NCBI RefSeq assembly: GCF_000800015.1
Contig: NZ_JUGR01000003.1
Coordinates: forward strand, 248,001-312,000
Source: Terriglobus sp. TAA 43
GTDB taxonomy: Bacteria > Acidobacteriota > Terriglobia > Terriglobales > Acidobacteriaceae
Direction of reading: 5' to 3'
Length of the DNA stretch: 64,000 nt
Shown here: positions 1-64,000 of the stretch, piece by piece
Numbering within the stretch: the stretch's first letter is position 1
Layout of the letters: each line of letters begins with the position of its first letter
The notes under the pieces: generated by a model
Database searches by the model: none
What the model was told of the DNA's origin: nothing
Seen by the model: only the letters and a program-made list of their open reading frames with translations
Position numbers and translations under genes: made by a program

Positions 1-989
1 ACGAAGACATGATCCTTGTCTTCTTCACGCACTACGGCCGTGTTCGGGACCGTCAATTGTCTTTGACTCTTCCCAACAAAGCTCATACTGGCAAGCTGAT
101 CCGGCTTCAGAGCGCCACCAGTGTTTGCAACGTCCATTCGCACTGCAATGGTCCTGGTATTCGGATCCACAATCGGCGATACATAGCTCAGTCGGCCGTG
201 AATCTCGTCTGTCGGCGACGCGGGGATGCGAACGGTTACTTCCAATCCCTGCTGAAGAGCAGCGCCCTCTTCTTCGGGGACATTGGCCACGATCCAAACG
301 CTGGAAAGATCAGCAATCGTGAAGGCTGGGTCTGCGGGCTGCACCACCTGTCCCACCGTCACATCACGCTTCAACACAGTTCCGGAACGCGGAGAGACTA
401 TCGGATAATCGGCACTCAGCCTGCGATTCGTCTCCAACTGATGAATCTGTCCCTCGGTCATACCAAGCCCGCGCAACTGTGTGCCGTATGCAGCAACTTC
501 CGTCGCGGCCTGCAATTGCTCCGCACGCCTGCGTTCCAGTTCTGCGCGACCGATGACATCCGCTGCCACAAGTTGTTCCGCTCGCGCAACTCCCGCTGCC
601 GCTAATCCTTGCTGTGACTCTGCCTTAATCAATTGCATTTGTGCATCGGATAGCTCAGTACTGTGAAGCGTGGCAAGCGTTGCGCCTGCATTCACTTTCT
701 GTCCTTCAAAGACAATCAGTCGGAGAATCCTTCCGGCAACCGGCGATCCGACGCGGGCAATACGTCGCGCATCCGTTTCCACGTGCGCCGCCACTTGAAG
801 CGTTCCCTTCAAATCTGCGATTTGGGCCGTACCCACCTTCAGGTTATTTGCCAGCCCTGGACCCACCGTGACGATGTTGGGATCCTGCTGTTGCGCGGAG
901 CTTTTCTCTTCAACCTTCTGTTTGCATCCTGCAAGCAGTACGAGAGAACACAGGCACATCATCTGATATTTCAAAAATCTTGCTTTCAC
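1..989 (-). CDS. RND efflux periplasmic adaptor lipoprotein (CzcB/CusB type), C-terminus beyond window
   Basis: This is the membrane-fusion subunit of a tripartite RND exporter, linking the inner-membrane pump to the outer-membrane channel in the periplasm. Reading down from a GTG at 989 gives an open frame of 329 codons that runs off the left edge without a stop. The N-terminus is a lipoprotein signal with the lipobox LLAGC at about residues 20-24. It continues with a barrel/lipoyl region (VGSPVAGRI), a coiled-coil hairpin rich in Ala, Glu and Gln, the second lipoyl half (YPIVSPRSGTVLKRDV) and a beta-barrel ending in LTVPNTAVVREEDKDHVF. The GTG overlaps the stop of the upstream channel gene (GTGA), so the two are translationally coupled. 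An RND pump gene probably follows outside the window. Metal specificity is inferred from the neighbouring regulator, not from binding residues. Confidence 0.85.
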   Translation of the reverse strand, partial: MKARFLKYQMMCLCSLVLLAGCKQKVEEKSSAQQQDPNIVTVGPGLANNLKVGTAQIADLKGTLQVAAHVETDARRIARVGSPVAGRILRLIVFEGQKVNAGATLATLHSTELSDAQMQLIKAESQQGLAAAGVARAEQLVAADVIGRAELERRRAEQLQAATEVAAYGTQLRGLGMTEGQIHQLETNRRLSADYPIVSPRSGTVLKRDVTVGQVVQPADPAFTIADLSSVWIVANVPEEEGAALQQGLEVTVRIPASPTDEIHGRLSYVSPIVDPNTRTIAVRMDVANTGGALKPDQLASMSFVGKSQRQLTVPNTAVVREEDKDHVF

Positions 990-2281
990 GGTGTAACTCC
1001 CGAAGGCGCGACCGCGCCAAGTTCTTCCAGATCGACCAGCGCTGATTGCCGCGCGTATTGCGCATCCAGCAAATCACCACGAACACTTTGAAGGACGCGC
1101 TGAGCATCAAGCACTTCCACAATTCCGCGCTCTCCGAAGCGATACGCAGACTCCGCGGCTTGTACTGCACTTTCCGCGGCGTGCAGGGGTCCCGCTTCGA
1201 GTGACCCTACCTGTTCGTCAGCCAATTGATATTGTTCATACGAACGCTCTAAAGCTGCGGTGATTTCAAGTTGGCGCTGTTCCAACACGGCATCTGTGCG
1301 CGTCACGATAGCCTTTGCTTCTTCGATTGCGCCACGTCGGCGATCAAAGATCGGCAGTGGCACGGTGACACCAGCGCGCCAATATCGAAGATCGGGTTGA
1401 TTTTCGAATTCCGCGAATGCCGTAGGTTGGGGGATGCGCAAAGCCTTCTGTCGATCGAGCGAAGCCTCGGCTGCTTCCCGTTCCTGAGAAGATTGCAGAA
1501 GCGCGGGATGCGATTGGAAGACTTTGGCACGAAGATCGGAAAAGTGCGGCAGAGACATCCGGGGTTCCACATCACCTTGCGGGTTCAGTTCGACTCCGGC
1601 GGGCGCAGCAATCGTAGCTCGGAGATGCGCGATGGCTTGCGCATATTCCAGTTGCGCGCTGCTGACCGCGAATTGAGCTCGGGCAAGTTCGGCTGTCGCA
1701 CGTGTTAATTCCAATCTTCCCTTCTCGCCGGCATTGACCTCCACGGTCACGCGACGATGCAGGTCTTTAACCAGCTGCAGATTCTCTGTTGCATGCGCGA
1801 TCTCTTCTCTCCGATGGAGAGCTTCGTAAAACGCATGTCTTGTATCGGCGTCTACAGATCGCAACATTCCTTGAGCTGCCCAGCGACTCGCCTCACTCGT
1901 ATGCTCAGCCGTTCGCTTGCGAGCACCGCGCTCTGACGGAATCTCAATAACCTGTGATCCCGCATAGTGCTGGAGCAGTCCCGGGACACCCGGGGTCGCA
2001 ATCGGACGCGCATACTGACGCCCTGCAAACACTTCTACGTTCGGATTACTGTACGCACGTGCAGTTTTGATTCCGGCTTTCGCTGCCGCCACAACAGCCT
2101 CTGCCTCCTTGAGGCGAGGACTATGTGCATGTGACATTGCGAGAGCTTGATCCAACGTGAGAGTGAGACTGCTCTTGGACTCCGAATCTACAGAGGCAGC
2201 GGTAGACGATGGGGACTGTGCCGACAGCAAAGGACAGACTGACACGAGCGTCGCTGTTATAGCTATGCAAATACGCTTCAC
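986..2281 (-). CDS. TolC/CzcC-type outer-membrane efflux protein
   Basis: This is the outer-membrane channel of the metal-type RND system. The 431-residue protein has a cleavable signal peptide ending near LLSAQS, then two repeats of the outer-membrane efflux fold: long helices rich in Ala, Glu, Gln and Arg, with the typical LTLDQALAMSHAHSPRLKEAE opening split across residues 40-60. Length and composition suit the CzcC branch. The only in-frame initiator with a full signal peptide is GTG at 2281; an in-frame stop lies seven codons upstream. A sigma-54-type promoter lies so close that the predicted message would start about two bases before this GTG. The gene overlaps the adaptor gene downstream by four bases and is divergent from the kinase gene at 2582. 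Confidence 0.85.
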   Translation of the reverse strand: MKRICIAITATLVSVCPLLSAQSPSSTAASVDSESKSSLTLTLDQALAMSHAHSPRLKEAEAVVAAAKAGIKTARAYSNPNVEVFAGRQYARPIATPGVPGLLQHYAGSQVIEIPSERGARKRTAEHTSEASRWAAQGMLRSVDADTRHAFYEALHRREEIAHATENLQLVKDLHRRVTVEVNAGEKGRLELTRATAELARAQFAVSSAQLEYAQAIAHLRATIAAPAGVELNPQGDVEPRMSLPHFSDLRAKVFQSHPALLQSSQEREAAEASLDRQKALRIPQPTAFAEFENQPDLRYWRAGVTVPLPIFDRRRGAIEEAKAIVTRTDAVLEQRQLEITAALERSYEQYQLADEQVGSLEAGPLHAAESAVQAAESAYRFGERGIVEVLDAQRVLQSVRGDLLDAQYARQSALVDLEELGAVAPSGVTP

Positions 2282-2293
2282 AAGCGAAGTGGT

Positions 2294-2311
2294 CGCAATT
2301 CAACTGCCAAA
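2294..2311 (-). promoter_or_regulatory. Candidate sigma-54 (-24/-12) promoter of the efflux operon
   Basis: On the minus strand the sequence TTGGCAGTTGAATTGC places GG and GC exactly ten bases apart, matching the RpoN consensus TGGCAC-N5-TTGC at most conserved positions. The predicted start point falls at about 2283, two bases before the GTG of the channel gene. The divergent gene set encodes a sigma-54 activator, which supports the call. It is a motif match only. Confidence 0.55.
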
Positions 2312-2348
2312 GCGATATCACCGAAAACAGTGACGTTTCTATCCGTCC

Positions 2349-2387
2349 GGAACGGTTTCGCTGTTCCATATAGGACAGCAGGTGTCC
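2349..2387. promoter_or_regulatory. Two adjacent dyads, candidate activator-binding sites
   Basis: GGAACGGTTTCGCTGTTCC (arms 2349-2353 and 2363-2367) and GGACAGCAGGTGTCC (arms 2373-2377 and 2383-2387) are inverted repeats with related half-sites. Their centres are 22 bp apart, about two helical turns. They lie between the two candidate sigma-54 promoters at distances usual for enhancer sites of NtrC-family activators. The likely binder is the regulator encoded at 3703, by inference from position. Confidence 0.45.
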
Positions 2388-2447
2388 CGTAAGGCGCAGG
2401 GATACGTCGTGATCGCTCTGCTTTTCTATGAAATTGAGTGCGTAGCC

Positions 2448-2465
2448 TTGGCTATCAAATTGCTG
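2448..2465 (+). promoter_or_regulatory. Candidate sigma-54 (-24/-12) promoter of the kinase-regulator operon
   Basis: TTGGCTATCAAATTGCTG has GG at 2450-2451 and GC at 2462-2463 with ten bases between, the strict RpoN spacing. It shares TTGGC at the -24 box and AATTGC at the -12 box with the divergent promoter. The predicted start near 2475 leaves a leader of about 107 bases before the kinase ATG at 2582 and rules out translation from the earlier in-frame codon at 2438. Confidence 0.55.
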
Positions 2466-2581
2466 TTGATAGGCCGGTGTTTCACGCAGACCACTTCGTA
2501 TACCACGCTCCCTCGTTCCCGTTGCCTCGACTCAGGGGCATAGAGCCAGGCGACCTGCGCAACGCGTGGGACAATAGGCCT

Positions 2582-3703
2582 ATGAGGCCCATGGAGAGCA
2601 TGCGAACCAGTAAGATGAAGGCGTCGCTCATCGTCTGTCTGGTTACCCTGCTGGCTGTTTTCACCTGGGTTATACCGCCGCGTGCAGAGTGGCTTCATAA
2701 TATTCTCCACCATCTCAACATCCTTCCCTTCATGCTTGCCGGATTGTTCTTCGGTTGGCGCGGGACGCTCAAGACAATCCTTTTTGCCATCGTTCTGCAA
2801 ACCCCCTCTATCTATCGCCACTGGCATGCGGCACCGACGGATGCGCAGGATCAGATTGTGGAATTGAGTACATTCGGGGCCGCGGGTATCATCGCGGGTG
2901 TTTTGTCAGATCGCGAACGGATGCTTCGCATGCGAGTCGAAACCACCAAACATGAGTTGGAGACCTTGCATATCGAGTTACAGCAGAATATTGAGCATCT
3001 GCGAAAAACGGAGAGACTGACAGCTGCAGGACAACTGTCAGCGAGCCTGGCCCATGAGATCCGTAACCCTCTCGCAAGCATTAGTGGTGCCGCTGGAATT
3101 CTTTACCGTGGACAAGCCTCCGAAGGTAGCCAGAGAGAGTGCTTGGAAATTCTTACGAAAGAGTCGCAAAGGCTAAATAAGCTACTGACGAACTTTCTTA
3201 TCTTTGCGAGACCACGGCTTCCCCGGCTTCAGGAAGTGGAGGCGAATGACCTTCTGCGATCTGTGGTCACCCTTGCGCAACACGCGACTGCGGAACGAAA
3301 CATCACACTGCAACTAGCTTTGATCGCGATACCGCAAAAGATTACCTGCGATCCGGAACAGATTCGACAACTCCTACTGAATTTGCTTTTGAATGCCATC
3401 CAAGCATCGCCAGAACATGGCATCGTGAAGATGACGACATCGCTCACCGCAAACGATCTTGTAATCGAAGTGAGTGACGAAGGTGAAGGAATTACGGGAC
3501 AAGTCGCAGAGCGAATTTTTGATCCCTTCTTCACAACGAAGACAAACGGCACTGGCTTAGGGCTGGCAATTGCAGCCACAATCGCGTCACAACACGCTGG
3601 GACCCTCACATACAGATCGAATTCGCCACGGGGCGCTTGTTTCCTTCTTCAACTTCCGTTGACCGCGACGGCCGTTCCGTCCAACCTCGTGGGAGCCGCA
3701 TAA
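2582..3703 (+). CDS. Membrane sensor histidine kinase, ZraS/HydH-like
   Basis: This kinase probably senses metal or envelope stress and phosphorylates the sigma-54 activator encoded next to it. The 373-residue protein starts with three to four transmembrane helices (about residues 10-100) joined by short loops, one rich in His (LHNILHHLN) and another with YRHWH. A coiled coil follows, then the HisKA phospho-acceptor LSASLAHEIRNPL and an HATPase domain with NLLLNAIQ (N box), VSDEGEGI (G1) and GTGLGLAI (G2). Unlike enterobacterial ZraS it has no sizeable periplasmic domain, so detection would have to occur in or close to the membrane. I chose the ATG at 2582 because the upstream in-frame extension is not protein-like and precedes the predicted transcript start. 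ATGs at 2591 and 2600 are alternatives. Its stop overlaps the regulator start (TAATG). Confidence 0.85.
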   Translation: MRPMESMRTSKMKASLIVCLVTLLAVFTWVIPPRAEWLHNILHHLNILPFMLAGLFFGWRGTLKTILFAIVLQTPSIYRHWHAAPTDAQDQIVELSTFGAAGIIAGVLSDRERMLRMRVETTKHELETLHIELQQNIEHLRKTERLTAAGQLSASLAHEIRNPLASISGAAGILYRGQASEGSQRECLEILTKESQRLNKLLTNFLIFARPRLPRLQEVEANDLLRSVVTLAQHATAERNITLQLALIAIPQKITCDPEQIRQLLLNLLLNAIQASPEHGIVKMTTSLTANDLVIEVSDEGEGITGQVAERIFDPFFTTKTNGTGLGLAIAATIASQHAGTLTYRSNSPRGACFLLQLPLTATAVPSNLVGAA

Positions 3704-5100
3704 TGAGGCCAAATCATATTCTCGTAGTGGATGACGACAGCAGTCTTCGCCGCGTTATGCAGATGCAGCTCGAAGAAGCTGGCTATGAAGTCACACTCGC
3801 AAGTGACGGCGACGAAGCCTGCAAACTGCTGGCCTCTGAGAAACCTCCGCTAGTTATCACCGATCTTCGGATGCCCACCAGCGGGATGGAGCTTCTCAGT
3901 TTCATTCAACGCGAGAATTTGCTGACCACGGTAATTGTCGTCACCGCCTTTGGAACAGTCGAAAGCGCCGTTGAGGCAATGCGAAACGGCGCGTACGACT
4001 ATGTCACTAAGCCACTGGATTTTGATGCACTGTTGCTGGTTGTGCATCGTGCCATGGAGCGGCAGAACCTTCTGGAGGAAGTACGGACGTTGCGCTCCGC
4101 GCTGGACCAGCGCTATGAATTCAGCGGCATCATTGCTCAATCGAAAAGCTTTCTCCGCGTACTCGACCAGGCAGCACGTGTTGCGGAACGCGATGCCACT
4201 GTCCTGATCCAGGGCGAAACAGGGACCGGCAAAGAGCTGATCGCGCGCGCGATTCATCACAACAGTCGCAGACATAGCCGTCCGTTCGTTGCAATCAATT
4301 GCGGAGCGATTCCCCGCGATCTGGTGGAATCAGAACTCTTCGGATATCGGCGTGGCGCGTTTACAGGCGCAGTCAGTGATCGTCTTGGACGCGTGGAAGC
4401 GGCCGATGGCGGAACACTCTTCCTGGATGAAATCGGAGAACTCCCACTGGATGCACAGGTGAAACTTCTGCGTTTACTGCAGGAAGGGGAGATTTCCAAG
4501 ATCGGTGCGAATAAGCCCACTCACGTGAATGTGCGCGTGATTGCCGCAACACATCGGAACCTGCAGGCCATGGTGGAAGACGGCACCTTCCGCGAAGATC
4601 TTTACTATCGCCTTGCTGTCGTTCCGCTCTTTATCCCACCTATCCGGGAGCGGCGCGAAGATATTCCTCTCCTACTTGCGGAGCTGTTTGAGCGCTCGCG
4701 TCAACGTCATGGGCTTCAGGACATCAGCCTTTCTCAAGGTTCACTTAAGAGGCTTGTCGCGTATCGGTGGCCTGGGAATGTTCGCGAGATGGAAAACGTT
4801 CTGGAGCGTTTGATCGTCCTGGCGACGCATAGCCTGATCACCGAAGATGACTTACCGGAAGAGATTGCGCGACCGTCGCAACAGGCGCCCTCCTTGTGGC
4901 CTGATCTTCCAGAGGAAGGTATTAGCCTGGAAGCAGTGGAGAAAGATTTGATCAGCCGCGCGCTTGAGAAGTTTCACGGCAACCAGACGCACGCCGCGCG
5001 ATACCTCGATATCAGTCGCCGTACACTGATTTATCGCATGGAGAAACATGGTTTGGCTCCGGGACAGGAAGCCGATCCAGTGCGCGATATTCGTGCCTGA
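3703..5100 (+). CDS. Sigma-54-dependent response regulator, NtrC/ZraR family
   Basis: This is a two-component activator of RpoN promoters. Of its 465 residues, 1-120 form a receiver domain with acidic residues D10-D12, phospho-acceptor D54 in ITDLRMP, T81 and K103. Residues about 140-375 form an AAA+ domain with Walker A GETGTGKE (171-178), the sigma-54 contact loop GAFTGA (218-223), Walker B TLFLDEIGE and an arginine finger region. The C-terminus is a Fis-type helix-turn-helix (NQTHAARYLDISRRTLIYRM). All catalytic motifs are intact. The ATG at 3703 overlaps the kinase stop by one base. The two RpoN-type promoters upstream suggest that it controls both its own operon and the divergent efflux operon. 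Confidence 0.92.
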   Translation: MRPNHILVVDDDSSLRRVMQMQLEEAGYEVTLASDGDEACKLLASEKPPLVITDLRMPTSGMELLSFIQRENLLTTVIVVTAFGTVESAVEAMRNGAYDYVTKPLDFDALLLVVHRAMERQNLLEEVRTLRSALDQRYEFSGIIAQSKSFLRVLDQAARVAERDATVLIQGETGTGKELIARAIHHNSRRHSRPFVAINCGAIPRDLVESELFGYRRGAFTGAVSDRLGRVEAADGGTLFLDEIGELPLDAQVKLLRLLQEGEISKIGANKPTHVNVRVIAATHRNLQAMVEDGTFREDLYYRLAVVPLFIPPIRERREDIPLLLAELFERSRQRHGLQDISLSQGSLKRLVAYRWPGNVREMENVLERLIVLATHSLITEDDLPEEIARPSQQAPSLWPDLPEEGISLEAVEKDLISRALEKFHGNQTHAARYLDISRRTLIYRMEKHGLAPGQEADPVRDIRA

Positions 5101-5125
5101 ATACCAGTCAAACGCAACGGAATAA

Positions 5126-5551
5126 TTGCATCTCCTTCAGGATCATGCTCTACTGAGGCCATTGCGTAAGCTCCTTGCATTGGCGTTGCTGATCATCTTC
5201 GGATTCAGCTTTGTTTCGCCGCTTCTGGCTGCGACCGGTAGCGAGTCAACTTTGCCTGCCTGCTGCCGCAAAGCTGCCAAGCATCATTGCATGGCGATGC
5301 AGGATGATTCCGGCGTCACGGATCACGCTTCCCACGTAGAGTTTCGCTCGCGTATGGACCACTGCCCGTGCTGCGGTGTGCTGGGGTCAACCGCCGTTCA
5401 TGTGGACGCCCTTGCTTCCGCCGCATTTTTGGGCAATGCCACACCCCGGTCCACACGTTCGGGTTTGTTCCCGCAGAGCAACATCTATTCGCTTGCTGAT
5501 GCGACCTATAGCCATGGAAAACGTGGCCCCCCTTCCCATCTCCTCGCCTAA
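5126..5551 (+). CDS. Small exported Cys/His-rich protein, possible metal binder
   Basis: I do not recognise a named family with certainty; it resembles short DUF2946-like proteins found with metal-resistance genes. The frame encodes 141 residues from a TTG at 5126. A second TTG at 5162, preceded by a GAGG, would give a tidier signal peptide (RKLLALALLIIFGFSFVSPL) and a protein of 129 residues. After the cleavage region come two Cys/His clusters, PACCRKAAKHHCMAM and MDHCPCCG, which look suited to binding a soft metal ion such as copper, zinc or cadmium. It lies 25 bases after the sigma-54 regulator and 73 bases before the TonB receptor, all on the same strand, so the three are probably co-transcribed. 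Role as a periplasmic metal buffer or sensor is inference. Confidence 0.6.
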   Translation: MHLLQDHALLRPLRKLLALALLIIFGFSFVSPLLAATGSESTLPACCRKAAKHHCMAMQDDSGVTDHASHVEFRSRMDHCPCCGVLGSTAVHVDALASAAFLGNATPRSTRSGLFPQSNIYSLADATYSHGKRGPPSHLLA

Positions 5552-5624
5552 TTCGCACACGTTCTGACTTCATGAGTAGAAGGGCGTGTGTAAGGCACGT
5601 TTCCTTTTTGCCGTGGAGATTTTC

Positions 5625-8507
5625 ATGTTTCGGTCCGCACGTATATCCGTGCTTGCTGTGCTTGTTCCTTTGGCGACAGCAGTAGTTTCGCATCCTGCAT
5701 TTTGCCAAGAGAGTCTTACTAGCAGTTCCCTCACTGGCCGCGTCGTTGATAGCACCGGCGCGCTTATTCCTTCGGCCCAGGTATCCGCTGTAGCTTCTTC
5801 AACGCAGCTGACATTCAACGCGACAGCGGACGTCCGCGGCCGATTTCGAATCCCCTATCTCGCGCCTGGAAGCTACACCATCACGGCGCACGCCCCGGGT
5901 TTCAACGCTACTTCGGCCTCTGCACAACTCACAGTGGGAGCCTCCTTCGATGTGACATTGCAGATGACAGTTGGGACCGCTAGCACAACCTTATCTGTCA
6001 TTGCAGAATCACCGATTCTGGAACAGAATCGCAGCCAGATTTCAGAGACTGTCAGCCAGGCAGAAGTCGATCAGCTTCCCTATAGCGGTCGCAATTATCT
6101 TGATCTCGCTCTATTGACACCAGGAGTAAGTACGACAAACACCGCAAGTGTACAAACCTTCGCAGAAACATCTCCGGTGATCGGGCAGGGCTATTCGATC
6201 AATAGTCAACGCAACTTCTCAAACAGTTTCGTCGTTGATGGACTCTCGGCGAACGACGATGCTGCTGGTCTCGCAGGCAACTCCTACAGCATGGACGTCG
6301 TGCACGAATTTCAGGTAGTCACATCTGGTGGACAGGCAGAATTTGGCCGTGCCATGGGTGGCTATTTCAATATCGTTACTCGCAGTGGGAGCAATGATCT
6401 ACATGGAACACTGTACGGATTTCTTCGTAATCAGCGTCTGAACGCTTCCAATGCACTCTCGCAAGGCAAGCTTCCCCTAACACAGGGCCAATATGGTGCA
6501 AGCCTTTCAGGTCCCGTCAAAAGAGATCGTAGCTTCTTCTTTGGCAACTATGAAGGGCGACGACTGAATACGGATGGAGTCGTGACGATCAATCCGACAC
6601 AGGCCGCCGCTGTAAATGCCCGTTTGAATGCAATCGGCTTCACTGGTCCACATCTCACCGTGAGCGCCGCACCGACAACGTTGTATCCCACGACAGTTCA
6701 TACCGATAACGCGTTCGTCCGTTTCGATCATCGTTTTAGCGACGCGGATCAGTTCATCGCACGTTATAGCTACTACCGCTTAAATGCGACGAACGCGCGC
6801 GGTGCGGGTGCGCTTGCCGATGTGAGTTATGGCACAGCCGTAATGGATACGAACCACACAATCGCTATCAATAACGTGGCCATGCTTTCGCCCCGCACAT
6901 TCAATGAAACCCGCGGTCAGTTCACATGGGATAGTTTGAACGCTCCACCCAATACGCAGAATAGTCCTGCAGTCGTCATCAGCGGCGTGGCAACATTCGG
7001 GCACTTTTCATCCTCACCAACAGCGAGAAAGAATCTTCTTTATGAAGTTGTGGACAACCTTGTGCTGCAGCGAGGTGAACACACCTTCAAGACGGGCGCC
7101 GACTTTCTGTTTAACGACGACACGATTACGTTTCCGATGTCGATCGCAGGTTCCTATACCTTCGCGTCGCTGGGCGCGTTTCAATCTGGCGTAACAACCT
7201 ACTCGTCGTATGCGCAGAATTTTGGGACACCCTTCGTGCAGCAAAATAATCCCAACATCGGTTTCTACGTCCAGGATGAATGGAAGGCAACGCCTTCGCT
7301 AACGGTGAATCTGGGCATTCGCTACGATTTACAGTTCCTGAAAACCATTCGAACCGACACGAACAACATATCTCCTCGATTCGGCTTTGCATGGTCTCCC
7401 TTCAGGAGTCGCACGACAGTGATTCGCGGAAGCTATGGTTTGTTCTATGACCGTGTTCCTTTGCGCGCGCTAGCGAATGCACTTCTGTCTGCGAATAACA
7501 CTACCGATGCCTCGCAGGGGAGGCTCTTGCAATACAGCTACGTTCCCAGCGACACCGGCGCACCAGCATTTCCGGATGTGTCCAACACGCCGAATCCGGG
7601 ATCAAAAATCAGCTATGCACTAATGAATCAAAACATCTCCAATGCCTATTCGGAGCAGGTAGGCGTTGGCCTAGAGCAGCAATTATTTCGGACAGGGTCG
7701 CTTGGCATTAGCTATCAACATGCGCGCGGGTTGCATCTCTTGTCGTCCTACAACACAAATATCAACCTTGATGGAAGCCGCCCGGACAGCACACGGGGCA
7801 ATATCAAACCTTATGATGGGCGCTTTGATTCAACGTACGACGGCCTTGCCGTATCGTTCGTCGAACGCCCCGTCACTTGGGGCAGCGTACGCATTTCGTA
7901 TACATGGTCCAAGGCGATGGACAATGTCGGCGAGTTCTTCTTTAGTTCTCCCAGCAATAACTTCGACTTCAACGTAGATCGCGGCCGCTCAGACGACGAC
8001 CAACGCCATCGCGTGGTATTCGACGCTACGCTCAATTCGCCGATGTCTCCTGCACACGGCACATGGGATCGCGTGACACACGGTTGGAAGTTAGGTGGGA
8101 TTCTGCAGTATTACTCGCGCTTGCCGTTCAACATTGTGACCGGCGGGCAGACAAAGCAACAAACAACACAACGCCCTTGCTCAGCCGGTTACGGCCTAAG
8201 AATGAATGATGGAACCAATCCTTGCACGGAGGCACTCAGGGGCGCCATGATTGGCCGCAATACAGGTATTGGCTTTGACTTCTTCAATCTGAACACCCGC
8301 CTCAGCCGCACTTTCGCGCTGACAGATAGGTGGAGGTTGGAGACAATCGCCGAAGCCTTTAATGTATTGAACCATCGCAACGATATGATCCCCAACGCAA
8401 CCTGGGGCACAGAGACTTATCCCACACTTCCAAATACTGGCTTCGGAAAGGCAACGGCCGTGGGAGATCCTCGCAGCGTGCAGCTTGCCATGCGTATCAG
8501 CTTCTAA
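5625..8507 (+). CDS. TonB-dependent receptor with carboxypeptidase-regulatory-like domain (Oar-like)
   Basis: This is an outer-membrane receptor/transporter of about 960 residues. After a signal peptide (ending near HPAFCQE) there is a carboxypeptidase-regulatory-like domain (SLTGRVVDSTGALIPSAQV), a plug domain (PYSGRNYLDLALLTPGV, SFVVDGLSANDD, GGYFNIVTRSGSND) and a long beta-barrel ending in an aromatic residue (LAMRISF). This Oar-type architecture is expanded in Acidobacteria and often takes up oligosaccharides or chelates; the substrate here cannot be read from sequence. The ATG at 5625 follows a GGAG. An in-frame GTG at 5586 is less likely. It is the last gene of the kinase-regulator-Cys/His cluster, so a metal-chelate substrate is plausible. 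Confidence 0.9.
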   Translation: MFRSARISVLAVLVPLATAVVSHPAFCQESLTSSSLTGRVVDSTGALIPSAQVSAVASSTQLTFNATADVRGRFRIPYLAPGSYTITAHAPGFNATSASAQLTVGASFDVTLQMTVGTASTTLSVIAESPILEQNRSQISETVSQAEVDQLPYSGRNYLDLALLTPGVSTTNTASVQTFAETSPVIGQGYSINSQRNFSNSFVVDGLSANDDAAGLAGNSYSMDVVHEFQVVTSGGQAEFGRAMGGYFNIVTRSGSNDLHGTLYGFLRNQRLNASNALSQGKLPLTQGQYGASLSGPVKRDRSFFFGNYEGRRLNTDGVVTINPTQAAAVNARLNAIGFTGPHLTVSAAPTTLYPTTVHTDNAFVRFDHRFSDADQFIARYSYYRLNATNARGAGALADVSYGTAVMDTNHTIAINNVAMLSPRTFNETRGQFTWDSLNAPPNTQNSPAVVISGVATFGHFSSSPTARKNLLYEVVDNLVLQRGEHTFKTGADFLFNDDTITFPMSIAGSYTFASLGAFQSGVTTYSSYAQNFGTPFVQQNNPNIGFYVQDEWKATPSLTVNLGIRYDLQFLKTIRTDTNNISPRFGFAWSPFRSRTTVIRGSYGLFYDRVPLRALANALLSANNTTDASQGRLLQYSYVPSDTGAPAFPDVSNTPNPGSKISYALMNQNISNAYSEQVGVGLEQQLFRTGSLGISYQHARGLHLLSSYNTNINLDGSRPDSTRGNIKPYDGRFDSTYDGLAVSFVERPVTWGSVRISYTWSKAMDNVGEFFFSSPSNNFDFNVDRGRSDDDQRHRVVFDATLNSPMSPAHGTWDRVTHGWKLGGILQYYSRLPFNIVTGGQTKQQTTQRPCSAGYGLRMNDGTNPCTEALRGAMIGRNTGIGFDFFNLNTRLSRTFALTDRWRLETIAEAFNVLNHRNDMIPNATWGTETYPTLPNTGFGKATAVGDPRSVQLAMRISF

Positions 8508-8515
8508 GCAAAAAA

Positions 8516-8543
8516 GGCCGATGGCTAAAAGGACGCCATCGGC
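8516..8543. terminator. Bidirectional intrinsic terminator
   Basis: GCCGATGGC (8517-8525) and GCCATCGGC (8535-8543) form a perfect nine-base-pair stem with a nine-base loop. A run of A precedes it at 8509-8515, which is a T run on the minus strand, and TTCTT follows. It separates the convergent receptor gene and the PqqD-like gene and overlaps the last codons of the latter. Confidence 0.75.
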
Positions 8544-8863
8544 TTCTTACCCTCTGCATTCAATTCAGGCTGAGGTCGACTCATGAACGGTGATACCACC
8601 TTCTCTTTGCAATCGCTCAAGGAATGTAAAACATCCGTACGAACCTCATCTTCCGTTGCATCATATTCTCGGGCCAGCTCATTCACCAAGGAATCTAACT
8701 GCTGCGGTCTTTCCAATAACTCCCATGTGCGACCACCGGTAGGCGAAAGGCTGATACATGTTCCTGTATCGGCGCCCATCATCACGAGTTCTTCCCCAAC
8801 CCATGCACTAAGCCATCCCTCAGCGCGTCCAATCACACTATCACCGCGAATCTCTGTCGCCAT
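8525..8863 (-). CDS. PqqD-family protein
   Basis: This 112-residue protein matches the PqqD fold in length and pattern: an opening segment with VIGRAEGWLSAWVGEELVMM, the characteristic CISLSPTGGRTWELL turn, then an alpha-helical part with LVNELAREYDATEDEVRTD. PqqD proteins bind ribosomal precursor peptides and hand them to a radical-SAM enzyme. No such enzyme or precursor is seen nearby, so it may serve another peptide system or have a different role. It follows the sensor kinase by 47 bases on the same strand and is probably co-transcribed with that two-component system. The C-terminal tail beyond about residue 90 is unusual for the family and ends inside the terminator hairpin. Confidence 0.75.
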   Translation of the reverse strand: MATEIRGDSVIGRAEGWLSAWVGEELVMMGADTGTCISLSPTGGRTWELLERPQQLDSLVNELAREYDATEDEVRTDVLHSLSDCKEKVVSPFMSRPQPELNAEGKKPMASF

Positions 8864-8910
8864 AGTGTTCAGAATAGCCCAAGCTCAACAGCCCGACGCA
8901 ATCTGGCGCA

Positions 8911-10335
8911 TCACGCCTCGGATGAAGCTTCTGGAAGACAGATCACACATCTAGCTCCTACCTTTACGTGATCGTCAAAGCAGATCGTTCCCCCGATGCG
9001 TTCAATTACTAGCTTCGACACCGAAAGTCCTAGCCCTGTGCCTGTGTGCGCAACACTATTTCTTGCGTTACTGGTGAAGAAACGATCAAACACGCGTTCG
9101 TATTCTCCATCGGCAATACCAGGCCCTCTGTCTTCGATAGAGATTTGAATGGCTTGAGGACCGACGTCGTTCAGGGTATAGCCAATACAAAGCAATTGAT
9201 CACGCGGTGAAAACTTGATTGCATTGTGGATCACATTCATCAATGCAATCCGAAGCAAGCCACGATCCGCTCTTACGCGTCTCATGCCAATAGCCTCGTT
9301 GTCCTGAAGAACAGCAAGGCCTTTTTCTTCAATAAGAACCTCGAGTAGATTCACAACCTCATCTACTAGGGATTTCAATGGCCATGCTTCCGGCTCTTGC
9401 CCACCTCGTGTGGTCTCGGCACGAGCAAGAAGGAGAAGGGCGTCGACCGTCTCACTCAGCCGCGAGGTCTCTTCCAGAATGCTGCTCAACGCTTCTTTGC
9501 ACGCTGTATCTCCTGACTCATCTTCAAGCGCTACCTCACCGATAGTTCGCAATGCGGCAATGGGCGTTCGCAACTCGTGGGCCGCGTCAGCAGTGAATCG
9601 CTGCAACTGTTCAAACGATTGCTCCAGACGATCCAGAAGATGATTAAAAACGAGGGCGAGCTGTCCCAATTCGTCTTGTGGATTCGCAACTTCCAGACGG
9701 TCATGCAAGTTCTTCGCTGTAATGCCTTCTGCGCGTGCAGCCATCTGTTCCACTGGTCGCAGGGCGCGTCTCGCAATAACCTGCCCTGCCGCTCCCGCTA
9801 TCAATAGGGCAATCGGAACCGCAATCAGCAGAACTACGAGGAACTGAACCATGCGCGCTCGAAGAGGAGCCAGACTGTATGCCAGACGGATCAGAAGCTG
9901 TTGACCATTCATGCCGTGGATATGGCTGATCAAAAGTACGTGCGTACCATCTTCAAGACGAAGCAGACGTTCATTGAAATCAGTATCGCCTTCTCCAGGA
10001 CGAGCAGCCCCTCCCAGGCTCATGCTTCCAAGCGTGGGGCTGCGATACAGCACCTTTCCGCTACTATCGCGGACCTCCATCAGTCGATCCACCAGTAAGC
10101 GCGACTGAGGCCGCGAATAGTAATCCTGACGGAGTTGTAACGCACCAGCTTGATCGAAGTAGAGAAGACCTTCGGCAGTTACAACGTCCTGAATTTCATC
10201 ATGGACAATTTGCTTGGTGAGAACAGCGTATTGAAAGGCAAAGACAAGCGCTGCGTATACAACGAGGAGCACTGCCAGAACACCGACATACCAGAACGTC
10301 AGCCTGGTTCGAAGGTTAGATGGCGACCATCGCAT
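8911..10335 (-). CDS. Sensor histidine kinase, EnvZ/QseC/CusS class
   Basis: This is an inner-membrane kinase of 474 residues. Transmembrane helices at about 13-35 and 165-185 flank a periplasmic region of about 130 residues. A HAMP domain follows (RRALRPVEQMAARAEGI), then HisKA with FTADAAHELRTPIAAL and an HATPase domain with NVIHNAIKF, IEDRGPGI and HTGTGLGLSV. All phosphotransfer motifs are present. Its start overlaps the stop of the response-regulator gene (TGATG). The pair lies divergent from an RND efflux operon, which suggests that it controls that operon. The signal it detects is unknown. Confidence 0.9.
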   Translation of the reverse strand: MRWSPSNLRTRLTFWYVGVLAVLLVVYAALVFAFQYAVLTKQIVHDEIQDVVTAEGLLYFDQAGALQLRQDYYSRPQSRLLVDRLMEVRDSSGKVLYRSPTLGSMSLGGAARPGEGDTDFNERLLRLEDGTHVLLISHIHGMNGQQLLIRLAYSLAPLRARMVQFLVVLLIAVPIALLIAGAAGQVIARRALRPVEQMAARAEGITAKNLHDRLEVANPQDELGQLALVFNHLLDRLEQSFEQLQRFTADAAHELRTPIAALRTIGEVALEDESGDTACKEALSSILEETSRLSETVDALLLLARAETTRGGQEPEAWPLKSLVDEVVNLLEVLIEEKGLAVLQDNEAIGMRRVRADRGLLRIALMNVIHNAIKFSPRDQLLCIGYTLNDVGPQAIQISIEDRGPGIADGEYERVFDRFFTSNARNSVAHTGTGLGLSVSKLVIERIGGTICFDDHVKVGARCVICLPEASSEA

Positions 10336-11036
10336 CAGGGCAACGGCTCCCGAAGGCTGAATCCCAGTCCACGAATTGTCTGCAGAAGCTTAATGGAAAA
10401 TGGATCGTCCACTTTACGGCGCAACCGCGCAATCTGCACATCGATCACGTTATCGATTGGTGTAAAGCGTGACATCTCTCTCCATACATCCCGGGCGAGC
10501 ATTTCCCGCGACACCGTGCGTCCTCGGTTCTCCGCGAGATATAGCAATAGATCGAATTCTCGCGCAGTGAGATCAAGCACGTCTCCGCCACGCGATGCAG
10601 TCCTAGCTTTGCGATCCAGGCAAAGATCTCCTACGGAAAGAGTAGAGGTCTCTTTAGATGGAAGAAACCGTCGCAGTAAAGCATCAATACGCGCGAGTAG
10701 TTCTGGAAAAGAAAATGGCTTTCCAAGATAATCGTCTGCGCCAGTATTCAAACCAGCTACGCGATCCTCAACGGTATTATGCGATGTCAGGATTAAGACT
10801 CGCAGGTCGATTCCATCTTTGCGTAGTTGACGCAAGATGTCCAAGCCGTTACGTTGCGGTAGCGTCAGGTCCAGAAGAAGCAAATCCGGATGCTCGCTAT
10901 GGACAAGGAAAAACCCTTCCTCTGCAGACCCAGCTGCAATGACCTCATAGCCAGCCGCTTGAATACCCGTTACAAGGGCGTCTGACATCTTCCGATCGTC
11001 TTCAATAATCAGGATTTTTGAAGATGTCTGCGTCAT
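10335..11036 (-). CDS. OmpR/PhoB-family response regulator
   Basis: This DNA-binding response regulator of 233 residues has a receiver domain with IIEDDRKM, phospho-acceptor Asp in LLLLDLTLPQRNG, Thr in LILTSHN and Lys in YLGKPFSF. A winged-helix effector domain follows, with LTAREFDLLLYLAENRG and IDNVIDVQIARLRRKVDD. The ATG at 11036 (MTQTSSKILIIEDD) is preferred over the longer frame to 11213, which adds 59 residues without domain character. Partner kinase is the overlapping downstream gene. Direct repeats between this gene and the divergent RND operon are candidate binding sites. Confidence 0.9.
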   Translation of the reverse strand: MTQTSSKILIIEDDRKMSDALVTGIQAAGYEVIAAGSAEEGFFLVHSEHPDLLLLDLTLPQRNGLDILRQLRKDGIDLRVLILTSHNTVEDRVAGLNTGADDYLGKPFSFPELLARIDALLRRFLPSKETSTLSVGDLCLDRKARTASRGGDVLDLTAREFDLLLYLAENRGRTVSREMLARDVWREMSRFTPIDNVIDVQIARLRRKVDDPFSIKLLQTIRGLGFSLREPLP

Positions 11037-11099
11037 TCCCAGCCCCCACTCCCACATCATTTCGCAACGGGGAACAGGGACACAAGTGCCATTTTGAAA

Positions 11100-11116
11100 T
11101 GTCAGAAAGTTGTCAG
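11100..11116. promoter_or_regulatory. Tandem direct repeat, candidate OmpR-type operator
   Basis: TGTCAG occurs at 11100-11105 and again at 11111-11116, eleven bases apart from start to start. OmpR/PhoB-family regulators typically bind head-to-tail repeats with this period. The site lies between the response-regulator gene and the divergent RND operon that starts at 11268. Confidence 0.4.
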
Positions 11117-11267
11117 GCTTTGTAAGGGTAGATAGTGGTCCACTCCGGTTGAGCACATCTGCTCCGGAGCGTACGCGTCCATGCGCCAAATCTCCACGAC
11201 TTTGGTTCTCCACCCGCCCGGAGTGGTCGCCGTCCTATTTGCATCTCGCGGAGGCTGGTAACGACAG

Positions 11268-12575
11268 ATGTCCTTCCGAAATTTACTCGCAACGAGTTGC
11301 CTCATTTTTCTGCCAATCCCCATATGGGCACAAACTACAGCTACGCCCTCCTCACAGAGCACGTTGAGCCTCGCGAAGGCAGAAAGCATCGCGGTAGCCA
11401 ATCAGCCTCGCCTGCTTGCCGCGCAACTCCGCGCACGGGCTGCCTCGCAGCGCATCCGTGAGGCCCACTCCGGGCTTCTGCCTACGGTTGCTTTCAGTGC
11501 GACCGGAGCACTGGTTGCAGACACTGGGAGTTCCATTGCGGTTGGCAATATCACCACGTCCGCGGTATCAGACCGCTTTGCATACGGCGGAAGTCTTTCT
11601 CAACTCGTCACCGATTTTGGCCGGACGAGCGCATTGGTCCGTTCGACGCGCTATCAATCTGCGGCGCAGGGTGACCTGGCAACCTTGACGCGTGCACAGG
11701 TCCGACTCAACGTTCGCGAGGCTTACTATGGCGTGCTCGGTGCGGAGGCTGTGCTTCGAGCCGCTCAGGCCGCACAGCAGAACCGGCACCTTATCTCTCG
11801 GCAACTAGAAGCACTCGCACAGAGTGAACTTCGTTCCACACTGGACGTGAACTTTGCGAAGGTATTGGAGAGCGAAGCAGAACTGGCTGTAGTTCGTGCC
11901 CAAAGCACGGTTTCTCAAGAACGTTCCCGCCTGGCGACTGCCATGGGAGAACCTCAGACAGTTAGTGCTTCGCTAAGCGAACCAACTGCTCCAGATGCTC
12001 TCCCCGGAGCACCAGAAGACTTGCTGCAACAGGCCACAGCACAACGCGCAGATCTGAGCGCGGCACACGCGGAGCAGCTCGCGGCGGAGCAATTCGCGCA
12101 ATCAGAAAAGCGGCTCAGCTATCCAACTCTGAATGTCCTGGGAGCCGCAGGACAAGTTCCCTATCACGACCACACATTGCATGACAGTTATGCTGCAGCT
12201 GGCTTCAACCTCAATATTCCTGTCTTCAATGGTGGTCTCTTCGCAGCTCGACATGCCGAAGCTCAACTAGAAGCCACCGCTCGTGCTCGTGATGCAGAGG
12301 CATTGCGACTACAGGTGAATGAACAGGTGCAGGATGCGTGGTATCGCGCCGACGAAGCCTATCGCAGCCTCGATGTAACAGCCCGCCTTGTTCAGCAGAG
12401 CAAGGAAGCATTGCGGCTGGCGCAGGACCGATATGACGCGGGACTGGGCAGCATCGTCGAGTTGAACGAAGCACAACTGAATGAGACTTCCGCTGAAATC
12501 AGTGCCGCCGATGCGACCTATACCTATCTGTCGCGGCATGCCGAACTTGATTTCGCAGCGGGACTCCTGAACTAA
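11268..12575 (+). CDS. TolC-family outer-membrane efflux protein
   Basis: This is the outer-membrane channel of a second RND exporter. Of its 435 residues the first 22 are a signal peptide (ending IPIWAQ). Two outer-membrane efflux repeats follow, with TLSLAKAESIAVANQPRLLA at the start and repeated long helical hairpins rich in Ala, Gln and Glu. The C-terminal repeat contains QDRYDAGLGSIVELNEAQ, a typical family signature. It is the first gene of a three-gene plus-strand operon with the adaptor 13 bases downstream. Expression is probably governed by the divergent two-component system. Confidence 0.88.
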   Translation: MSFRNLLATSCLIFLPIPIWAQTTATPSSQSTLSLAKAESIAVANQPRLLAAQLRARAASQRIREAHSGLLPTVAFSATGALVADTGSSIAVGNITTSAVSDRFAYGGSLSQLVTDFGRTSALVRSTRYQSAAQGDLATLTRAQVRLNVREAYYGVLGAEAVLRAAQAAQQNRHLISRQLEALAQSELRSTLDVNFAKVLESEAELAVVRAQSTVSQERSRLATAMGEPQTVSASLSEPTAPDALPGAPEDLLQQATAQRADLSAAHAEQLAAEQFAQSEKRLSYPTLNVLGAAGQVPYHDHTLHDSYAAAGFNLNIPVFNGGLFAARHAEAQLEATARARDAEALRLQVNEQVQDAWYRADEAYRSLDVTARLVQQSKEALRLAQDRYDAGLGSIVELNEAQLNETSAEISAADATYTYLSRHAELDFAAGLLN

Positions 12576-12588
12576 GAGGGCGACTATC

Positions 12589-13791
12589 GTGAGAAACAAA
12601 ACTGGCTTGATTGTGGCTGCCTTAACCACGCTCGCAACAGTGCAGGGTTGTAAATCGGCACCTGCACCGGCAGCAGTAACGCCAACAGTTCCGGTGGCCA
12701 TCGCTGCTCCCGCCAGCCTGGAAAACAACCTCGTCCTCTCCGCAGAGTTTCGCCCGTTTCAGGAAGTGGATGTGATGGCCAAGATCGCGGGTTACGTAAG
12801 AGCGATCAACGTTGATATAGGAAGCCATGTTGCGCAGAACGCCGTCCTTGCCACGCTGGAAGTGCCTGAAATTCAGGATGACGTTGCTAAGGCAAAGGCA
12901 GGTGTATCTGCAGCCGACGCAAACATCATCACTGCGCAAGCAGCGGTGCAACGCGCGGAGGCAAACTCAAATCTCGCAACGTTGTCCTTCAAACGCATCA
13001 GTGATGTTGCCAAGCGCGACCAAGGCTTGGTACCGAGGCAGGAGATCGACGTAGCGCAGGCGAAACAGCTTGAGGCCGCGGCGCAACTTGCCAGCGCAAA
13101 CTCCAGCTTGAAAGCAGCAGAACAAAGCAAGGCACAAGCGCACTCAGAATATTCGCGAGCGCAAGCCATGCTGCAATACGCGACCATTCGTGCCCCCTTC
13201 GCGGGAGTTGTTACCAAGCGCTACGCCAATACTGGCTCCATGATTCAGGCCGGTATCTCTTCACAGACGCAGGCCATGCCTGTTGTTCGGCTTGCACAAA
13301 ACAATCTGCTGCGGCTCGTTCTTCCCGTTCCTGTCAATGCCGTTTCAGAGATTCGGAACGGGCAGACGGTAGACGTCGAAGTCACAAGCACGGGCCGCAA
13401 GTTGCAAGGGAAAGTCACTCGCTACGCGGACTCGGTACAGACAGCCACACGAACCATGGATACCGAAGTGGATGTACCCAACGCCGATGGTTCCTTAGTT
13501 CCAGGCATGTATGCAGAGGTTCATCTTCATCTGGCAAACCGTCCGGCTGCATTAAGTGTGCCACTGGATGCGGTGGATGGATTAGGAACCAGCGTGCAAC
13601 AGGCTTACGTTGTTCGCGACGGTATCGTGCATCTCGTCGTGGTTCAAGTTGGATTGCAGACGGCCAATCGTGTGGAGATCCTTTCCGGACTCGATAAAGG
13701 CGACAAAGTCATCGTAGGACGGCACACAGGCATTTCCGATGGTCAGCGCGTGGACGCACAGCCCGCTGCTTACGAAACCAAGGGCAGCTAA
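12589..13791 (+). CDS. RND efflux periplasmic adaptor lipoprotein
   Basis: This adaptor of 400 residues begins at GTG 12589. The signal peptide has the lipobox TVQGC at about residues 18-22, so it is probably lipid-anchored. A first lipoyl half (GYVRAINVDIGSHVAQNAVLA) leads into a long Ala/Gln-rich coiled-coil hairpin (about 90-185). The second lipoyl half (YATIRAPFAGVVTKR) and the beta-barrel and membrane-proximal domains follow (VDEGLGT-like segment DAVDGLGTSVQQAYV, then LDKGDKVIVG). It sits between the channel and pump genes with short gaps of 13 and 21 bases. Substrate cannot be read from the sequence. The family exports drugs, solvents or metals. Confidence 0.9.
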   Translation: MRNKTGLIVAALTTLATVQGCKSAPAPAAVTPTVPVAIAAPASLENNLVLSAEFRPFQEVDVMAKIAGYVRAINVDIGSHVAQNAVLATLEVPEIQDDVAKAKAGVSAADANIITAQAAVQRAEANSNLATLSFKRISDVAKRDQGLVPRQEIDVAQAKQLEAAAQLASANSSLKAAEQSKAQAHSEYSRAQAMLQYATIRAPFAGVVTKRYANTGSMIQAGISSQTQAMPVVRLAQNNLLRLVLPVPVNAVSEIRNGQTVDVEVTSTGRKLQGKVTRYADSVQTATRTMDTEVDVPNADGSLVPGMYAEVHLHLANRPAALSVPLDAVDGLGTSVQQAYVVRDGIVHLVVVQVGLQTANRVEILSGLDKGDKVIVGRHTGISDGQRVDAQPAAYETKGS

Positions 13792-13812
13792 AAGAGAGGC
13801 GAACGAAAGCCG

Positions 13813-16800
13813 ATGTCATCCTTTTCCATTCGCAATCCGTACCTCATCGTAGTGCTGTGTCTTGTGATGATGATCCTTGGCGCCGTCAGCATTGGCGACA
13901 TGCCTGTGGACATGTTTCCAGCTGTCAATCTGCCAGTAGTGGCTGTGGCTACCTTTTATTCCGGCATGCCACCGCAGCAGATTGAAGCGAACATTACCTA
14001 TCACCTTGAACGTCAGTTCACACTTGCTTCAGGCATCGACCACATGGAGTCGCGTTCCCTTCCCGGCGTGTCTCTCATTAAGGTGTACTTCCGTGCAGGC
14101 ACAGATCCCGACGCTGACGCAGCCAGCATCTCCTCACTTGCCAGCAGCGATCTTCGTGACATGCCTCCGGGCACATATCCCCCTATCGTGTTAAAGCAGG
14201 ATGCCGCCAGCACACCTGTTGCGTTGGTTACGCTCAGCGGCTCCGGACTGAATGAGAGCAAGCTCAAAGACGTCGGACAGAACTTTGTCCGTAACCAGTT
14301 GGCGAGCGTTGCCGGCGCGTCTGTTACGCAGCCATTTGGCGGACGTTGGCGGCAGATCATGCTGTATGCCGATCCATACAAATTGGAAGCAAATCAGCTC
14401 AGCCCAATGGATGTAGTTCGGTCTGTTAACGAATCCAACGTCATTCTCCCCGCTGGCGATGTACAAATCGGACGCTACGACTACAACATCTACACCAACT
14501 CCATGCTGAAGGGCGCATCAGACATCGCCCAGGTTCCGCTGAAGATGGTGGGGCAAGCACCTGTTCGCGTAGGCGATGTGGCAACGCCACAGGATTCCTT
14601 CGGCTTGCAATACAACATCGTTCGCGTAAATGGGCAGCGCGGCGTCTATCTTCCCATCTTCAAGCAAGGTGGCGACTCCAACACGATTGCCATCGTCAAC
14701 GGCGTGAACGACACGCTGAAGAAGCTCGTCGATGTTCCTGCTTCTCTGAAGACAGATGTTGAGTTTGATCAGTCTCGCTTTGTGAAAACGGCGATCGAAA
14801 CGCTGGTTCACGAAGGCGGGGTCGGACTGTTCCTTACCTGCTTGATGATTCTCATCTTTCTTGGAAGTCTTCGGGCAACCATCGCCGTCTTCTTCTCAAT
14901 TCCACTGTCATTGCTGACAACCTTCTTTGTGTTGAAGATGACTGGAAGCTCCATCAATAGCATGGTGCTTGGCGGCCTTGCGCTTGCTCTCTCACGGCTG
15001 ATTGATAACTCTGTTGTCGTTCTGGAAAATATCTTCCGCCATCTTGAAGAAGGTGAATTACCTGAAGTTGCTGCGGAGAATGGCGGCAAGGAAGTTGCTC
15101 TTCCCGTGCTAGCCGGAACGCTCACCACGGTCGTCGTCTTCTTCCCTGTCACCATGCTGTACGGTGTCAGCAGGTTTCTCTTCTCTGCGCTGGCTCTTGC
15201 AGTTGTCATCTCACTTTTTGCTTCCTATTTCGTAGCGTTGACCGTGGTTCCTCTCTTTTGTGCACGCTTCATCAAGAGCCCGCATGGTGAGGTTGTTCAC
15301 GAATCATCAGAGTTCGAAGCGGAAATTACCCCCGATGAAAAGAGCACGCATCACGGTCTGTGGGCACGCTTCAATGCTGCTTTTGCGCGTGGATTCGATT
15401 CCCTTTTGCATGGATATGATCGGCTTGTCGAACGTGTTCTGCAACGTCCATGGCAAATCATGGGAGCTGCCGGCCTCTTGCTGGTTGTATCTCTCTGCCT
15501 CTTCCCGCTCATGGGACTCTCATTCTTCCCGCGCACGGATGCAGGCCAGTTCGTCATTAGCTTTAAGGCACCTTCCGGCACGAAACTGGAAGCGACTGAA
15601 GAAGAAGCGGCGCGAATCGAGGCAATCGTTCGACGTATTGTGTCGAAACATGATCTCGGTATGGTCGTCACCAACATAGGTGTCGACCCTGGCTTTTCTG
15701 CTCTCTTCTCTCCCAACGCGGCCATGCATACGGGCTTCACGCAAGTCGCTCTTGCTGACAGCCACAAAGTCAGCAGCTTCCGCTATATCGACGAAGTGAA
15801 GGCAGCCGTTGCCAAGGAAATCCCCGAAGTTCAGACGTTCTATTCTTCGGGAAGCCTGGTGGATGGTGTGCTGAATATGGGATCTCCTGCGCCCATCGAC
15901 GTCCGCATTACCGGTAACGATGTAACCGCAGATTTTGGAGTCGCGCAGAAACTCGCATCACAGATTCGTCGGGTGCACGGCGTTGCCGACGTATATATCC
16001 CGCAGGACATCGACTATCCCTCACTCCGTATCTCTGTGGATCGCACACGAGCCAGCCAGCTTGGCCTGACGGAGAAGGAGGTTGTCTCCAACATCATTAC
16101 TGCGCTCACGTCGAACCAGATGATCGCACCCTCTATCTGGATTGATCCCAACAGCGGCAACAACTACTTCCTAACCGTCATGTACAAGGAAGGCCAGATC
16201 AAATCGCTGGAAGATCTGAAAGCCATTCCTCTACATGGCACCAACATCACTCAACCCACGCGCCTTGATATGGTCGCCAAAATTGAGCAGTTCAACGCTC
16301 CCACAGAGATGGATCACACACAGATTCGTCGCAATCTGGACATCTATGTACGCCCGCAAGAAGAAGACCTTGGGAAGATCACGGCCGCAATTCAGAAGAT
16401 CGTTGACGAGGCGAATCCTCCTCGCGGAATTAACGTGACGCTTGCAGGTAGCGTGACATCGATGAATGCGTCCTTCCGCAGCTTTGCCATCGGTCTAACG
16501 CTTTCTGTTATTCTGCTCTATCTGATTCTCGTTGCGCAGTTCCGGTCGTTCCTTGATCCCTTCATCATCCTGCTAGCATTGCCTCCGGGAATCACGGGTG
16601 TCATTCTGGCTCTGCTGCTCTGGGGTACCACGCTGAATGTCATGTCGTTGATGGGCGTCGTTATGCTTGCTGGTATCGCACTCTCGAACAGCATTCTGAT
16701 CGTGGAATTTGCACATCACTTACGTTCGCAGGGGATGCAAGTCAAAAAAGCCATCACGCTCTCCTGCCGGGTGCGTCTTCGTCCCATTCTGATGACGTCT

Positions 16801-16983
16801 CTCGCCACGCTTATTGGACTTCTACCCATGGCGCTGAAGCTGGGCGAAGGCAGCGAATCCTATGCACCGCTCGCTCAGGCGCTCATCGGAGGATTGACAC
16901 TCTCCGTATTGCTAACGATTTTCCTGGTGCCTGCTGGTTTTTATCTGGCCTATGGACGCGCGGACTCAGCAAAACACGCATAG
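13813..16983 (+). CDS. RND (AcrB/MMPL-type) efflux pump
   Basis: This proton-driven inner-membrane pump has 1056 residues, the normal RND length. Helix 1 is near the N-terminus (about 10-30). Two large periplasmic loops follow, each before a six-helix block. The family signatures GGLALALSRLIDNSVVVLENI (helix 4 region, with the Asp needed for proton transfer), FRSFLDPFIILLALP and GVVMLAGIALSNSILIVEF are present. In most HAE1 pumps two adjacent Asp residues sit in helix 4. Here the segment reads SRLIDNS, so one Asp is replaced by Ile, as in several hydrophobic-exporter subgroups. Co-transcribed with the adaptor and channel genes. A strong hairpin follows the stop. Confidence 0.92.
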   Translation: MSSFSIRNPYLIVVLCLVMMILGAVSIGDMPVDMFPAVNLPVVAVATFYSGMPPQQIEANITYHLERQFTLASGIDHMESRSLPGVSLIKVYFRAGTDPDADAASISSLASSDLRDMPPGTYPPIVLKQDAASTPVALVTLSGSGLNESKLKDVGQNFVRNQLASVAGASVTQPFGGRWRQIMLYADPYKLEANQLSPMDVVRSVNESNVILPAGDVQIGRYDYNIYTNSMLKGASDIAQVPLKMVGQAPVRVGDVATPQDSFGLQYNIVRVNGQRGVYLPIFKQGGDSNTIAIVNGVNDTLKKLVDVPASLKTDVEFDQSRFVKTAIETLVHEGGVGLFLTCLMILIFLGSLRATIAVFFSIPLSLLTTFFVLKMTGSSINSMVLGGLALALSRLIDNSVVVLENIFRHLEEGELPEVAAENGGKEVALPVLAGTLTTVVVFFPVTMLYGVSRFLFSALALAVVISLFASYFVALTVVPLFCARFIKSPHGEVVHESSEFEAEITPDEKSTHHGLWARFNAAFARGFDSLLHGYDRLVERVLQRPWQIMGAAGLLLVVSLCLFPLMGLSFFPRTDAGQFVISFKAPSGTKLEATEEEAARIEAIVRRIVSKHDLGMVVTNIGVDPGFSALFSPNAAMHTGFTQVALADSHKVSSFRYIDEVKAAVAKEIPEVQTFYSSGSLVDGVLNMGSPAPIDVRITGNDVTADFGVAQKLASQIRRVHGVADVYIPQDIDYPSLRISVDRTRASQLGLTEKEVVSNIITALTSNQMIAPSIWIDPNSGNNYFLTVMYKEGQIKSLEDLKAIPLHGTNITQPTRLDMVAKIEQFNAPTEMDHTQIRRNLDIYVRPQEEDLGKITAAIQKIVDEANPPRGINVTLAGSVTSMNASFRSFAIGLTLSVILLYLILVAQFRSFLDPFIILLALPPGITGVILALLLWGTTLNVMSLMGVVMLAGIALSNSILIVEFAHHLRSQGMQVKKAITLSCRVRLRPILMTSLATLIGLLPMALKLGEGSESYAPLAQALIGGLTLSVLLTIFLVPAGFYLAYGRADSAKHA

Positions 16984-16997
16984 GCCGTCAACAAGCA

Positions 16998-17027
16998 ACT
17001 GGCTTCCGTATAGAAGCGGAAGCCAGT
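16998..17027. terminator. Strong hairpin between convergent genes
   Basis: ACTGGCTTCCG (16998-17008) pairs perfectly with CGGAAGCCAGT (17017-17027) around an eight-base loop. There is no clear T run, so it may act as a transcription barrier or RNA-stability hairpin rather than a classical terminator. It lies between the RND pump gene and the convergent regulator gene. Confidence 0.6.
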
Positions 17028-17065
17028 GCAGCTCTGTCGTCCAAAGAGATCGTTCAACTCGCCCT

Positions 17066-18394
17066 TCAGCGATTGGTAACGCGGTATGCAACAATTGCCA
17101 ACTTGTCGTTGGATTCACCGTGGAGATGGTGGCCACGGAGCAGCAGTTCAAAGCTACGAAGGTTTTGTTTCTTCACGATGACCTGCAATTCCTGAGGCAG
17201 TTCGTCCCCCATTAGAAAACGTGCCGCTGCCTCATTCGCCGGGACGTCAGAACCAACGATAGTAAGTACATAACCACTATCAGTGAAGTTTGGGGTCAGC
17301 GTCACGTCCGCATAGTTGGTGCTCTCGACCTCTCCTTCCACCGGTGCATAGTCCGTCAGTTCACCCTTCGCCGGATTTACGTTGTGGAATGCATAGTTTT
17401 TCCCGGCGGGCCTACCTGTGTATTGAAAGTTGCTCCTGGCGGCGAAGAGTGAGACCCATGGATCGCTGCGCTGATTACCGATAAGGATGTAGCTTCCCTG
17501 CCCAAAGTCGCGGATGTGGAGGTCGCGAGCATAACGCAGTTCTCCCTGCAAACCAGCGCGGGTCAATGCTTGCAGAAAGTCGCTACCGACCGACGCCTCA
17601 TCAAGTGTGGTGGTGCGGACACGCCCCAGAAGCGTAAGAAGCTGACGGAACTGATCATCCCCGGCTTGCAATGCCAGGTCGTCACGGCTCGTGCTTTGGG
17701 TGTAGGTCTCCACTGGAATTTCTGTGTAGAACGTTTTTTGAATCAGCAAGAGCGACGTATCAGGCAGGACGACCGATACTTTGCCTCCCTTGGCAAGATA
17801 CGGAAACATCCTGACCACAATCGAGGAGTCCGCAGCCGCCATAGTTCGTCGTGATCGCAACCAGAATAAAGACGTAGCAACGACACACAACACAAGTGCG
17901 ATAACGGTACCCCAACGCCATGAAACACGACGGCGTTCAGGAGTCGCTGAAGGCGCTTCGGCAAGTACCGATTCCGCAAGGGGTGGTGTGACCAAAGAAG
18001 GTAGAAGCTCTTCTTCGGCTGTGGCGGCTTCTTCAAAAACCGTCCGGTAACTGCCGCGCGGCAGGGTCAGCCGTAGAGGTTCGGAGGCACCCTCCCCCTC
18101 AAAGTAGCTCTGCAGCTTTTGCCGAAGATGCCCCATCTGCACACGGACGATAGTGTCGTACGCGGGATCAAAGTCATCTTTGCGGCCCAACACTCGCTGC
18201 GCAATATCCTGCTCGCGGATGACAGAATCAGGGTCCAGCAGACTGGTTTCTGTGACGAAGAGAAGGATTTTTTGCAGATGCGTGGCACGCCGCATGGTGC
18301 GGCTGCGCACGATGCGTTGCACCAGTTGCCACCGGGCATCGTCTGCCAGACGGCGTGCCGCTTCCTCCTCGACGTCGATAGCTTCCGTCTGCAT
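17066..18394 (-). CDS. Membrane-anchored winged-helix regulator (Acidobacteria type)
   Basis: This protein of about 442 residues seems to be a transcription regulator tethered to the inner membrane. The N-terminal 120 residues show a winged-helix-like pattern frequent in Acidobacteria (REQDIAQRVLGRKDDFDPAY, then VRVQMGHLRQKLQSYF and LRLTLPRGSYRTVFEE). A proline-rich linker and one transmembrane helix (about residues 162-179, TVIALVLCVVATSLFWL) follow. The C-terminal half is outside the cytoplasm and of unknown fold, with repeated DYAPVEGEVESTNYADV and VGSDVPANEAAARFLMGDE. Start is uncertain: ATG 18394 is used, GTG 18418 would add eight residues. It is divergent from the Tat-exported protein gene at 18549 and may regulate it and the following TonB receptor. 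Confidence 0.7.
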   Translation of the reverse strand: MQTEAIDVEEEAARRLADDARWQLVQRIVRSRTMRRATHLQKILLFVTETSLLDPDSVIREQDIAQRVLGRKDDFDPAYDTIVRVQMGHLRQKLQSYFEGEGASEPLRLTLPRGSYRTVFEEAATAEEELLPSLVTPPLAESVLAEAPSATPERRRVSWRWGTVIALVLCVVATSLFWLRSRRTMAAADSSIVVRMFPYLAKGGKVSVVLPDTSLLLIQKTFYTEIPVETYTQSTSRDDLALQAGDDQFRQLLTLLGRVRTTTLDEASVGSDFLQALTRAGLQGELRYARDLHIRDFGQGSYILIGNQRSDPWVSLFAARSNFQYTGRPAGKNYAFHNVNPAKGELTDYAPVEGEVESTNYADVTLTPNFTDSGYVLTIVGSDVPANEAAARFLMGDELPQELQVIVKKQNLRSFELLLRGHHLHGESNDKLAIVAYRVTNR

Positions 18395-18433
18395 CTTTAA
18401 AAACCGCCGATTTTCCACGCCCTACGCAAATCG

Positions 18434-18469
18434 TTCACGTGAATGGACAACTTTATACGGTTAATTGTC
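18434..18469. promoter_or_regulatory. Palindromes in the divergent intergenic region
   Basis: TTCACGTGAA at 18434-18443 is a perfect ten-base palindrome. GACAA (18446-18450) and TTGTC (18465-18469) form a second inverted repeat around an AT-rich centre. Both are in the 150-base gap between the divergent regulator and pyruvyl-transferase-like genes and could be operators of the regulator. Confidence 0.35.
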
Positions 18470-18548
18470 TTGTTCATGCAAGCGACACACCGGAAGACTG
18501 TCTCTCATTCCACCCACCAAGAGTGGAACCAACGAGGACCGACCCCGG

Positions 18549-19916
18549 ATGCAACGAAGAAAATTCTTGAAAACTGCCGCTGCTGCTGCCGTGGCCATGC
18601 GTGCTGCAAACTTGATGGCGCAAGCCTCCACAATGCGCCCTTTACTGCTGCGCAGCGGATGGCAGGCGGTAAACATAGGCGACATTGGCCACACGCCGGG
18701 CGCCATTGAGATCGTGCAACGTTACTGTCCGGGACGGCCCATCATTCTGTGGCCGAGTCGGGGAGGTCTGGACCTTGGAGCGGGCGATTTCTTGAGGCGT
18801 AACTTTCCTTCCCTGCGCATCGTTGAAGGCTCCGTCCACGACGGTAAGCCAGATACTCCTGAACTAGCGGCAGCGTGGCAGGAGTCTGGATTCCTGCTGC
18901 ACAGTTCAGGATCAGGTTTCCCGGCGTGGCGTGACGTACAGGCCTGGAGCAGGGGCACCGGCAAGCCATATGGCGTGTTTCCGGTGAGCACGGACCCAAG
19001 CCCACAGGGTGTTCCCGGGCCATGGCTTGAGGGCGGCACATTGTCCGAGTCACGCGCCGCCAGCCTCTCCTATCCACCTGGGTCTATCGCCCAGGACTTC
19101 CGCCAGGTGATTGAACAGAGCAAGTTCATGTTCACACGCGACACCATCTCGCTCGGATACCTGAGAGCGCAGGGAGTCCATCCGCCCCTACTGGAGATGG
19201 GCCCGGACACGCAGTTCGGCATGACATTGAAAGATACCGCCCGTGGCGACGCATATATGAAGGCAAATGGACTGCAGCCACATAAGTTCATATGCGCCAT
19301 CCCACGGCTCCGTTACACCATCAACCCCAAAACAGGACAGGCACCCAACGAAGTAAGAGCAAAGATCAATTCTGAGCATGTTCAGCACGACATGGAGATG
19401 TTGCTGGATGTCATCGTTCGTTACGTTCGGGCCACCGGAAACAAGGTGCTGGTATGCGCGGAGATGACCTATCAGATTGCCTTGGGCAAGGAATATCTAG
19501 TTGACCGGTTTCCAGCAGAGCTAAAAGACAAGTTGGTATTTCGGGACACGTTCTGGATGCCGGACGAGGCCGCTGCTATCTATGCGCAGGCATCAGCCGT
19601 CGTTGGATTTGAATGCCACTCACCCATCATCGCGTTGGTTCAGGGCACACCGGCGTTCTACATCCGGCAGCCAACAGACACATGTAAGGGGCAGATGTAT
19701 CCCGATCTTGGTGCGGGAGCATGGCAGTTCGAAGCGGACAAGACAAGCGCTGACGAGCTGTGGCGCGTGTTGCAGGGCATCCTTGCGAATCCCGTAGCAG
19801 CCCGCCGCAAAGCACTCTCCGTGTTGGACACCGTGCATGCAAAGCAAGCGGTCATGGGTAAGGCGCTGCAGACTGCACTGACTGCGATGGATGCCGGCAC
19901 ACCGAAGCAGTCGTAG
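18549..19916 (+). CDS. Polysaccharide pyruvyl transferase-like protein with Tat signal
   Basis: The body of this 455-residue protein resembles polysaccharide pyruvyl transferases, enzymes that add ketal-pyruvate from phosphoenolpyruvate to sugars: GWQAVNIGDIGHTPGAIEI near the start (the family's N-IGD motif), VCAEMTYQI, and a C-terminal ASAVVGFECHSPIIALVQG with the conserved histidine region. The N-terminus, however, is a twin-arginine signal (RRKFLKTAAAAAVAM), placing the mature protein outside the cytoplasm, where phosphoenolpyruvate is not expected. The ATG at 18549 starts directly with this signal. The longer frame to 18465 is not convincing. The TonB receptor gene begins 70 bases downstream on the same strand, so the two may act on the same substrate. 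Catalytic role is uncertain. Confidence 0.7.
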   Translation: MQRRKFLKTAAAAAVAMRAANLMAQASTMRPLLLRSGWQAVNIGDIGHTPGAIEIVQRYCPGRPIILWPSRGGLDLGAGDFLRRNFPSLRIVEGSVHDGKPDTPELAAAWQESGFLLHSSGSGFPAWRDVQAWSRGTGKPYGVFPVSTDPSPQGVPGPWLEGGTLSESRAASLSYPPGSIAQDFRQVIEQSKFMFTRDTISLGYLRAQGVHPPLLEMGPDTQFGMTLKDTARGDAYMKANGLQPHKFICAIPRLRYTINPKTGQAPNEVRAKINSEHVQHDMEMLLDVIVRYVRATGNKVLVCAEMTYQIALGKEYLVDRFPAELKDKLVFRDTFWMPDEAAAIYAQASAVVGFECHSPIIALVQGTPAFYIRQPTDTCKGQMYPDLGAGAWQFEADKTSADELWRVLQGILANPVAARRKALSVLDTVHAKQAVMGKALQTALTAMDAGTPKQS

Positions 19917-19986
19917 CGCCCGTAAGAGGACGCACGACGCGATACATATTTGGCCCACAGACATGGGCAAAAGGAGAACAGACGCA

Positions 19987-22900
19987 ATGAACACTTTCAG
20001 GTCGCATAAGACCGCTATGTCGCTTCTGGCGTTAGCCGCCGTAAGTATGCCGTATGCCGCAGACGCACAGTTGGTACGCGGGACCATCGCTGGCACCGTC
20101 ACCGATTCTGCCGGATCACGCATTGCAGGGGCAAAGGTTCACATCACCAACCAGAGCAATGGCATTGGACAGGACATAATCACAAGCGATAACGGGTCTT
20201 ACACCTCTAGCCCTCTGGAGGCAGGGCACTACAAGGTGGAAGTTTCCAAGGATGGCTTCTCCACACTCATAAGCAGCGATATTGTTCTGGATGCTGCAGC
20301 ACATGTCACGCAGGATGCAGCTTTGACGGTTGGAGCAACCACTGAAACCGTCACCGTCTCCGCATTGCCACCTGCTCTGAATACGACAGATGCAACGATC
20401 GGCAATACGATCGACAGCCGTGCGTCACAACAGTTACCAGTGAACGGACGCAGCGCTCTAGCATTGGCCACGCTGGTGCCCGGCGTCGTCTCTAATTTGG
20501 GCGCAGTGAGCGAAGGCTTTGCAAATCGTGGAACGTCAGTCTCAGCTATTCGCATTTCTGGCGGAGTCACGGGGCAGAACAGCAACCTGTTGGATGGCAT
20601 TAACAACGTCAACTCACACACCAGCGAGATTGGCGTGAATGTGAAGTCTGACGCGATTCAGGAATTCCGCATTATGGCTGGCGTGATTCCCGCCCAGTTT
20701 GGCTACACGTCCGGCGGTGTGATCAACGTAGTGACACGCTCCGGTGGTAACCAGTTTCACGGCAGCCTGTATGAGTTCTTCCGCAACGATGCACTCGATG
20801 CAAACGTTGCATTCCCCCGTTCCCCCTTCGGCAAGCCTAAGGTACGGTTCAACAACTACGGCGGTACCGTAGGCGGACCTATCATCAAACAAAAACTGTT
20901 CTTCTTCACAAACCTGGAAGCCTACCACTACATAAGCGAAACACCTGCGTACACATCAGTACCGACAGCGCAGGAATACAACGGCGACTTCAGCGATTTG
21001 GGAGTGCGTAACTCCAGCAGCGCATGCACCACGGTGCCGATTTACGATCCGAACACGGCAACCACGACAGGGTCGCGCAGACAGTACCCCGGTAACAAAG
21101 TCACTAACCTTGATCCTGTTGCCGTTGCGTTCTCCAAAATGTTTTACCCGCAGGCAAACAATACAAGCGGCACCTACGACTCCTGCACGCACGCGAACAA
21201 CTACATCAACAGGCCGCGCGGTGTGAGCACCGAAAAACTGATCCTGGGTCGTCTGGACTACCAGATAAGCGACAAAGACAATATGGTCGCTCGCTATGCC
21301 CTGTATGACAACACTGGCAATAATCCCGGGGGCTACAGCTCTTACTTCAATCGCAATGACGAATCGCAAACACAGAATGCGTTGCTGACAGAAACACATG
21401 TGTTTTCTTCGAATCTGATCAATGAAGCGCGGATCGGCATTATCCGCAATGGATTTCCTTTCCAATCTGCAACGGCGGGACAGAACATCTCAGGCAAGAT
21501 TGGCTTGCCAGACCCCACCCCACTGATTGGGCCTGTGATGAGCAATGGCCTGGCAACATTCAACACCACGTACGGATTCCGAACGAATACGGGACTGGAT
21601 TTAGTGGATGACGTTACGTTGATTCGCGGAAACCACGTGTTCCATCTGGGCGTGAGCTTCCGCTGGACAGAGGCATTCAACTATCAGTTGAACGGTGGGG
21701 ATTCATTCACATTCACCGCCACGCAAACCGCTGCAGGCAATAACACCACAACAACCACTGGCACCGGCAGTGCCTTCGCCAGCTTTCTTGCGGGCGCTGT
21801 ATCCACAGCTTCAGACAATTCAGCCGCGGGTATTGCGATGCGCAAGATCAACTATGCGGGCTATGTGCAGGACGATTGGAAAGCAGGCCGCAGACTCACC
21901 ATCAACGCTGGTCTTCGTTATGACTTTGGACCGCAGGCAAAGGAAAAAAAGAACGGCCTGAGCAATGTGGACATCACTAAGCCAAATGGTTCCAACTCTG
22001 CGCTTATGGGATTGGTGGAATATGCGGGCCACGGTTACGGCACGAATTTCGCGAATGAAAACTTCAACGACTGGGGACCGCGTCTTGGCTTCGTGCTGCT
22101 GCTGACGAACGATAACAAGACAGTGCTGCGGGGTGGTGCTGCCATCTACTACACGCCGAATGCGGGTCTGGACTACACAGAAGCAGCAGGTAACATCAAT
22201 GGATTCGCCAGCCAGGCCACTTCGTACAGCGCCGCGACGAAGACGGGGCCTGCGTTCCAGCTTTCTGGTGGTCTACCCTACGCACCAAACCAGGTGCTCG
22301 GTGCGGCCGGTGGCCAGACAGCGTTCCTGGGCAATGCAGTGTACGTGGTGCAGCCCACTGCAAAAGACCCCTCGTCGCAGCAGTACACGCTTTCCGTATC
22401 GCGTGAGCTTCCATTTGACACCGTTCTCGAAGCGACCTACCTGGGCAATGCGGGACGGCACTTTCCATACAGTTACACCATTAACCAGAACACGCTTGAT
22501 CCGAAGTATTTCAGCCTGGGGACGAGCTACCTGAACACCAGCGTAACGAATCCATATGCTGGCATGGTGCCGGGAGCGCTCGGCGCATCCACCATCACGC
22601 GGGCAAACCTGCTCAAGCCATTCCCGTATTACAGTGGCGTTTATCAGAGCTATGCACGCACACAGTCCTACAATGGCAACTTTCTATATCTCACCGCAAC
22701 GCGCCGTGCCACAAACGGTCTGCAGATCATCGGTTCTTATACCTACGGCAAACTCCTGGACGTCCCTATCTTCGATCTGCTGTTGAACTCACCGGGAGCA
22801 GGAACCAATTCCGTGAACGGTCCACAGAACTGGCGAGACCCATCCGGCGACTACAGCGTGGACGTGCAAGACGTTACGCATCGCGGAACAATCTCAGGCT

Positions 22901-23457
22901 TGTACGACCTGCCCTTCGGCAAAGGACGGAAGTTTCTTTCCGGCGGTGGACCGCTCAATTATTTTGTGGGCGGATGGCAATTCAACACCATCTTTACCTT
23001 TGAAGGTGGACGACCGCTGGTGATCTCTGGAGCAAACAATCAGGGCATTGCAACGCGTCCCAATCTGCTCCCTGGTGCAAAGGTGAAGCTGGATCATCCC
23101 ACCATCGCCAAGTGGTTCAACACAGCGGCATTCGTCAATCCGGCAGACTACAGCTTCGGCAATATGTCGCGTGCCTATTCACACGCGCGTGGGCCTTCGC
23201 AGACAAACTTTGACATGTCCATCTTCAAAACGACGCCCATCACACACGGCGCGCGTCTTGAGTTTCGCATTGAAGCCTATAACGCTCTGAATCACACACA
23301 GCTTGGCCAGCCAAACACCACGTTTGTAGCCGGTGCACCAGCTGATCCAAACAATCCAACGGCGGAAGGGGGCGCCAACACCAGCGCGACCTTTGGCACC
23401 ATCACTTCTGCGTTGTCCGCACGCATTGTGCAACTGGGGGCAAAGATACTTTTCTAA
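19987..23457 (+). CDS. TonB-dependent receptor with carboxypeptidase-regulatory-like domain (Oar-like)
   Basis: This large outer-membrane receptor has 1156 residues. The signal peptide ends near YAADAQ. A carboxypeptidase-regulatory-like domain (VRGTIAGTVTDSAGSRIAGA), a plug (PVNGRSALALATLVPGV, NLLDGINNVNSHTS, GGVINVVTRSGGNQFHG) and a long barrel ending in a terminal Phe (QLGAKILF) follow. The ATG at 19987 has a good AAGGAGA ribosome-binding site ten bases upstream, which excludes the longer frame from 19891. It is longer than the receptor at 5625 and shares the same domain order. Substrate is unknown. Position after the pyruvyl-transferase-like gene suggests a carbohydrate. A strong terminator follows. 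Confidence 0.9.
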   Translation: MNTFRSHKTAMSLLALAAVSMPYAADAQLVRGTIAGTVTDSAGSRIAGAKVHITNQSNGIGQDIITSDNGSYTSSPLEAGHYKVEVSKDGFSTLISSDIVLDAAAHVTQDAALTVGATTETVTVSALPPALNTTDATIGNTIDSRASQQLPVNGRSALALATLVPGVVSNLGAVSEGFANRGTSVSAIRISGGVTGQNSNLLDGINNVNSHTSEIGVNVKSDAIQEFRIMAGVIPAQFGYTSGGVINVVTRSGGNQFHGSLYEFFRNDALDANVAFPRSPFGKPKVRFNNYGGTVGGPIIKQKLFFFTNLEAYHYISETPAYTSVPTAQEYNGDFSDLGVRNSSSACTTVPIYDPNTATTTGSRRQYPGNKVTNLDPVAVAFSKMFYPQANNTSGTYDSCTHANNYINRPRGVSTEKLILGRLDYQISDKDNMVARYALYDNTGNNPGGYSSYFNRNDESQTQNALLTETHVFSSNLINEARIGIIRNGFPFQSATAGQNISGKIGLPDPTPLIGPVMSNGLATFNTTYGFRTNTGLDLVDDVTLIRGNHVFHLGVSFRWTEAFNYQLNGGDSFTFTATQTAAGNNTTTTTGTGSAFASFLAGAVSTASDNSAAGIAMRKINYAGYVQDDWKAGRRLTINAGLRYDFGPQAKEKKNGLSNVDITKPNGSNSALMGLVEYAGHGYGTNFANENFNDWGPRLGFVLLLTNDNKTVLRGGAAIYYTPNAGLDYTEAAGNINGFASQATSYSAATKTGPAFQLSGGLPYAPNQVLGAAGGQTAFLGNAVYVVQPTAKDPSSQQYTLSVSRELPFDTVLEATYLGNAGRHFPYSYTINQNTLDPKYFSLGTSYLNTSVTNPYAGMVPGALGASTITRANLLKPFPYYSGVYQSYARTQSYNGNFLYLTATRRATNGLQIIGSYTYGKLLDVPIFDLLLNSPGAGTNSVNGPQNWRDPSGDYSVDVQDVTHRGTISGLYDLPFGKGRKFLSGGGPLNYFVGGWQFNTIFTFEGGRPLVISGANNQGIATRPNLLPGAKVKLDHPTIAKWFNTAAFVNPADYSFGNMSRAYSHARGPSQTNFDMSIFKTTPITHGARLEFRIEAYNALNHTQLGQPNTTFVAGAPADPNNPTAEGGANTSATFGTITSALSARIVQLGAKILF

Positions 23458-23474
23458 ATTCTTCCGAAAGCAAA

Positions 23475-23508
23475 GGGGCGGCTTTGATAGCCGCCCCCTC
23501 ACATTTTT
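23475..23508 (+). terminator. Intrinsic terminator after the TonB receptor gene
   Basis: GGGGCGGCT (23475-23483) and AGCCGCCCC (23489-23497) form a perfect nine-base-pair GC-rich stem with a five-base loop, followed by CTCACATTTTTCTT. This is a classical rho-independent terminator for the receptor gene. Confidence 0.85.
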
Positions 23509-23589
23509 CTTGCGATCAACTGCACCGCGAGCTGCACCTTGAATTCTGTGATATCACAGCCATCATCACCGGCCAATTCGACTCTAGAT

Positions 23590-24441
23590 TTAGTAAGCGC
23601 CCTTACCTTTGAGGACAGCCGGGATTGTACGAAGAACGATCGATATGTCGAGCCATGCGCTCCACTCGCTGCAGTACTGGACATCGAACTGTACTCGCTG
23701 GTCATAGCTCACGTCATTTCGCCCTGAAACTTGCCACAGACCGGTGATTCCAGGAACCAGCAGCTTGTAAAAATGAGCGTTGACACCATAGCGCTCAAGT
23801 TCAGCCGATACCACCGGGCGGGGGCCCACAAGTGACATCTCTCCACGCAGCACATTAATCAGTTGCGGCAATTCATCGAGGCTGAACTTACGAAGATACC
23901 GACCTACAGGTGTTACGCGTGGATCCCCAGTGTGCTTCTCTTCCTGTCGGCGCTTCATTTGCGCCATCTCGCATTCGTTATAAAGAAGCACCTCGCGAAG
24001 ATGTTCCTTGGTATGCATCGAGCGAAATTTGAAAATTGTAAACTCGCGCCCGTTTCTCCCGCGCCTGACTTCGCGATAAAACAACGGTCCGGGGGAGCTC
24101 AGTCGAACTAAGAGAGCTACTGCCAGAAAGACAGGCAGGACTACCGGCATGAGCAGGAGACAACCGCAAATGTCGAAAGCCCGCTTCACAACTCTGTATG
24201 CAAAAGAGGAAGTTTTGACGTTCGCAGAACGAATGAGGTTTAACGGGACTACATGGTCATACTCAAAGGACTCAGTCGAGTGGTTATCGGGACCGAGAGC
24301 CAGTTCACGCATATTTGAATAAGTTGTGTTCTTAAGCGATGCACTGCGTTGAAGCATAGAACCCCTTAGCGGGTGGACGGTCGTAAACCAGTTGCGCTCC
24401 GTTCGAGGACGCGGGATTGTCTTCCGAAGTCTACTAGCCAT
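23590..24441 (-). CDS. Undecaprenyl-phosphate sugar-1-phosphate transferase (WcaJ/ExoY family)
   Basis: This bacterial sugar transferase starts exopolysaccharide or O-antigen repeat synthesis by moving a sugar-1-phosphate onto undecaprenyl phosphate at the inner membrane. Of 283 residues the first 80 are variable. A single hydrophobic segment follows ([19 protein letters not shown]), then the catalytic domain with [56 protein letters not shown] and [12 protein letters not shown]. These are the conserved family blocks. Only one membrane segment is present, as in the short ExoY-like members rather than WcaJ with its five helices. No other polysaccharide gene is adjacent. The start is uncertain because the N-terminus is poorly conserved. 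Confidence 0.88.
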
Positions 24442-24811
24442 TAGTGCTTATTCTACAGGTGGTTACCTACGGGCAAATAGGTAAAACTTTCGTGTCACGA
24501 AGAAAGCCTATGCCCGAACCTGATGATATTGAACAGTTTTGTACGAAACGTCAATCGTGAATCCATGCCTTAGAGGCAACCGCACTCCATTCTTCTGATG
24601 ATAAAGGGGTTAACCAGATAACGGAAGAATGCGAGTTCGCAAGATCGTTTCGGAAATTCAAGCCTTCGGAGACTCAACTCATCGGCGATTTGTCAGCAGA
24701 CGAAGCCCGTTACCTGATGCCTAAGCCCGCTACGGAGCGCTTACCGCCATCGAACGAACGGGTTCGATCGCAGCGGTTCCAAAGGGCCCGACCTCTCAGC
24801 GAGAGTGAGAA
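24442..24811. other. Intergenic region with inverted repeats, no gene seen
   Basis: These 370 bases lie upstream of the minus-strand sugar transferase and downstream of the fusion oxygenase. TTACCTA (24463-24469) and TAGGTAA (24478-24484) form one inverted repeat. TTCGTG-T-CACGAA (24489-24501) is a 13-base palindrome. CATTCTTC (24588-24595) and GAAGAATG (24624-24631) form a third, wider repeat. The first two are in the expected promoter or leader of the sugar transferase and could bind a regulator. I see no convincing open frame. Confidence 0.4.
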
Positions 24812-27088
24812 TCAGAATTCGTCAAAGGTAATCTGCGTGGCGGGAACTCCGAACTCAGACAACATCCGTGTGGTCGCCTTCATCATCATGGGAGGGCCAC
24901 AAAGATAATACTCAGCGGCTGCCGGGTTCACATGAGACTGCAAAAGCTGTTCTCGAACAACGTCATGGATAAAGCCGCGATGCCCGTCCCATTGCTCCCC
25001 TTCCATCAAGGCCGAGAGCGCGGGCTGGAAGGTGAAGTTCGGGTGTTCCTCTTCGAGCTTCCGGAAATAGTCGTCGTAAAACAATTCCTGGCCGGATCGC
25101 GCGCCGTACCAAAAGCTAACGCGACGCGATGATTGTTCTGTCTCCAGAAGATGCGAGATGTGAGCATGAATCGGAGCCATTCCTGCTCCACCACCGATGT
25201 ACACCATCTCACGCAACGTCGGCCTGATATGGAAATCTCCGAACGGCCCTGACGCCGTCACGTGATCGCCTGGCTTGAGGTGAAAGAGGTAGCTGGATCC
25301 GACTCCTGGAGGGCACGCCTGCCCGGGAGGTGGAGTAGCAATGCGCACGTTGAATCGTAGGAATTTGTCCATCGCAAGATTGCTGGCAATCGAATAGTTA
25401 TTCCAACGCGACTCTCCATCACGGTTTGACACAACGTGGTCAAACACGTGTTGCGCATGCCAGACGGCCGCAAAAGGCTCCGGTATGGTGAAGTCAGAAA
25501 ACCGTACTTCGTCATACCCCGGAATTTCAATTTGCAGATAGTCGCCGGGAGAAAATTCTGCTGGTCTCCAAGGTGCATCGGGCTCAAGGACAAGCTCCTT
25601 GATAAACGTCGCGACATTGTCGTTGCTTACCACGCGCAGGCGGAACGTCTTGGAATTATGCGTTCCAACGACTTTATTCGCGTGAAGGTTGATATGAACT
25701 AACCCCTCGCGCTCTTCCGCTTCATATGTAGCGACTCCACGGCAGACGGGTGTGCGAGCAGGTGAACCGTCTGCAAGATAAAACCGCCCATTATGTTTGG
25801 GACATTCAAGGATGTTTCCTTTAACCAAGCCACCGGAGAGATGGACATTCCCATGCGAGCAGATGCCGTCAAGAACATGTACTGCGCCCGATTCATCGCG
25901 ACACACCGCGAATGTCTTTCGACCGTGATCAAAGCGAACGACATCATTGGGTAGAACATCCGCGGACGTACACGCGATGACCCATCCGTCACTCGTTGTC
26001 TCAGGTTCAGGACATGCGCCCGCCAGTACACTGCGCGAGGCCGCTTGCGGCAGCACACGTTTTACATGGAATGTGGGGTCGCCAATCTGCTTCCACACTG
26101 CCGGGACAATCTCTTTCCACGCCGCATAGAGACTGGGGTAGGGCGCAGGGCAATCGTCTTTGATGAGCGCATGCAGACGTGGAAGATTGTGGAACGGCAC
26201 CAGCGGATACATGTGGTGCTCAATGTGGTAATTCATGTTCCAGTACAGAAAGCGATTGATTGGATTCATGTATACCGTTCTGCAGTTCAAACGGTGATCC
26301 AACACATTTTCTGCTAGTCCAGCGTGCTGTGTGACGCTGTAGATCACCATCAGCCATGCACCAAAAAGGTTAGCCAGACCAACCATGAGAATTGGCAGGA
26401 ATGAATGTTCAACCACAGCGAGTGTCAACACCGCGATGTAGGCCGCAAGATGAACCCTGGCTTTCCAGTACACGGTTGAAAACGCGAATTGCGGGATGAA
26501 CGTTTTCTCATCGCTGGACATGATCCCGAATGAGTGCCGCACAATCGACACCACATATTTCGGGTACGCACCAAGTGAGACAAATTTCTTGACGATGGCA
26601 ACCAGGTCAGGGGGCCTCGGAATACTGATCTCCGGATCGCGGCCAACAATAATCGTGTCACTGTGGTGACGCGTATGGCTCCAGCGCCATACCGTAGCTT
26701 CGCGAAGCACCATGAAAGATGACACTTCATACAAGACAGTATTCATCCAATCCGTGCGGAACGCCGTGCCATGCCCAGATTCATGCCATCGTGAGTCTGA
26801 AGAACCTCCATACAAGGCGGCATATGCAAGGTACGGGAGAATGGCCCACCATGAACCCCACAAACGCCACGTGAGATACGCACAAAAACCGATCAATGCA
26901 AACCACAGCAGGGTGTCGCGTATTGCAGGGCCGTCACGCCGCTCCAGCAGTTGTCGCATCGCCTCGCGCGATACCGGGCTTTGATACCAATCGGCCTCCG
27001 CCAACCCTTTCTCAATCGCCAGCTTTGAGTTCACGCCCGTGAGACTGTAATCGAGATGCAGTTTCGGCGACGAGATCGTAGAGCTCAT
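24812..27088 (-). CDS. Fused membrane desaturase-like oxygenase, Rieske ferredoxin and flavin reductase (MocD-MocE-MocF-like)
   Basis: This 758-residue chain appears to be a complete membrane oxygenase with its own electron supply. Residues 1-340 match the membrane di-iron desaturase/hydroxylase family, with the three His boxes HESGH (102-106), HTRHH (138-142) and HIEHH (288-292), plus H255, between hydrophobic helices. Residues 365-470 are a Rieske domain with C410-S-H412 and C429-P-K-H432. Residues 480-758 are a ferredoxin-reductase-like FAD/NAD(P)H module with YSIAS, GGGAGMAPI (632-640) and YYLCGPP (727-733). In Rhizobium rhizopine catabolism MocD, MocE and MocF are separate proteins of these same types that demethylate 3-O-methyl-scyllo-inosamine. 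A similar O-demethylation or hydroxylation is likely here; the substrate is unknown. Overlaps the upstream isomerase gene by four bases (ATGA). Last gene of the operon. Confidence 0.85.
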   Translation of the reverse strand: MSSTISSPKLHLDYSLTGVNSKLAIEKGLAEADWYQSPVSREAMRQLLERRDGPAIRDTLLWFALIGFCAYLTWRLWGSWWAILPYLAYAALYGGSSDSRWHESGHGTAFRTDWMNTVLYEVSSFMVLREATVWRWSHTRHHSDTIIVGRDPEISIPRPPDLVAIVKKFVSLGAYPKYVVSIVRHSFGIMSSDEKTFIPQFAFSTVYWKARVHLAAYIAVLTLAVVEHSFLPILMVGLANLFGAWLMVIYSVTQHAGLAENVLDHRLNCRTVYMNPINRFLYWNMNYHIEHHMYPLVPFHNLPRLHALIKDDCPAPYPSLYAAWKEIVPAVWKQIGDPTFHVKRVLPQAASRSVLAGACPEPETTSDGWVIACTSADVLPNDVVRFDHGRKTFAVCRDESGAVHVLDGICSHGNVHLSGGLVKGNILECPKHNGRFYLADGSPARTPVCRGVATYEAEEREGLVHINLHANKVVGTHNSKTFRLRVVSNDNVATFIKELVLEPDAPWRPAEFSPGDYLQIEIPGYDEVRFSDFTIPEPFAAVWHAQHVFDHVVSNRDGESRWNNYSIASNLAMDKFLRFNVRIATPPPGQACPPGVGSSYLFHLKPGDHVTASGPFGDFHIRPTLREMVYIGGGAGMAPIHAHISHLLETEQSSRRVSFWYGARSGQELFYDDYFRKLEEEHPNFTFQPALSALMEGEQWDGHRGFIHDVVREQLLQSHVNPAAAEYYLCGPPMMMKATTRMLSEFGVPATQITFDEF

Positions 27089-27945
27089 ACTGCCACACTC
27101 TTCCCTGCTCTATCCCACGCCTCACGCGCAAGACTCACAAGACTGTCAGTTTCCGCCGTGCGCGAATATGTCTCCACTCCGCGGACAAGATAGGCGTATG
27201 GCGGTGGCCCCAGTTCCGGCTCAAACACAAACACGGCGTTGCTTGGAGCATTGGCTAGCCATATCTCCATCGCGCTTTCCCAAATAGACTGTGTCAGCGC
27301 GACAGACTGCGTATCCGCAACAGAGACCTGGATCTGTTGGCCGTTCGATATGCGCCCATGAATCAGCTCCGTTGCCTCGAACAAAGGCCCAAGCGACACG
27401 TTGAATCTTGTTATGTCTCCTCCAACGCCTTCCCCCGCGACCAGATAGTGAGATACGTCCAGCGCGATGCGCGTCTCGGGACGCCGTCGTACCAACGCGC
27501 ATGTCGCATGGAGGTCCTGCGTGATCCTTCCACGATGCGTTTCTAACATCAGGGGTAGATCATATTTCTCAGCCAACGCGTATGCCTCATCCACAAGGCG
27601 CTCTTTATCGACATCGTGAAGGTAGGCATGTCCAAGATGAAGATTCATCGCAGTCGCGTTCAATTCGATAGCACGTTCGAAAAAAGGGATCGCTTCGCCA
27701 ATCGTGGAAGCCCACCCCTGCGCGATGAACTTGAGAGGGAGTGTCCGCAGGATTGCTTTTAGCGGCATCATTCTGTCCTCTCGGAGTCCCGCTTCGAGAT
27801 ACTCGAAGCCTTCCTCACACGAGCGAGCCAACGCATCCTCTATCGAGATTTCGCGGTTCTGCAAGGCCCAATACGATTGGGCCAGCGCAAGCCTTGGTCC
27901 AGCAGTATTGGAAGAGTCGCGAAAGATGTAACGAGAGTGGGTCAC
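27085..27945 (-). CDS. Sugar isomerase/epimerase-like TIM-barrel protein
   Basis: This 286-residue protein belongs to the AP-endonuclease-2/xylose-isomerase-like TIM-barrel superfamily, as IolE, IolI and MocC do. Supporting segments are INLHLGHAYLHDV-like MNLHLGHAYLHDVD, a metal-site Glu in LPLMLETHRGRITQD, the Asp/His of IALDVSHYLVAGEG and the late Glu of VFEPELGPPPY. No signal peptide is present, so it is cytoplasmic, unlike the second isomerase of the operon at 30232. Its stop overlaps the start of the oxygenase fusion, so the two are translated together and probably act in sequence on the same compound. A perfect palindrome lies 17 bases upstream of its start. Confidence 0.75.
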   Translation of the reverse strand: MTHSRYIFRDSSNTAGPRLALAQSYWALQNREISIEDALARSCEEGFEYLEAGLREDRMMPLKAILRTLPLKFIAQGWASTIGEAIPFFERAIELNATAMNLHLGHAYLHDVDKERLVDEAYALAEKYDLPLMLETHRGRITQDLHATCALVRRRPETRIALDVSHYLVAGEGVGGDITRFNVSLGPLFEATELIHGRISNGQQIQVSVADTQSVALTQSIWESAMEIWLANAPSNAVFVFEPELGPPPYAYLVRGVETYSRTAETDSLVSLAREAWDRAGKSVAV

Positions 27946-27961
27946 GTAGTTAGCCTAGATA

Positions 27962-28012
27962 GATAGCGCTATCGAGAAAACCAGATAATTTCGATATTTG
28001 ACATTGAGAAAA
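27962..28012. promoter_or_regulatory. Palindrome and repeated GAGAAAA boxes upstream of the isomerase-oxygenase pair
   Basis: GATAGCGCTATC at 27962-27973 is a perfect 12-base palindrome. GAGAAAA occurs at 27974-27980 and 28006-28012, 32 bases apart (three helical turns). The second copy is part of CATTGAGAAAA, which recurs inverted at 33246-33256 upstream of the whole operon. The LysR-type regulator encoded next door is the most likely binder, by inference. Confidence 0.45.
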
Positions 28013-28025
28013 ACGATGGAAAGGC

Positions 28026-28928
28026 CTAGGGGTTGGTGCTCACGGAACATGCGCGTTGAATACGCTGTGCCAATCGCCTCGTCGCTGGTGGCTGCGCCTC
28101 CCATCGAAGACACGCGATCAGAAGTTCGCGATGCAGCGGAAATCCTCTCACTTGCTTTGCGGACAGTCCCTTCCCCGCAGCACCAGTGACTGAGCAGTCC
28201 GGGAGTAGTGCCATCCCCATCCCCGCAAGCACAACACTCTTGATCGCCTCCATGTTCTCCATTTCCATGGCGATGCGTGGGGTGATTCCCAGTTGCTCGA
28301 AGTAGTTTCGTTGGACCGTGCGCATTGCAGTACCTGGCAGGTGGGAGATCAACGGTAGACCATCCAGATCTTGTGGCACCAGTATCCGTTTCGTGCTCAG
28401 TGGATGTGTCTCGGGAAGGACAACAAGCAATCGTTCCTGTACAAGCGGAACCGTTTCTACTTGTGCGAGTGCAGCGGAGGGGCTCATGACAATTGCAAGA
28501 TCAAGCGTCTGGTCCAGTAGCCCTTGCAACAACACCTCCGTTGTTGCGGTACTCACCTGAATCTCAATCTGGTTATATTTCGCACGATAGTCGCGCAACA
28601 CCTTTGGCAAAAGATAGATCAGTGTTGATGCACCAACTCCAAAGCGAATTGTTCCTCGCTGCGTTGTGGAGTACTCGCGCACCGCGAGTTCAGCATTCTT
28701 CACGTCGGCAAGAATGCGCTCAGCGTATGCCAGCAAGGTTTTGCCTGCGGGCGACAAGGCAACTCGGCGTGGGCCGCGGACGAATAAGACGCATCCGAGT
28801 TCACTCTCCAATTGCTTCACATGCAGCGAAATCGTGGATTGTGACAGAAAAAGCGATCGTCCCGCTTCAGTAAACGAGCCGGTAACGGCAACTGCCTGGA
28901 ATACTCGGAGATGATGTAGATCGGTCAC
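28026..28928 (-). CDS. LysR-family transcriptional regulator
   Basis: This regulator has 300 residues, the standard LysR length. The N-terminal winged helix reads LHHLRVFQAVAVTGSFTEAG and SLFLSQSTISLHVKQLE. The effector domain covers about residues 90-295, with FGVGASTLIYLLPKVLRDY at its start. The initiator is GTG at 28928, overlapping the stop of the transporter gene (GTGA). The open frame runs on upstream to 29171 but that part lies inside the transporter gene and is not protein-like. Most LysR genes are transcribed divergently from their targets; here the regulator is embedded in the operon it probably controls. The inducer is likely to be the operon's substrate or an intermediate. Confidence 0.9.
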   Translation of the reverse strand: MTDLHHLRVFQAVAVTGSFTEAGRSLFLSQSTISLHVKQLESELGCVLFVRGPRRVALSPAGKTLLAYAERILADVKNAELAVREYSTTQRGTIRFGVGASTLIYLLPKVLRDYRAKYNQIEIQVSTATTEVLLQGLLDQTLDLAIVMSPSAALAQVETVPLVQERLLVVLPETHPLSTKRILVPQDLDGLPLISHLPGTAMRTVQRNYFEQLGITPRIAMEMENMEAIKSVVLAGMGMALLPDCSVTGAAGKGLSAKQVRGFPLHRELLIACLRWEAQPPATRRLAQRIQRACSVSTNP

Positions 28929-30232
28929 GCGGGATACTCTATCGCGTTTTTGGTGAGAATGTGGAACACGATCAGCGCAGCGGCGTAGGCCACACCCGCG
29001 ACGAGAAAGACCAGGGTATAGTCGCCATGCGACACCTGAAGCACCAAGCCAGTGAATTTCTGAAAGACAACTCCCCCAAATGCTCCTGCAGCACCTGCAA
29101 TTCCTACAGACGAGGACAGAGTTGCGGCGGGGAAGCAATCCGCATTGGCCGCGAATAAATTGGCGGCCCACGCTTGGTGTGCAGCTGTAAGGACGCTGAA
29201 TAACGCAATCATCTCTGTCAGAGAGTCAAGCCTTGTTGCCAGCATCAAAAGCAAAGCGCACGCTGCGCTGACCGCAAGTACAGCTTTGCGCGCACTCAAT
29301 ATCTTCCATCCACGTCGAATGAGATAACCCGCACTCCAACCGCCAACTACTGCGCCGAGCGACGAGGCACAATAGATGATTGCAAGGGGAATACCAATTT
29401 GTGCCACGGAGAGATGGAACCGCTGTTGCAGGAACTTCGGCAACCAGAAGAGATATAGCCACCAAACCGGATCCGTCATGGCCTTGACGAAAACAAATGC
29501 CCACATAACGCGAAGACGCAACAAGTCAATCCAACGCGTGCCTTGTGTGGCTCCGGTAGCTACAGGCTGAACTCGGCGCTTCGCTTCTCCGGAAAGCAAG
29601 CGTTGATAAGGGAAGAACAGCCACAGAATCAACCACACGAACCCGAGTACACCGACACCAACAAACGCAGCTCGCCAGGAATGATAACGCGCCAATATAA
29701 ACGCGATAAAGCCAGGAGCAACCAGTGCAGCGAGGTTGGAGCCCGAGTTGAAGATGCCCGTTGCAAAGGCTCGCTCCTCGGGTGCAAACCATTCGGAGAT
29801 TGCTCGGATTGCCGCAGGAAAATTGCCACTCTCTGCAAAGCCAAGACAAAGGCGTGCGAAGAAAAAACCCATCACGCTGCTGGCAAACGCATGGGATATT
29901 GCAGCCAGCGTCCACAAGAACACGAACACAGCATAGCCAATACGCGTGCCGAGCCAGTCCACGATGCGCCCAGCGATGATGTAGCCAACACCATAGGCAA
30001 GCGTAAACCCGATGACGATGTTTCCGTAGCTGTCTTCGCTCCACTTGAACTCAAGATCAAGCGTATGCGCCAGGATGCCAAGCGCGGAGCGGTCCATATA
30101 GTTAATGCCGGTGGCCAGAAACAACAGGGCGACAACGAGCCAACGATAACGGCTCTTCTGTGACTCCCTGGGAGCCGCGATTTCAATCACAGTACGACTC
30201 TCTCGTTGTGCTCGCGGGTCCAGTGTGACCAT
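28925..30232 (-). CDS. MFS transporter, ExuT-like anion:cation symporter family
   Basis: This inner-membrane permease of 435 residues has about twelve predicted helices. The segments MDRSALGILAHTLDLEF, FFARLCLGFAESGNFPAAIR, EWFAPEERAFATGIFNSGS and a cytoplasmic loop before WIDLLRLRVMWAFVFVK match hexuronate transporters of the anion:cation symporter family. Such proteins import hexuronates and related organic anions with protons, so the operon's substrate may be a uronate or another acidic sugar. The ATG at 30232 overlaps the stop of the preceding isomerase gene by one base (TGATG), and its own stop overlaps the LysR start. Confidence 0.85.
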   Translation of the reverse strand: MVTLDPRAQRESRTVIEIAAPRESQKSRYRWLVVALLFLATGINYMDRSALGILAHTLDLEFKWSEDSYGNIVIGFTLAYGVGYIIAGRIVDWLGTRIGYAVFVFLWTLAAISHAFASSVMGFFFARLCLGFAESGNFPAAIRAISEWFAPEERAFATGIFNSGSNLAALVAPGFIAFILARYHSWRAAFVGVGVLGFVWLILWLFFPYQRLLSGEAKRRVQPVATGATQGTRWIDLLRLRVMWAFVFVKAMTDPVWWLYLFWLPKFLQQRFHLSVAQIGIPLAIIYCASSLGAVVGGWSAGYLIRRGWKILSARKAVLAVSAACALLLMLATRLDSLTEMIALFSVLTAAHQAWAANLFAANADCFPAATLSSSVGIAGAAGAFGGVVFQKFTGLVLQVSHGDYTLVFLVAGVAYAAALIVFHILTKNAIEYPA

Positions 30233-31071
30233 CAGCCTTCACGGTATCCAAGTTCCGCGATCAACTTACGCATGTAGGCGAAGCTTTTCAGCGTGTCTGG
30301 CATCGGATCGTTTTCGTGGGTCTCCAACTCCAGATCAACGTAGTAGGGATAGTTGATCGCAGCCAGAACGCGAAATATTTCACGTGTAGGCATGACCCCG
30401 TCGCCCATCGGGAGCGCTTCTGCAGTTTCGTTTGCCGCAGCCAGATCGCGAACATGCAAATCATAGAGACGGCTTCCGGCCATACGGATTGCCGCTACCG
30501 GATCGACACCAATGCGTAACGTATGTCCGACATCAATGCAATATCCAATACGGTGATCGAGCGGCTCGATCGCCTTCTGAACATCAAACGGCGAAGGCCA
30601 CTCCGTGTCATGCGGACCGTGATTATGCAACCCCATGCAAATGTCGTATTCCTTCACGAATCGCTCGACGCGAGGAAGGACGGCATGCGTTGGTGCGCCG
30701 ACAAAACGCCTGACACCCGCTGCTTTCAGATACTCAAACTTCGCGCGCACATCCTCGTCGCTATCGGTACGAAAGTAGATGGCTCCTGCGCAGGTAAGCT
30801 GCACGCCCGCATCTCGATACGCTTTTGCAAGCCGTGGCACATCTGCCAGCGGTGTCATGGGCAGATGAATGTCCTTCACATTCAGTGAAGGACACTTCAG
30901 CTGATGCATGAAACCAATCACCTGATCTGGTCCAAATTTACGGAAGCCATAACTGCACACACCGAGACGTATAGTGGGCGTTGCTGGAGCCGCGACCATC
31001 TGCGAGGTCAGCATGCCGCCTGCCGCGAGGCAGCCCAGCTTCAGAGCGTCACGACGATTGATTCTAGACAT
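30232..31071 (-). CDS. Tat-exported sugar isomerase/epimerase-like protein
   Basis: This 279-residue TIM-barrel protein is of the xylose-isomerase-like superfamily. It carries a twin-arginine signal (NRRDALKLGCLAAGGML), so the mature enzyme is expected in the periplasm. Barrel signatures include RLGVCSYGFRKFG, MGLHNHGPHDTEW, a metal-site Asp in IGYCIDVGHTLRIGVD, LYDLHVRDL and a late Glu in YYVDLELETHEND. It overlaps the preceding oxidoreductase gene by eight bases and the transporter gene by one. Periplasmic isomerase plus oxidoreductase and DUF1080 hydrolase suggest that the glycoside is processed before uptake by the transporter. The exact reaction is unknown. Confidence 0.8.
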   Translation of the reverse strand: MSRINRRDALKLGCLAAGGMLTSQMVAAPATPTIRLGVCSYGFRKFGPDQVIGFMHQLKCPSLNVKDIHLPMTPLADVPRLAKAYRDAGVQLTCAGAIYFRTDSDEDVRAKFEYLKAAGVRRFVGAPTHAVLPRVERFVKEYDICMGLHNHGPHDTEWPSPFDVQKAIEPLDHRIGYCIDVGHTLRIGVDPVAAIRMAGSRLYDLHVRDLAAANETAEALPMGDGVMPTREIFRVLAAINYPYYVDLELETHENDPMPDTLKSFAYMRKLIAELGYREG

Positions 31072-32383
31072 TTGCCCACTCCCCGCGTGGAATCGGTGCA
31101 GCTAAAAGACTGTTGGCACGATTGCTATCCAGGAATAGCTCCGCCTTCGGATCCCAACGCAATTTCTCTCCCGTTTGGCAGGCAATCAGGCCGATCTGCG
31201 AAATGCTGATATCGCGATGGCCGGTCTCGATTGGAATCATGGTGGGCCTCCGCTCCTGGATTGCGGCGATGAAATCGTTCTTGTCCCAGAGATTATGAGA
31301 GAAGTCTTCCTCACCCTTTTCTGGTTCCAGCGTCACCAGCTCCGGCTTGCTGCTCGTCATTACACCGGGATAGTTCTCAATCTTCAGCCATGCCTCGCTG
31401 CCGTGATAGGTAATCGTCGGGATGCTGGTTGGCGTTTGCTCACATGTCATCTCAAGGCCGTTCTCGTAGCGATACGTCACTTTGAAATTGATCATGGTGT
31501 CCCATAAAGCATTCGGAAACTCTCCGTGCCCTTCGATCTCGACCGGGCCGGAGTTCTCTGAGCGATTGGCCCACTGCACCATATCGAAGTAGTGCGCTCC
31601 CCAATTGCTGATCATGCCTTGCGCATAGGTGCTGACGCGCATCCAGTTGGGACGCATCTTCGTCTGCTTCCGATCGTGCACCCGCTTTTCTGTGTAAGGA
31701 ACAACCGGAGCTGGACCGAGCCACATCTGGTAGTCAAGCTCCTCTGGAACCGACATATCCGGAGCATCCACTACTGGAGTTGGATCGGATGGAAATGTAA
31801 TTTCCACCCGTTGCAGCCTACCGATGTGTCCATTGCGGATCAGCTCCACAGCGTGGTTTTGCTTACGCACACTTCGGAATTCGCTATCGGTACGTGCGGT
31901 AACACCAGAAGCCTTCACGACATCCGCAAGTGCACGCCCCTGCTTCACACTAAGACTAAGTGGCTTTTCCAGTGCGAAATGCTTCTTTGCCTTCGCCGCC
32001 ATCGTACCCATGGTTGTGTGCCAGTGGTCGGGCACTGAGATCATCAGCGCATCGATATCGCGGTGGTGGATAACATCACGAAAATCTGCGGTCTGAGTGC
32101 ATCCGTTGTAACCACTTTTCCCATCGCGTTTGGCGTAGAACTCGTTAACGAACTTCTGCGCCTCAGCCATTCGCCAGCGGTCGGTGTCACATACCGTAAC
32201 AACTTGTACGCCCGGTACGGCCAGCATCTGGGGCAAGTTGGAGCCAAACGCCTGCCTGCCCGTACCAATGAAACCCACATTGATACGGCCGCTGGGCGCA
32301 TTCGCACCAAGCACTCGTGAAGGAACAATTGCTGCAGAGGCCGCGCATGCAGCCGACCGAATGAGAAACTCTCGACGATCCAT
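31064..32383 (-). CDS. Gfo/Idh/MocA-family oxidoreductase with Tat-type signal
   Basis: This NAD(P)-dependent sugar dehydrogenase-like protein has 439 residues. The signal MDRREFLIRSAACAASAAIV is twin-arginine type. The Rossmann motif GFIGTGRQA follows, then the family signature FALEKPLSLSVKQGRALADV with the catalytic Lys of EKP, and a C-terminal beta-sheet domain. Exported members of this family carry their cofactor across the membrane in the folded state, which fits Tat export. In 3-keto-glycoside pathways such enzymes oxidise C3 of a sugar, and a DUF1080 protein cleaves the product. The DUF1080 gene lies nine bases upstream, which supports this reading. Confidence 0.85.
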   Translation of the reverse strand: MDRREFLIRSAACAASAAIVPSRVLGANAPSGRINVGFIGTGRQAFGSNLPQMLAVPGVQVVTVCDTDRWRMAEAQKFVNEFYAKRDGKSGYNGCTQTADFRDVIHHRDIDALMISVPDHWHTTMGTMAAKAKKHFALEKPLSLSVKQGRALADVVKASGVTARTDSEFRSVRKQNHAVELIRNGHIGRLQRVEITFPSDPTPVVDAPDMSVPEELDYQMWLGPAPVVPYTEKRVHDRKQTKMRPNWMRVSTYAQGMISNWGAHYFDMVQWANRSENSGPVEIEGHGEFPNALWDTMINFKVTYRYENGLEMTCEQTPTSIPTITYHGSEAWLKIENYPGVMTSSKPELVTLEPEKGEEDFSHNLWDKNDFIAAIQERRPTMIPIETGHRDISISQIGLIACQTGEKLRWDPKAELFLDSNRANSLLAAPIPRGEWANV

Positions 32384-32392
32384 TCCGCTCTC

Positions 32393-33124
32393 CTAAGGCA
32401 GCTGCTTTAGTTTCAAGTTACGGAAGGCCACGTTGTGCCCGTGATCCTGCAGAAGGATGTGACCTGTAGAGATGGATCCGAAGTTGGGATAGGCGTGAAA
32501 TTTGCTATCTTTCACACCCTGCTGGAAGAGAGCGGATGTGCGTTCCACATCGATAACCTTCTTCCCATCCAGCCAGTGCTCAATATGATTGCCACGCACG
32601 CGGATTCTGGAACTGTGCCACATCCCAACTGCCGTATCACCCTTGTTAGGCGCAACAACGTCATAGATTGCTGCAGTTTTCTTCTTCGCATCCAGCGGTT
32701 TGCCCATGTAGATATAGTTGGCATCGTCGATGATCTGATATTCATAGCCGGGCTGCGATCCTACCGGCTTGGGCTGACGCTCTTCCACAAAGTACTTCAC
32801 GCCACTGTTGCCATCCTTGCCAAGTTTCCAGTCAAAGACCATCTCAAAGTTTCTATAGGTCTTCCGCGTGACAATGTCTCCACCATCGCCCGCTTCCATG
32901 CCTTGAGTAAACTCGCCACGTAACTCTCCCTCGTGGATCGCCCAACCGTGGGTGGGAAGGTTTTCCATATACGCACCGCGCCATTGAGACAAATCCCTGC
33001 CGTCAAACAGGAGCGTCCAACCGTCCTTCTTTTCCTCAGGACTCAGCGTGTTGATTGACTGAGCAGTTGCTGTATGCGCCGCGCAAAGTAGCAGTAAGGC
33101 ACATGAAATCGTTCGAAGCGTCAT
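32393..33124 (-). CDS. DUF1080 protein (3-keto-disaccharide hydrolase family)
   Basis: This secreted protein of 243 residues has a signal peptide ending near AHTATAQS and one concanavalin-like DUF1080 domain: GWTLLFDGRDLSQWRGAY, GDIVTRKTYRNFEMVFDWKL, GNSGVKYFVEER, GYEYQIIDD, and a C-terminal HILLQDHGHNVAFRNLKLK. The single-domain length is normal. Family members are described as hydrolases of 3-keto-glycosides and are very often found beside Gfo/Idh/MocA oxidoreductases and sugar isomerases, as here. It is the first gene of the seven-gene minus-strand operon that ends at 24812. Confidence 0.85.
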   Translation of the reverse strand: MTLRTISCALLLLCAAHTATAQSINTLSPEEKKDGWTLLFDGRDLSQWRGAYMENLPTHGWAIHEGELRGEFTQGMEAGDGGDIVTRKTYRNFEMVFDWKLGKDGNSGVKYFVEERQPKPVGSQPGYEYQIIDDANYIYMGKPLDAKKKTAAIYDVVAPNKGDTAVGMWHSSRIRVRGNHIEHWLDGKKVIDVERTSALFQQGVKDSKFHAYPNFGSISTGHILLQDHGHNVAFRNLKLKQLP

Positions 33125-33166
33125 CGTTCCACAATCCCCATCATCTCTTGTTCAGTCCCTGAAAAC

Positions 33167-33256
33167 GCCTGCATCAGAAGGCAGGCGGATTCTACGCAGG
33201 CAGAAGCGATTGAGGAAAGTCGAAAATGTCGATATCTGCTATTACTTTTCTCAATG
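33167..33256. promoter_or_regulatory. Leader region of the catabolic operon: hairpin and shared motif
   Basis: GCCTGC (33167-33172) and GCAGGC (33181-33186) form a short hairpin about 45 bases upstream of the DUF1080 start. TTTTCTCAATG at 33246-33256 is the exact complement of the CATTGAGAAAA element found near the LysR gene at 28002-28012, and each copy has GATAT close by. I could not pick out a convincing -35/-10 pair. Confidence 0.35.
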
Positions 33257-33312
33257 GGAATGTGGCAACGCTCGCGGGCCATTAGGTGACAGGTGAGAGA
33301 CTGCATGCCACC

Positions 33313-34815
33313 TCACTTATTTTTGTCCGGCACGATCACCAGCCAACCAACGCAAGCACCAAGGAAAAGGGATGCTGCACCGACCCAAAGCACACTTCGA
33401 TAGGCATGAATGAAAGCAACTGCGACGGCGTGCATCGCGCGACTGTCGGACACATGGATGGCAGCCAACTGCAGACGATTCGCCTCGATCTGAGCCAGGA
33501 TGTGGTCCGGCAATGAGAGCGATGCAAGCTCGCGATCGAGCGTGACAGTAAAGAGTGCCACCACAAGGGCCCCGAACGCGGCGATGGAGATAAGCGAAGC
33601 CAACCGGGAGACAGCGTTATTGATACCTGAGGCGACTCCTGCATTTGATTTCGGGACAGCATTCATTACCGTCGTAGTCAGTGGAGCGACGGTAATCACC
33701 ATCCCCAACGACATCACCAACACAGCGGGTAAAAACGATGTCCAATAAGATCCATTTTGTGGCACTAACGCAAACAGCATGAAACCGATGCACGTAATGA
33801 ATGGCCCGACCGTAAGTGGGAGTCGAGGCCCGTAACGATCCACAAGACGCCCCGCCCAGCGCGAAAGCACCAACATTGTGACAATGAAGGGCGAGAACGC
33901 TCCACCTGCCTGTGTTGTCGAGTAATGCTGGATCTGGATGAGATCCAGAGGCGTGAAAAAGAGGAGCGTTCCGAGTGGTGCATAGACAAAGAGAGTTAGA
34001 AGGTTGGCGCCGGCAAAATTGCGCGAACGGAAGAGCCGAAATGGAAGCATCGGCGCGTGAGCACGTTCTTCGACATAGACAAACGCAATCAATGCCAACA
34101 CTCCAGCGACCGCAAGCGTAATGAGCCTGGCCCGGTGTCCTCCCGATGGCCATTCAATCAAGGCGTAAACAACAGCGCCGAGTCCGAACGTCGTTAAGAG
34201 TGCGCCGAACCAGTCAAGATGACCGTCAACTTTCTGGTCACGCGATTCCGGGATATTCACGCAGAGAGCAACGACCGCGATCGCAAAAGGGATATTCAGA
34301 AAAAATACCCAGCGCCAGCTCAAGTGTTGGATCAGCCATCCGCCAACTACAGGACCGATAGCCGCCGTGATGGCAGAGAATCCCGACCAAGTTCCGATTG
34401 CCCGACCGCGTTCGTTCTCTGGAAACGTAGCTGTAATCAAGGCAAGGCTGCCTGGAACCAGGAGTGCCGCTCCAACACCTTGTAGCGCTCTCGCGCCAAT
34501 CAGCCAGCCAATGTTGGTGGCTACACCGCAAGCCACGGAGGATAGTGCAAACAGGACCACGCCATAGACATAGATCCTTCGGCGGCCATAGCGATCTCCC
34601 ATCGAGCCCCCCACAAGCAATAGCGACGCGAGTGTAAGGGCATAACTTTCAACAACCCATTGCGCATCCAGAACATTTGCGCGAAAGAAGTCCTGCAGAG
34701 TTGGAAGCGCGAGATTGACGACGGTTCCATCGAGAAATGCCATGCTCGAACCGAGAATGGTCGCAACCAACACGAGACGGGCGGTCTTCGATGAAGCTGG
34801 GACGGGATCCGACAT
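33313..34815 (-). CDS. DHA2-family multidrug exporter (EmrB/QacA type)
   Basis: This proton-driven drug exporter has 500 residues and about fourteen transmembrane helices, as the DHA2 family requires. Signatures include FLDGTVVNLALPTLQ (motif D1 in helix 1), GSMGDRYGRRRIYVYG (motif A) and GAALLVPGSLALITATFP (motif C region). The ATG at 34815 is preferred; the frame runs on 24 codons upstream without domain character. It is divergent from the toxin-antitoxin pair and is not part of the catabolic operon, being separated from it by about 190 bases. Substrate unknown. Confidence 0.88.
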   Translation of the reverse strand: MSDPVPASSKTARLVLVATILGSSMAFLDGTVVNLALPTLQDFFRANVLDAQWVVESYALTLASLLLVGGSMGDRYGRRRIYVYGVVLFALSSVACGVATNIGWLIGARALQGVGAALLVPGSLALITATFPENERGRAIGTWSGFSAITAAIGPVVGGWLIQHLSWRWVFFLNIPFAIAVVALCVNIPESRDQKVDGHLDWFGALLTTFGLGAVVYALIEWPSGGHRARLITLAVAGVLALIAFVYVEERAHAPMLPFRLFRSRNFAGANLLTLFVYAPLGTLLFFTPLDLIQIQHYSTTQAGGAFSPFIVTMLVLSRWAGRLVDRYGPRLPLTVGPFITCIGFMLFALVPQNGSYWTSFLPAVLVMSLGMVITVAPLTTTVMNAVPKSNAGVASGINNAVSRLASLISIAAFGALVVALFTVTLDRELASLSLPDHILAQIEANRLQLAAIHVSDSRAMHAVAVAFIHAYRSVLWVGAASLFLGACVGWLVIVPDKNK

Positions 34816-34945
34816 AGATGTAATTCCAGTGCTGCTGCCACCGTTGTTGAGAGGCCGTAGAGACCAATGCTGCGGGCAATTCGGCACGCGGCAACCAACA
34901 GGTCATTGACAGAGTACACTTCCCACTTGCAGCGGACCACGATTC

Positions 34946-34972
34946 CGAGAATAATTAATCTCGAAAGCGAGA
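34946..34972. promoter_or_regulatory. Candidate operator of the toxin-antitoxin pair
   Basis: CGAGAATAATTAATCTCG (34946-34963) is an almost perfect 18-base palindrome with an AT-rich centre. A third CGAGA half-site follows at 34968-34972, directly before the antitoxin start at 34980. Xre-type antitoxins commonly repress their own promoter by binding such sites. Confidence 0.5.
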
Positions 34973-34979
34973 TACGCTC

Positions 34980-35426
34980 ATGGCCACCGCTTCCCCCCTC
35001 GCCCTGCCCAGAATCGCCGGATACGACTTCGAGACTGGTGCTGATCTCGGCAATCCTGCCGAGCGCGCAGTGCTCTCCTCTGCAGCCATCAAAGCGTTTC
35101 TGAATCTCAAGAAGAAGTGGGATTTGAACGAAGAGGAGTCCCGCTCGCTTCTCGGGGGAGTGGCTTCGTCAACATTCCATGCGTGGAAGACGAACCCCAA
35201 ACGCTCGCTCGACCAGGACACCCTCACACGTATCTCGCTCCTCATCGGCATCTATAAGGCTTTGAACATCTATTTTGGGAAGCCCTGGGCAGACCGTTGG
35301 ATTAGTCTTGCGAATCGCGGGCCGGTCTTCATGGGGCGCACTCCGTTGGCTTACATGATTCAACGGGGACAGCCCGGCATGATTGAAGTGCGACGCATGC
35401 TGGATGCCTGGCGAGGTGGGCAGTGA
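34980..35426 (+). CDS. Xre/MbcA/ParS-type antitoxin (DUF2384)
   Basis: This 148-residue protein has the two-part structure of RES-toxin partners: an N-terminal Xre-like helix bundle (LNEEESRSLLGGVASSTFHAWK) and a C-terminal DUF2384 toxin-binding domain (GIYKALNIYFGKPWADRWI, FMGRTPLAYMIQRG, GMIEVRRMLDAWRGGQ). It neutralises the toxin encoded next to it and probably represses the operon. Its last four bases overlap the GTG start of the toxin gene, the usual translational coupling for such pairs. Confidence 0.88.
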   Translation: MATASPLALPRIAGYDFETGADLGNPAERAVLSSAAIKAFLNLKKKWDLNEEESRSLLGGVASSTFHAWKTNPKRSLDQDTLTRISLLIGIYKALNIYFGKPWADRWISLANRGPVFMGRTPLAYMIQRGQPGMIEVRRMLDAWRGGQ

Positions 35427-36169
35427 CGCCGCCTCTTCGCAAGGTAGAGCGGAGCGGCATGCACCGTTTGCTTCCGTCTCGTTATAGCGAAACAGGAACG
35501 GTTCTCGATGATCTCGCTGAGGACGAAGAGATGCTTGAGAAATTGATTCGTCTGGACGGGGCAACGAATGATCGTATTCAGGGTGAACAATTTGGACTCC
35601 CGGGTATCAGCACGTATGAACTGATCTATGGCATAGCCAACGCTCACATTGTTCGCGCAGCTTTTCTTCACCCCAGCCCAACGGGAGCGCGTTTCAGTGG
35701 TCCAACTCGGGGTGCGTGGTATGCCGGTGACAAATTGGAAACATCCTTCGCTGAAGTCAGCTATCACAAGGCCAAACGACTCGCCGACATCATTGTTCCC
35801 GAATCCGTAGCTGGCGTCCCAGAATCCGAATCATCGACCTACGACGACTGGCTCGCGGACTTTCACGGCGAGTTCCATTCGTTAGAACCCGCGACGAACT
35901 ATGCCACTTGCCTGGTACCGGAACCTGTTCCTGCATGCTATGCGGAGCCACAGAAGCTCGCTCAAGCACTAATGAAGGAGAAATCCAACGGGATCCTCTA
36001 TCCCAGCGTGAGAAAAAAAGGTGGCCGTTGCCTAGTATGCTTCCGGCCAGCTTTGGTCTATCGTCCTCGCCGCGACAAACGATACCTCCTCTCCCTTTAT
36101 TGGGATAGGAATCGATACCGGCAAGAAATTCACGAAGTCCCCCTAAAACAATCTCGAAATCGCCCCTGA
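35423..36169 (+). CDS. RES-domain toxin
   Basis: This 248-residue protein contains the RES domain named after its conserved Arg, Glu and Ser: GARFSGPTRGAWYAGD (R90, Y100), TSFAEVSYHK (E111) and GILYPSVRKKGGRCLVCFRP (S195). RES toxins of the MbcT and ParT families consume NAD or modify metabolic enzymes. The domain is complete, but the protein has an extra N-terminal stretch of about 75 residues compared with short RES toxins. It starts at GTG 35423, overlapping the antitoxin gene. Together they form a type II toxin-antitoxin module. Confidence 0.85.
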   Translation: MTPPLRKVERSGMHRLLPSRYSETGTVLDDLAEDEEMLEKLIRLDGATNDRIQGEQFGLPGISTYELIYGIANAHIVRAAFLHPSPTGARFSGPTRGAWYAGDKLETSFAEVSYHKAKRLADIIVPESVAGVPESESSTYDDWLADFHGEFHSLEPATNYATCLVPEPVPACYAEPQKLAQALMKEKSNGILYPSVRKKGGRCLVCFRPALVYRPRRDKRYLLSLYWDRNRYRQEIHEVPLKQSRNRP

Positions 36170-36402
36170 GTTTGGCCAAGCTCGTTTCTACTCGCTGCCC
36201 GTCATCATGTTTCCGTGAGAGGATGAAGGCGTTCTCGCATCGCAGGCTGGGCTCGCTACCACTGTTTGACGGACATTTATCCGTCGCGGATCACGACTTT
36301 AGGAAAGTCTTAGCCGAATCGGCAACACACGCCTGATGTGGTCTTATAGAGGCGTTTGTTCGATTCTCTTCGCCACTCAACCTCGAGTTTGTCGCTACCC
36401 TA

Positions 36403-37911
36403 TTACGGCATGCAAGCAAAGTTCGATGCGGCATCTATGCTTCCGTGGCCTTTGTATTTCGCGATCAGCGGATAAACGCAGAGGGGCCGAGTTCGATCGA
36501 CTTGCCCGTTCGTTTGGTGAGAAGAGAGAACTTCTGACGGAACCTTTCCTTTCTCGACCCAAAGCTCCATCAATTCAATCTTGTCGAAACGATCCGGCCC
36601 CTCTCCCCCGGAACAGTGAGCCATACCGGGCGCCATAAACAACCTGGCCCAGTCCTGATGTTTGCCGTCATCTCCATTTGCGGCCAGCGTCGCTTGATAG
36701 AACTCGACCGTCGACATAGGGGCCACTTGCTGGTCCGCCCAGCCGTGATACAGCAGGAGTTTGCCGTTACGTTTCGCGAACGCGCGCAGATCAGGGTCCA
36801 ATGCGTCTATCCCTTTGTTGGCCATGTTTGCTTTTGCTGCATCACGTGTGAGATTGAAGCTCTTCCAATCCCACGACGGGTCCTGGTAGACCACATACCG
36901 AAACTGGTCCCAAAACAATTCCGCAGGTTCTTTGCCATCTGACAACCGTGACCATCGCATTTCCGTTCCAGGTTCGAGGCGTGGAAAGTAGATTGCACCC
37001 TTTCTATCCTTAACGGGACTGATCATGATCTCGGCACTGTGAACCTGCTTTGCAGTCAAGCAATCAAGACGATCCTCACCCTTGCATTCGAGCTTCTTGA
37101 AATCCACTTTGCATGTCTCGGGACTCTCGATGAGCCCGTCCTTCAAGCCGTCATTCGTATCGCAGGCGTTCAGCACGGCTTGATGTAGCATGGCGTATTT
37201 GGTCGCCGGGATGTATGCCTGTGGATCCTTGAACGTCTCATTGGCAATCCAAAGTGCCCAAGCATTGCGGCGCATATCCGCAGGATCACCTGCGATGATG
37301 CCATCAAATTCCTCCGGGTAGCGCGCTGCCTGAATAAGTCCTTCGCGACCACCACCGGAACACCCGTTCCAATACGAATACTTTGGAGCCTCGCCATAAA
37401 AGGCACGCACTAGCGACTTTGCGACCACCGTCATTTCGTGTTCTGAGCGATATGCAAAGTCGATGAACTTTTGAGGATGACCCAACAAGAACTGCGCACT
37501 TGAACCTCGATGCCCATCGTCTGTCGCGCTCACAGCGTACCCACGTCGAATACCTTCCGCAAGCGCGTCATACGCAATTGATCCGCCCCACCCGCCGGAG
37601 CCAACCGCCATGAACTTTCCGTTCCAGCCGACGATTGGCAACCAGACCTCAACCCCGATGTCCGAGTCAGCAGTGGGATGAAGCGATGCAATCACTCGAC
37701 AGAACGCTGGCAACGTCGTTGCTGCAGCCGCATGAAGTTCCGGGAGAGTGGATCCCGCTGGAACGAGTTTCGCGGTTGAAATTCTGGTTGTGGACGAACC
37801 TGTGGTCGACAGCGCCTCGCAGGACTGTCCCCGCGCGCCGCCGGCCGTCGCGATTACTGCCACAACAAACGCAATCCAAACTCTCGTCATAGTCATTGCA
37901 CCGTTCATCAT
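36403..37911 (-). CDS. Tannase/feruloyl esterase-family protein
   Basis: This secreted alpha/beta-hydrolase of about 502 residues would cleave ester bonds of gallate- or ferulate-containing plant compounds. The signal peptide is RVWIAFVVAVIATAGGARGQ. Family signatures include FCRVIASLHPTADSDI, GNGKFMAVGSGGWGG-like WNGKFMAVGSGGWGGS, the nucleophile region SYWNGCSGGGREGLIQAARY (Ser in GCSGG), GIIAGDPADMR and a late LYHGWADQQVAP followed by the His region GMAHCSGGEGPDRFD. Start is uncertain because several ATGs (37911, 37908, 37896, 37890) stand close together without a clear ribosome-binding site. It has no co-transcribed neighbour. Confidence 0.82.
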   Translation of the reverse strand: MMNGAMTMTRVWIAFVVAVIATAGGARGQSCEALSTTGSSTTRISTAKLVPAGSTLPELHAAAATTLPAFCRVIASLHPTADSDIGVEVWLPIVGWNGKFMAVGSGGWGGSIAYDALAEGIRRGYAVSATDDGHRGSSAQFLLGHPQKFIDFAYRSEHEMTVVAKSLVRAFYGEAPKYSYWNGCSGGGREGLIQAARYPEEFDGIIAGDPADMRRNAWALWIANETFKDPQAYIPATKYAMLHQAVLNACDTNDGLKDGLIESPETCKVDFKKLECKGEDRLDCLTAKQVHSAEIMISPVKDRKGAIYFPRLEPGTEMRWSRLSDGKEPAELFWDQFRYVVYQDPSWDWKSFNLTRDAAKANMANKGIDALDPDLRAFAKRNGKLLLYHGWADQQVAPMSTVEFYQATLAANGDDGKHQDWARLFMAPGMAHCSGGEGPDRFDKIELMELWVEKGKVPSEVLSSHQTNGQVDRTRPLCVYPLIAKYKGHGSIDAASNFACMP

Positions 37912-37997
37912 ATGCGCGAACGATCTCGGTCTTACTCTCACAGGGCTCCACAGGTGGGATAGGAACCCGGAAAACGATTTTGTAAACTCGAGGTCTC

Positions 37998-38390
37998 ATG
38001 AGGCCTCCAGCGTCCTTGTTTTCGACGACAACCGTAACCGTTGCCAGGGACTGACAGAGTTGCTTACACGTCAAGGCTTTGAAATTTACACGGAATTCGG
38101 CGGAACGGAAGGCATTGCTTGCGCACGGTCTATTCACCCGGACGCCCTGCTGCTGGATCTCCATATGCTGAACATGGACGGAGTCGAAGTCACAGCGGTA
38201 CTCCGTAAGATCCATCCATGGAGACGGTCGCAATCATTCTTCTCACCGTGGAGAGCGCCCCGTTTCCACGCGCAGCTCCGATGCTTACGTCACGTACCCA
38301 ATTGAGACAACGACGCTCACGTTGGTGCTGCTGGGTTGCATCGAGAGGCGGAAACAGCAACCACAGGGCTGCTGTCCTCAAGCCCTGCGA
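37998..38390 (+). pseudogene. Frameshifted response-regulator receiver remnant
   Basis: Fragments of one receiver domain appear in three successive frames. VLVFDDNRNRCQGLTEL and PDALLLDLHMLNMDGVEVT (with the acidic pair and the phospho-acceptor Asp) lie in the first, from about 38012. TVAIILLTVES, matching the Thr strand, lies in the second near 38220. SDAYVTYPIETTTLTLVL, matching the late Lys-Pro region, lies in the third near 38280. There is no good start codon in the first frame. The change of frame at both points and the missing Lys suggest a decayed gene. Its 5' end is close to the start of the divergent esterase gene. Confidence 0.6.
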
Positions 38391-38532
38391 ATCTCACGCT
38401 CGTGCTGTTCGGACCCGGAGTCGTGTTCTCTGCGTTCGCCTAGCTATGTGGTCCGAACCGGTAATCCGTCTCGCCTCAACAAAGCGGGCCGCAAGAGAAC
38501 ACGCTGGCGGTCCACTCGGGTAAAGTAAAAGT

Positions 38533-39306
38533 GTGCGAGTTGCCATCGTCACCGGAGCGGCGCAAGGAATAGGGCGCAGGACTTCCGAGTTTCTAGCGCA
38601 GTCTGGTTATGCCCTTTTGCTGCTCGATCTGCAGCCCTGCGAAGGCCTGCTAGCCGCACTGCGCGCGGCGGGCTCTGAGGTTGAAGCACTCGTCGGTGAC
38701 ATAACCGACGAAGCGTTCATCGCATCGGCCGTCTCGGTTGTTATGGAACGTTGGGGCAGGGTCGACGTCCTCGTCAACAATGCAGGTATTAGCTTCATCG
38801 CTCCTGCTGAGACGATTGAAGCCTCTGCCTTTCGACGCGTGCTTGAGGTAAATCTCGTCGCACCTTTTCTTCTCTCGCGTGCCTTCGGCTCCATCATGCT
38901 CGAGCAGCGAGAAGGCAGTATTGTCAATGTTGCATCCATCGCCGGTTTGGTCGGTATCAGCGACCGCACCGCCTATAACGCTTCGAAGCACGGCCTGATC
39001 GGGCTGACGCGTACTCTTGCTGCAGAATGGGGAGGTCGCGGCATTCGAGTCAACGCTGTGTGCCCTGGCTGGGTGAAAACAGAGATGGATGTTGCAGACC
39101 AAGCCGGCGGTGGCTATACGGACGACGACATCACAGGCCGCGTCCCCATGGGTCGTTTCGCCAGCCCGGACGACATCGCTCGCACCATCCTTTTCCTTGG
39201 CGACCCGGCACAAAGCGGCTTCATCAACGGTCAGGCGTTGGCAATTGATGGTGGCTGGACTGCCGACGGAAGCTGGCAGAGCCTGCGCATCAGTAAGCGT
39301 TCCTAA
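38533..39306 (+). CDS. SDR-family oxidoreductase
   Basis: This short-chain dehydrogenase/reductase of 257 residues has the cofactor motif TGAAQGIG (8-15), NNAGISF, catalytic Ser in NVASIAGLVG and Y-x3-K in TAYNASKHG, then CPGWVKTEM and a C-terminal GQALAIDGGWT. The classical FabG-like layout is complete. It starts with GTG at 38533. Such enzymes use NAD(P)H on many alcohols and ketones; the substrate cannot be told from sequence. It stands alone between two decayed regions, followed by a small hairpin. Confidence 0.88.
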   Translation: MRVAIVTGAAQGIGRRTSEFLAQSGYALLLLDLQPCEGLLAALRAAGSEVEALVGDITDEAFIASAVSVVMERWGRVDVLVNNAGISFIAPAETIEASAFRRVLEVNLVAPFLLSRAFGSIMLEQREGSIVNVASIAGLVGISDRTAYNASKHGLIGLTRTLAAEWGGRGIRVNAVCPGWVKTEMDVADQAGGGYTDDDITGRVPMGRFASPDDIARTILFLGDPAQSGFINGQALAIDGGWTADGSWQSLRISKRS

Positions 39307-39327
39307 GCTCGGACCGCCTACTGGTAG

Positions 39328-39344
39328 CTCGCGAGGGGCGCGAG
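39328..39344. terminator. Weak hairpin after the SDR gene
   Basis: CTCGCG (39328-39333) and CGCGAG (39339-39344) form a six-base-pair stem with a five-base loop, 22 bases after the SDR stop. No T run follows, so terminator function is uncertain. Confidence 0.35.
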
Positions 39345-39448
39345 AGAGCATCATCCTTTAACAAACGCCAACACGATTGGCCAACAACGCCGTCATCAAG
39401 TTGCCCAAGAAGACAGCCAGCACAGCCCGCCACACCGTCCGAAAGCGC

Positions 39449-40135
39449 TCAGTCGTAACGCAGAGCTACCATGGGATCGATGGATGCGGCGCGACGTGAC
39501 GGAATCCATGCCGAAAGTAAGGTGATGATGGCGATGCCCAACGTTGCCGCAATAAACACGATTGGATCGGACGGGCTCATCTGATAGAGCTGAGACCGTA
39601 ACAGTCGTGTCGCCACCAGCGTGGCAGGCAGGCCTATCGCCAGGCCAATCACCAACAGAGATAACGATTCACGTAGTACCAACCACTGCACACCGCCATT
39701 TCTGGCGCCCAGGGCCATACTAATGCCAATCTCGTTAGTGCGGCGAGCCACGCTGAAGCTCATCACATCATAAAGACCGATCGCAGAGCAATACGGCAAG
39801 CATTGCAAAGGTGTAAGTCAGGCGAGAGATGAGTGTCTCGCTGCTGGTGAACGAATTCAGGTGTTCCTGCATGGTGTAGACGTTCAGGATAGGCAGGTTA
39901 GGGTCGATTGAGTGCGATGCGCCGCGTACGGCCTGCGTGGTCATTGCCGGATCACCCGCAGTGCGGACGAGGATTGTGGCGGCAAAACTATCCCGTGTCC
40001 CCTGTCCTCTGTGAGCTGGGCCACGGGAAGGTAAATCATCGGTTCGGTCATTGTACCGCGAAGTTCAAAGGTGCGCGTATCGCGAGCAATGCCAATGATG
40101 TTCCATGAGCTATTTGTGGTATCGAGTTTGAACAA
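39449..40135 (-). pseudogene. ABC transporter permease remnant (MacB/FtsX type), truncated and frameshifted
   Basis: The C-terminal third of a MacB-like permease is spread over three frames on the minus strand. The first piece (from 40135) has the periplasmic-core segment WNIIGIARDTRTFELRG and PMIYLPVAQLTED. The second, from about 39975, has DSFAATILVRTAGDPAMT and LISRLTYTFAMLAVLL. The third, from about 39800, has SAIGLYDVMSFSVARRTNE, GISMALGARNG and AWIPSRRAASIDPMVALRYD, the typical FtsX ending. The N-terminal half is missing. Long permeases of this type are very numerous in Acidobacteria. Confidence 0.75.
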
Positions 40136-40138
40136 TGC

Positions 40139-40510
40139 TTAAGCTGTCAGTGTCGATGAAGCGGGATTTTGACCAGTGATCAGTCGGCCATCGGCGATTG
40201 TGAAGGGCTCCCAGTTCTTCTTCTTTTCGAAGATCGCACCAAGCCTTAGCAACTCATCTTCGGCGAGGAATGCGACGACCTTGGTCAGCTGAACCTCTTC
40301 CTCCTCGCCGTTCGTGAAACCAGTCACCTGTTTACCTTTCACTAAGGGTTCGCCCTTGTACTTCACATGACGCAACACACCCGAAGATTGGCAAGCCAAC
40401 GCGATAGGCTTCCCGGAATCGTAGAACGATTCAAGAAGGGCGATCGAGACCGGATCTCCGCCAGATCCCACATCGGCCCGTGCCCTTCCGTGTAGAGGCC
40501 GTGTCGAAAT
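40139..40510 (-). pseudogene. DJ-1/PfpI-type glutamine amidotransferase-like remnant
   Basis: A fragment of about 120 residues matches the C-terminal half of a DJ-1/PfpI protein (YDSGKPIALACQSSGVLRH, KGEPLVKGKQVTGFTNGEE, VVAFLAEDELLRLGAIF, DGRLITGQNPASS). The preceding piece EGHGPMWDLAE lies in another frame, joined near 40465. The N-terminal half is absent. It abuts the ABC permease remnant, consistent with a deletion that fused two broken genes. Confidence 0.7.
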
Positions 40511-40939
40511 CCTCTGCTCGTACTTTGGAAGTGCTTTACCGTATTTGCGAAGGAGAGCGGCGAAGCGGAACGGAAAGGGCCAAGCGCAACGAAGGTCTGC
40601 ACGAGCCGAAGGTGCGGAAGATTGGGGACACCCTTACGCCGCGCCAAGGAGGAGTCCTCAGCAAAGCTTGGTTTCCTTGTCTGCGCGTGGGACGCGCGCT
40701 CCAACTAAGGGAGGGCGTTGCGGCAAGTAACGTCCGGCTGATGTGGGTGGCAAAACACACACGAAGCGCCGGAGACAGAGAGGTATTCCTCCCACCAAGC
40801 CAGCTCAGTCCTCAACCGCCGGATACGCGGGTCCTTGACACGAACAGGTATCGAGCCGGTTGGATTCCGACAAGTCCGCGAGTGTGCTTTCCGCCTACTC
40901 CTGGGATTCAAGGGAAAACTGCCAGGCGCGCTCTGCTCA
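40511..40939. other. Non-coding or decayed stretch, no gene recognised
   Basis: Several overlapping frames cross these 430 bases on both strands, the longest on plus from 40480 to 41187, but none shows a domain, a signal peptide or a ribosome-binding site. The base composition resembles the neighbouring coding DNA, so this is probably decayed coding sequence. Confidence 0.4.
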
Positions 40940-41326
40940 TTAGCACAACGTTGCATTGGGGTTATGGAATGTGTCTGCATTGTCTGCATCGTTTCGGTCG
41001 ATGCATGCGAAGTCCTTCTCGATGGCGATATGTAACGTCGCTCCACCAAACAGAACCTGTTCCGCGTACAGTCCGACTGCTGCATCGCTCACTGCCCAGG
41101 ACCGTATCACCTCGCTCGGCACGGCGACGCGAATGGACGCTCCTCTCAAGCCTGCCGAGATCGCCTCATAAGACGGGCGATGCTTGATCGAGTAGCAGAA
41201 ACGGTCGGCGGAACTGTCGAAAGCGAAGGACGTAAACGCGGAGATTTCTCCCTCGTCTGCCAGTTTGGCGACCTCTGTCCGAAGAAGTCGGAATCGGATC
41301 GAATTGTCCTTGATGCGCAACTTCAA
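40940..41326 (-). CDS. Small conserved protein, paralogue of the one at 58981 (DUF7009-like)
   Basis: This 128-residue protein starts MKLRIKDNSIRFRLLRTEV and ends with an acidic, Cys-containing block EKDFACIDRNDADNADTF followed by NPNATLC. The protein at 58981 has the same beginning and ending (EKDFACLDRSDEDNSDTF). I believe it is the family called DUF7009, from memory. Its function is unknown. No signal peptide or membrane segment is present, so it is cytoplasmic. It is the last gene of the nitrate assimilation operon, 12 bases after the porin gene. Its paralogue is in the formate dehydrogenase operon, so a role linked to molybdenum enzymes is a reasonable inference. Confidence 0.75.
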   Translation of the reverse strand: MKLRIKDNSIRFRLLRTEVAKLADEGEISAFTSFAFDSSADRFCYSIKHRPSYEAISAGLRGASIRVAVPSEVIRSWAVSDAAVGLYAEQVLFGGATLHIAIEKDFACIDRNDADNADTFHNPNATLC

Positions 41327-41338
41327 GCGGCACGCTCC

Positions 41339-42787
41339 TTAAAGATGTTTTTGGAACCTATAGTTCAATTCCAGATAGCCATAGTTCGAGTCACGCATAC
41401 GCGGATACGTTCCCGCAATAACCGTCTTTCCATACGCATGTGCATAGTAGGCAGCGAGTGAAACACGAGGCGTCACTGCATAATCTGTGCTGATGTCGAA
41501 GAGAGACGAAAAGCTGTTGTGTCCATTCGATGGGCGCCCTGTGTATCCAAAGACTTTGGAATCAAAGGCACCTCCGCCCTGATACCAGAGGTCCTGGTTC
41601 GACGTGAGCTGCAGGAAATGGAGATCACTTCGGATCTCCACCTTCTTCCCCGGAGTGTCGACCATCTGCATGAAGCTGTCGGTGGAATTCATCAGGTTAT
41701 AGAACGGATCGCGTGCATACACTCGCGGCGTTGGGAGGATCTGAAAGAACGTGTTGTGTTTCCCATCGTTGGGATTGTTGTCGCCAGTCGAGCGGAAATA
41801 GCCTCCACGCACCCACGGCATGGATGACACGGTACTTAGTTTCAGACCACCTTCGATCGCAACAGCGCCGGCAGAGTGATCCAATAATCCCCAATGGCCA
41901 CTCTGCCCTGCGCCCCACACCACGAAATCCAGAGCCGCTCTCCCCACGGGGATCGCAGCAACAAGATCCCCACCATAGGTCCCGATGCGAATGTTTGAAT
42001 GATCCAAAGCTCTTGCTGCCGCGGAGCGGTTATCTGTCTTGGCAATCCCGGTGCGTCCGTCGTGATAGCCGAGGCCAAAGCCACGGAGTATTGCATGCTG
42101 TCCGACTGAGTGAGAGTACGACGCATACTGAATATCAACGTTAAGTTCGGGATTGGCGTTCATATTGAAGACACCTTGGGTGACGCGGCCAGCCATAGCC
42201 GTCATATCCCACCCTTTGTTTCCGACCTTCACATCGATACCGTCGAAGGATCTCTGGCCGTTCGAAAATCCAAAATTGCCAACAAGACGTTGTGCGACGC
42301 GATTGGTTTGTAGCCATCGAACGGATGTATCCTTCGGCGTTCCCTCCTGTCCGTCGAAGAACTCAAAACGACCAACACGGACGGAATCGAAGTCATTGTG
42401 AAAGTGATAGCGAAGGTAGCCCTGCCGAAACGATGCCGCAGCCGGGTAGGCATTGTTACTGTTCGCGGCGTAATACGTGCCACCAAGTCCAAGCTGTCCT
42501 TGTGCCGCCACGGAAGAGACAGCATCGGTGGGAAGAGCCAACTCTGCACTTTGTCCAAGGTCCAACATGTAATCCAGGTTATGTATTCGCTGCGTCAGGG
42601 AAAGACGCAGCAACGAGTCTTGATGCCCATAGACTTCGCTCGTTGGCGTCGCAGAAAACCATTGGGTTGCGTTCGTCCTTTGGCGAATCGAGACGGAGAC
42701 AGTTGGGTCCCCTGTTGCCGGGGAGGACGTTTGAGCAGACAACAAGGGAGCGGAACTCGCAAGCGCGAGCACGAAGAGTGATTTCAC
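41339..42787 (-). CDS. Outer-membrane porin (alginate-export-like beta barrel)
   Basis: This 482-residue outer-membrane protein has a signal peptide (KSLFVLALASSAPLLSAQ) and a long series of amphipathic beta strands, ending in ELNYRFQKHL. Segments such as FRQGYLRYHFHNDFDSVRVG, GRFEFFDGQEG and FGYTGRPSNGHNSFSSLFDI are typical of the alginate-export-like barrel family of large substrate channels. I chose the GTG at 42787 because a good AGGAGA site stands seven bases upstream; the longer frame from 42862 crosses it. It lies between narK and the small conserved protein in the nitrate operon and may allow nitrate or nitrite through the outer membrane, which is an inference from position. Confidence 0.75.
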   Translation of the reverse strand: MKSLFVLALASSAPLLSAQTSSPATGDPTVSVSIRQRTNATQWFSATPTSEVYGHQDSLLRLSLTQRIHNLDYMLDLGQSAELALPTDAVSSVAAQGQLGLGGTYYAANSNNAYPAAASFRQGYLRYHFHNDFDSVRVGRFEFFDGQEGTPKDTSVRWLQTNRVAQRLVGNFGFSNGQRSFDGIDVKVGNKGWDMTAMAGRVTQGVFNMNANPELNVDIQYASYSHSVGQHAILRGFGLGYHDGRTGIAKTDNRSAAARALDHSNIRIGTYGGDLVAAIPVGRAALDFVVWGAGQSGHWGLLDHSAGAVAIEGGLKLSTVSSMPWVRGGYFRSTGDNNPNDGKHNTFFQILPTPRVYARDPFYNLMNSTDSFMQMVDTPGKKVEIRSDLHFLQLTSNQDLWYQGGGAFDSKVFGYTGRPSNGHNSFSSLFDISTDYAVTPRVSLAAYYAHAYGKTVIAGTYPRMRDSNYGYLELNYRFQKHL

Positions 42788-42887
42788 GTTAGTCTCCTGT
42801 TGATCCATGCGCTGACCCGACCGGGGCCACGCGCAGCTTAAGGCTTCGGGATACAAGCCCATTGTGGAGGAGCGAGTCTTCGCAGTT

Positions 42888-44147
42888 TCAGACCGCGATC
42901 GCGGGACTTACGGGAACAATCACCTCAGAGCTGTCAGGTGCAGGAGACATCGCTCTTCCGCCCTTTCCAACCCATGTTCGTGTCCAACGTCGGGCAACGA
43001 GCCGCATCACGACCAACACCGCGATTGCGAACACTGCATAGATAGCAAAGCCTGCTGAGAAGGAACCGGTCTTTTGCTTCGAGATGCCAAGTACATTGGG
43101 CAGGATGCTTCCCCCAAGTGCGCCGATCTCACCAATCATGCCGCCCGCAATCGCCGTCGTGAGTGGCCACCGCAACGGAACGAGCTGAAAGGTCGCGCCG
43201 TTACCAGCACCCAACGCCGCAAAGCACAACATGAAGAGAAGTGTTGTCGCGGCCAACGATGGGGATGTCGTAAGACCAAAGATGCCCGCGATGGCTACGA
43301 GAAAGACAACGGAGAGCGTCGTAATCCCGCCGATCTTATCGGACAACCAACCGCCCAACACACGTGTCGCGCTTCCCAGCAGCGTTGCCATCATGGTCAA
43401 CGTGCCAGCCTCCGTTTTTGCCATGTGGAACTGCGACACAAACAACGAGGGCAGGAATGTTGCGAGTCCCAGGAAGCCGCCAAACGTGATGATGTAGATC
43501 AGGTTGAAGTACCAGCCATCGGCCTCCACAAGACACTTGAGGTGCTGCCCTAGAGTCTGGTGCTCTTTGTCAGGTGGTTCCTTCGCAAAGATGATCATGG
43601 TTAACAGAGGCAAGAGCATGAAGAGCGCAGCGACGCCGTATACGTTCGACCATCCGTAGACCTTCGCGAGACGCGGTGCGAAGAAGGCAGCAAGCGCTGT
43701 TCCGCTATTCCCTGCTCCCGCAATCCCCATCGCGAGGCCCTTGTATTCTTTCGGAAACCATCCTGCTCCAAGTGATAGTGCGACACCGAAGCTAGCGCCT
43801 GCGGTTCCCAACAAGACGCCCATCGCGAGGACGTTTGAAAATGTATGGACAAAAAAGAAGCCATACATCAACGCCGCAATGATGGTGAGCATCTCGATGA
43901 TGGCCGCACTTTTACGTCCGATGTACTGACCAAGCACACCCAACGGGAAGCGCATCAATGCCCCTGCCATGGTGGGTATGGAAACCATCAACCCTGTCTG
44001 TGCAGGGGAAAGATGAAACTGCTCGGTAATGAATGGCCCCATGGCACCATTGAGGACCCAGACAGCAAAGCTGAAGTCAAAGTACAGGAACGCTGCGAAG
44101 AGAGTTGGTGGATGTCCGGAACGTAAGAACGCCTTTGCGCTGGCCAT
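42888..44147 (-). CDS. narK: NarK-type nitrate/nitrite transporter
   Basis: This MFS permease of 419 residues has about twelve helices and carries the nitrate/nitrite signature: FSFAVWVLNGAMGPFI in helix 1, GTAGASFGVALSLGAGWFP, GIAGAGNSGTALAAFFAPR with the Gly-rich nitrate-signature motif, and GAGNGATFQLVPLRWP for the second nitrate signature. It imports nitrate, or exchanges it for nitrite, across the inner membrane. The gene follows the nitrate reductase gene by 129 bases and precedes the porin gene by 100 bases in the same operon, so its role in assimilation is well supported. Confidence 0.92.
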   Translation of the reverse strand: MASAKAFLRSGHPPTLFAAFLYFDFSFAVWVLNGAMGPFITEQFHLSPAQTGLMVSIPTMAGALMRFPLGVLGQYIGRKSAAIIEMLTIIAALMYGFFFVHTFSNVLAMGVLLGTAGASFGVALSLGAGWFPKEYKGLAMGIAGAGNSGTALAAFFAPRLAKVYGWSNVYGVAALFMLLPLLTMIIFAKEPPDKEHQTLGQHLKCLVEADGWYFNLIYIITFGGFLGLATFLPSLFVSQFHMAKTEAGTLTMMATLLGSATRVLGGWLSDKIGGITTLSVVFLVAIAGIFGLTTSPSLAATTLLFMLCFAALGAGNGATFQLVPLRWPLTTAIAGGMIGEIGALGGSILPNVLGISKQKTGSFSAGFAIYAVFAIAVLVVMRLVARRWTRTWVGKGGRAMSPAPDSSEVIVPVSPAIAV

Positions 44148-44276
44148 GATGTGGCTCCTAAAGTCGAAGTGAGTTTGGTTTGGAAACTACGCTTACGGCT
44201 TGTGCTGCGGAGCGAACGTCATGGTTCGACTCGTTACTGCGGGTGAAGCTCTCACGGCGGCCATGGCCGCGAGAAG

Positions 44277-46445
44277 TTAGCGGCTGCGCTCGACGCGCAC
44301 AGCACACTGCTTGAAGTTTGGTTCGCGACTGATGGGATCGAAGGCGCCCAACGTAACGAGGTTGGAGTTCTGCTCCGCGAAGTGGAATGGCATGAAGACC
44401 TGTCCGGGCGCGACAATACCGGTGATTCGGAGCTCGATGCCCTCCACTCTTGCTCGACGAGACACCAACGTGATCCGGTCATGTTGACGCAAAGAAAGAC
44501 GATCCGCATCGATTGGATTCATCTCTAACCACGCATTGGGAACCATCCGGTCAAGCTGGGGAACAGCGCCCGTCTTGGTACGCGTATGCCAGTGCTCCAC
44601 CGTACGTCCTGTATTCAGGATGAAGTCGAATTCCTTATCCGGTTGCTCAGAGAATGGCAAGCACGGAACACAATGCAATTTTGCGCGTCCACCGTCGTAA
44701 GGAAATACACCATCCTTATACAGACTCGTACCGCCCCACTGCGCGCCGCCTTGTCCCTCCAACTGTACCCACGTAAAAGCACTGTAGTCACAGAGGCGAC
44801 CGGCTGATACACGCTGCCACTCCTGCCACGCATCGTGCGAAGAGGTCCATCCGGAAAACAACCTCTCGCGAACACCAAGCCGCTCCGCGATTGAAAGAAA
44901 AATCTCGAAGTCCGGACGCGCCTCTCCCGGAGGGGCAACGAACGCATTCACCTTGCTGACACGACGCTCTGAGTTGGTATAAGTTCCTTCCTTCTCACCC
45001 CAGATCGCAGCAGGGAGTACAAGGTCGGCATAGTCCATGGTGGGAGTTGGATAGAAGCCATCCTGCACCACAACAAACTCTGCCGTCGACAATGCCTGGG
45101 TCAGCAGCTTTACATTCGGGAAACTCACAACTGGGTTTGTCGCGATGAACCACAGAGCACGGACGCGTTTATCGAGCGCGGCCTCAATAATGTCTGGATA
45201 GGCGAGCCCACGCGACTTGGGCAGCTCGTCTTCGTCGATATTCCACAGTGCCGCGAGTTCCGCGCGATCCTTTGCGCTGTCGAATTTGCGATATCCCGGC
45301 ATACCAGAAGTAAAGCCGCTCTCGCGGGTTCCCATCGCGTTGCACTGTCCTGTAATGGAAAAAGGAGCAGATCCCAATTGGCCAATCTTTCCCGTGAGGA
45401 GTGCGAGGTTGTTGATCGCCGCAACCGTTACCGATCCTTGCGTGGAATGATTCACTCCCATCGTCCATCCAATGAAAGCGGACGACGCAGTTCCATAGAG
45501 GAAGGCGATATTCTCCATCGTCTCCGCGGTAAGCCCGGTCGTTCTTGCGACCGCCTCCGGAGTGAACTCGGCAACAAAGCGCCGCAACTCGTCCAGGCCT
45601 TCAGTGTGACTCTCAAGAAAGGCTTCATCAATCATGCCGTCGCGCAGAAGAATGTGCGCAATGCCATTCAACAAGGCGATGTCCGAACGTGGTTTGACCG
45701 GCAGATGAATATCCGCCATCATCGCCGTTTTGGTCACGCGAGGGTCGGCAACAATCAGAACCTGGCCTGGCCTTTTGCGGAGTCGGTTGCACAGAATCGG
45801 ATGATTATCCGCGATGTTAGAACCAACAAGGAGAACCACGTCCGCATGCTCCATGTCGGCATAGGAACCGGGCGGGCCATCAGAACCAAAACTGAGCTTG
45901 TAGCCCGATACGGCGGATGCCATACAGAGTGTCGTGTTGCCGTCGTAGTTCCGGCTGCGAAAACCGAGTTGAACGAGCTTGCCAAGCGTGAAGAACTCTT
46001 CCGTGAGCAACTGTCCCGTTCCGATCACGCCGAGTGTGTCGGAACCATGCGCACGCTGTAGGGCTGTAATACGTGCCACCATGACGTCCAGCGCTTCATC
46101 CCACGAGATGGGCTCAAGCGGCGATCCTTTTCCACCTCGTCGCAGCAATGGAGTACGGGCGCGACCCGGTGTATCGATCATCTGGTGCTCACTCAGCCCC
46201 TTAGGGCAAAGCTTACCAAGATTGACAGGATGATCAGGATTGCCGCGGACCGCCACTGCCTTGCCATCGCGGGTTCCCACCAGCATCCCGCAACCGACAG
46301 AACAGTAGCCACAAGTTGTCTTCGTCCACTGGTCAGCAATCCGGGATTCTGAGATATGTCCGAAAACTGGATCATTTCCGTAGGCATATTTCTTCTTCGC
46401 GGTGTCCAGTCCCAGCGCTCTCATCACTCGCTGCGAAATCGTCAT
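44277..46445 (-). CDS. nasA: Assimilatory-type nitrate reductase, molybdenum catalytic subunit
   Basis: This molybdopterin enzyme of 722 residues reduces nitrate to nitrite. A [4Fe-4S] motif C45-x2-C48-x3-C52-x27-C80 (CGYCSVGC, then KLCPKG) opens the chain. The molybdenum-coordinating region reads LCMASAVSGYKLSFGSDGPP as in NasA and NarB. The C-terminal pterin-binding domain starts near LNTGRTVEHWHTRTKTG. There is no Tat signal, so it works in the cytoplasm, and no extra C-terminal [2Fe-2S] domain. It overlaps by four bases the gene for a DmsB-DmsC-like electron-transfer and membrane-anchor fusion. This is unusual, because NasA-type enzymes normally receive electrons from a soluble flavoprotein or ferredoxin. 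Confidence 0.9.
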   Translation of the reverse strand: MTISQRVMRALGLDTAKKKYAYGNDPVFGHISESRIADQWTKTTCGYCSVGCGMLVGTRDGKAVAVRGNPDHPVNLGKLCPKGLSEHQMIDTPGRARTPLLRRGGKGSPLEPISWDEALDVMVARITALQRAHGSDTLGVIGTGQLLTEEFFTLGKLVQLGFRSRNYDGNTTLCMASAVSGYKLSFGSDGPPGSYADMEHADVVLLVGSNIADNHPILCNRLRKRPGQVLIVADPRVTKTAMMADIHLPVKPRSDIALLNGIAHILLRDGMIDEAFLESHTEGLDELRRFVAEFTPEAVARTTGLTAETMENIAFLYGTASSAFIGWTMGVNHSTQGSVTVAAINNLALLTGKIGQLGSAPFSITGQCNAMGTRESGFTSGMPGYRKFDSAKDRAELAALWNIDEDELPKSRGLAYPDIIEAALDKRVRALWFIATNPVVSFPNVKLLTQALSTAEFVVVQDGFYPTPTMDYADLVLPAAIWGEKEGTYTNSERRVSKVNAFVAPPGEARPDFEIFLSIAERLGVRERLFSGWTSSHDAWQEWQRVSAGRLCDYSAFTWVQLEGQGGAQWGGTSLYKDGVFPYDGGRAKLHCVPCLPFSEQPDKEFDFILNTGRTVEHWHTRTKTGAVPQLDRMVPNAWLEMNPIDADRLSLRQHDRITLVSRRARVEGIELRITGIVAPGQVFMPFHFAEQNSNLVTLGAFDPISREPNFKQCAVRVERSR

Positions 46446-47959
46446 ACGACCTCCGCGCGGTTGCCGATGAAGGTGAGGCCCATGCTAAGGGGCACAACAG
46501 ACACAAAGAAGAGGTATCTGCCGATGACGACAGTTACTGTGCCTGCAAACAGCGCAAGCCAAGGCAATGGAGCATATGCGAATAAGACCGATGCGCCTGC
46601 ACTGAGGAATGCCAGAGCGACCCAATAGAAGAGTTGCTCACCACGTAGCAGGTTGTAGCTGGCGCGCCACTCAAACAGGCTTGCGGAACGAAGCCGAACA
46701 ATGCGAATCGACTGATTCAATCCCCACAACATAGCAAACAGCAAAACCAGGTTGCGATGAAGCACGAATCCTCTTGTCATTACATCCGCGACGAGACTGC
46801 CGAGATAGGCAGCGGAAACGAGAAAATCAATGGGTGTATGGATCGTGTTCCACGAAGGTCTTGCCTTCACGAGATAGAGCGCGGCGCTAGCAAGAGTCCC
46901 GCACATCCCAAGCAATATGCCGAAATATGCAAGCGGAGTTATGGCCCACTGGAATTCTCGAAGCCACGCTGCGGCTGCGCATGCAGTCACACTGCCGTAG
47001 AAGAGACCGAAACACAAGACTTCGCGGCTAAGCCAGGAACGCCGCCACATGCGAATTGCGCGCCAGGCATATGCGGGTCTCCCCAGATGAAACACGGAAA
47101 CATTCAACGCGAATGTTGTCAGCAGCCAAAGAGATGTCAGAACCGCTGCGTTTAGTTCATGAGCCAGCGTCATCACGGCAAGTGCTCCAAACGACGCCTG
47201 CATCACCGTCGTCATCGCTATCAAGGATGGATGCGCATGCTCCAGGTGAATCGAGCCTGTATCTACGCGCTCCAACCAAGAGGACGACCGTTCAGGCAAG
47301 GTAATGCGAGTCGTCGAGACGGTCTGTCCAGCCGCAGGCATCCCAGGCGACTCTGCAGTATGAAAATCCTTACCCCATGCTTCCTTGTTCACGATCTCAA
47401 TCTGAATCGCATTTTCGGGACATGCATTCACACATGCTGGCTCTCGTCCATCCAGCAGACGCCCACGACACATGTCGCATTTCCCCACCACACCGCGCTC
47501 CGCATTGAACTGTGGAACGCTATAGGGACAATTCCACACACAGTATTGGCAACCGATGCAAGCATCCGTTGAATGCAACACAATCCCCGTGAGCGGATCT
47601 TTGGTATACGCATTGACTGGACAACCGCGCAGACAGTCCGCACTGAGACAGTGATTGCAGCCCATCGAAAGATAAGTGCGCTGCGTGTTCGGATAGACGC
47701 CGCCTTCCAGTTCGCCAACACGTCGCCACTGGATATGCGCCGGGTTGCCATTCTGCTCGTTACACGCCACCTCACACGAACGGCAGCCGATACACTTCGT
47801 CATGTCGAAATGGAAGCGATACTGCTCTCCTGCCTCAAGCGGCCGCGATGGAATCAGAGCCTGAGCAAGCTCTGGTGACGCGCCATTAGCGACGAGCGTC
47901 ATTCGCACCAAATCGGCGCTCTCTGCTTCCATCGCAATTTCTTGAAGAGGAAGAGGCAT
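46442..47959 (-). CDS. DmsB-DmsC fusion: four-cluster ferredoxin plus membrane anchor
   Basis: This 505-residue protein unites an iron-sulfur subunit with an integral membrane quinol-binding subunit of the DMSO reductase family. Residues 50-185 carry four [4Fe-4S] motifs (C56-C59-C62-C66, C101-C104-C109-C113, C134-C137-C140-C144, C161-C164-C176-C180). Residues about 245-500 have eight hydrophobic helices, as in DmsC. No signal peptide is present, so the clusters face the cytoplasm. It should take electrons from quinol and pass them to the nitrate reductase encoded next, whose start it overlaps. The starting ATG at 47959 stands five bases after the stop of the upstream flavoprotein gene. Usually DmsB and DmsC are two proteins. 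Confidence 0.88.
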   Translation of the reverse strand: MPLPLQEIAMEAESADLVRMTLVANGASPELAQALIPSRPLEAGEQYRFHFDMTKCIGCRSCEVACNEQNGNPAHIQWRRVGELEGGVYPNTQRTYLSMGCNHCLSADCLRGCPVNAYTKDPLTGIVLHSTDACIGCQYCVWNCPYSVPQFNAERGVVGKCDMCRGRLLDGREPACVNACPENAIQIEIVNKEAWGKDFHTAESPGMPAAGQTVSTTRITLPERSSSWLERVDTGSIHLEHAHPSLIAMTTVMQASFGALAVMTLAHELNAAVLTSLWLLTTFALNVSVFHLGRPAYAWRAIRMWRRSWLSREVLCFGLFYGSVTACAAAAWLREFQWAITPLAYFGILLGMCGTLASAALYLVKARPSWNTIHTPIDFLVSAAYLGSLVADVMTRGFVLHRNLVLLFAMLWGLNQSIRIVRLRSASLFEWRASYNLLRGEQLFYWVALAFLSAGASVLFAYAPLPWLALFAGTVTVVIGRYLFFVSVVPLSMGLTFIGNRAEVV

Positions 47960-47964
47960 AGGTG

Positions 47965-49707
47965 TTAGTACACGTCCCGGTGATAGCGGTTTTCGTCATG
48001 CAGCGCGGAAACATATTCCTGTGCTGCCTCATTCGTAAGGTTTCCGTGGGTCGACACGATGCGATGCAGGGCAACATCCACGTCCTTCGCCATACGACTC
48101 GCATCGCCACAAACGTACAAGGACGCGCCATCATTCAGCCATCGATATAGCTCCGCACCAGATTCAAGCATTCGGTCTTGCACGTACACTTTGTGCGCCT
48201 GATCACGAGAGAATGCGGTATCGAAGCGAGTCAGATGACCGTCGTCAACGAAAGACTTCATCTCGCAGCAATACAGAAAGTCCGTCTCTGCGCTGCGCTC
48301 TCCGAAAAACAACCAATTCTTCCCGGTATGCCCAAGTGCGCGACGCTCATGAAGAAATGCACGGAAGGGTGCAACACCCGTTCCGGGACCAATCATGATG
48401 ATCGGCGCCTCGGAATTCTTCGGCAGACGAAAGCGCTTGTTCGGATGCAGATAGATCGGCACTCGGGAGCCTATCTCCATTCTCCGTCCCAGCATCGTGG
48501 ACGCCACACCACCCCGGTCACGGCCGTGCGCGGTGTAGTTCACAACCCCAATTGTGCAGTGCAGTTCGCGCCCATGCGCGGTGGGACTAGACGAGATGGA
48601 ATATAGTCGAGGCGCAAGTCGTGGCAAAAGTTCGACCAGTTCGGCCGCGTTCGAAAGCACTCCTGGATAAGCATGCAGAAGATCGATCAACCCACGCCCA
48701 TAAAGGTATGTCTCCAATTCTCCCGTGTCTGCAGTGAGAAGCGTGGAGAGCGTCTGACATTGGGCCTTCTCTGCAAACCGTTGGACGACTTTGCGCGTCA
48801 ACTTCGTGATCTGAAGGTGATGCCGAAGAAGCTGCTGTACCGTGAGTGGTCCCGACTTGGGAAGAATGGCCGTATCGCTAGGTGAAAAACTAAGTAGCGC
48901 AAGAATCTCATCCACAAGTGCGGGATCGTTCTCAGCCAAAACACCACATGCATCCCCGGCTTCGTACTGCAGCTCCGCGTCCGTCAAATCAAAACCGACA
49001 TGCACGGTTTGTTTGCTCGATGAAGGATGGGTCAGCAGACGCTTATCAACTAGTGGTGCATGATATGGGTTTTCACGCGTATGCGCGAGGTTAACTGCAG
49101 CAGGCGAGGCGGTGATCTGTGCCGCTTCGCTCAACGTCGGACCGAAATCACAGAACGCCTTGAGAAGCTGCGCACTCCATGCACTGAACGGCGTATCGAC
49201 ATCCAAGTCACTCTCGACGCGTGCCGTGATGCGGGAGGCTCCGAGAGCGTTCAAGCGATCGTCTAGTTCGATTCCAAACTGGCAGAAGTGCTCATACGCA
49301 CGATCGCCAAGACAGAAGACTGCGTAACGAAGTGCTTGCAAACGGGGAGCATTGTCTGAGAAGAGAGCATCTCGAAAAGCGCATGCATTCTCAGGGGGCT
49401 CTCCTTCGCCGTAGGTGCTGGCAAAAAACAATGCATACGTCTCTTGTCCCAGCGCCGGCAGCGATAAGCTCTCCACTGATTGCACAGTCGGTGCATGTCC
49501 GGCTTCCCTAAGAAGCTTGGACATTTTTTTGGCAAGCCGCTCTGCCGTACCGCTCTGCGACGCGAAATATAAACCTAGGCGATAGCTCGCTTGCGGCGCG
49601 GGGGAGAGATGCTTGGGGAACAAATCAGCCAGTAACTTGTTGAGCCACGCTCGCTGTTCCGCGCTGAAGGGTGCATCTTCAGGAATGAATGGTGTCACGA
49701 CTTTCAT
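47965..49707 (-). CDS. Sulfite-reductase-type flavoprotein (CysJ-like diflavin reductase)
   Basis: This soluble diflavin reductase of 580 residues moves electrons from NADPH through FAD and FMN to a haem enzyme. An FMN flavodoxin domain (about 45-190, FASQSGTAERLAKKM and ASTYGEGEPPENA) is followed by a connecting/FAD domain (RLYSISSSPTAHGRELHC) and an NADPH domain (GPGTGVAPFRAFLHERRA, NWLFFGERSAETDFLY, LYVCGDASRMAKDV). All three are complete. It overlaps the nirA-like gene by four bases, so it is probably the electron donor of that siroheme enzyme. In nitrite assimilation such a partner is unusual: NirA enzymes normally use ferredoxin. A role in sulfite reduction cannot be excluded. Confidence 0.88.
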   Translation of the reverse strand: MKVVTPFIPEDAPFSAEQRAWLNKLLADLFPKHLSPAPQASYRLGLYFASQSGTAERLAKKMSKLLREAGHAPTVQSVESLSLPALGQETYALFFASTYGEGEPPENACAFRDALFSDNAPRLQALRYAVFCLGDRAYEHFCQFGIELDDRLNALGASRITARVESDLDVDTPFSAWSAQLLKAFCDFGPTLSEAAQITASPAAVNLAHTRENPYHAPLVDKRLLTHPSSSKQTVHVGFDLTDAELQYEAGDACGVLAENDPALVDEILALLSFSPSDTAILPKSGPLTVQQLLRHHLQITKLTRKVVQRFAEKAQCQTLSTLLTADTGELETYLYGRGLIDLLHAYPGVLSNAAELVELLPRLAPRLYSISSSPTAHGRELHCTIGVVNYTAHGRDRGGVASTMLGRRMEIGSRVPIYLHPNKRFRLPKNSEAPIIMIGPGTGVAPFRAFLHERRALGHTGKNWLFFGERSAETDFLYCCEMKSFVDDGHLTRFDTAFSRDQAHKVYVQDRMLESGAELYRWLNDGASLYVCGDASRMAKDVDVALHRIVSTHGNLTNEAAQEYVSALHDENRYHRDVY

Positions 49708-51491
49708 GCGCCCACCTCACTGAAGCGTTCAACCTTGCAAAAGCCACGCAACTCCCTGATAGTGTGCCGACCGCAGAACTCCAAGAACGACTCTCCCTGG
49801 ACGGCTTGTTCCATGTACTGCTTCATGATGTTGTGCAGCGCGGATTGGACTTCTTTATAAGGCAACCCGGGAAATAGCTCTCGAGCCAGCGCTTGATCGT
49901 TGTCAGCACCACCGCCCACGCTCACCTGATAGCCGGGCTCGCCGCCGATCTTCACTCCCATCAAACCGATATCGCCAATGTAGTGTTGTGCACAGGAGTG
50001 AGAGCAACCGGTGACGTGCAGGTTGATCGGCTGAAGAACCGGAAACGCTGCATCAAGTAAAGTTGCAAGTTCAAGAGCATGCCCTTTAGTGTCAGTCGCT
50101 GCGAAACGACATCCACGACTCCCTGTACATGCCACCGTACCGCTCAACACACGACCTGCTTCAACTTCGAGTCCCGCATTCCGAAGAGCTTCACGAGCCG
50201 CATCTAAGTTCTGCGTTGTGATGTTCGGCAGCAGCAGGTTTTGCCAGACGGTCAGGCGAATTTCTCCCGATCCATACCGATCGGCGACATCGGCAAGTGC
50301 GCGCGCTTGACCAACGGGAAGCCAACCCACAGGAACAACCACTCCGATGTAGTGCAATCCCAATTGCGGTTGTGCATGGATGCCAAGATGGGCTGTACGG
50401 TCAATCGCATTCCGCGACTCAGACTCTTCTGCGGAGATCCGTACGATTGGAAATGTCAGTTTCCTCTCTGTCTCTTCAAGAAAACGATCTGTCCCCCACT
50501 TGTCGATCAGGTACTTTAAACGAGCCTTTTTGCGGTCGGTTCGATCACCATGTTCTGCAAAGACACGCACCATGGCGGCTGCAACAGCAACCAATTGGTC
50601 CGGCCGCAACAGCAAACCACAGTCGGATGCGAACTGCCGGTGCCCCGTGATTCCACATAGCAACACGCGAAAGTAAACACCCGGGGGGACGGACTTCCGT
50701 TCCGCGATACGAACAGCAAGAAAGCCGATGTCGTTTGTGTCGGCAAGTGTGCTGATGGTGCCGCCGCCATCAAATGCGATGTTGAATTTTCGTGGCAGCC
50801 CGAACATATCGCTAGAGTTGAGGATGTAGGCCTGGAGCGCGTTCGCATATGGCCGCACGTCGATTAGTTCTGCAGCATCAATCCCTGCAAGCGGAGATGC
50901 AGTGATATTCCGAATGTTGTCCGCTCCAGAGCCTTGGGATGTCATGCCAAGGCAGCGCACTGCGTTCAAAACATCAACGATCGATCGCGGGGCAAATTCA
51001 CGAATCTGGACTCCTGCACGTGTCGTGATGTCGAGGCGGCCGCAACCAAATCGCTCTGCGATATCCGCCAGCCCCCTCAACTGATGGGTGCTCACAATTC
51101 CGCCCGGTGCGCGCAGACGCATCATGAAACTATCCTGCGCTGGAGCTACATGAAACAATCCATGGAACTTGAAGCGATAGCGGAACTCAGCATTGGGAAC
51201 TTTGTCTTCCGCCGCGTGCTCGAGCAATTCATCCCACAGATCCAAAGGATTGGAATCATACTTCCAGCGTTCTTCCGCGCATAAGTCTTCTACAGGTGTG
51301 TTGAAGAACGTTGGAGCATCCGCCAGATTCGGTCCACCAAGATTCTGATCGGCAGTGAATTGTCCCGAACCGACCTGTCCCACATAGGGATAGTTTTGAG
51401 CGACCGCAGCGAAAAAGCCCTGCAGATAGGCCTTTTGCTCCGACAAGAACTCTCCGGAGGCAATGATTTCAGGTGCTTGAACCTCTGCCAT
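49704..51491 (-). CDS. Siroheme nitrite/sulfite reductase (NirA-like haemoprotein)
   Basis: This 595-residue enzyme reduces nitrite to ammonia (or sulfite to sulfide) with a siroheme coupled to a [4Fe-4S] cluster. Two ferredoxin-like half-domains and two catalytic halves occur: FMMRLRAPGGIVSTHQLR, then CTGSRGCRF (C-x5-C) and VTGCSHSCAQH (C-x3-C), the four cluster ligands, and RYGSGEIRLTVWQNLLLPN. The pattern suits ferredoxin-type nitrite reductases. The ATG at 51491 has a GAGGAAGAG ribosome-binding site; the longer frame to 51509 is discarded. It is the first gene of the nitrate assimilation operon, so nitrite is the likely substrate. The upstream leader contains two hairpins and faces the HemD-GAF-ANTAR gene. 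Confidence 0.88.
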   Translation of the reverse strand: MAEVQAPEIIASGEFLSEQKAYLQGFFAAVAQNYPYVGQVGSGQFTADQNLGGPNLADAPTFFNTPVEDLCAEERWKYDSNPLDLWDELLEHAAEDKVPNAEFRYRFKFHGLFHVAPAQDSFMMRLRAPGGIVSTHQLRGLADIAERFGCGRLDITTRAGVQIREFAPRSIVDVLNAVRCLGMTSQGSGADNIRNITASPLAGIDAAELIDVRPYANALQAYILNSSDMFGLPRKFNIAFDGGGTISTLADTNDIGFLAVRIAERKSVPPGVYFRVLLCGITGHRQFASDCGLLLRPDQLVAVAAAMVRVFAEHGDRTDRKKARLKYLIDKWGTDRFLEETERKLTFPIVRISAEESESRNAIDRTAHLGIHAQPQLGLHYIGVVVPVGWLPVGQARALADVADRYGSGEIRLTVWQNLLLPNITTQNLDAAREALRNAGLEVEAGRVLSGTVACTGSRGCRFAATDTKGHALELATLLDAAFPVLQPINLHVTGCSHSCAQHYIGDIGLMGVKIGGEPGYQVSVGGGADNDQALARELFPGLPYKEVQSALHNIMKQYMEQAVQGESFLEFCGRHTIRELRGFCKVERFSEVGA

Positions 51492-51550
51492 GGCAACTCT
51501 TCCTCGCACTGCATCAAGTAGGCGAGCCCAGAGTCAAAGATTCGGAGTGG

Positions 51551-51606
51551 GTCAGCGGCACAAGCTTCGAGAACACGCTGACGCACACTCAATCGCGAAT
51601 CGAGTG
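51551..51606 (-). promoter_or_regulatory. Two tandem leader hairpins upstream of the nitrate operon, possible ANTAR target
   Basis: In the minus-strand leader, CACTCGAT and ATTGAGTG (51606-51586) form an eight-base-pair stem, with one G-U pair, around a five-base loop. Three bases later GTCAGCG and CGCTGAC (51582-51551) form a perfect seven-base-pair stem with an 18-base loop. ANTAR proteins bind tandem hairpins, usually with six-base loops having A at position 1 and G at position 4. These loops do not fit that rule, so the assignment is tentative. They stand 60-115 bases before the nirA-like start. Confidence 0.4.
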
Positions 51607-51724
51607 ACATCTGGGCTCATCGTGGAGCTTGTTTCGTAACGCTGGAACCGGCGCACCTTGGGGCCAGTCAAAAGCAGGAAGGAAGCTGTCCGGCAGTCAT
51701 GGCAGGACGTACTTCAATACGCGA

Positions 51725-51753
51725 AGTATGACATGACACGTTCCGAACCGCAA
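51725..51753 (-). promoter_or_regulatory. Possible sigma-70 promoter of the nitrate operon
   Basis: On the minus strand TTGCGG (51753-51748) and CATACT (51730-51725) are separated by 17 bases and match the -35 and -10 boxes partly (three and four of six). Transcription from about 51718 would give a leader of some 227 bases containing the two hairpins. Confidence 0.35.
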
Positions 51754-51885
51754 TGGGAAAGATTCCTAACCATCGCCAAGGATCATGTTCTGGGCCGGCA
51801 CAGAATGCAGTTCGAACACGTTACACTCAAGAAACTTCGGCAGTTTTCTGTTTTAACCGCTGCCCATTCTCTTTGGGAGTAATGC

Positions 51886-53538
51886 ATGCGTCATGCCAGC
51901 TTCGATGGTCTGCGAGTGCTATCGCTTGAGACCCGTCGCGCCCGCGAAGTCGAAAAGCTGATCCGCACGTATAACGGCGACCCCATCGTTGTGTCCGCGA
52001 TGCGAGAGATTCCCCTCGAATCGAATACCGATTGCTTCGCATTCGGGGAACGTCTTCTCAACGGCGACTTCGATCTCCTCATCTTTCTGACAGGGATCGG
52101 GGTCACCAAACTCCTCCAGACTTTAGAGACCAGGTATTCACAGGGCGCAATCCTGGAGCAATTCCGAAAACGTGAAGTGGTCACGCGTGGAGTGAAGCCT
52201 GTTGCCGTTTTACGGGAGCTCCAGGTGCCCGTGTCCGCGTCGACTGAGGAACCCAGCACATGGCATGAAGTGCTTGCACTGCTCGATTCGCAGTATGGGC
52301 AGCAGCTCGGCGGGTTTCGCGTTGCGGTACAGGAATACGGCGCAACCAATCCGGAATTCATCGCGGAGCTGGTTGGTCGTTGCGCAGAGGTTACAAAGGT
52401 TCCCGTATATCAATGGGGCCTGCCACTTGATCTCGAACCATTGCGCGATGCAGTACGCCGCCTTTGCGACGGCGAAATTGACGTTGTCTTGTTCATGACG
52501 GCGGTACAGGTGATTCATCTGTTCCAAATCGCTGATGAATTGGGTTTACGCGAGATGCTGAGCATCGCCTTGCAGCAAGCCATGGTCGTTTCGATTGGAC
52601 CCACTACCACGGAGGAGTTGAAGCACTACGGCGTTCAACCAGACTTCGAGCCTTCGCGTCCTCGCATGGGCTTCATGGTGAATGAAGCTGCGCAATACGC
52701 CAAGAAGCTTCTGGCCGAGAAGAGATCAGTGCAAACGTCGTCTACTGCCGCACCCAGTGTGAGACCGCGTCCACCCTACCGCGGGAGCGTGCAACAGGTC
52801 GCACCTTCTACTTCTGCGATGTCTGGATTCCGAGACGGCTTGGCTCCGTTTGACGTGCTGCAGGAAATCAGCAGTCATATCGCATCCACAGACCCGCTTC
52901 ACGTCACACTTTCACGCATCGTGACGCTCGTGTCCATCGTCATTCCATGTGATTCCTGCTTCCTGTACACACTGGAAGACGACAAACTTGTCTTACGCGC
53001 CTCACGGAATCCCCATACGGAAGAACTCGACCATCTCAAGCTCTCCATCGGCGAAGGCGTTACCGGATGGGTTGCGGAACATCGCGAAACAGTTGCCATT
53101 CCGGAACGAGCAAGTGAAGACCCCCGCTTCAGTGCGTTCGTCAGTCTGCCGGAGGACCGCTTCGAAGCGATGCTATGCGCCCCCGTAAGTTGCGCAAATC
53201 GTGTCGTGGGAGTTCTGAATGTGCAGCACAGGCAGCCTTACCAACATAGCGAGTTGGAGCAGAGAATGCTCTCCACTGTTGGCATTCTCGTCGGAGCAGA
53301 AATTGAACGCGCTCGTCTCGAAACGGAGAACTCTGTCCTCACGAACAGGCTTGAAACCCGCAAGCTCGTCGATCGTGCCAAAGGCATCTTGCAGCGTGAT
53401 CTGAATCTTTCCGAGGACGACGCGTACCGGAACATGCAGCGGGAAAGCCGACAGCGAAGAAAGTCCATGCGCGAAATTGCTGAAGCAATACTTTTGGCTG
53501 ACAGCTTGAGACGCGACAAGAATGCACGATCCGAATGA
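51886..53538 (+). CDS. HemD-GAF-ANTAR fusion regulator, probable antiterminator of nitrate assimilation
   Basis: This 550-residue protein joins three domains. Residues 8-277 resemble uroporphyrinogen-III synthase (HemD), with LIFLTGIGVTKLL, VVLFMTAVQVIHLFQ and VVSIGPTTTEELKHYGV. After a Ser/Pro/Thr-rich linker, residues 326-475 form a GAF domain (FDVLQEISSHIASTDPLH, GEGVTGWVAEHRETVAI). Residues 483-541 form an ANTAR RNA-binding domain (LVDRAKGILQRDLNLSEDDA, YRNMQRES, REIAEAIL). ANTAR proteins such as NasR bind leader RNA and prevent termination. HemD-like domains are known in regulators of nitrite assimilation in actinobacteria, for example NnaR, there joined to a DNA-binding domain. It is divergent from the nirA-like operon. 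A GGGAG site precedes the ATG. Whether the HemD domain is enzymatic or senses tetrapyrrole supply is open. Confidence 0.88.
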   Translation: MRHASFDGLRVLSLETRRAREVEKLIRTYNGDPIVVSAMREIPLESNTDCFAFGERLLNGDFDLLIFLTGIGVTKLLQTLETRYSQGAILEQFRKREVVTRGVKPVAVLRELQVPVSASTEEPSTWHEVLALLDSQYGQQLGGFRVAVQEYGATNPEFIAELVGRCAEVTKVPVYQWGLPLDLEPLRDAVRRLCDGEIDVVLFMTAVQVIHLFQIADELGLREMLSIALQQAMVVSIGPTTTEELKHYGVQPDFEPSRPRMGFMVNEAAQYAKKLLAEKRSVQTSSTAAPSVRPRPPYRGSVQQVAPSTSAMSGFRDGLAPFDVLQEISSHIASTDPLHVTLSRIVTLVSIVIPCDSCFLYTLEDDKLVLRASRNPHTEELDHLKLSIGEGVTGWVAEHRETVAIPERASEDPRFSAFVSLPEDRFEAMLCAPVSCANRVVGVLNVQHRQPYQHSELEQRMLSTVGILVGAEIERARLETENSVLTNRLETRKLVDRAKGILQRDLNLSEDDAYRNMQRESRQRRKSMREIAEAILLADSLRRDKNARSE

Positions 53539-53608
53539 GATTGGTTGTAGAACAGGACTGGCCACTCGGGAACGGCTCGACAGTCATGCGCCCCCAATCC
53601 TCCTCGAG

Positions 53609-54169
53609 ATGACAGATGCCTTAAGGCCGAGTGAGCTCTTTGCCATCCGCTGGCACGTTTGATGGCGAGAACACACTCGACTTAACTGAAACCATCTACC
53701 GTGGGGTGATTCGCCCCTTCGGTAAGACCCCCAAGAGCTTGGGGAAAATGCACTGCCAGATGATCTGGTCACCGAGCTCAAAGGGTGGAAGCTGGAGTGT
53801 AAGGAAGGTTCCTGCCAAGGTGCTCTCTGTAAAAACGAGGCGCACAGGAAATCTTCTCCAGATGACTCGATGTTTCCGAATGCGGACGGCGGGTTCATCG
53901 ACACCAGCAACTACCGGAAAAGGGTCTTGAAGCCTCTCGGGGAGTCTGTAGGTATCGAAAAGCTGAACTTCCAGGTGATCCGGCGCACGATTGCAACGCG
54001 GGCGAGGCATCTCGGTTCAGTTAAAGATATCCAGTCCCACCTACGGCACTCGCGAGCTGACGCCACCGCGAACGAGTACATGCAGGAACCGCCTGAGAGC
54101 GTGCAGCAAATGGTAGGTACGGTCTACGCGATGCTCACCAGCAACGCAGGCTCAGAGATGGTGAATTGA
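53609..54169 (+). pseudogene. Tyrosine integrase remnant, frameshifted
   Basis: The catalytic domain of a phage-type integrase is present in pieces. ALRPSELFAIRWHV, with the first catalytic Arg, is in frame from the ATG at 53609. FDGENTLDLTETIYRG and VIRPFGKTPKSLGK come after a frameshift near 53650. ALPDDLVTELKGWKLECKEG and the rest follow a second shift near 53748. The last part (53870-54169) has FQVIRRTIATRARHLG, LRHSRADATANEYMQE with the final Arg and the catalytic Tyr. The N-terminal core-binding half is missing. It ends 60 bases before a tRNA-Val fragment, the usual place for an integrase. Confidence 0.78.
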
Positions 54170-54229
54170 GCATCTGCTACCAAATGCTACCAATCGCCAA
54201 ATCGAGATGCTTGTAAGTTGTTGATTTGA

Positions 54230-54279
54230 TGGTGGGCACAGCAGGATTCGAACCTACGACTTCCACCGTGTGAAGGTAC
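54230..54279 (-). tRNA. tRNA-Val(CAC) 3' fragment, probable attachment-site remnant
   Basis: On the minus strand the end of a tRNA can be read: ACC-UUCACAC-GGU anticodon arm with anticodon CAC, a variable loop, the T arm GTAGGTTCGAATCCTGC, the acceptor strand TGTGCCC and encoded ACCA. The 5' half (acceptor, D arm) is absent, so this is not a functional gene. Integrases often recombine at tRNA 3' ends and leave such copies. The broken integrase gene lies 60 bases away on the CCA side. Confidence 0.72.
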
Positions 54280-54357
54280 GAATCCAAAATTAAACTACTG
54301 ATGACATTGGACTTATGAGACGGCATAACCGGTAAAAACGGCCAAAACGGCAGTATT

Positions 54358-54453
54358 TGCCACAAAAATGCCACAAAGATTTCACCAAAGCCATTGCATG
54401 CAAAAGTGGGCGTTCGGCTGGCTCGCGGGGAGCCAGCCAGCATGGCTTTGTGG
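54358..54453. repeat. Nested repeats next to the tRNA fragment
   Basis: TGCCACAAA occurs at 54358-54366 and 54370-54378. The second copy contains CCACAAAG, which pairs with CTTTGTGG at 54446-54453. Between these lies a perfect nine-base-pair hairpin GGCTGGCTC (54416-54424) with GAGCCAGCC (54430-54438). The repeats may be arm-type integrase binding sites or a small mobile-element end. From 54454 to 54779 I see no convincing gene. Confidence 0.4.
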
Positions 54454-54779
54454 AGTCGCACAACCGATGCTGCTTCGAATCGACCACCTTCGTGTTGTCG
54501 GCATAAAACAGCCTGGGCCCGGCCGACCGATTGCATCTCCGGAAATGGTTTATCTCTGCATGCTGGATGAATCCAACGTGGAATAGAGGGTGACCTCGAT
54601 GTCCACGCCGATGATTTGCTTGCCGATACGCTTCATCGCAAACGGTGCGGATCGGGTGTGGGGTTTACTGGGCGGTTCGCTCAATGGTGTGGCACCATTC
54701 AATCGATCAGTTCCGCAGTCCTGTGTGAGCAAAAAATGCTGCACCTTGGCGGAGCAACGTGGTTTGATAGCGACAAACC

Positions 54780-57245
54780 ATGCGTAAGCTCACTGTACTC
54801 GCCCTTGTCGTCGCCCTCTCCCCGCTCTCGATCCATGCCGCGGCAGCACCAAGCATCGCCGATAAGACAAAGGACATGAGGCATCTCGACGGCTTCTTGC
54901 CGCTCGATTGGGATGAACAAACGGGACGGCTGTATCTCGAGATACCGAAGCTCGATAGCGACATGATCTATGTCGACTCCCTGCCCTACGGCACGGGCTC
55001 CAACGATCTCTCTCTTGACCGCGGCCAGATTGGAGATGGCCGACTTGTGCGGTTTGAGCGCGTTGGACAGAAGGTGCTTCTTGTACAGCCCAACGTCGCG
55101 TTCCGCAGTGGTTCTACGACCGCAGCGGAAGCGCTCGCAGTGCGGCAATCGTTTCCGGAATCAGTGCTGTGGGGATTCACGGTGGAGGCAGAGACGAACG
55201 GCGCTGTCCTCATCGATGCCACCAATTTCCTGCTCAGTGACGTGCATGGCGTCATCAACCGCCTGGCGCAGGCGAAGCAGGGGACCTATCATCTGGACGC
55301 CACTCGTTCGGTCATTGCAATTGACGACTCACGCGCGTTCCCAATGAATACCGAACTGGAAGCCAAACTCACATTTGCAATTGACAGCACGGCAGACGCG
55401 AAGTTCGTCAAAGATGTAGCGCCGGATGCTCATGCAATGACCCTGCATGAACGCGTCTCTTTTGTGGCATTGCCCAAGGATGGATACACTCCCAGGCGCT
55501 TCGACCCGCGATCCGGATACTTCAGTGCAGATTACCGAGACTATACCGCTCCGCTCGGAGGCGCACTCGATCAGAAGCTTCTGGTTCGGCATCGGCTGGA
55601 GAAGAAAGACCCCGCATGCAAAAACGCCTGTGAGGCGGTAACTCCTATCCAGTACTACGTCGACCGTGGAGCGCCGGAGCCAATTCGCACGGCTCTCGTG
55701 GAGGGAGCGCGCTGGTGGGATGAAGCATTCCAGGCAAGCGGATGGGCGAAGGGTACGTTCCGAGTCGACCTGCTCCCGGAGAATGCAGATCCGATAGATG
55801 TCCGTTACAACATCATCCAATGGGTCCATCGCTATACGCGTGGCTGGAGCTATGGCTCGGCCGTCATCGATCCCCGGACCGGAGAAATCATTAAGGGCAA
55901 CGTGACACTGGGCTCTCTCCGTGGGCGTCAGGATTACCTGATTGCAGAAGCTCTGCTCTCGCCGTACAAGAACGGAACCGTTCCTTCGAATGATCCGATG
56001 TTAGCGATGGTGCTGGCTCGCTTGCGGCAGCTCGCCGCGCATGAAACGGGCCACACGTTAGGGTTGGTGCACAACTTCGCGGCCTCTAGCTTCGGTCAGA
56101 GCACAAGTGTCATGGATTACCCTCATCCGAATATTCAACTCGGCAAAGATGGAGCTGTCGATCTGACCCACGCCTACGCGATCGGCATCGGCGCCTGGGA
56201 CAAAGTAGCGATCACCTACGGCTATCGACAGTTCGCTCCGCGCACGGATGAACAGCAGGAGTTATCGCGAATTCTGGAGGAAGCGCAGAAACAGAACCTC
56301 CCCTTCCTGAGTGACGATGATGCCCGTCCCGCCGGATCCGCCAGTCCGATCGCGCACCTCTGGGACAACGGACCCGATGCTACAGCAGAGTTGAATCGAA
56401 TCCTGGAAGTCCGTAAGGCAGCGCTGGCCCACTTCGGTGAAGATGCGATTCGCAAAGGAACACCAATGGCGCAGCTTGAACAGACGCTCGTGCCGTTGTA
56501 CCTGCTCCACCGTTACCAGACGGAGGCTACGATCAAGCTGATCGGCGGATTGCGCTATGAATACAACCTGCGTGGAGACGGACAGCCAGCCCCATCCATC
56601 GTTCCGTTGAAAGACCAGGATGCTGCTCTGACGTCTGTCTTGAAGACGCTGGAACCGGACACCCTCACGTTGCCGGAGTCCTTACTAAAGATCCTGCCAC
56701 CCGTTCCCCCCGATTATCCCAGGACGAAGGAATCATTCCCGAGTGAGACCGGTCTGACGTTCGACCCAATCGCCGCCGCAGAATCAGCAGCAGATCTCAC
56801 ACTGAATGTCTTGTTTGATCCCGCGCGTGCATCCCGACTGCTGCAATACCACATGCGTGACACAGCGGATGGCAACAAGGGTCCCAGTCTACGCGTGATG
56901 ATGGAGAAGGTTTCGAAGACGACCGCAGAGCGAACCGAGAGCGGCCATACGATCAGCTCTGAGGTGATGCGAGCCGTTGAATTTCGCGGACTTGAGGCGA
57001 TGCTTTCACTTGCCGTGAATGCCGATGCGGCCTCACAGGCACGAGCCATCGCTCGCTATCACGTGGAGGACCTCCTGAAGCAATGGACTTCTGAGGCGCC
57101 CCCTGCTGACAGTGCGGAGGCGATTCACCGCTTGGCGATGATCGAGCGCATCAACGAGTTCAACAGGAACCCGGATAAGTTCGTGCCTGCGAAGTCAATC
57201 ACTACACCTCCGGGAATGCCCATTGGCGACGAAGAAGAGATGTAG
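54780..57245 (+). CDS. Exported zinc metalloprotease of the DUF5117/DUF4953 type
   Basis: This secreted or periplasmic protein of 821 residues has a signal peptide (RKLTVLALVVALSPLSIHA), an N-terminal DUF5117-like domain (LYLEIPKLDSDMIYVDSLPY, LVRFERVGQKVLLVQPN), and a metzincin-like active site HETGHTLGLVHNF at about residues 421-433 (H421, E422, H425, H431). A Met-turn candidate, SVMDYPHPNI, follows. The C-terminal DUF4953-like part is helical. Length and motif order match this poorly studied family, frequent in Acidobacteria and Bacteroidetes. Substrate is unknown. It stands alone and has no visible terminator before the next 395-base gap. Confidence 0.85.
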   Translation: MRKLTVLALVVALSPLSIHAAAAPSIADKTKDMRHLDGFLPLDWDEQTGRLYLEIPKLDSDMIYVDSLPYGTGSNDLSLDRGQIGDGRLVRFERVGQKVLLVQPNVAFRSGSTTAAEALAVRQSFPESVLWGFTVEAETNGAVLIDATNFLLSDVHGVINRLAQAKQGTYHLDATRSVIAIDDSRAFPMNTELEAKLTFAIDSTADAKFVKDVAPDAHAMTLHERVSFVALPKDGYTPRRFDPRSGYFSADYRDYTAPLGGALDQKLLVRHRLEKKDPACKNACEAVTPIQYYVDRGAPEPIRTALVEGARWWDEAFQASGWAKGTFRVDLLPENADPIDVRYNIIQWVHRYTRGWSYGSAVIDPRTGEIIKGNVTLGSLRGRQDYLIAEALLSPYKNGTVPSNDPMLAMVLARLRQLAAHETGHTLGLVHNFAASSFGQSTSVMDYPHPNIQLGKDGAVDLTHAYAIGIGAWDKVAITYGYRQFAPRTDEQQELSRILEEAQKQNLPFLSDDDARPAGSASPIAHLWDNGPDATAELNRILEVRKAALAHFGEDAIRKGTPMAQLEQTLVPLYLLHRYQTEATIKLIGGLRYEYNLRGDGQPAPSIVPLKDQDAALTSVLKTLEPDTLTLPESLLKILPPVPPDYPRTKESFPSETGLTFDPIAAAESAADLTLNVLFDPARASRLLQYHMRDTADGNKGPSLRVMMEKVSKTTAERTESGHTISSEVMRAVEFRGLEAMLSLAVNADAASQARAIARYHVEDLLKQWTSEAPPADSAEAIHRLAMIERINEFNRNPDKFVPAKSITTPPGMPIGDEEEM

Positions 57246-57639
57246 CTCAGACCTTGGATAGGTTCAATCATCCAAGCTGTCCATCCACATGTCATCGGAT
57301 GAAAAATGTCCGGAAATCACTGGGCGGCGAAGTGTCCATATCGCAGGACATGGAACACGTCGACTCCGGGTCCGTTCTATCATCATCCCTATTCTTTGCG
57401 GGTTTCGCTTGCGGCAACGCAGTGCATCGCCCCATTCATTGAAGTGATTGAATCCGACCCAACAGATCGGGGGATCATCCGAAATTAGCCCGTTCGGCAG
57501 TTGCTAATTTTGGGGGGTAGTGGTCGAACAGCAGTTACGTCATGCGAAGCAAGTAACAGCCCACCGCGATTGTGTTTTCATCGAACTCCACCGACTGTAT
57601 CAGGCCGGTTGGCATCTTAGTATTCTGACTTAAGCTGCT
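57246..57639. other. Intergenic region upstream of the DAHP synthase gene
   Basis: These 394 bases hold short frames only (the longest about 62 codons), none with a ribosome-binding site or recognisable product. The promoter of the DAHP synthase should be here, but I could not pick out convincing boxes or a leader-peptide attenuator. Confidence 0.4.
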
Positions 57640-58704
57640 ATGACATACCAGACAAACAACCTTCGTATTAAGTCCAGCCGAATCGTCCTCCCTCCCATCT
57701 TTCTTGAGGACGAGATGCCCGTTACGGACGAAGCCGCGCGCACAGTGTTCGAAGGCCGCCGCCAGTTGGCCGACGTACTGAATGGGACTGATGATCGCCT
57801 CATTGTCGTAGTCGGTCCCTGCTCCATTCATGACACCAAAGCAGCACGTGAATACGCTTCCCTCCTGAAGAAGGCGATCGCTGAGCTTTCGGACGAGTTG
57901 CTGATTGTGATGCGTGTCTACTTTGAGAAACCGCGTACGACCCTGGGTTGGAAGGGCCTCATCAATGACCCCTACTTCGATGAATCCTTCCGCATCAGCG
58001 ATGGCCTTCGCATGGCACGAGCCCTGCTGCTGGACCTTGCGGAGATGGGCGTGCCCGCGGGGACTGAGTTTCTCGATATGATCTCGCCGCAATACTTTGC
58101 GGATCTCGTAAGCTGGGGTGCCATTGGTGCGCGCACCACGGAGAGCCAAGTTCATCGCCAGCTTGCCAGTGGCCTCTCCTGCCCGGTTGGCTTCAAGAAC
58201 GGCACTTCGGGCAACGTCCAGATTGCAGTCGAGGCGATCCTCTCGGCTAGCCACGAGCACACCTTCCTCGGCACCTCCGAGACCGGTCAGGCATCGATCC
58301 TGCTCACATCCGGCAATCCAGATTGCCACATCATTCTGCGCGGCGGTCGCAACGTCACCAACTTCGAAGCTGCCTCCGTAGCGACGACGGCCGACCAGAT
58401 GGAAAAGGCCAAGGTACAACCTCGCATCATGATCGACTTCAGCCATGCAAATAGCGGTAAAGATCATCACAAGCAGGCGCTCGTATGCCACGATGTCGCC
58501 GCCCAGGTGGCAGGAGGCGAACGACGCATCATAGGTGTGATGATTGAGAGCAATCTGGTTGCCGGAGCACAGTCACTTGTGAACGGCAAAGCCCTTGTCT
58601 ATGGTCAGAGCATTACAGACGCCTGCATCGACTGGCCGGAGACTAAGGAGCTTCTCCAGGAGCTTGCTGATGCCGTAAAGGAACGTCGGAAGCATCGTTC
58701 ATAG
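57640..58704 (+). CDS. 3-deoxy-7-phosphoheptulonate synthase, AroG/AroF/AroH class I
   Basis: This cytoplasmic enzyme of 354 residues condenses phosphoenolpyruvate and erythrose 4-phosphate in the first step of aromatic amino acid synthesis. Conserved blocks are VVGPCSIHDTKAAREYA, MRVYFEKPRTTLGWKGLIND, GARTTESQVHRQLASGLSCP, VGFKNGTSGNVQIAVEAI and MIDFSHANSGKDHHKQ. Length and blocks agree with the type I-alpha enzymes of enteric bacteria. Which aromatic amino acid inhibits it cannot be told from sequence. It is monocistronic. Its 3' end overlaps by three bases the stop of a small minus-strand frame. Confidence 0.92.
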   Translation: MTYQTNNLRIKSSRIVLPPIFLEDEMPVTDEAARTVFEGRRQLADVLNGTDDRLIVVVGPCSIHDTKAAREYASLLKKAIAELSDELLIVMRVYFEKPRTTLGWKGLINDPYFDESFRISDGLRMARALLLDLAEMGVPAGTEFLDMISPQYFADLVSWGAIGARTTESQVHRQLASGLSCPVGFKNGTSGNVQIAVEAILSASHEHTFLGTSETGQASILLTSGNPDCHIILRGGRNVTNFEAASVATTADQMEKAKVQPRIMIDFSHANSGKDHHKQALVCHDVAAQVAGGERRIIGVMIESNLVAGAQSLVNGKALVYGQSITDACIDWPETKELLQELADAVKERRKHRS

Positions 58705-58863
58705 ATCGGAAACATCACATGAAAATCGCAAGAGTGCTAGAGGCACATCGCCTCGATTGCGCATATCCGCTTGTTGGTATGTCTGAGCTCGGAGTTTCTC
58801 GTTGACCGAAGCTAGGCATGCAAGCGCTGCGAAAGTTATGGCAAGTCTCCAGCGAACTTTCAT
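58699..58863 (-). CDS. Possible small exported protein, 54 residues
   Basis: I do not recognise this protein. The frame from ATG 58863 encodes a good signal peptide (RWRLAITFAALACLA, cleavage near LRAQ), then only about 27 residues. An AGGAGA ribosome-binding site lies five bases before the ATG. It follows the small conserved protein of the formate operon by 117 bases on the same strand. It could be a genuine short exported protein or the remaining start of a truncated gene, since it ends within the last codons of the convergent DAHP synthase gene. Confidence 0.4.
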   Translation of the reverse strand: MKVRWRLAITFAALACLASVNEKLRAQTYQQADMRNRGDVPLALLRFSCDVSDL

Positions 58864-58980
58864 CGGTTCTCCTAATGGATGCTGAGGGTAGACAAGCCAG
58901 CAACAGTGCAAGCCGAAGAGGTCTTCCAAGCGGAATATGCAATAGAGGCTTCTGTTAAGAAACGGCCCTGTTGATCAATA

Positions 58981-59355
58981 TCAGCAGGCGACTCCAGAAT
59001 GCGGATTTACGAACGTGTCGCTGTTATCTTCGTCTGAGCGGTCAAGGCAGGCAAAGTCTTTCTCAATTGTGATTTCTAGCTGGCGATCAGGAGCAGTTGG
59101 GATGCTGGTGTAGATACCGACTTCTTGTTCGTTCAACCACATCGCCAACTCAGCGCTAGAGATCACCAATGTGATTCTGCCATCACGAAAGCTCGCGGTC
59201 GTCGCATCGATCTGCGGGGATGAGCCCAACGCGTATCTAAGGTCGCCGCCTGGGAAGTGAACGGTTTCCTCGATCACCTGTCCGTCCCTGAGACGTTGAA
59301 GTTCGGAGCGAGAGACACGGAGACGAATTGAATCCCCCTTGATGCGAAGCTTCAT
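58981..59355 (-). CDS. Small conserved protein, paralogue of the one at 40940 (DUF7009-like)
   Basis: This 124-residue protein starts MKLRIKGDSIRLRVSRSEL after a strong GAGGAGG ribosome-binding site, which fixes the start at 59355 rather than 59403. The acidic C-terminal block EKDFACLDRSDEDNSDTF and a final Cys match the paralogue at 40940; the middle is quite different, so the two are ancient duplicates. The function is unknown. It follows fdhD by 37 bases in the formate dehydrogenase operon. Presence of one copy in each molybdenum-enzyme operon suggests a maturation or assembly role, which is inference. Confidence 0.78.
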   Translation of the reverse strand: MKLRIKGDSIRLRVSRSELQRLRDGQVIEETVHFPGGDLRYALGSSPQIDATTASFRDGRITLVISSAELAMWLNEQEVGIYTSIPTAPDRQLEITIEKDFACLDRSDEDNSDTFVNPHSGVAC

Positions 59356-59392
59356 AGCGGACCTCCTCAAGCCCAATGATGTTGATTTCGAC

Positions 59393-60340
59393 CTAAACCT
59401 CAAGTCCCATCACGTGATCCGCCCCATGGTAGATATTGAACCGGTTCTCGCGAAGAAACCCGATGAGGGTTACATCAAATTGCTCTGCGACGCGCACTGC
59501 GAGGCTTGAAGGGGCACCCACCGAAGCAATCATTGGAATCCCGGCCATGACCGCTTTCTGTAGCAGCTCGAAGCTAGCTCGACCAGAAAGAAGCAACAGT
59601 CGCTGAACCAGCGGAGTTCGGTCCGCAAGAAATTCGGCTCCGAGCAATTTGTCGACCGCGTTATGCCGCCCTACGTCCTCACGCAGGGAGAGTAAGTTCC
59701 CTTCGCGATCGAAGAGTCCCGCGGCATGAAGTCCGCCCGTCTGCTGAAAGTTGCCTTGGGCTCTGCGCAAACGATCGGGCACGCTCAGGAGAACACTCGC
59801 GGCGATGTCGAAGGCATTGGATCGCCGAGGGGGACAAACACTCCGCAGGGCCAGGAGTGACGCTTTGCCGCAGATCCCACAACTCGACGTGGTGTAGAAG
59901 TTGCGCTCCAGGGTATTGAGTGAGATTTCTACGTCCGGCGCCAGTTCAATGAGTATGGAGTTTCTCGCATGTACGAGTTCGTCATCAGCGTCGCTCTCTC
60001 GCTCTACTTCGGGCGCTCGCGCGGCTACGGTAATGCGCTCAATATCATCTGGTTCTCGAAGCACGCCTTCTGTCAGCAGAAACCCAATCGTCAATTCCGC
60101 ATCGTTTCCGGGCGTACGCATCGTCACGGCAATGGATTTAACCGTTCGATTGTTGCTCGGTCCGTAAGCAAGCTTGATCTCAAGTGGCTCTTCGACTGCC
60201 AAAGCGTCCGAGACGAAAGCAGACTGATTGGCCTCCACCTTAAGAATCTCTCGGCGCCTGGTACCTGCAATCGGCAGCGTCTTGAGTGGCATGGGGTTGG
60301 AGCTTTCAGTCTCCCTCGGTAGAACCAGATGATCCGCCAT
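59393..60340 (-). CDS. fdhD: Formate dehydrogenase accessory sulfurtransferase FdhD
   Basis: FdhD passes sulfur from a cysteine desulfurase to the molybdenum cofactor, which formate dehydrogenase requires. The 315-residue protein carries VEEPLEIKLAYG, the strand TIGFLLTEGVL, the active Cys loop SSCGICGKAS, TGGLHAAGLFDREG, REDVGRHNAVDKLLG and the C-terminal GRASFELLQKAVMAGIPM, ASVGAPSSLAV. All conserved blocks are intact. The gene lies 36 bases after the DUF1641 gene in the formate dehydrogenase operon. Confidence 0.95.
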   Translation of the reverse strand: MADHLVLPRETESSNPMPLKTLPIAGTRRREILKVEANQSAFVSDALAVEEPLEIKLAYGPSNNRTVKSIAVTMRTPGNDAELTIGFLLTEGVLREPDDIERITVAARAPEVERESDADDELVHARNSILIELAPDVEISLNTLERNFYTTSSCGICGKASLLALRSVCPPRRSNAFDIAASVLLSVPDRLRRAQGNFQQTGGLHAAGLFDREGNLLSLREDVGRHNAVDKLLGAEFLADRTPLVQRLLLLSGRASFELLQKAVMAGIPMIASVGAPSSLAVRVAEQFDVTLIGFLRENRFNIYHGADHVMGLEV

Positions 60341-60376
60341 ACCTTACTCCTGAGTAACGCTTCTTACGGATGCGGA

Positions 60377-60820
60377 CTACTTCTCAGTGCGAGCGAGAGC
60401 GGCGCCAAACACTCCCAGTAGAGAGAGCCCGACTGACATTCCCCGCCGCACATCCTCATTGTTCATTGTGCCGACGAGCGAAATGAGAGATGGAGCCTTC
60501 TTTTCCGGAGATGTCAGAAGCGTATGGACGCGATCCACTTCCACTGCGCTGAGAAGATTCCCCAACAGCAGACCAATACGCACTGCGTTGACAGCTTCCT
60601 TAGAACTAACAACATCCGTCACTTTTTCAATGACCGTATCGCTGGCCCGAAGAGCTCCATTCAGAGCAGACAGGATGCCTTTCTCGTGGAGACTCTCAAG
60701 CAGATCGTATGCCTCCAGGATCGCGTCCGCGTGTTCTTGAGGGGCTGCTTCGATGCGACGAATCAGGTCATCCCGCGAGTTGGCAGGCTTGAAATGGCGA
60801 AACTCCACTGCCTTTGCCAT
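60377..60820 (-). CDS. DUF1641 protein of formate dehydrogenase operons
   Basis: This 147-residue cytoplasmic protein has the DUF1641 pattern: LLESLHEKGILSALNGALRA, then helices with VIEKVTDVVSSKEAVNAVRI and a C-terminal NNEDVRRGMSVGLSLLGVFG. The family regularly accompanies formate dehydrogenase alpha subunits and FdhD, but its function is not established; a partner or assembly role is likely. The ATG at 60820 overlaps the stop of the dehydrogenase gene by one base (TAATG), so the longer frame from 60910 is not used. Confidence 0.85.
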   Translation of the reverse strand: MAKAVEFRHFKPANSRDDLIRRIEAAPQEHADAILEAYDLLESLHEKGILSALNGALRASDTVIEKVTDVVSSKEAVNAVRIGLLLGNLLSAVEVDRVHTLLTSPEKKAPSLISLVGTMNNEDVRRGMSVGLSLLGVFGAALARTEK

Positions 60821-63800
60821 TAGGCTTCCATTCCTTTCTTGTGACCGTTGGTGCTCTGAATGGTGACTAACTGCGGCGCGCCGGGTTCGTGATAATCCTT
60901 TCGCTTCCACTTGCGTTCTACTTCGACACCCATTTGCGGTGTGGGCCTTCCGTTAGCGCGAAAGTTCAATGGGTTGAGGGGGCTGTTCCCCAACTCCTCC
61001 AGAACCATCAAGTTCACGGCAGTTTCTTTGTACGCGGGAGTGTTGGTCGCATCGTCCGCATGAGAGCCTGTCAGGACATTCACCGGCCCTTCCTGCGACA
61101 ACAAAGGGAGATATACTTGACGGCCCTCCACACGAGACGTCACAAGAGCCTTGATCTTGATGGAGCCATGTCGACTGGTGAGCCGTATCCAACGTCCCGA
61201 CTCCACACCGCGTTCCTGCGCGAGTTCTGGCGAGATCTCGACGTAGCGCTCGGGGGTTTCCTCATGAATTCCATGAACACGATTGGTCATGTTGCCTTCG
61301 TGGAAGTGTTCAAGCTGCCGACCGTTATTCAGGAATAAATCGAACTCGGTATCAGGCTGCTCGAGAGGCTCAACGAAGGAGACAGGATAGAAACGTGCTT
61401 TCCCATCTGGAAAAGGAAAGCCATTCAGATAAAGAACTGGCTGATCCACGCCCTCTTCCGAAATCGGCCATTGCTGTGTGTCATAGCCCTGCAGCCGTGC
61501 ATAGCTTGCACCAGCATAGATAGGACTCAGGGATGCCATTTCCGCTAAGATTTCGGAGGGATGCGAGTAGTTCCAATCCGCACCCATATGCCGCGCGATC
61601 TCCTGAGTGATCTTCCAATCCGCCTTCGCATCTCCTAGCTCCGGGAGAGCTTGGTACAGACGCTGAATGCGACGTTCCGTATTGGTGAAGGTGCCGTCTT
61701 TTTCGAGAGCGGGGGCTGCTGGGAGGATCACATCTGCATAACGACAGGTCTCGGTGAAAAAGATATCCTGCAGCACCATAAAGTCCAGCTTCTCAAATGC
61801 TTTGGCTACGTGATTGGAGTTGGAATCCGCCCCGATCATATCCTCACCAGCGATGTACATCGCGCGAAGTTTACCTTCGATCGCAGCTTCCACCATCTGG
61901 TGGTTGTCCATTCCACGATCAGCAGGGAGCTTCACTCCCCAGTTCTTCTCAAACTTTTCACGGACCGCAGGATCATCTACCGCTTGATAGCCCGGATAGA
62001 AGTTTGGCGCCGCTCCCATGTCGCCTGCACCCTGCACGTTGTTATGTCCGCGTAGAGGATATGCGCCGCCGGCACGATGTCCATAGTTGCCCGTCGTCAG
62101 CAGCAGGTTCGAAATGGCGGTTGATGTGTCCGATCCACGGATGTGCTGCGTTACACCCATGGCCCAGCAAATCGCCACGGTTTTAGCCGCCGCGAGTTCT
62201 TTTGCAAGTTGCTCAAGTGTTGCCAACGGAATCTGGCATACATGGGAGGCATATTCCAGGGTGAAGGGCTCTAGGCTCTGTCGAAAAGCTTCAAGATTGT
62301 TCACCGATTTCTCGATGAAGTCCAGCTTTGCATGGCCGTGATCGAACATGTATCGGCTCATCGCGGAAAGCCAGACCAGATCGGTACCGGGTCGAGGGCG
62401 GAAGTGTAGGTCGGCACGCTGTGCCAGCTCGTTGTTCCGAGGATCAGCAACGATCAGCTTCGTGCCGAAGAACTTGTGTGCCCTCTTCATGCGCGCTGCG
62501 AGCACGGGATGGGCTTCCGCCGAGTTTGCGCCAACGATGAGAATCACACTCGAAAAAACGAGATCCTCAAAGGAACCGGAGTCACCTCCATAGCCGACAG
62601 TTCGGAAGAGGCCAGTAGTCGCGGGAGACTGGCAGTACCGCGAACAGTTGTCGATATTCTGCGTACCGATCACCTGACGCCCAAACTTCTGCATCAGGTA
62701 AATCTCCTCATTTGTTGTCTTCGACGATGCGATGACTGCCAAAGAGTCCGGACCTGTTTCAGCTTTGATCTGAGTGAACTTCGACGCCACCAGTGTGAGA
62801 GCTTCTTCCCAGGATGCTTCACGGAATGTGTCTCCTTCCCGAATAAGAGGCTTCTTCAGGCGATCTTCGTGGTTGACGAAGTCCCATCCGAATTTGCCCT
62901 TCACGCAGGTCGAGATTTGATTGGAGTCGCCATGGGCTGGAACGACCTTGAGGATCTTGCGGTCTTTCGTCCAGACATCGTAGCTACAACCAACCGCACA
63001 GTACGTGCAGACTGTCTTGGTCTTCTTGATGCGAGACTCGCGCATGTGGGCCTCTACCTCTGAGACCTGCATGATCACACCGTAGCCCATTTCAGGCTCA
63101 ATCTCCTTTACGACATCGATTAACTTATCGAGGGCCGCATGCGGGAGATTCGTCATGTAGCCGGCCTCGCCGAGCATGGACTTCTCCATCAAGGCATTGC
63201 AAGGACAGACAGTCACGCACTGTCCGCATGAGACACAACTCGACCCTCCGATCTGCATTCCTCCATCCCACAGCACGCGAGGACGATCCAACTCCCAGCC
63301 AATCGAGAGCGTCTCGTTGACCTGTACGGTTTGACACGCTTGAACACACTGGCCACAGAGGATGCACTGGCTAGGATCGTAGCGATAGAAGGGATTGGAC
63401 ATATCCACTTCATATGGCTTCGGTGTGAAAGGAATTTTCTGATGCTCTACTCCGAGAGATCTCGTCGTGTTGTGGACTCGACAGTTCTCGTTGTTGTTAT
63501 CGCATACCGTGCAATACAACATGTGGTTGCCAAGAATCGTGTCGAGAGCCTCCATCCGCGCAGCCTTTGCACGTGCAGTATCGGTGACGGCATTCATCCC
63601 AGCCTTGATGCTCGTGCCGCAGGCGCGAACGATCTCCCCGTCGACCTCAACCATACATGTGTCACAGGTTTCGATTGGGCCCATCAGGCGAGAGTGATAG
63701 CAGATGTGAGGTAGATCCTTCTCATTCAGAATTGAATCGATTAGAAGATCCTCGGTATGCGCCACGATCTGCTTCCCATCCAGCACAAACAAAACTTCCT

Positions 63801-63903
63801 GGGGGACGGTGGATACTGGCCGAAACGCAGAAAACTTTTGTTCAGGGAACATACGCTGACTTGGCTCTACTGCGCCAACAACTTCAGATTTTGGCAAGCT
63901 CAT
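60820..63903 (-). CDS. Formate dehydrogenase alpha subunit, soluble multi-cluster type with Cys ligand
   Basis: This molybdenum (or tungsten) enzyme of 1027 residues oxidises formate to CO2. Order from the N-terminus: a plant-type [2Fe-2S] domain (ligands about C68, C80, C83, C95), the His-Cys3 cluster (H127, C131, C134, C141), two ferredoxin [4Fe-4S] motifs (CILCGQCVQAC and CVSCGQCVTVC), the catalytic [4Fe-4S] (CTYCAVGC and C333), and the pterin domains. The Mo ligand is Cys 424 in SRYCQSPATTG, so no selenocysteine is used. There is no signal peptide, and no gene for a membrane anchor or NADH module is seen in this window, so its partner is unknown. ATG 63903 follows a GGGAGG site; ATG 63927 would add eight residues. 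It is the first gene of the operon in the window. Confidence 0.93.
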   Translation of the reverse strand: MSLPKSEVVGAVEPSQRMFPEQKFSAFRPVSTVPQEVLFVLDGKQIVAHTEDLLIDSILNEKDLPHICYHSRLMGPIETCDTCMVEVDGEIVRACGTSIKAGMNAVTDTARAKAARMEALDTILGNHMLYCTVCDNNNENCRVHNTTRSLGVEHQKIPFTPKPYEVDMSNPFYRYDPSQCILCGQCVQACQTVQVNETLSIGWELDRPRVLWDGGMQIGGSSCVSCGQCVTVCPCNALMEKSMLGEAGYMTNLPHAALDKLIDVVKEIEPEMGYGVIMQVSEVEAHMRESRIKKTKTVCTYCAVGCSYDVWTKDRKILKVVPAHGDSNQISTCVKGKFGWDFVNHEDRLKKPLIREGDTFREASWEEALTLVASKFTQIKAETGPDSLAVIASSKTTNEEIYLMQKFGRQVIGTQNIDNCSRYCQSPATTGLFRTVGYGGDSGSFEDLVFSSVILIVGANSAEAHPVLAARMKRAHKFFGTKLIVADPRNNELAQRADLHFRPRPGTDLVWLSAMSRYMFDHGHAKLDFIEKSVNNLEAFRQSLEPFTLEYASHVCQIPLATLEQLAKELAAAKTVAICWAMGVTQHIRGSDTSTAISNLLLTTGNYGHRAGGAYPLRGHNNVQGAGDMGAAPNFYPGYQAVDDPAVREKFEKNWGVKLPADRGMDNHQMVEAAIEGKLRAMYIAGEDMIGADSNSNHVAKAFEKLDFMVLQDIFFTETCRYADVILPAAPALEKDGTFTNTERRIQRLYQALPELGDAKADWKITQEIARHMGADWNYSHPSEILAEMASLSPIYAGASYARLQGYDTQQWPISEEGVDQPVLYLNGFPFPDGKARFYPVSFVEPLEQPDTEFDLFLNNGRQLEHFHEGNMTNRVHGIHEETPERYVEISPELAQERGVESGRWIRLTSRHGSIKIKALVTSRVEGRQVYLPLLSQEGPVNVLTGSHADDATNTPAYKETAVNLMVLEELGNSPLNPLNFRANGRPTPQMGVEVERKWKRKDYHEPGAPQLVTIQSTNGHKKGMEA

Positions 63904-64000
63904 CGGTCCCTCCCACCACATTGCCATGATATGCGCCGTCTACATGTATGCATCGGATAAGTGAGAGGCTCCCTGCGTGCGGTCGGGATTTACCGACGGC

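Follow-up and report, generated by a model that had tools for sequence, protein, structure and literature searches.

Why a protein joining a uroporphyrinogen-III-synthase-like (HEM4) domain to an ANTAR domain should be encoded beside a nitrate assimilation operon is the question raised by a locus of Terriglobus sp. TAA 43, analysed here in a 64,000-nucleotide stretch of DNA that we call the window. The regulator gene (51886..53538, plus strand) is a single open reading frame of 550 codons from ATG to stop, and it is divergent from nirA-cysJ-FeS/DmsC-nasA-narK on the minus strand, with a porin gene last. As the preliminary description had it, this operon requires siroheme: nirA (49704..51491, minus; start assumed at ATG 51491, GTG 51509 also being possible) encodes a ferredoxin-type assimilatory nitrite reductase that scores 774.8 bits against NF007126, over its cut-off of 523. 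Downstream on the same strand lie a CysJ-like flavoprotein reductase identified by profile match (47965..49707), a 4Fe-4S DmsB-like protein with a membrane-anchor (FeS/DmsC) part (46442..47959; FeS by profile, membrane part by eye), a NasA/NasC-like assimilatory nitrate reductase (44277..46445), a NarK-type nitrate/nitrite transporter (42888..44147; TIGR00886, below its cut-off), and at the operon end an alginate-export-type porin (41339..42862), homologues of which carry the RNA motif described below in some relatives. The NasA/NasC-like molybdoenzyme falls below the equivalog cut-offs, and its top-scoring model is a formate dehydrogenase alpha subunit. Formate-dehydrogenase-like and FdhD-like genes were also recognized by eye near the nitrate operon (60820-63927 and 59393-60340). 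We propose, with a probability of about 0.8, that the fusion is a one-component RNA-binding regulator of nitrate assimilation that acts through a predicted target of two hairpins, P1 and P2, in the nirA leader.

The combination of HemD-like, GAF and ANTAR domains in one 550-residue chain, read earlier from the sequence alone, is upheld by Pfam, with all three matches above the curated cut-offs: HEM4 at residues 22-265 (51949..52680, plus; PF02602, E 3.4e-28, and Foldseek), GAF at residues 338-473 (52897..53304, plus; E 1.6e-15) and ANTAR at residues 485-536 (53338..53493, plus; E 5.6e-18), the last scoring 64.9 bits against a cut-off of 27.3. The same arrangement is read as an unbroken frame and single chain in 51 distinct proteins. 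An AlphaFold model of the fusion, computed from an alignment of 38 fusions (mean pLDDT 82.7, pTM 0.51), places HEM4 at the N-terminus, followed by a low-confidence segment (287-333), the GAF domain and then the ANTAR helices, and in this model residues 456-506 form one helix that leads from GAF into ANTAR. Foldseek ranks Thermus uroporphyrinogen-III synthases at the top for the fusion, followed by PtsP GAF domains; the HEM4 part matches the Thermus enzyme at E 5.6e-17 with 23-26% identity in the alignments. The ANTAR part has sequence matches to Rv1626, EutV and NasR, and two cysteines of the GAF domain, C355 and C358, are conserved in at least 50 of the 51 fusions.

The genome context narrows the assignment of both ends of the protein. 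Terriglobus sp. TAA 43 has one ANTAR match and two HEM4 matches, the regulator included in each case. Because the fusion is the only ANTAR match in the genome, an ANTAR-type RNA target points to it. The second HEM4 gene, hemD, lies directly behind hemC, with hemA about 2.3 kb before hemC, and this separate hemC-hemD pair makes the fusion probably dispensable for uroporphyrinogen III supply. The best NCBIfam scores are for NF004584 and NF005568 with the HEM4 part of the fusion and for NF004593 with the other HemD, all of them below their cut-offs.

Near-full-query matches to the fusion, among the matches listed for 297 genomes of the phylum, are confined to the family of the window. The fusion was read in at least 33 of 200 family genomes, in two of them in broken frames, and this NirA is present in 23 of the 200 among the matches listed (22 nearly full-length at 59% identity or more and one in pieces; NirA-like matches at 32-38% identity were taken as sulfite reductases and left out of the count). 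Within the family, again among the matches listed, all 23 genomes with NirA have the fusion versus 10 of the 177 others. Five of these ten have NirB, in two cases as contig-end fragments. Gene order gives the same association, since 38 of 51 distinct fusions, near copies included, lie in a nitrite reductase locus, adjacent to it or with one gene between. Thus the proposed tie of an ANTAR RNA-binding regulator to nitrate genes stands for the NirA genomes, where the leader motif agrees with it, and does not stand as a universal rule: one fusion of the 51 is beside a cobA-like gene, 12 are elsewhere, and neither this NirA nor NirB was found in five of the 33 fusion genomes. Eight of the 12 belong to one clade, and two genomes (G195 and G036) each have one fusion copy inside and one outside a nitrite reductase locus. 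Excluded before the count of 51 were L127 and L128 (broken frame), L138 (HEM4 match beginning at residue 4) and loci with repeated proteins (e.g., L051 and L066).

Several of these loci have features of their own. Behind the fusion in L134 and L136 stands a CobA-like gene, which in L134 is a tetrapyrrole methylase by Pfam, and L135 contains a Met8-type siroheme synthase gene. At L131:4566-9309 and in L132, both outside nitrite reductase loci, the fusion lies behind LarE/LarC/LarB-like nickel-pincer cofactor genes, two of which in L131 are supported by Pfam (Ni_insertion and AIRC). The fusion gene is in two frames in L127 and L128 and nirA is in three pieces in L124, which reflects decay or assembly error.

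A cross-genome alignment of the nitrite reductase leaders, inspected by eye, contains a constant GCTC-CNNGNN-GAGC block with a hairpin preceding it. In the window the preceding hairpin, P1 (51650..51665, minus; from the leader alignment), is GGCCC[CAAGGU]GCGCC, a hexaloop with G at position 4 (G4) on a stem with one C.C mismatch common to several relatives in the window's clade, and the constant block is P2 (51615..51628, minus; from a pattern search and models R1 and R2), GCUC[CACGAU]GAGC, a hexaloop with C1 and G4. A pattern that fixes the P2 stem and loop G4 and leaves all else free is found in 34 of 37 nirA-locus leaders, near copies included, and is absent from L124, L125 and L126; loop position 1, which the pattern left free, is C in 34 of 34. 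Other genes preceded by the pattern are nirB in L137, porin genes in L122 and L118 (a short one of 276 aa in L118) and a formate/nitrite transporter gene in L128; assignment of the L128 second site as a porin leader was rejected since that transporter gene intervenes. The search for P1 required G4 and a Watson-Crick closing pair, and the P1 strings of L038 and L062 were set by hand. All 24 P1-P2 pairs aligned in this way have two hexaloops with a closing C:G pair and G at position 4, the arrangement known from ANTAR targets, although the invariance is partly built in because the P2 stem, G4 of both loops and the P1 closing pair are in the search rules. At position 1 these pairs have C or U without exception, in place of the A of the canonical target, and the linkers between hairpins are 16-42 nt.

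The P2 stem cannot vary within the 24-pair set. In P1, three of five pair positions have both-sided changes (8 cells), with a covariation score that 0 of 500 shuffles attain; further pair types are no more numerous than in shuffles (477 of 500 attain their number), and at one P1 position the pair is broken in 7 of the 24 leaders. The two-hairpin shape is matched once in the window and once across 100 block-shuffled versions of it. The stem rule used detected no canonical dual hexaloops, meaning strong-stemmed AnnGnn hairpins, in the nirA leader of the window, and no Rfam family matches the window at gathering threshold. Five genomes have an additional copy of the motif that faces the gene upstream of the regulator (L056:7989-8053, L058:11997-12059, L061:8016-8078, L062:7025-7086 and L055:12040-12107; R1 E 0.003-0.016), all five with a 7-base P2 loop, which suggests feedback on the regulator's own transcript. 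In L062 the gene at this second site encodes a porin; in L055, L056, L058 and L061 it is without a Pfam match.

Model searches bear on how specific the motif is to genomes with the fusion. The R1 match in the window (51613-51667, minus; 45.4 bits, E 1.6e-8) is that of a training member, and the nirA leader is the only strong match in the window's genome. With 140 first-look candidates scored per genome, the best R1 match has an E under 1e-3 in 23 of 38 genomes with the fusion and in 0 of 38 relatives that lack it (best 0.008). By coordinates the 23 matches are nirA leaders, except those of G346 and G416 (nirB) and G325 (porin); 19 of the 23 genomes are training members or near copies, the others being G397, G249, G036 and G416. 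The nirB leader of G353 follows at E 0.010 and the nirA leaders of G329, G195 and G408 at 0.013-0.019. A G408 match at E 0.0022 was taken as chance, as the site is by an epimerase-like gene (by eye). R1 is weak in six fusion genomes with NirA or NirB (G465, G444, G435, G330, G401 and G364; best E 0.039-0.61), and its best matches in five fusion genomes without either enzyme have E 0.012-0.085. For model R2 the training set consisted of 12 nirA leaders of family branches other than that of the window, which was held out; the model was run over 70 loci (1.19 Mb), seven of which hold training members. With those seven removed, the first 13 ranks are all nitrite reductase leaders, two of them nirB, in the order L117 (close to a training member), L063, L127, L137, L120, L032, L059, L158, L065, L050, L038, L125 and the window (E 0.063); the first unrelated match, in L078, follows at E 0.074. 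Lower down are L126 at E 0.096 and L033 with a partial match at E 1, and at that threshold over the 70 loci R2 missed L036, L037, L054, L121, L123, L124, L163 and the nirA leader of L122.

The nirA leader of the window also contains a conserved promoter-like element and a helix that competes with P2. The former, TTGCGG-N17-CATACT (51725..51753, minus), belongs to a strict pattern, TTGC-N17/18-YATACT, which 10 of 24 leaders have, each from the window's clade, and which begins 125-140 nt ahead of P2; a generic promoter scan of 51400-51950 flagged none, this element included. The left arm of the alternative helix, GAGCCCAGA (51610..51618, minus), overlaps the P2 3' arm and pairs with a right arm, UCUGGGCUC (51524..51532, minus), about 30 nt before the nirA start. 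The minimum-energy fold of the window leader has this helix, with a P2 probability of 0.00. Taken over its full length, the leader exceeds shuffles in stability by a moderate margin only (z -1.62). Against mononucleotide shuffles the helix has z -1.8 to -4.6 in nine of ten window-clade leaders (the window, L050, L036, L037, L038, L033, L053, L054 with p 0.053, and L127) and z -0.8 in L032. Its pairs were counted by script because MAFFT alignment of whole leaders misaligns the right arm: four successive pairs have both-sided changes among the nine leaders, with few independent events, and the two outermost pairs are broken in three and four of the nine. The helix is not significant in 12 second-clade leaders (L039-L041, L055-L059, L061-L063 and L065), in seven further nirA leaders, in two second-site (porin/transporter-side) leaders or in the L137 nirB leader. 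An off state common to all leaders was therefore dropped, as the helix is significant in the window's clade alone among those computed.

How such a leader would control nirA bears on the antitermination of nitrite reductase that the preliminary description had suggested; no terminator-like site was found in 51400-51950. In antitermination of the NasR/EutV type, the masking helix would be a transcription terminator whose formation is prevented by ANTAR binding. The leaders share the two-hairpin plan of NasR and EutV, and in the window's clade P2 is exclusive with a stable downstream helix, so that one part of the expected switch is present; its U-tract is absent, since the window helix has no U-run after it, and the helix lacks significance in the other leaders computed. 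We regard this as a serious possibility short of even odds, and give the same standing to control of translation, in which the ribosome binding site would be hidden within the leader and made accessible or inaccessible by the ANTAR protein. An ANTAR precedent for translational control is described for actinobacteria in excerpts of PMC8164766, and two leaders, L118 and L128, fold so that the segment between P1 and P2 pairs with the ribosome site and start of nirA. That pairing is clear in only two of 20 leaders folded, however, and the window's masking helix stops about 30 nt before the nirA start.

Two further explanations would remove RNA from the argument or make it secondary, and both appear improbable. 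The inverted repeats could be DNA operators of an unrelated transcription factor rather than RNA hairpins, as GGCAC-N6-GTGCC and GCTC-N6-GAGC are palindromic as DNA too. Yet P1 in the window begins about 60 bp downstream of the conserved -10, the order and orientation of P1 and P2 relative to the target gene are constant, their stem sequences differ, and P2 loop position 3, the mirror of G4, varies; we consider operators quite unlikely. Hardly better placed is the view that HEM4 works as a uroporphyrinogen-III synthase to raise siroheme supply, with regulation secondary. The HEM4 fold is intact by Foldseek, another lineage has a related domain joined to uroporphyrinogen decarboxylase, and the fusion precedes a cobA-like gene in two loci, all of which are consistent with activity. 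Against it, the genome has its own hemC and hemD side by side with hemA near, and the HemD-domain regulator NnaR is reported, in excerpts of PMC6277429, to be without the activity.

An RNA-binding regulator accommodates these observations in the following scheme. The GAF domain would read a signal and the HEM4 domain would perhaps read one from the tetrapyrrole pathway, and the signal would run along the long helix to the ANTAR domain, a dimer of which may grip the tandem hexaloops P1 and P2 found in the nirA 5' leader. In the window's clade the long helix is predicted to mask the P2 3' arm, and because P2 and this helix are mutually exclusive, ANTAR binding would open the leader and allow nirA expression. 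The off state might stop transcription without a U-tract or stop translation; since the window has no terminator-like site, both termination and translation are kept as the output step. Elsewhere the motif before nirB, formate/nitrite transporter and porin genes may define a small regulon. More tentatively, and with doubt, a tetrapyrrole intermediate at HEM4 together with a nitrogen signal sensed by GAF might license a YnnGnn-coded ANTAR dimer to open the leaders of nitrite reductase and nitrite transport genes. If so, siroheme-dependent nitrite reductase would be made only when cofactor supply is possible.

The statement that no example of this architecture had been described agrees with our full-text literature searches (one result set covered in part), in which no HEM4-GAF-ANTAR description was found; a PIRSF paper was rejected as an account of it because ANTAR appears only in its reference list. 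GAF-ANTAR proteins were named as uncharacterised in 2012 (excerpts of PMC3369931), and the fusion is a GAF-containing ANTAR protein that comes with its probable RNA targets. Its significance lies in an ANTAR regulator with a two-part sensor and a concrete candidate RNA target of altered loop code, and in a way to test whether cofactor supply and nitrite reductase are linked in soil acidobacteria.

Stand-alone GAF-ANTAR proteins of Acidobacteriota are homologous to the C-terminal half of the fusion at 60% identity or less, are mostly 240-280 aa and lack the HEM4 fusion; no nitrite reductase neighbour was recognized at 12 of their loci inspected by eye over about 4.5-6 kb. One of them (L091:823-5926) has genes for a siroheme synthase and a tetrapyrrole methylase at a distance of about 3 kb, which may connect it to siroheme even though it is not fused. 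At L129:6062-9544 and L130:5407-8732 GAF-ANTAR and HEM4 each have a gene of their own, the two sharing a strand and separated by about 2 kb, possibly a pre-fusion or split state. Among other HEM4 proteins, one at L086:9560-11587 in another acidobacterial family is fused to uroporphyrinogen decarboxylase (HemD-HemE), long open frames surround HEM4 in L084, L087, L089 and L090, and at L080:5460-10421 a stand-alone HEM4 gene and a sulfite-reductase-like gene are transcribed away from each other, with a Met8-like siroheme synthase near (by eye). The fusion shares the HEM4 fold with HemD and differs from it in location, being outside the hem cluster whereas the genome's other hemD adjoins hemC.

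The sensor part of NasR is a NIT domain. In EutV it is a receiver (excerpts of PMC8934654), and HEM4-GAF takes this place here. Like NasR of Klebsiella, which serves nitrate assimilation, and EutV of Enterococcus, the fusion has an ANTAR output and a candidate target of tandem hexaloops with G4 and a closing C:G pair. Excerpts of PMC7496416, PMC8934654 and PMC3369931 describe the NasR/EutV target as two tandem hexaloops with G4 and A at position 1, and the terminal C:G pair as found in NasR selection. Unlike these, the acidobacterial loops have C or U at position 1, the window leader has no intrinsic terminator that we found, and the linkers exceed the 5-12 nt of the eut hairpins (excerpts of PMC3369931). 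The loose first position is not wholly new, because A1 and G4 are only >50% conserved in actinobacterial ANTAR targets (excerpts of PMC8164766). Arg522 occupies the place of EutV Met172, a residue that may plug the hexaloop according to excerpts of PMC8934654, and 51 of 51 fusions have Arg there. Since nine of 11 stand-alone GAF-ANTAR proteins share this Arg, it is a trait of the acidobacterial group and was rejected as sole cause of the loop change, though it is possibly matched to the changed hexaloop code. NnaR of Streptomyces and Mycobacterium has a HemD-like domain and is needed for nitrite reductase and NarK expression (excerpts of PMC6277429). The fusion resembles it as a candidate nitrate-gene regulator with such a domain, here from gene linkage and the leader motif, and differs in that GAF and ANTAR replace the DNA-binding domain, none being present among its Pfam matches. 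In sum, the fusion is a variant of ANTAR control, NnaR-like in its sensor part and NasR-like in its output.
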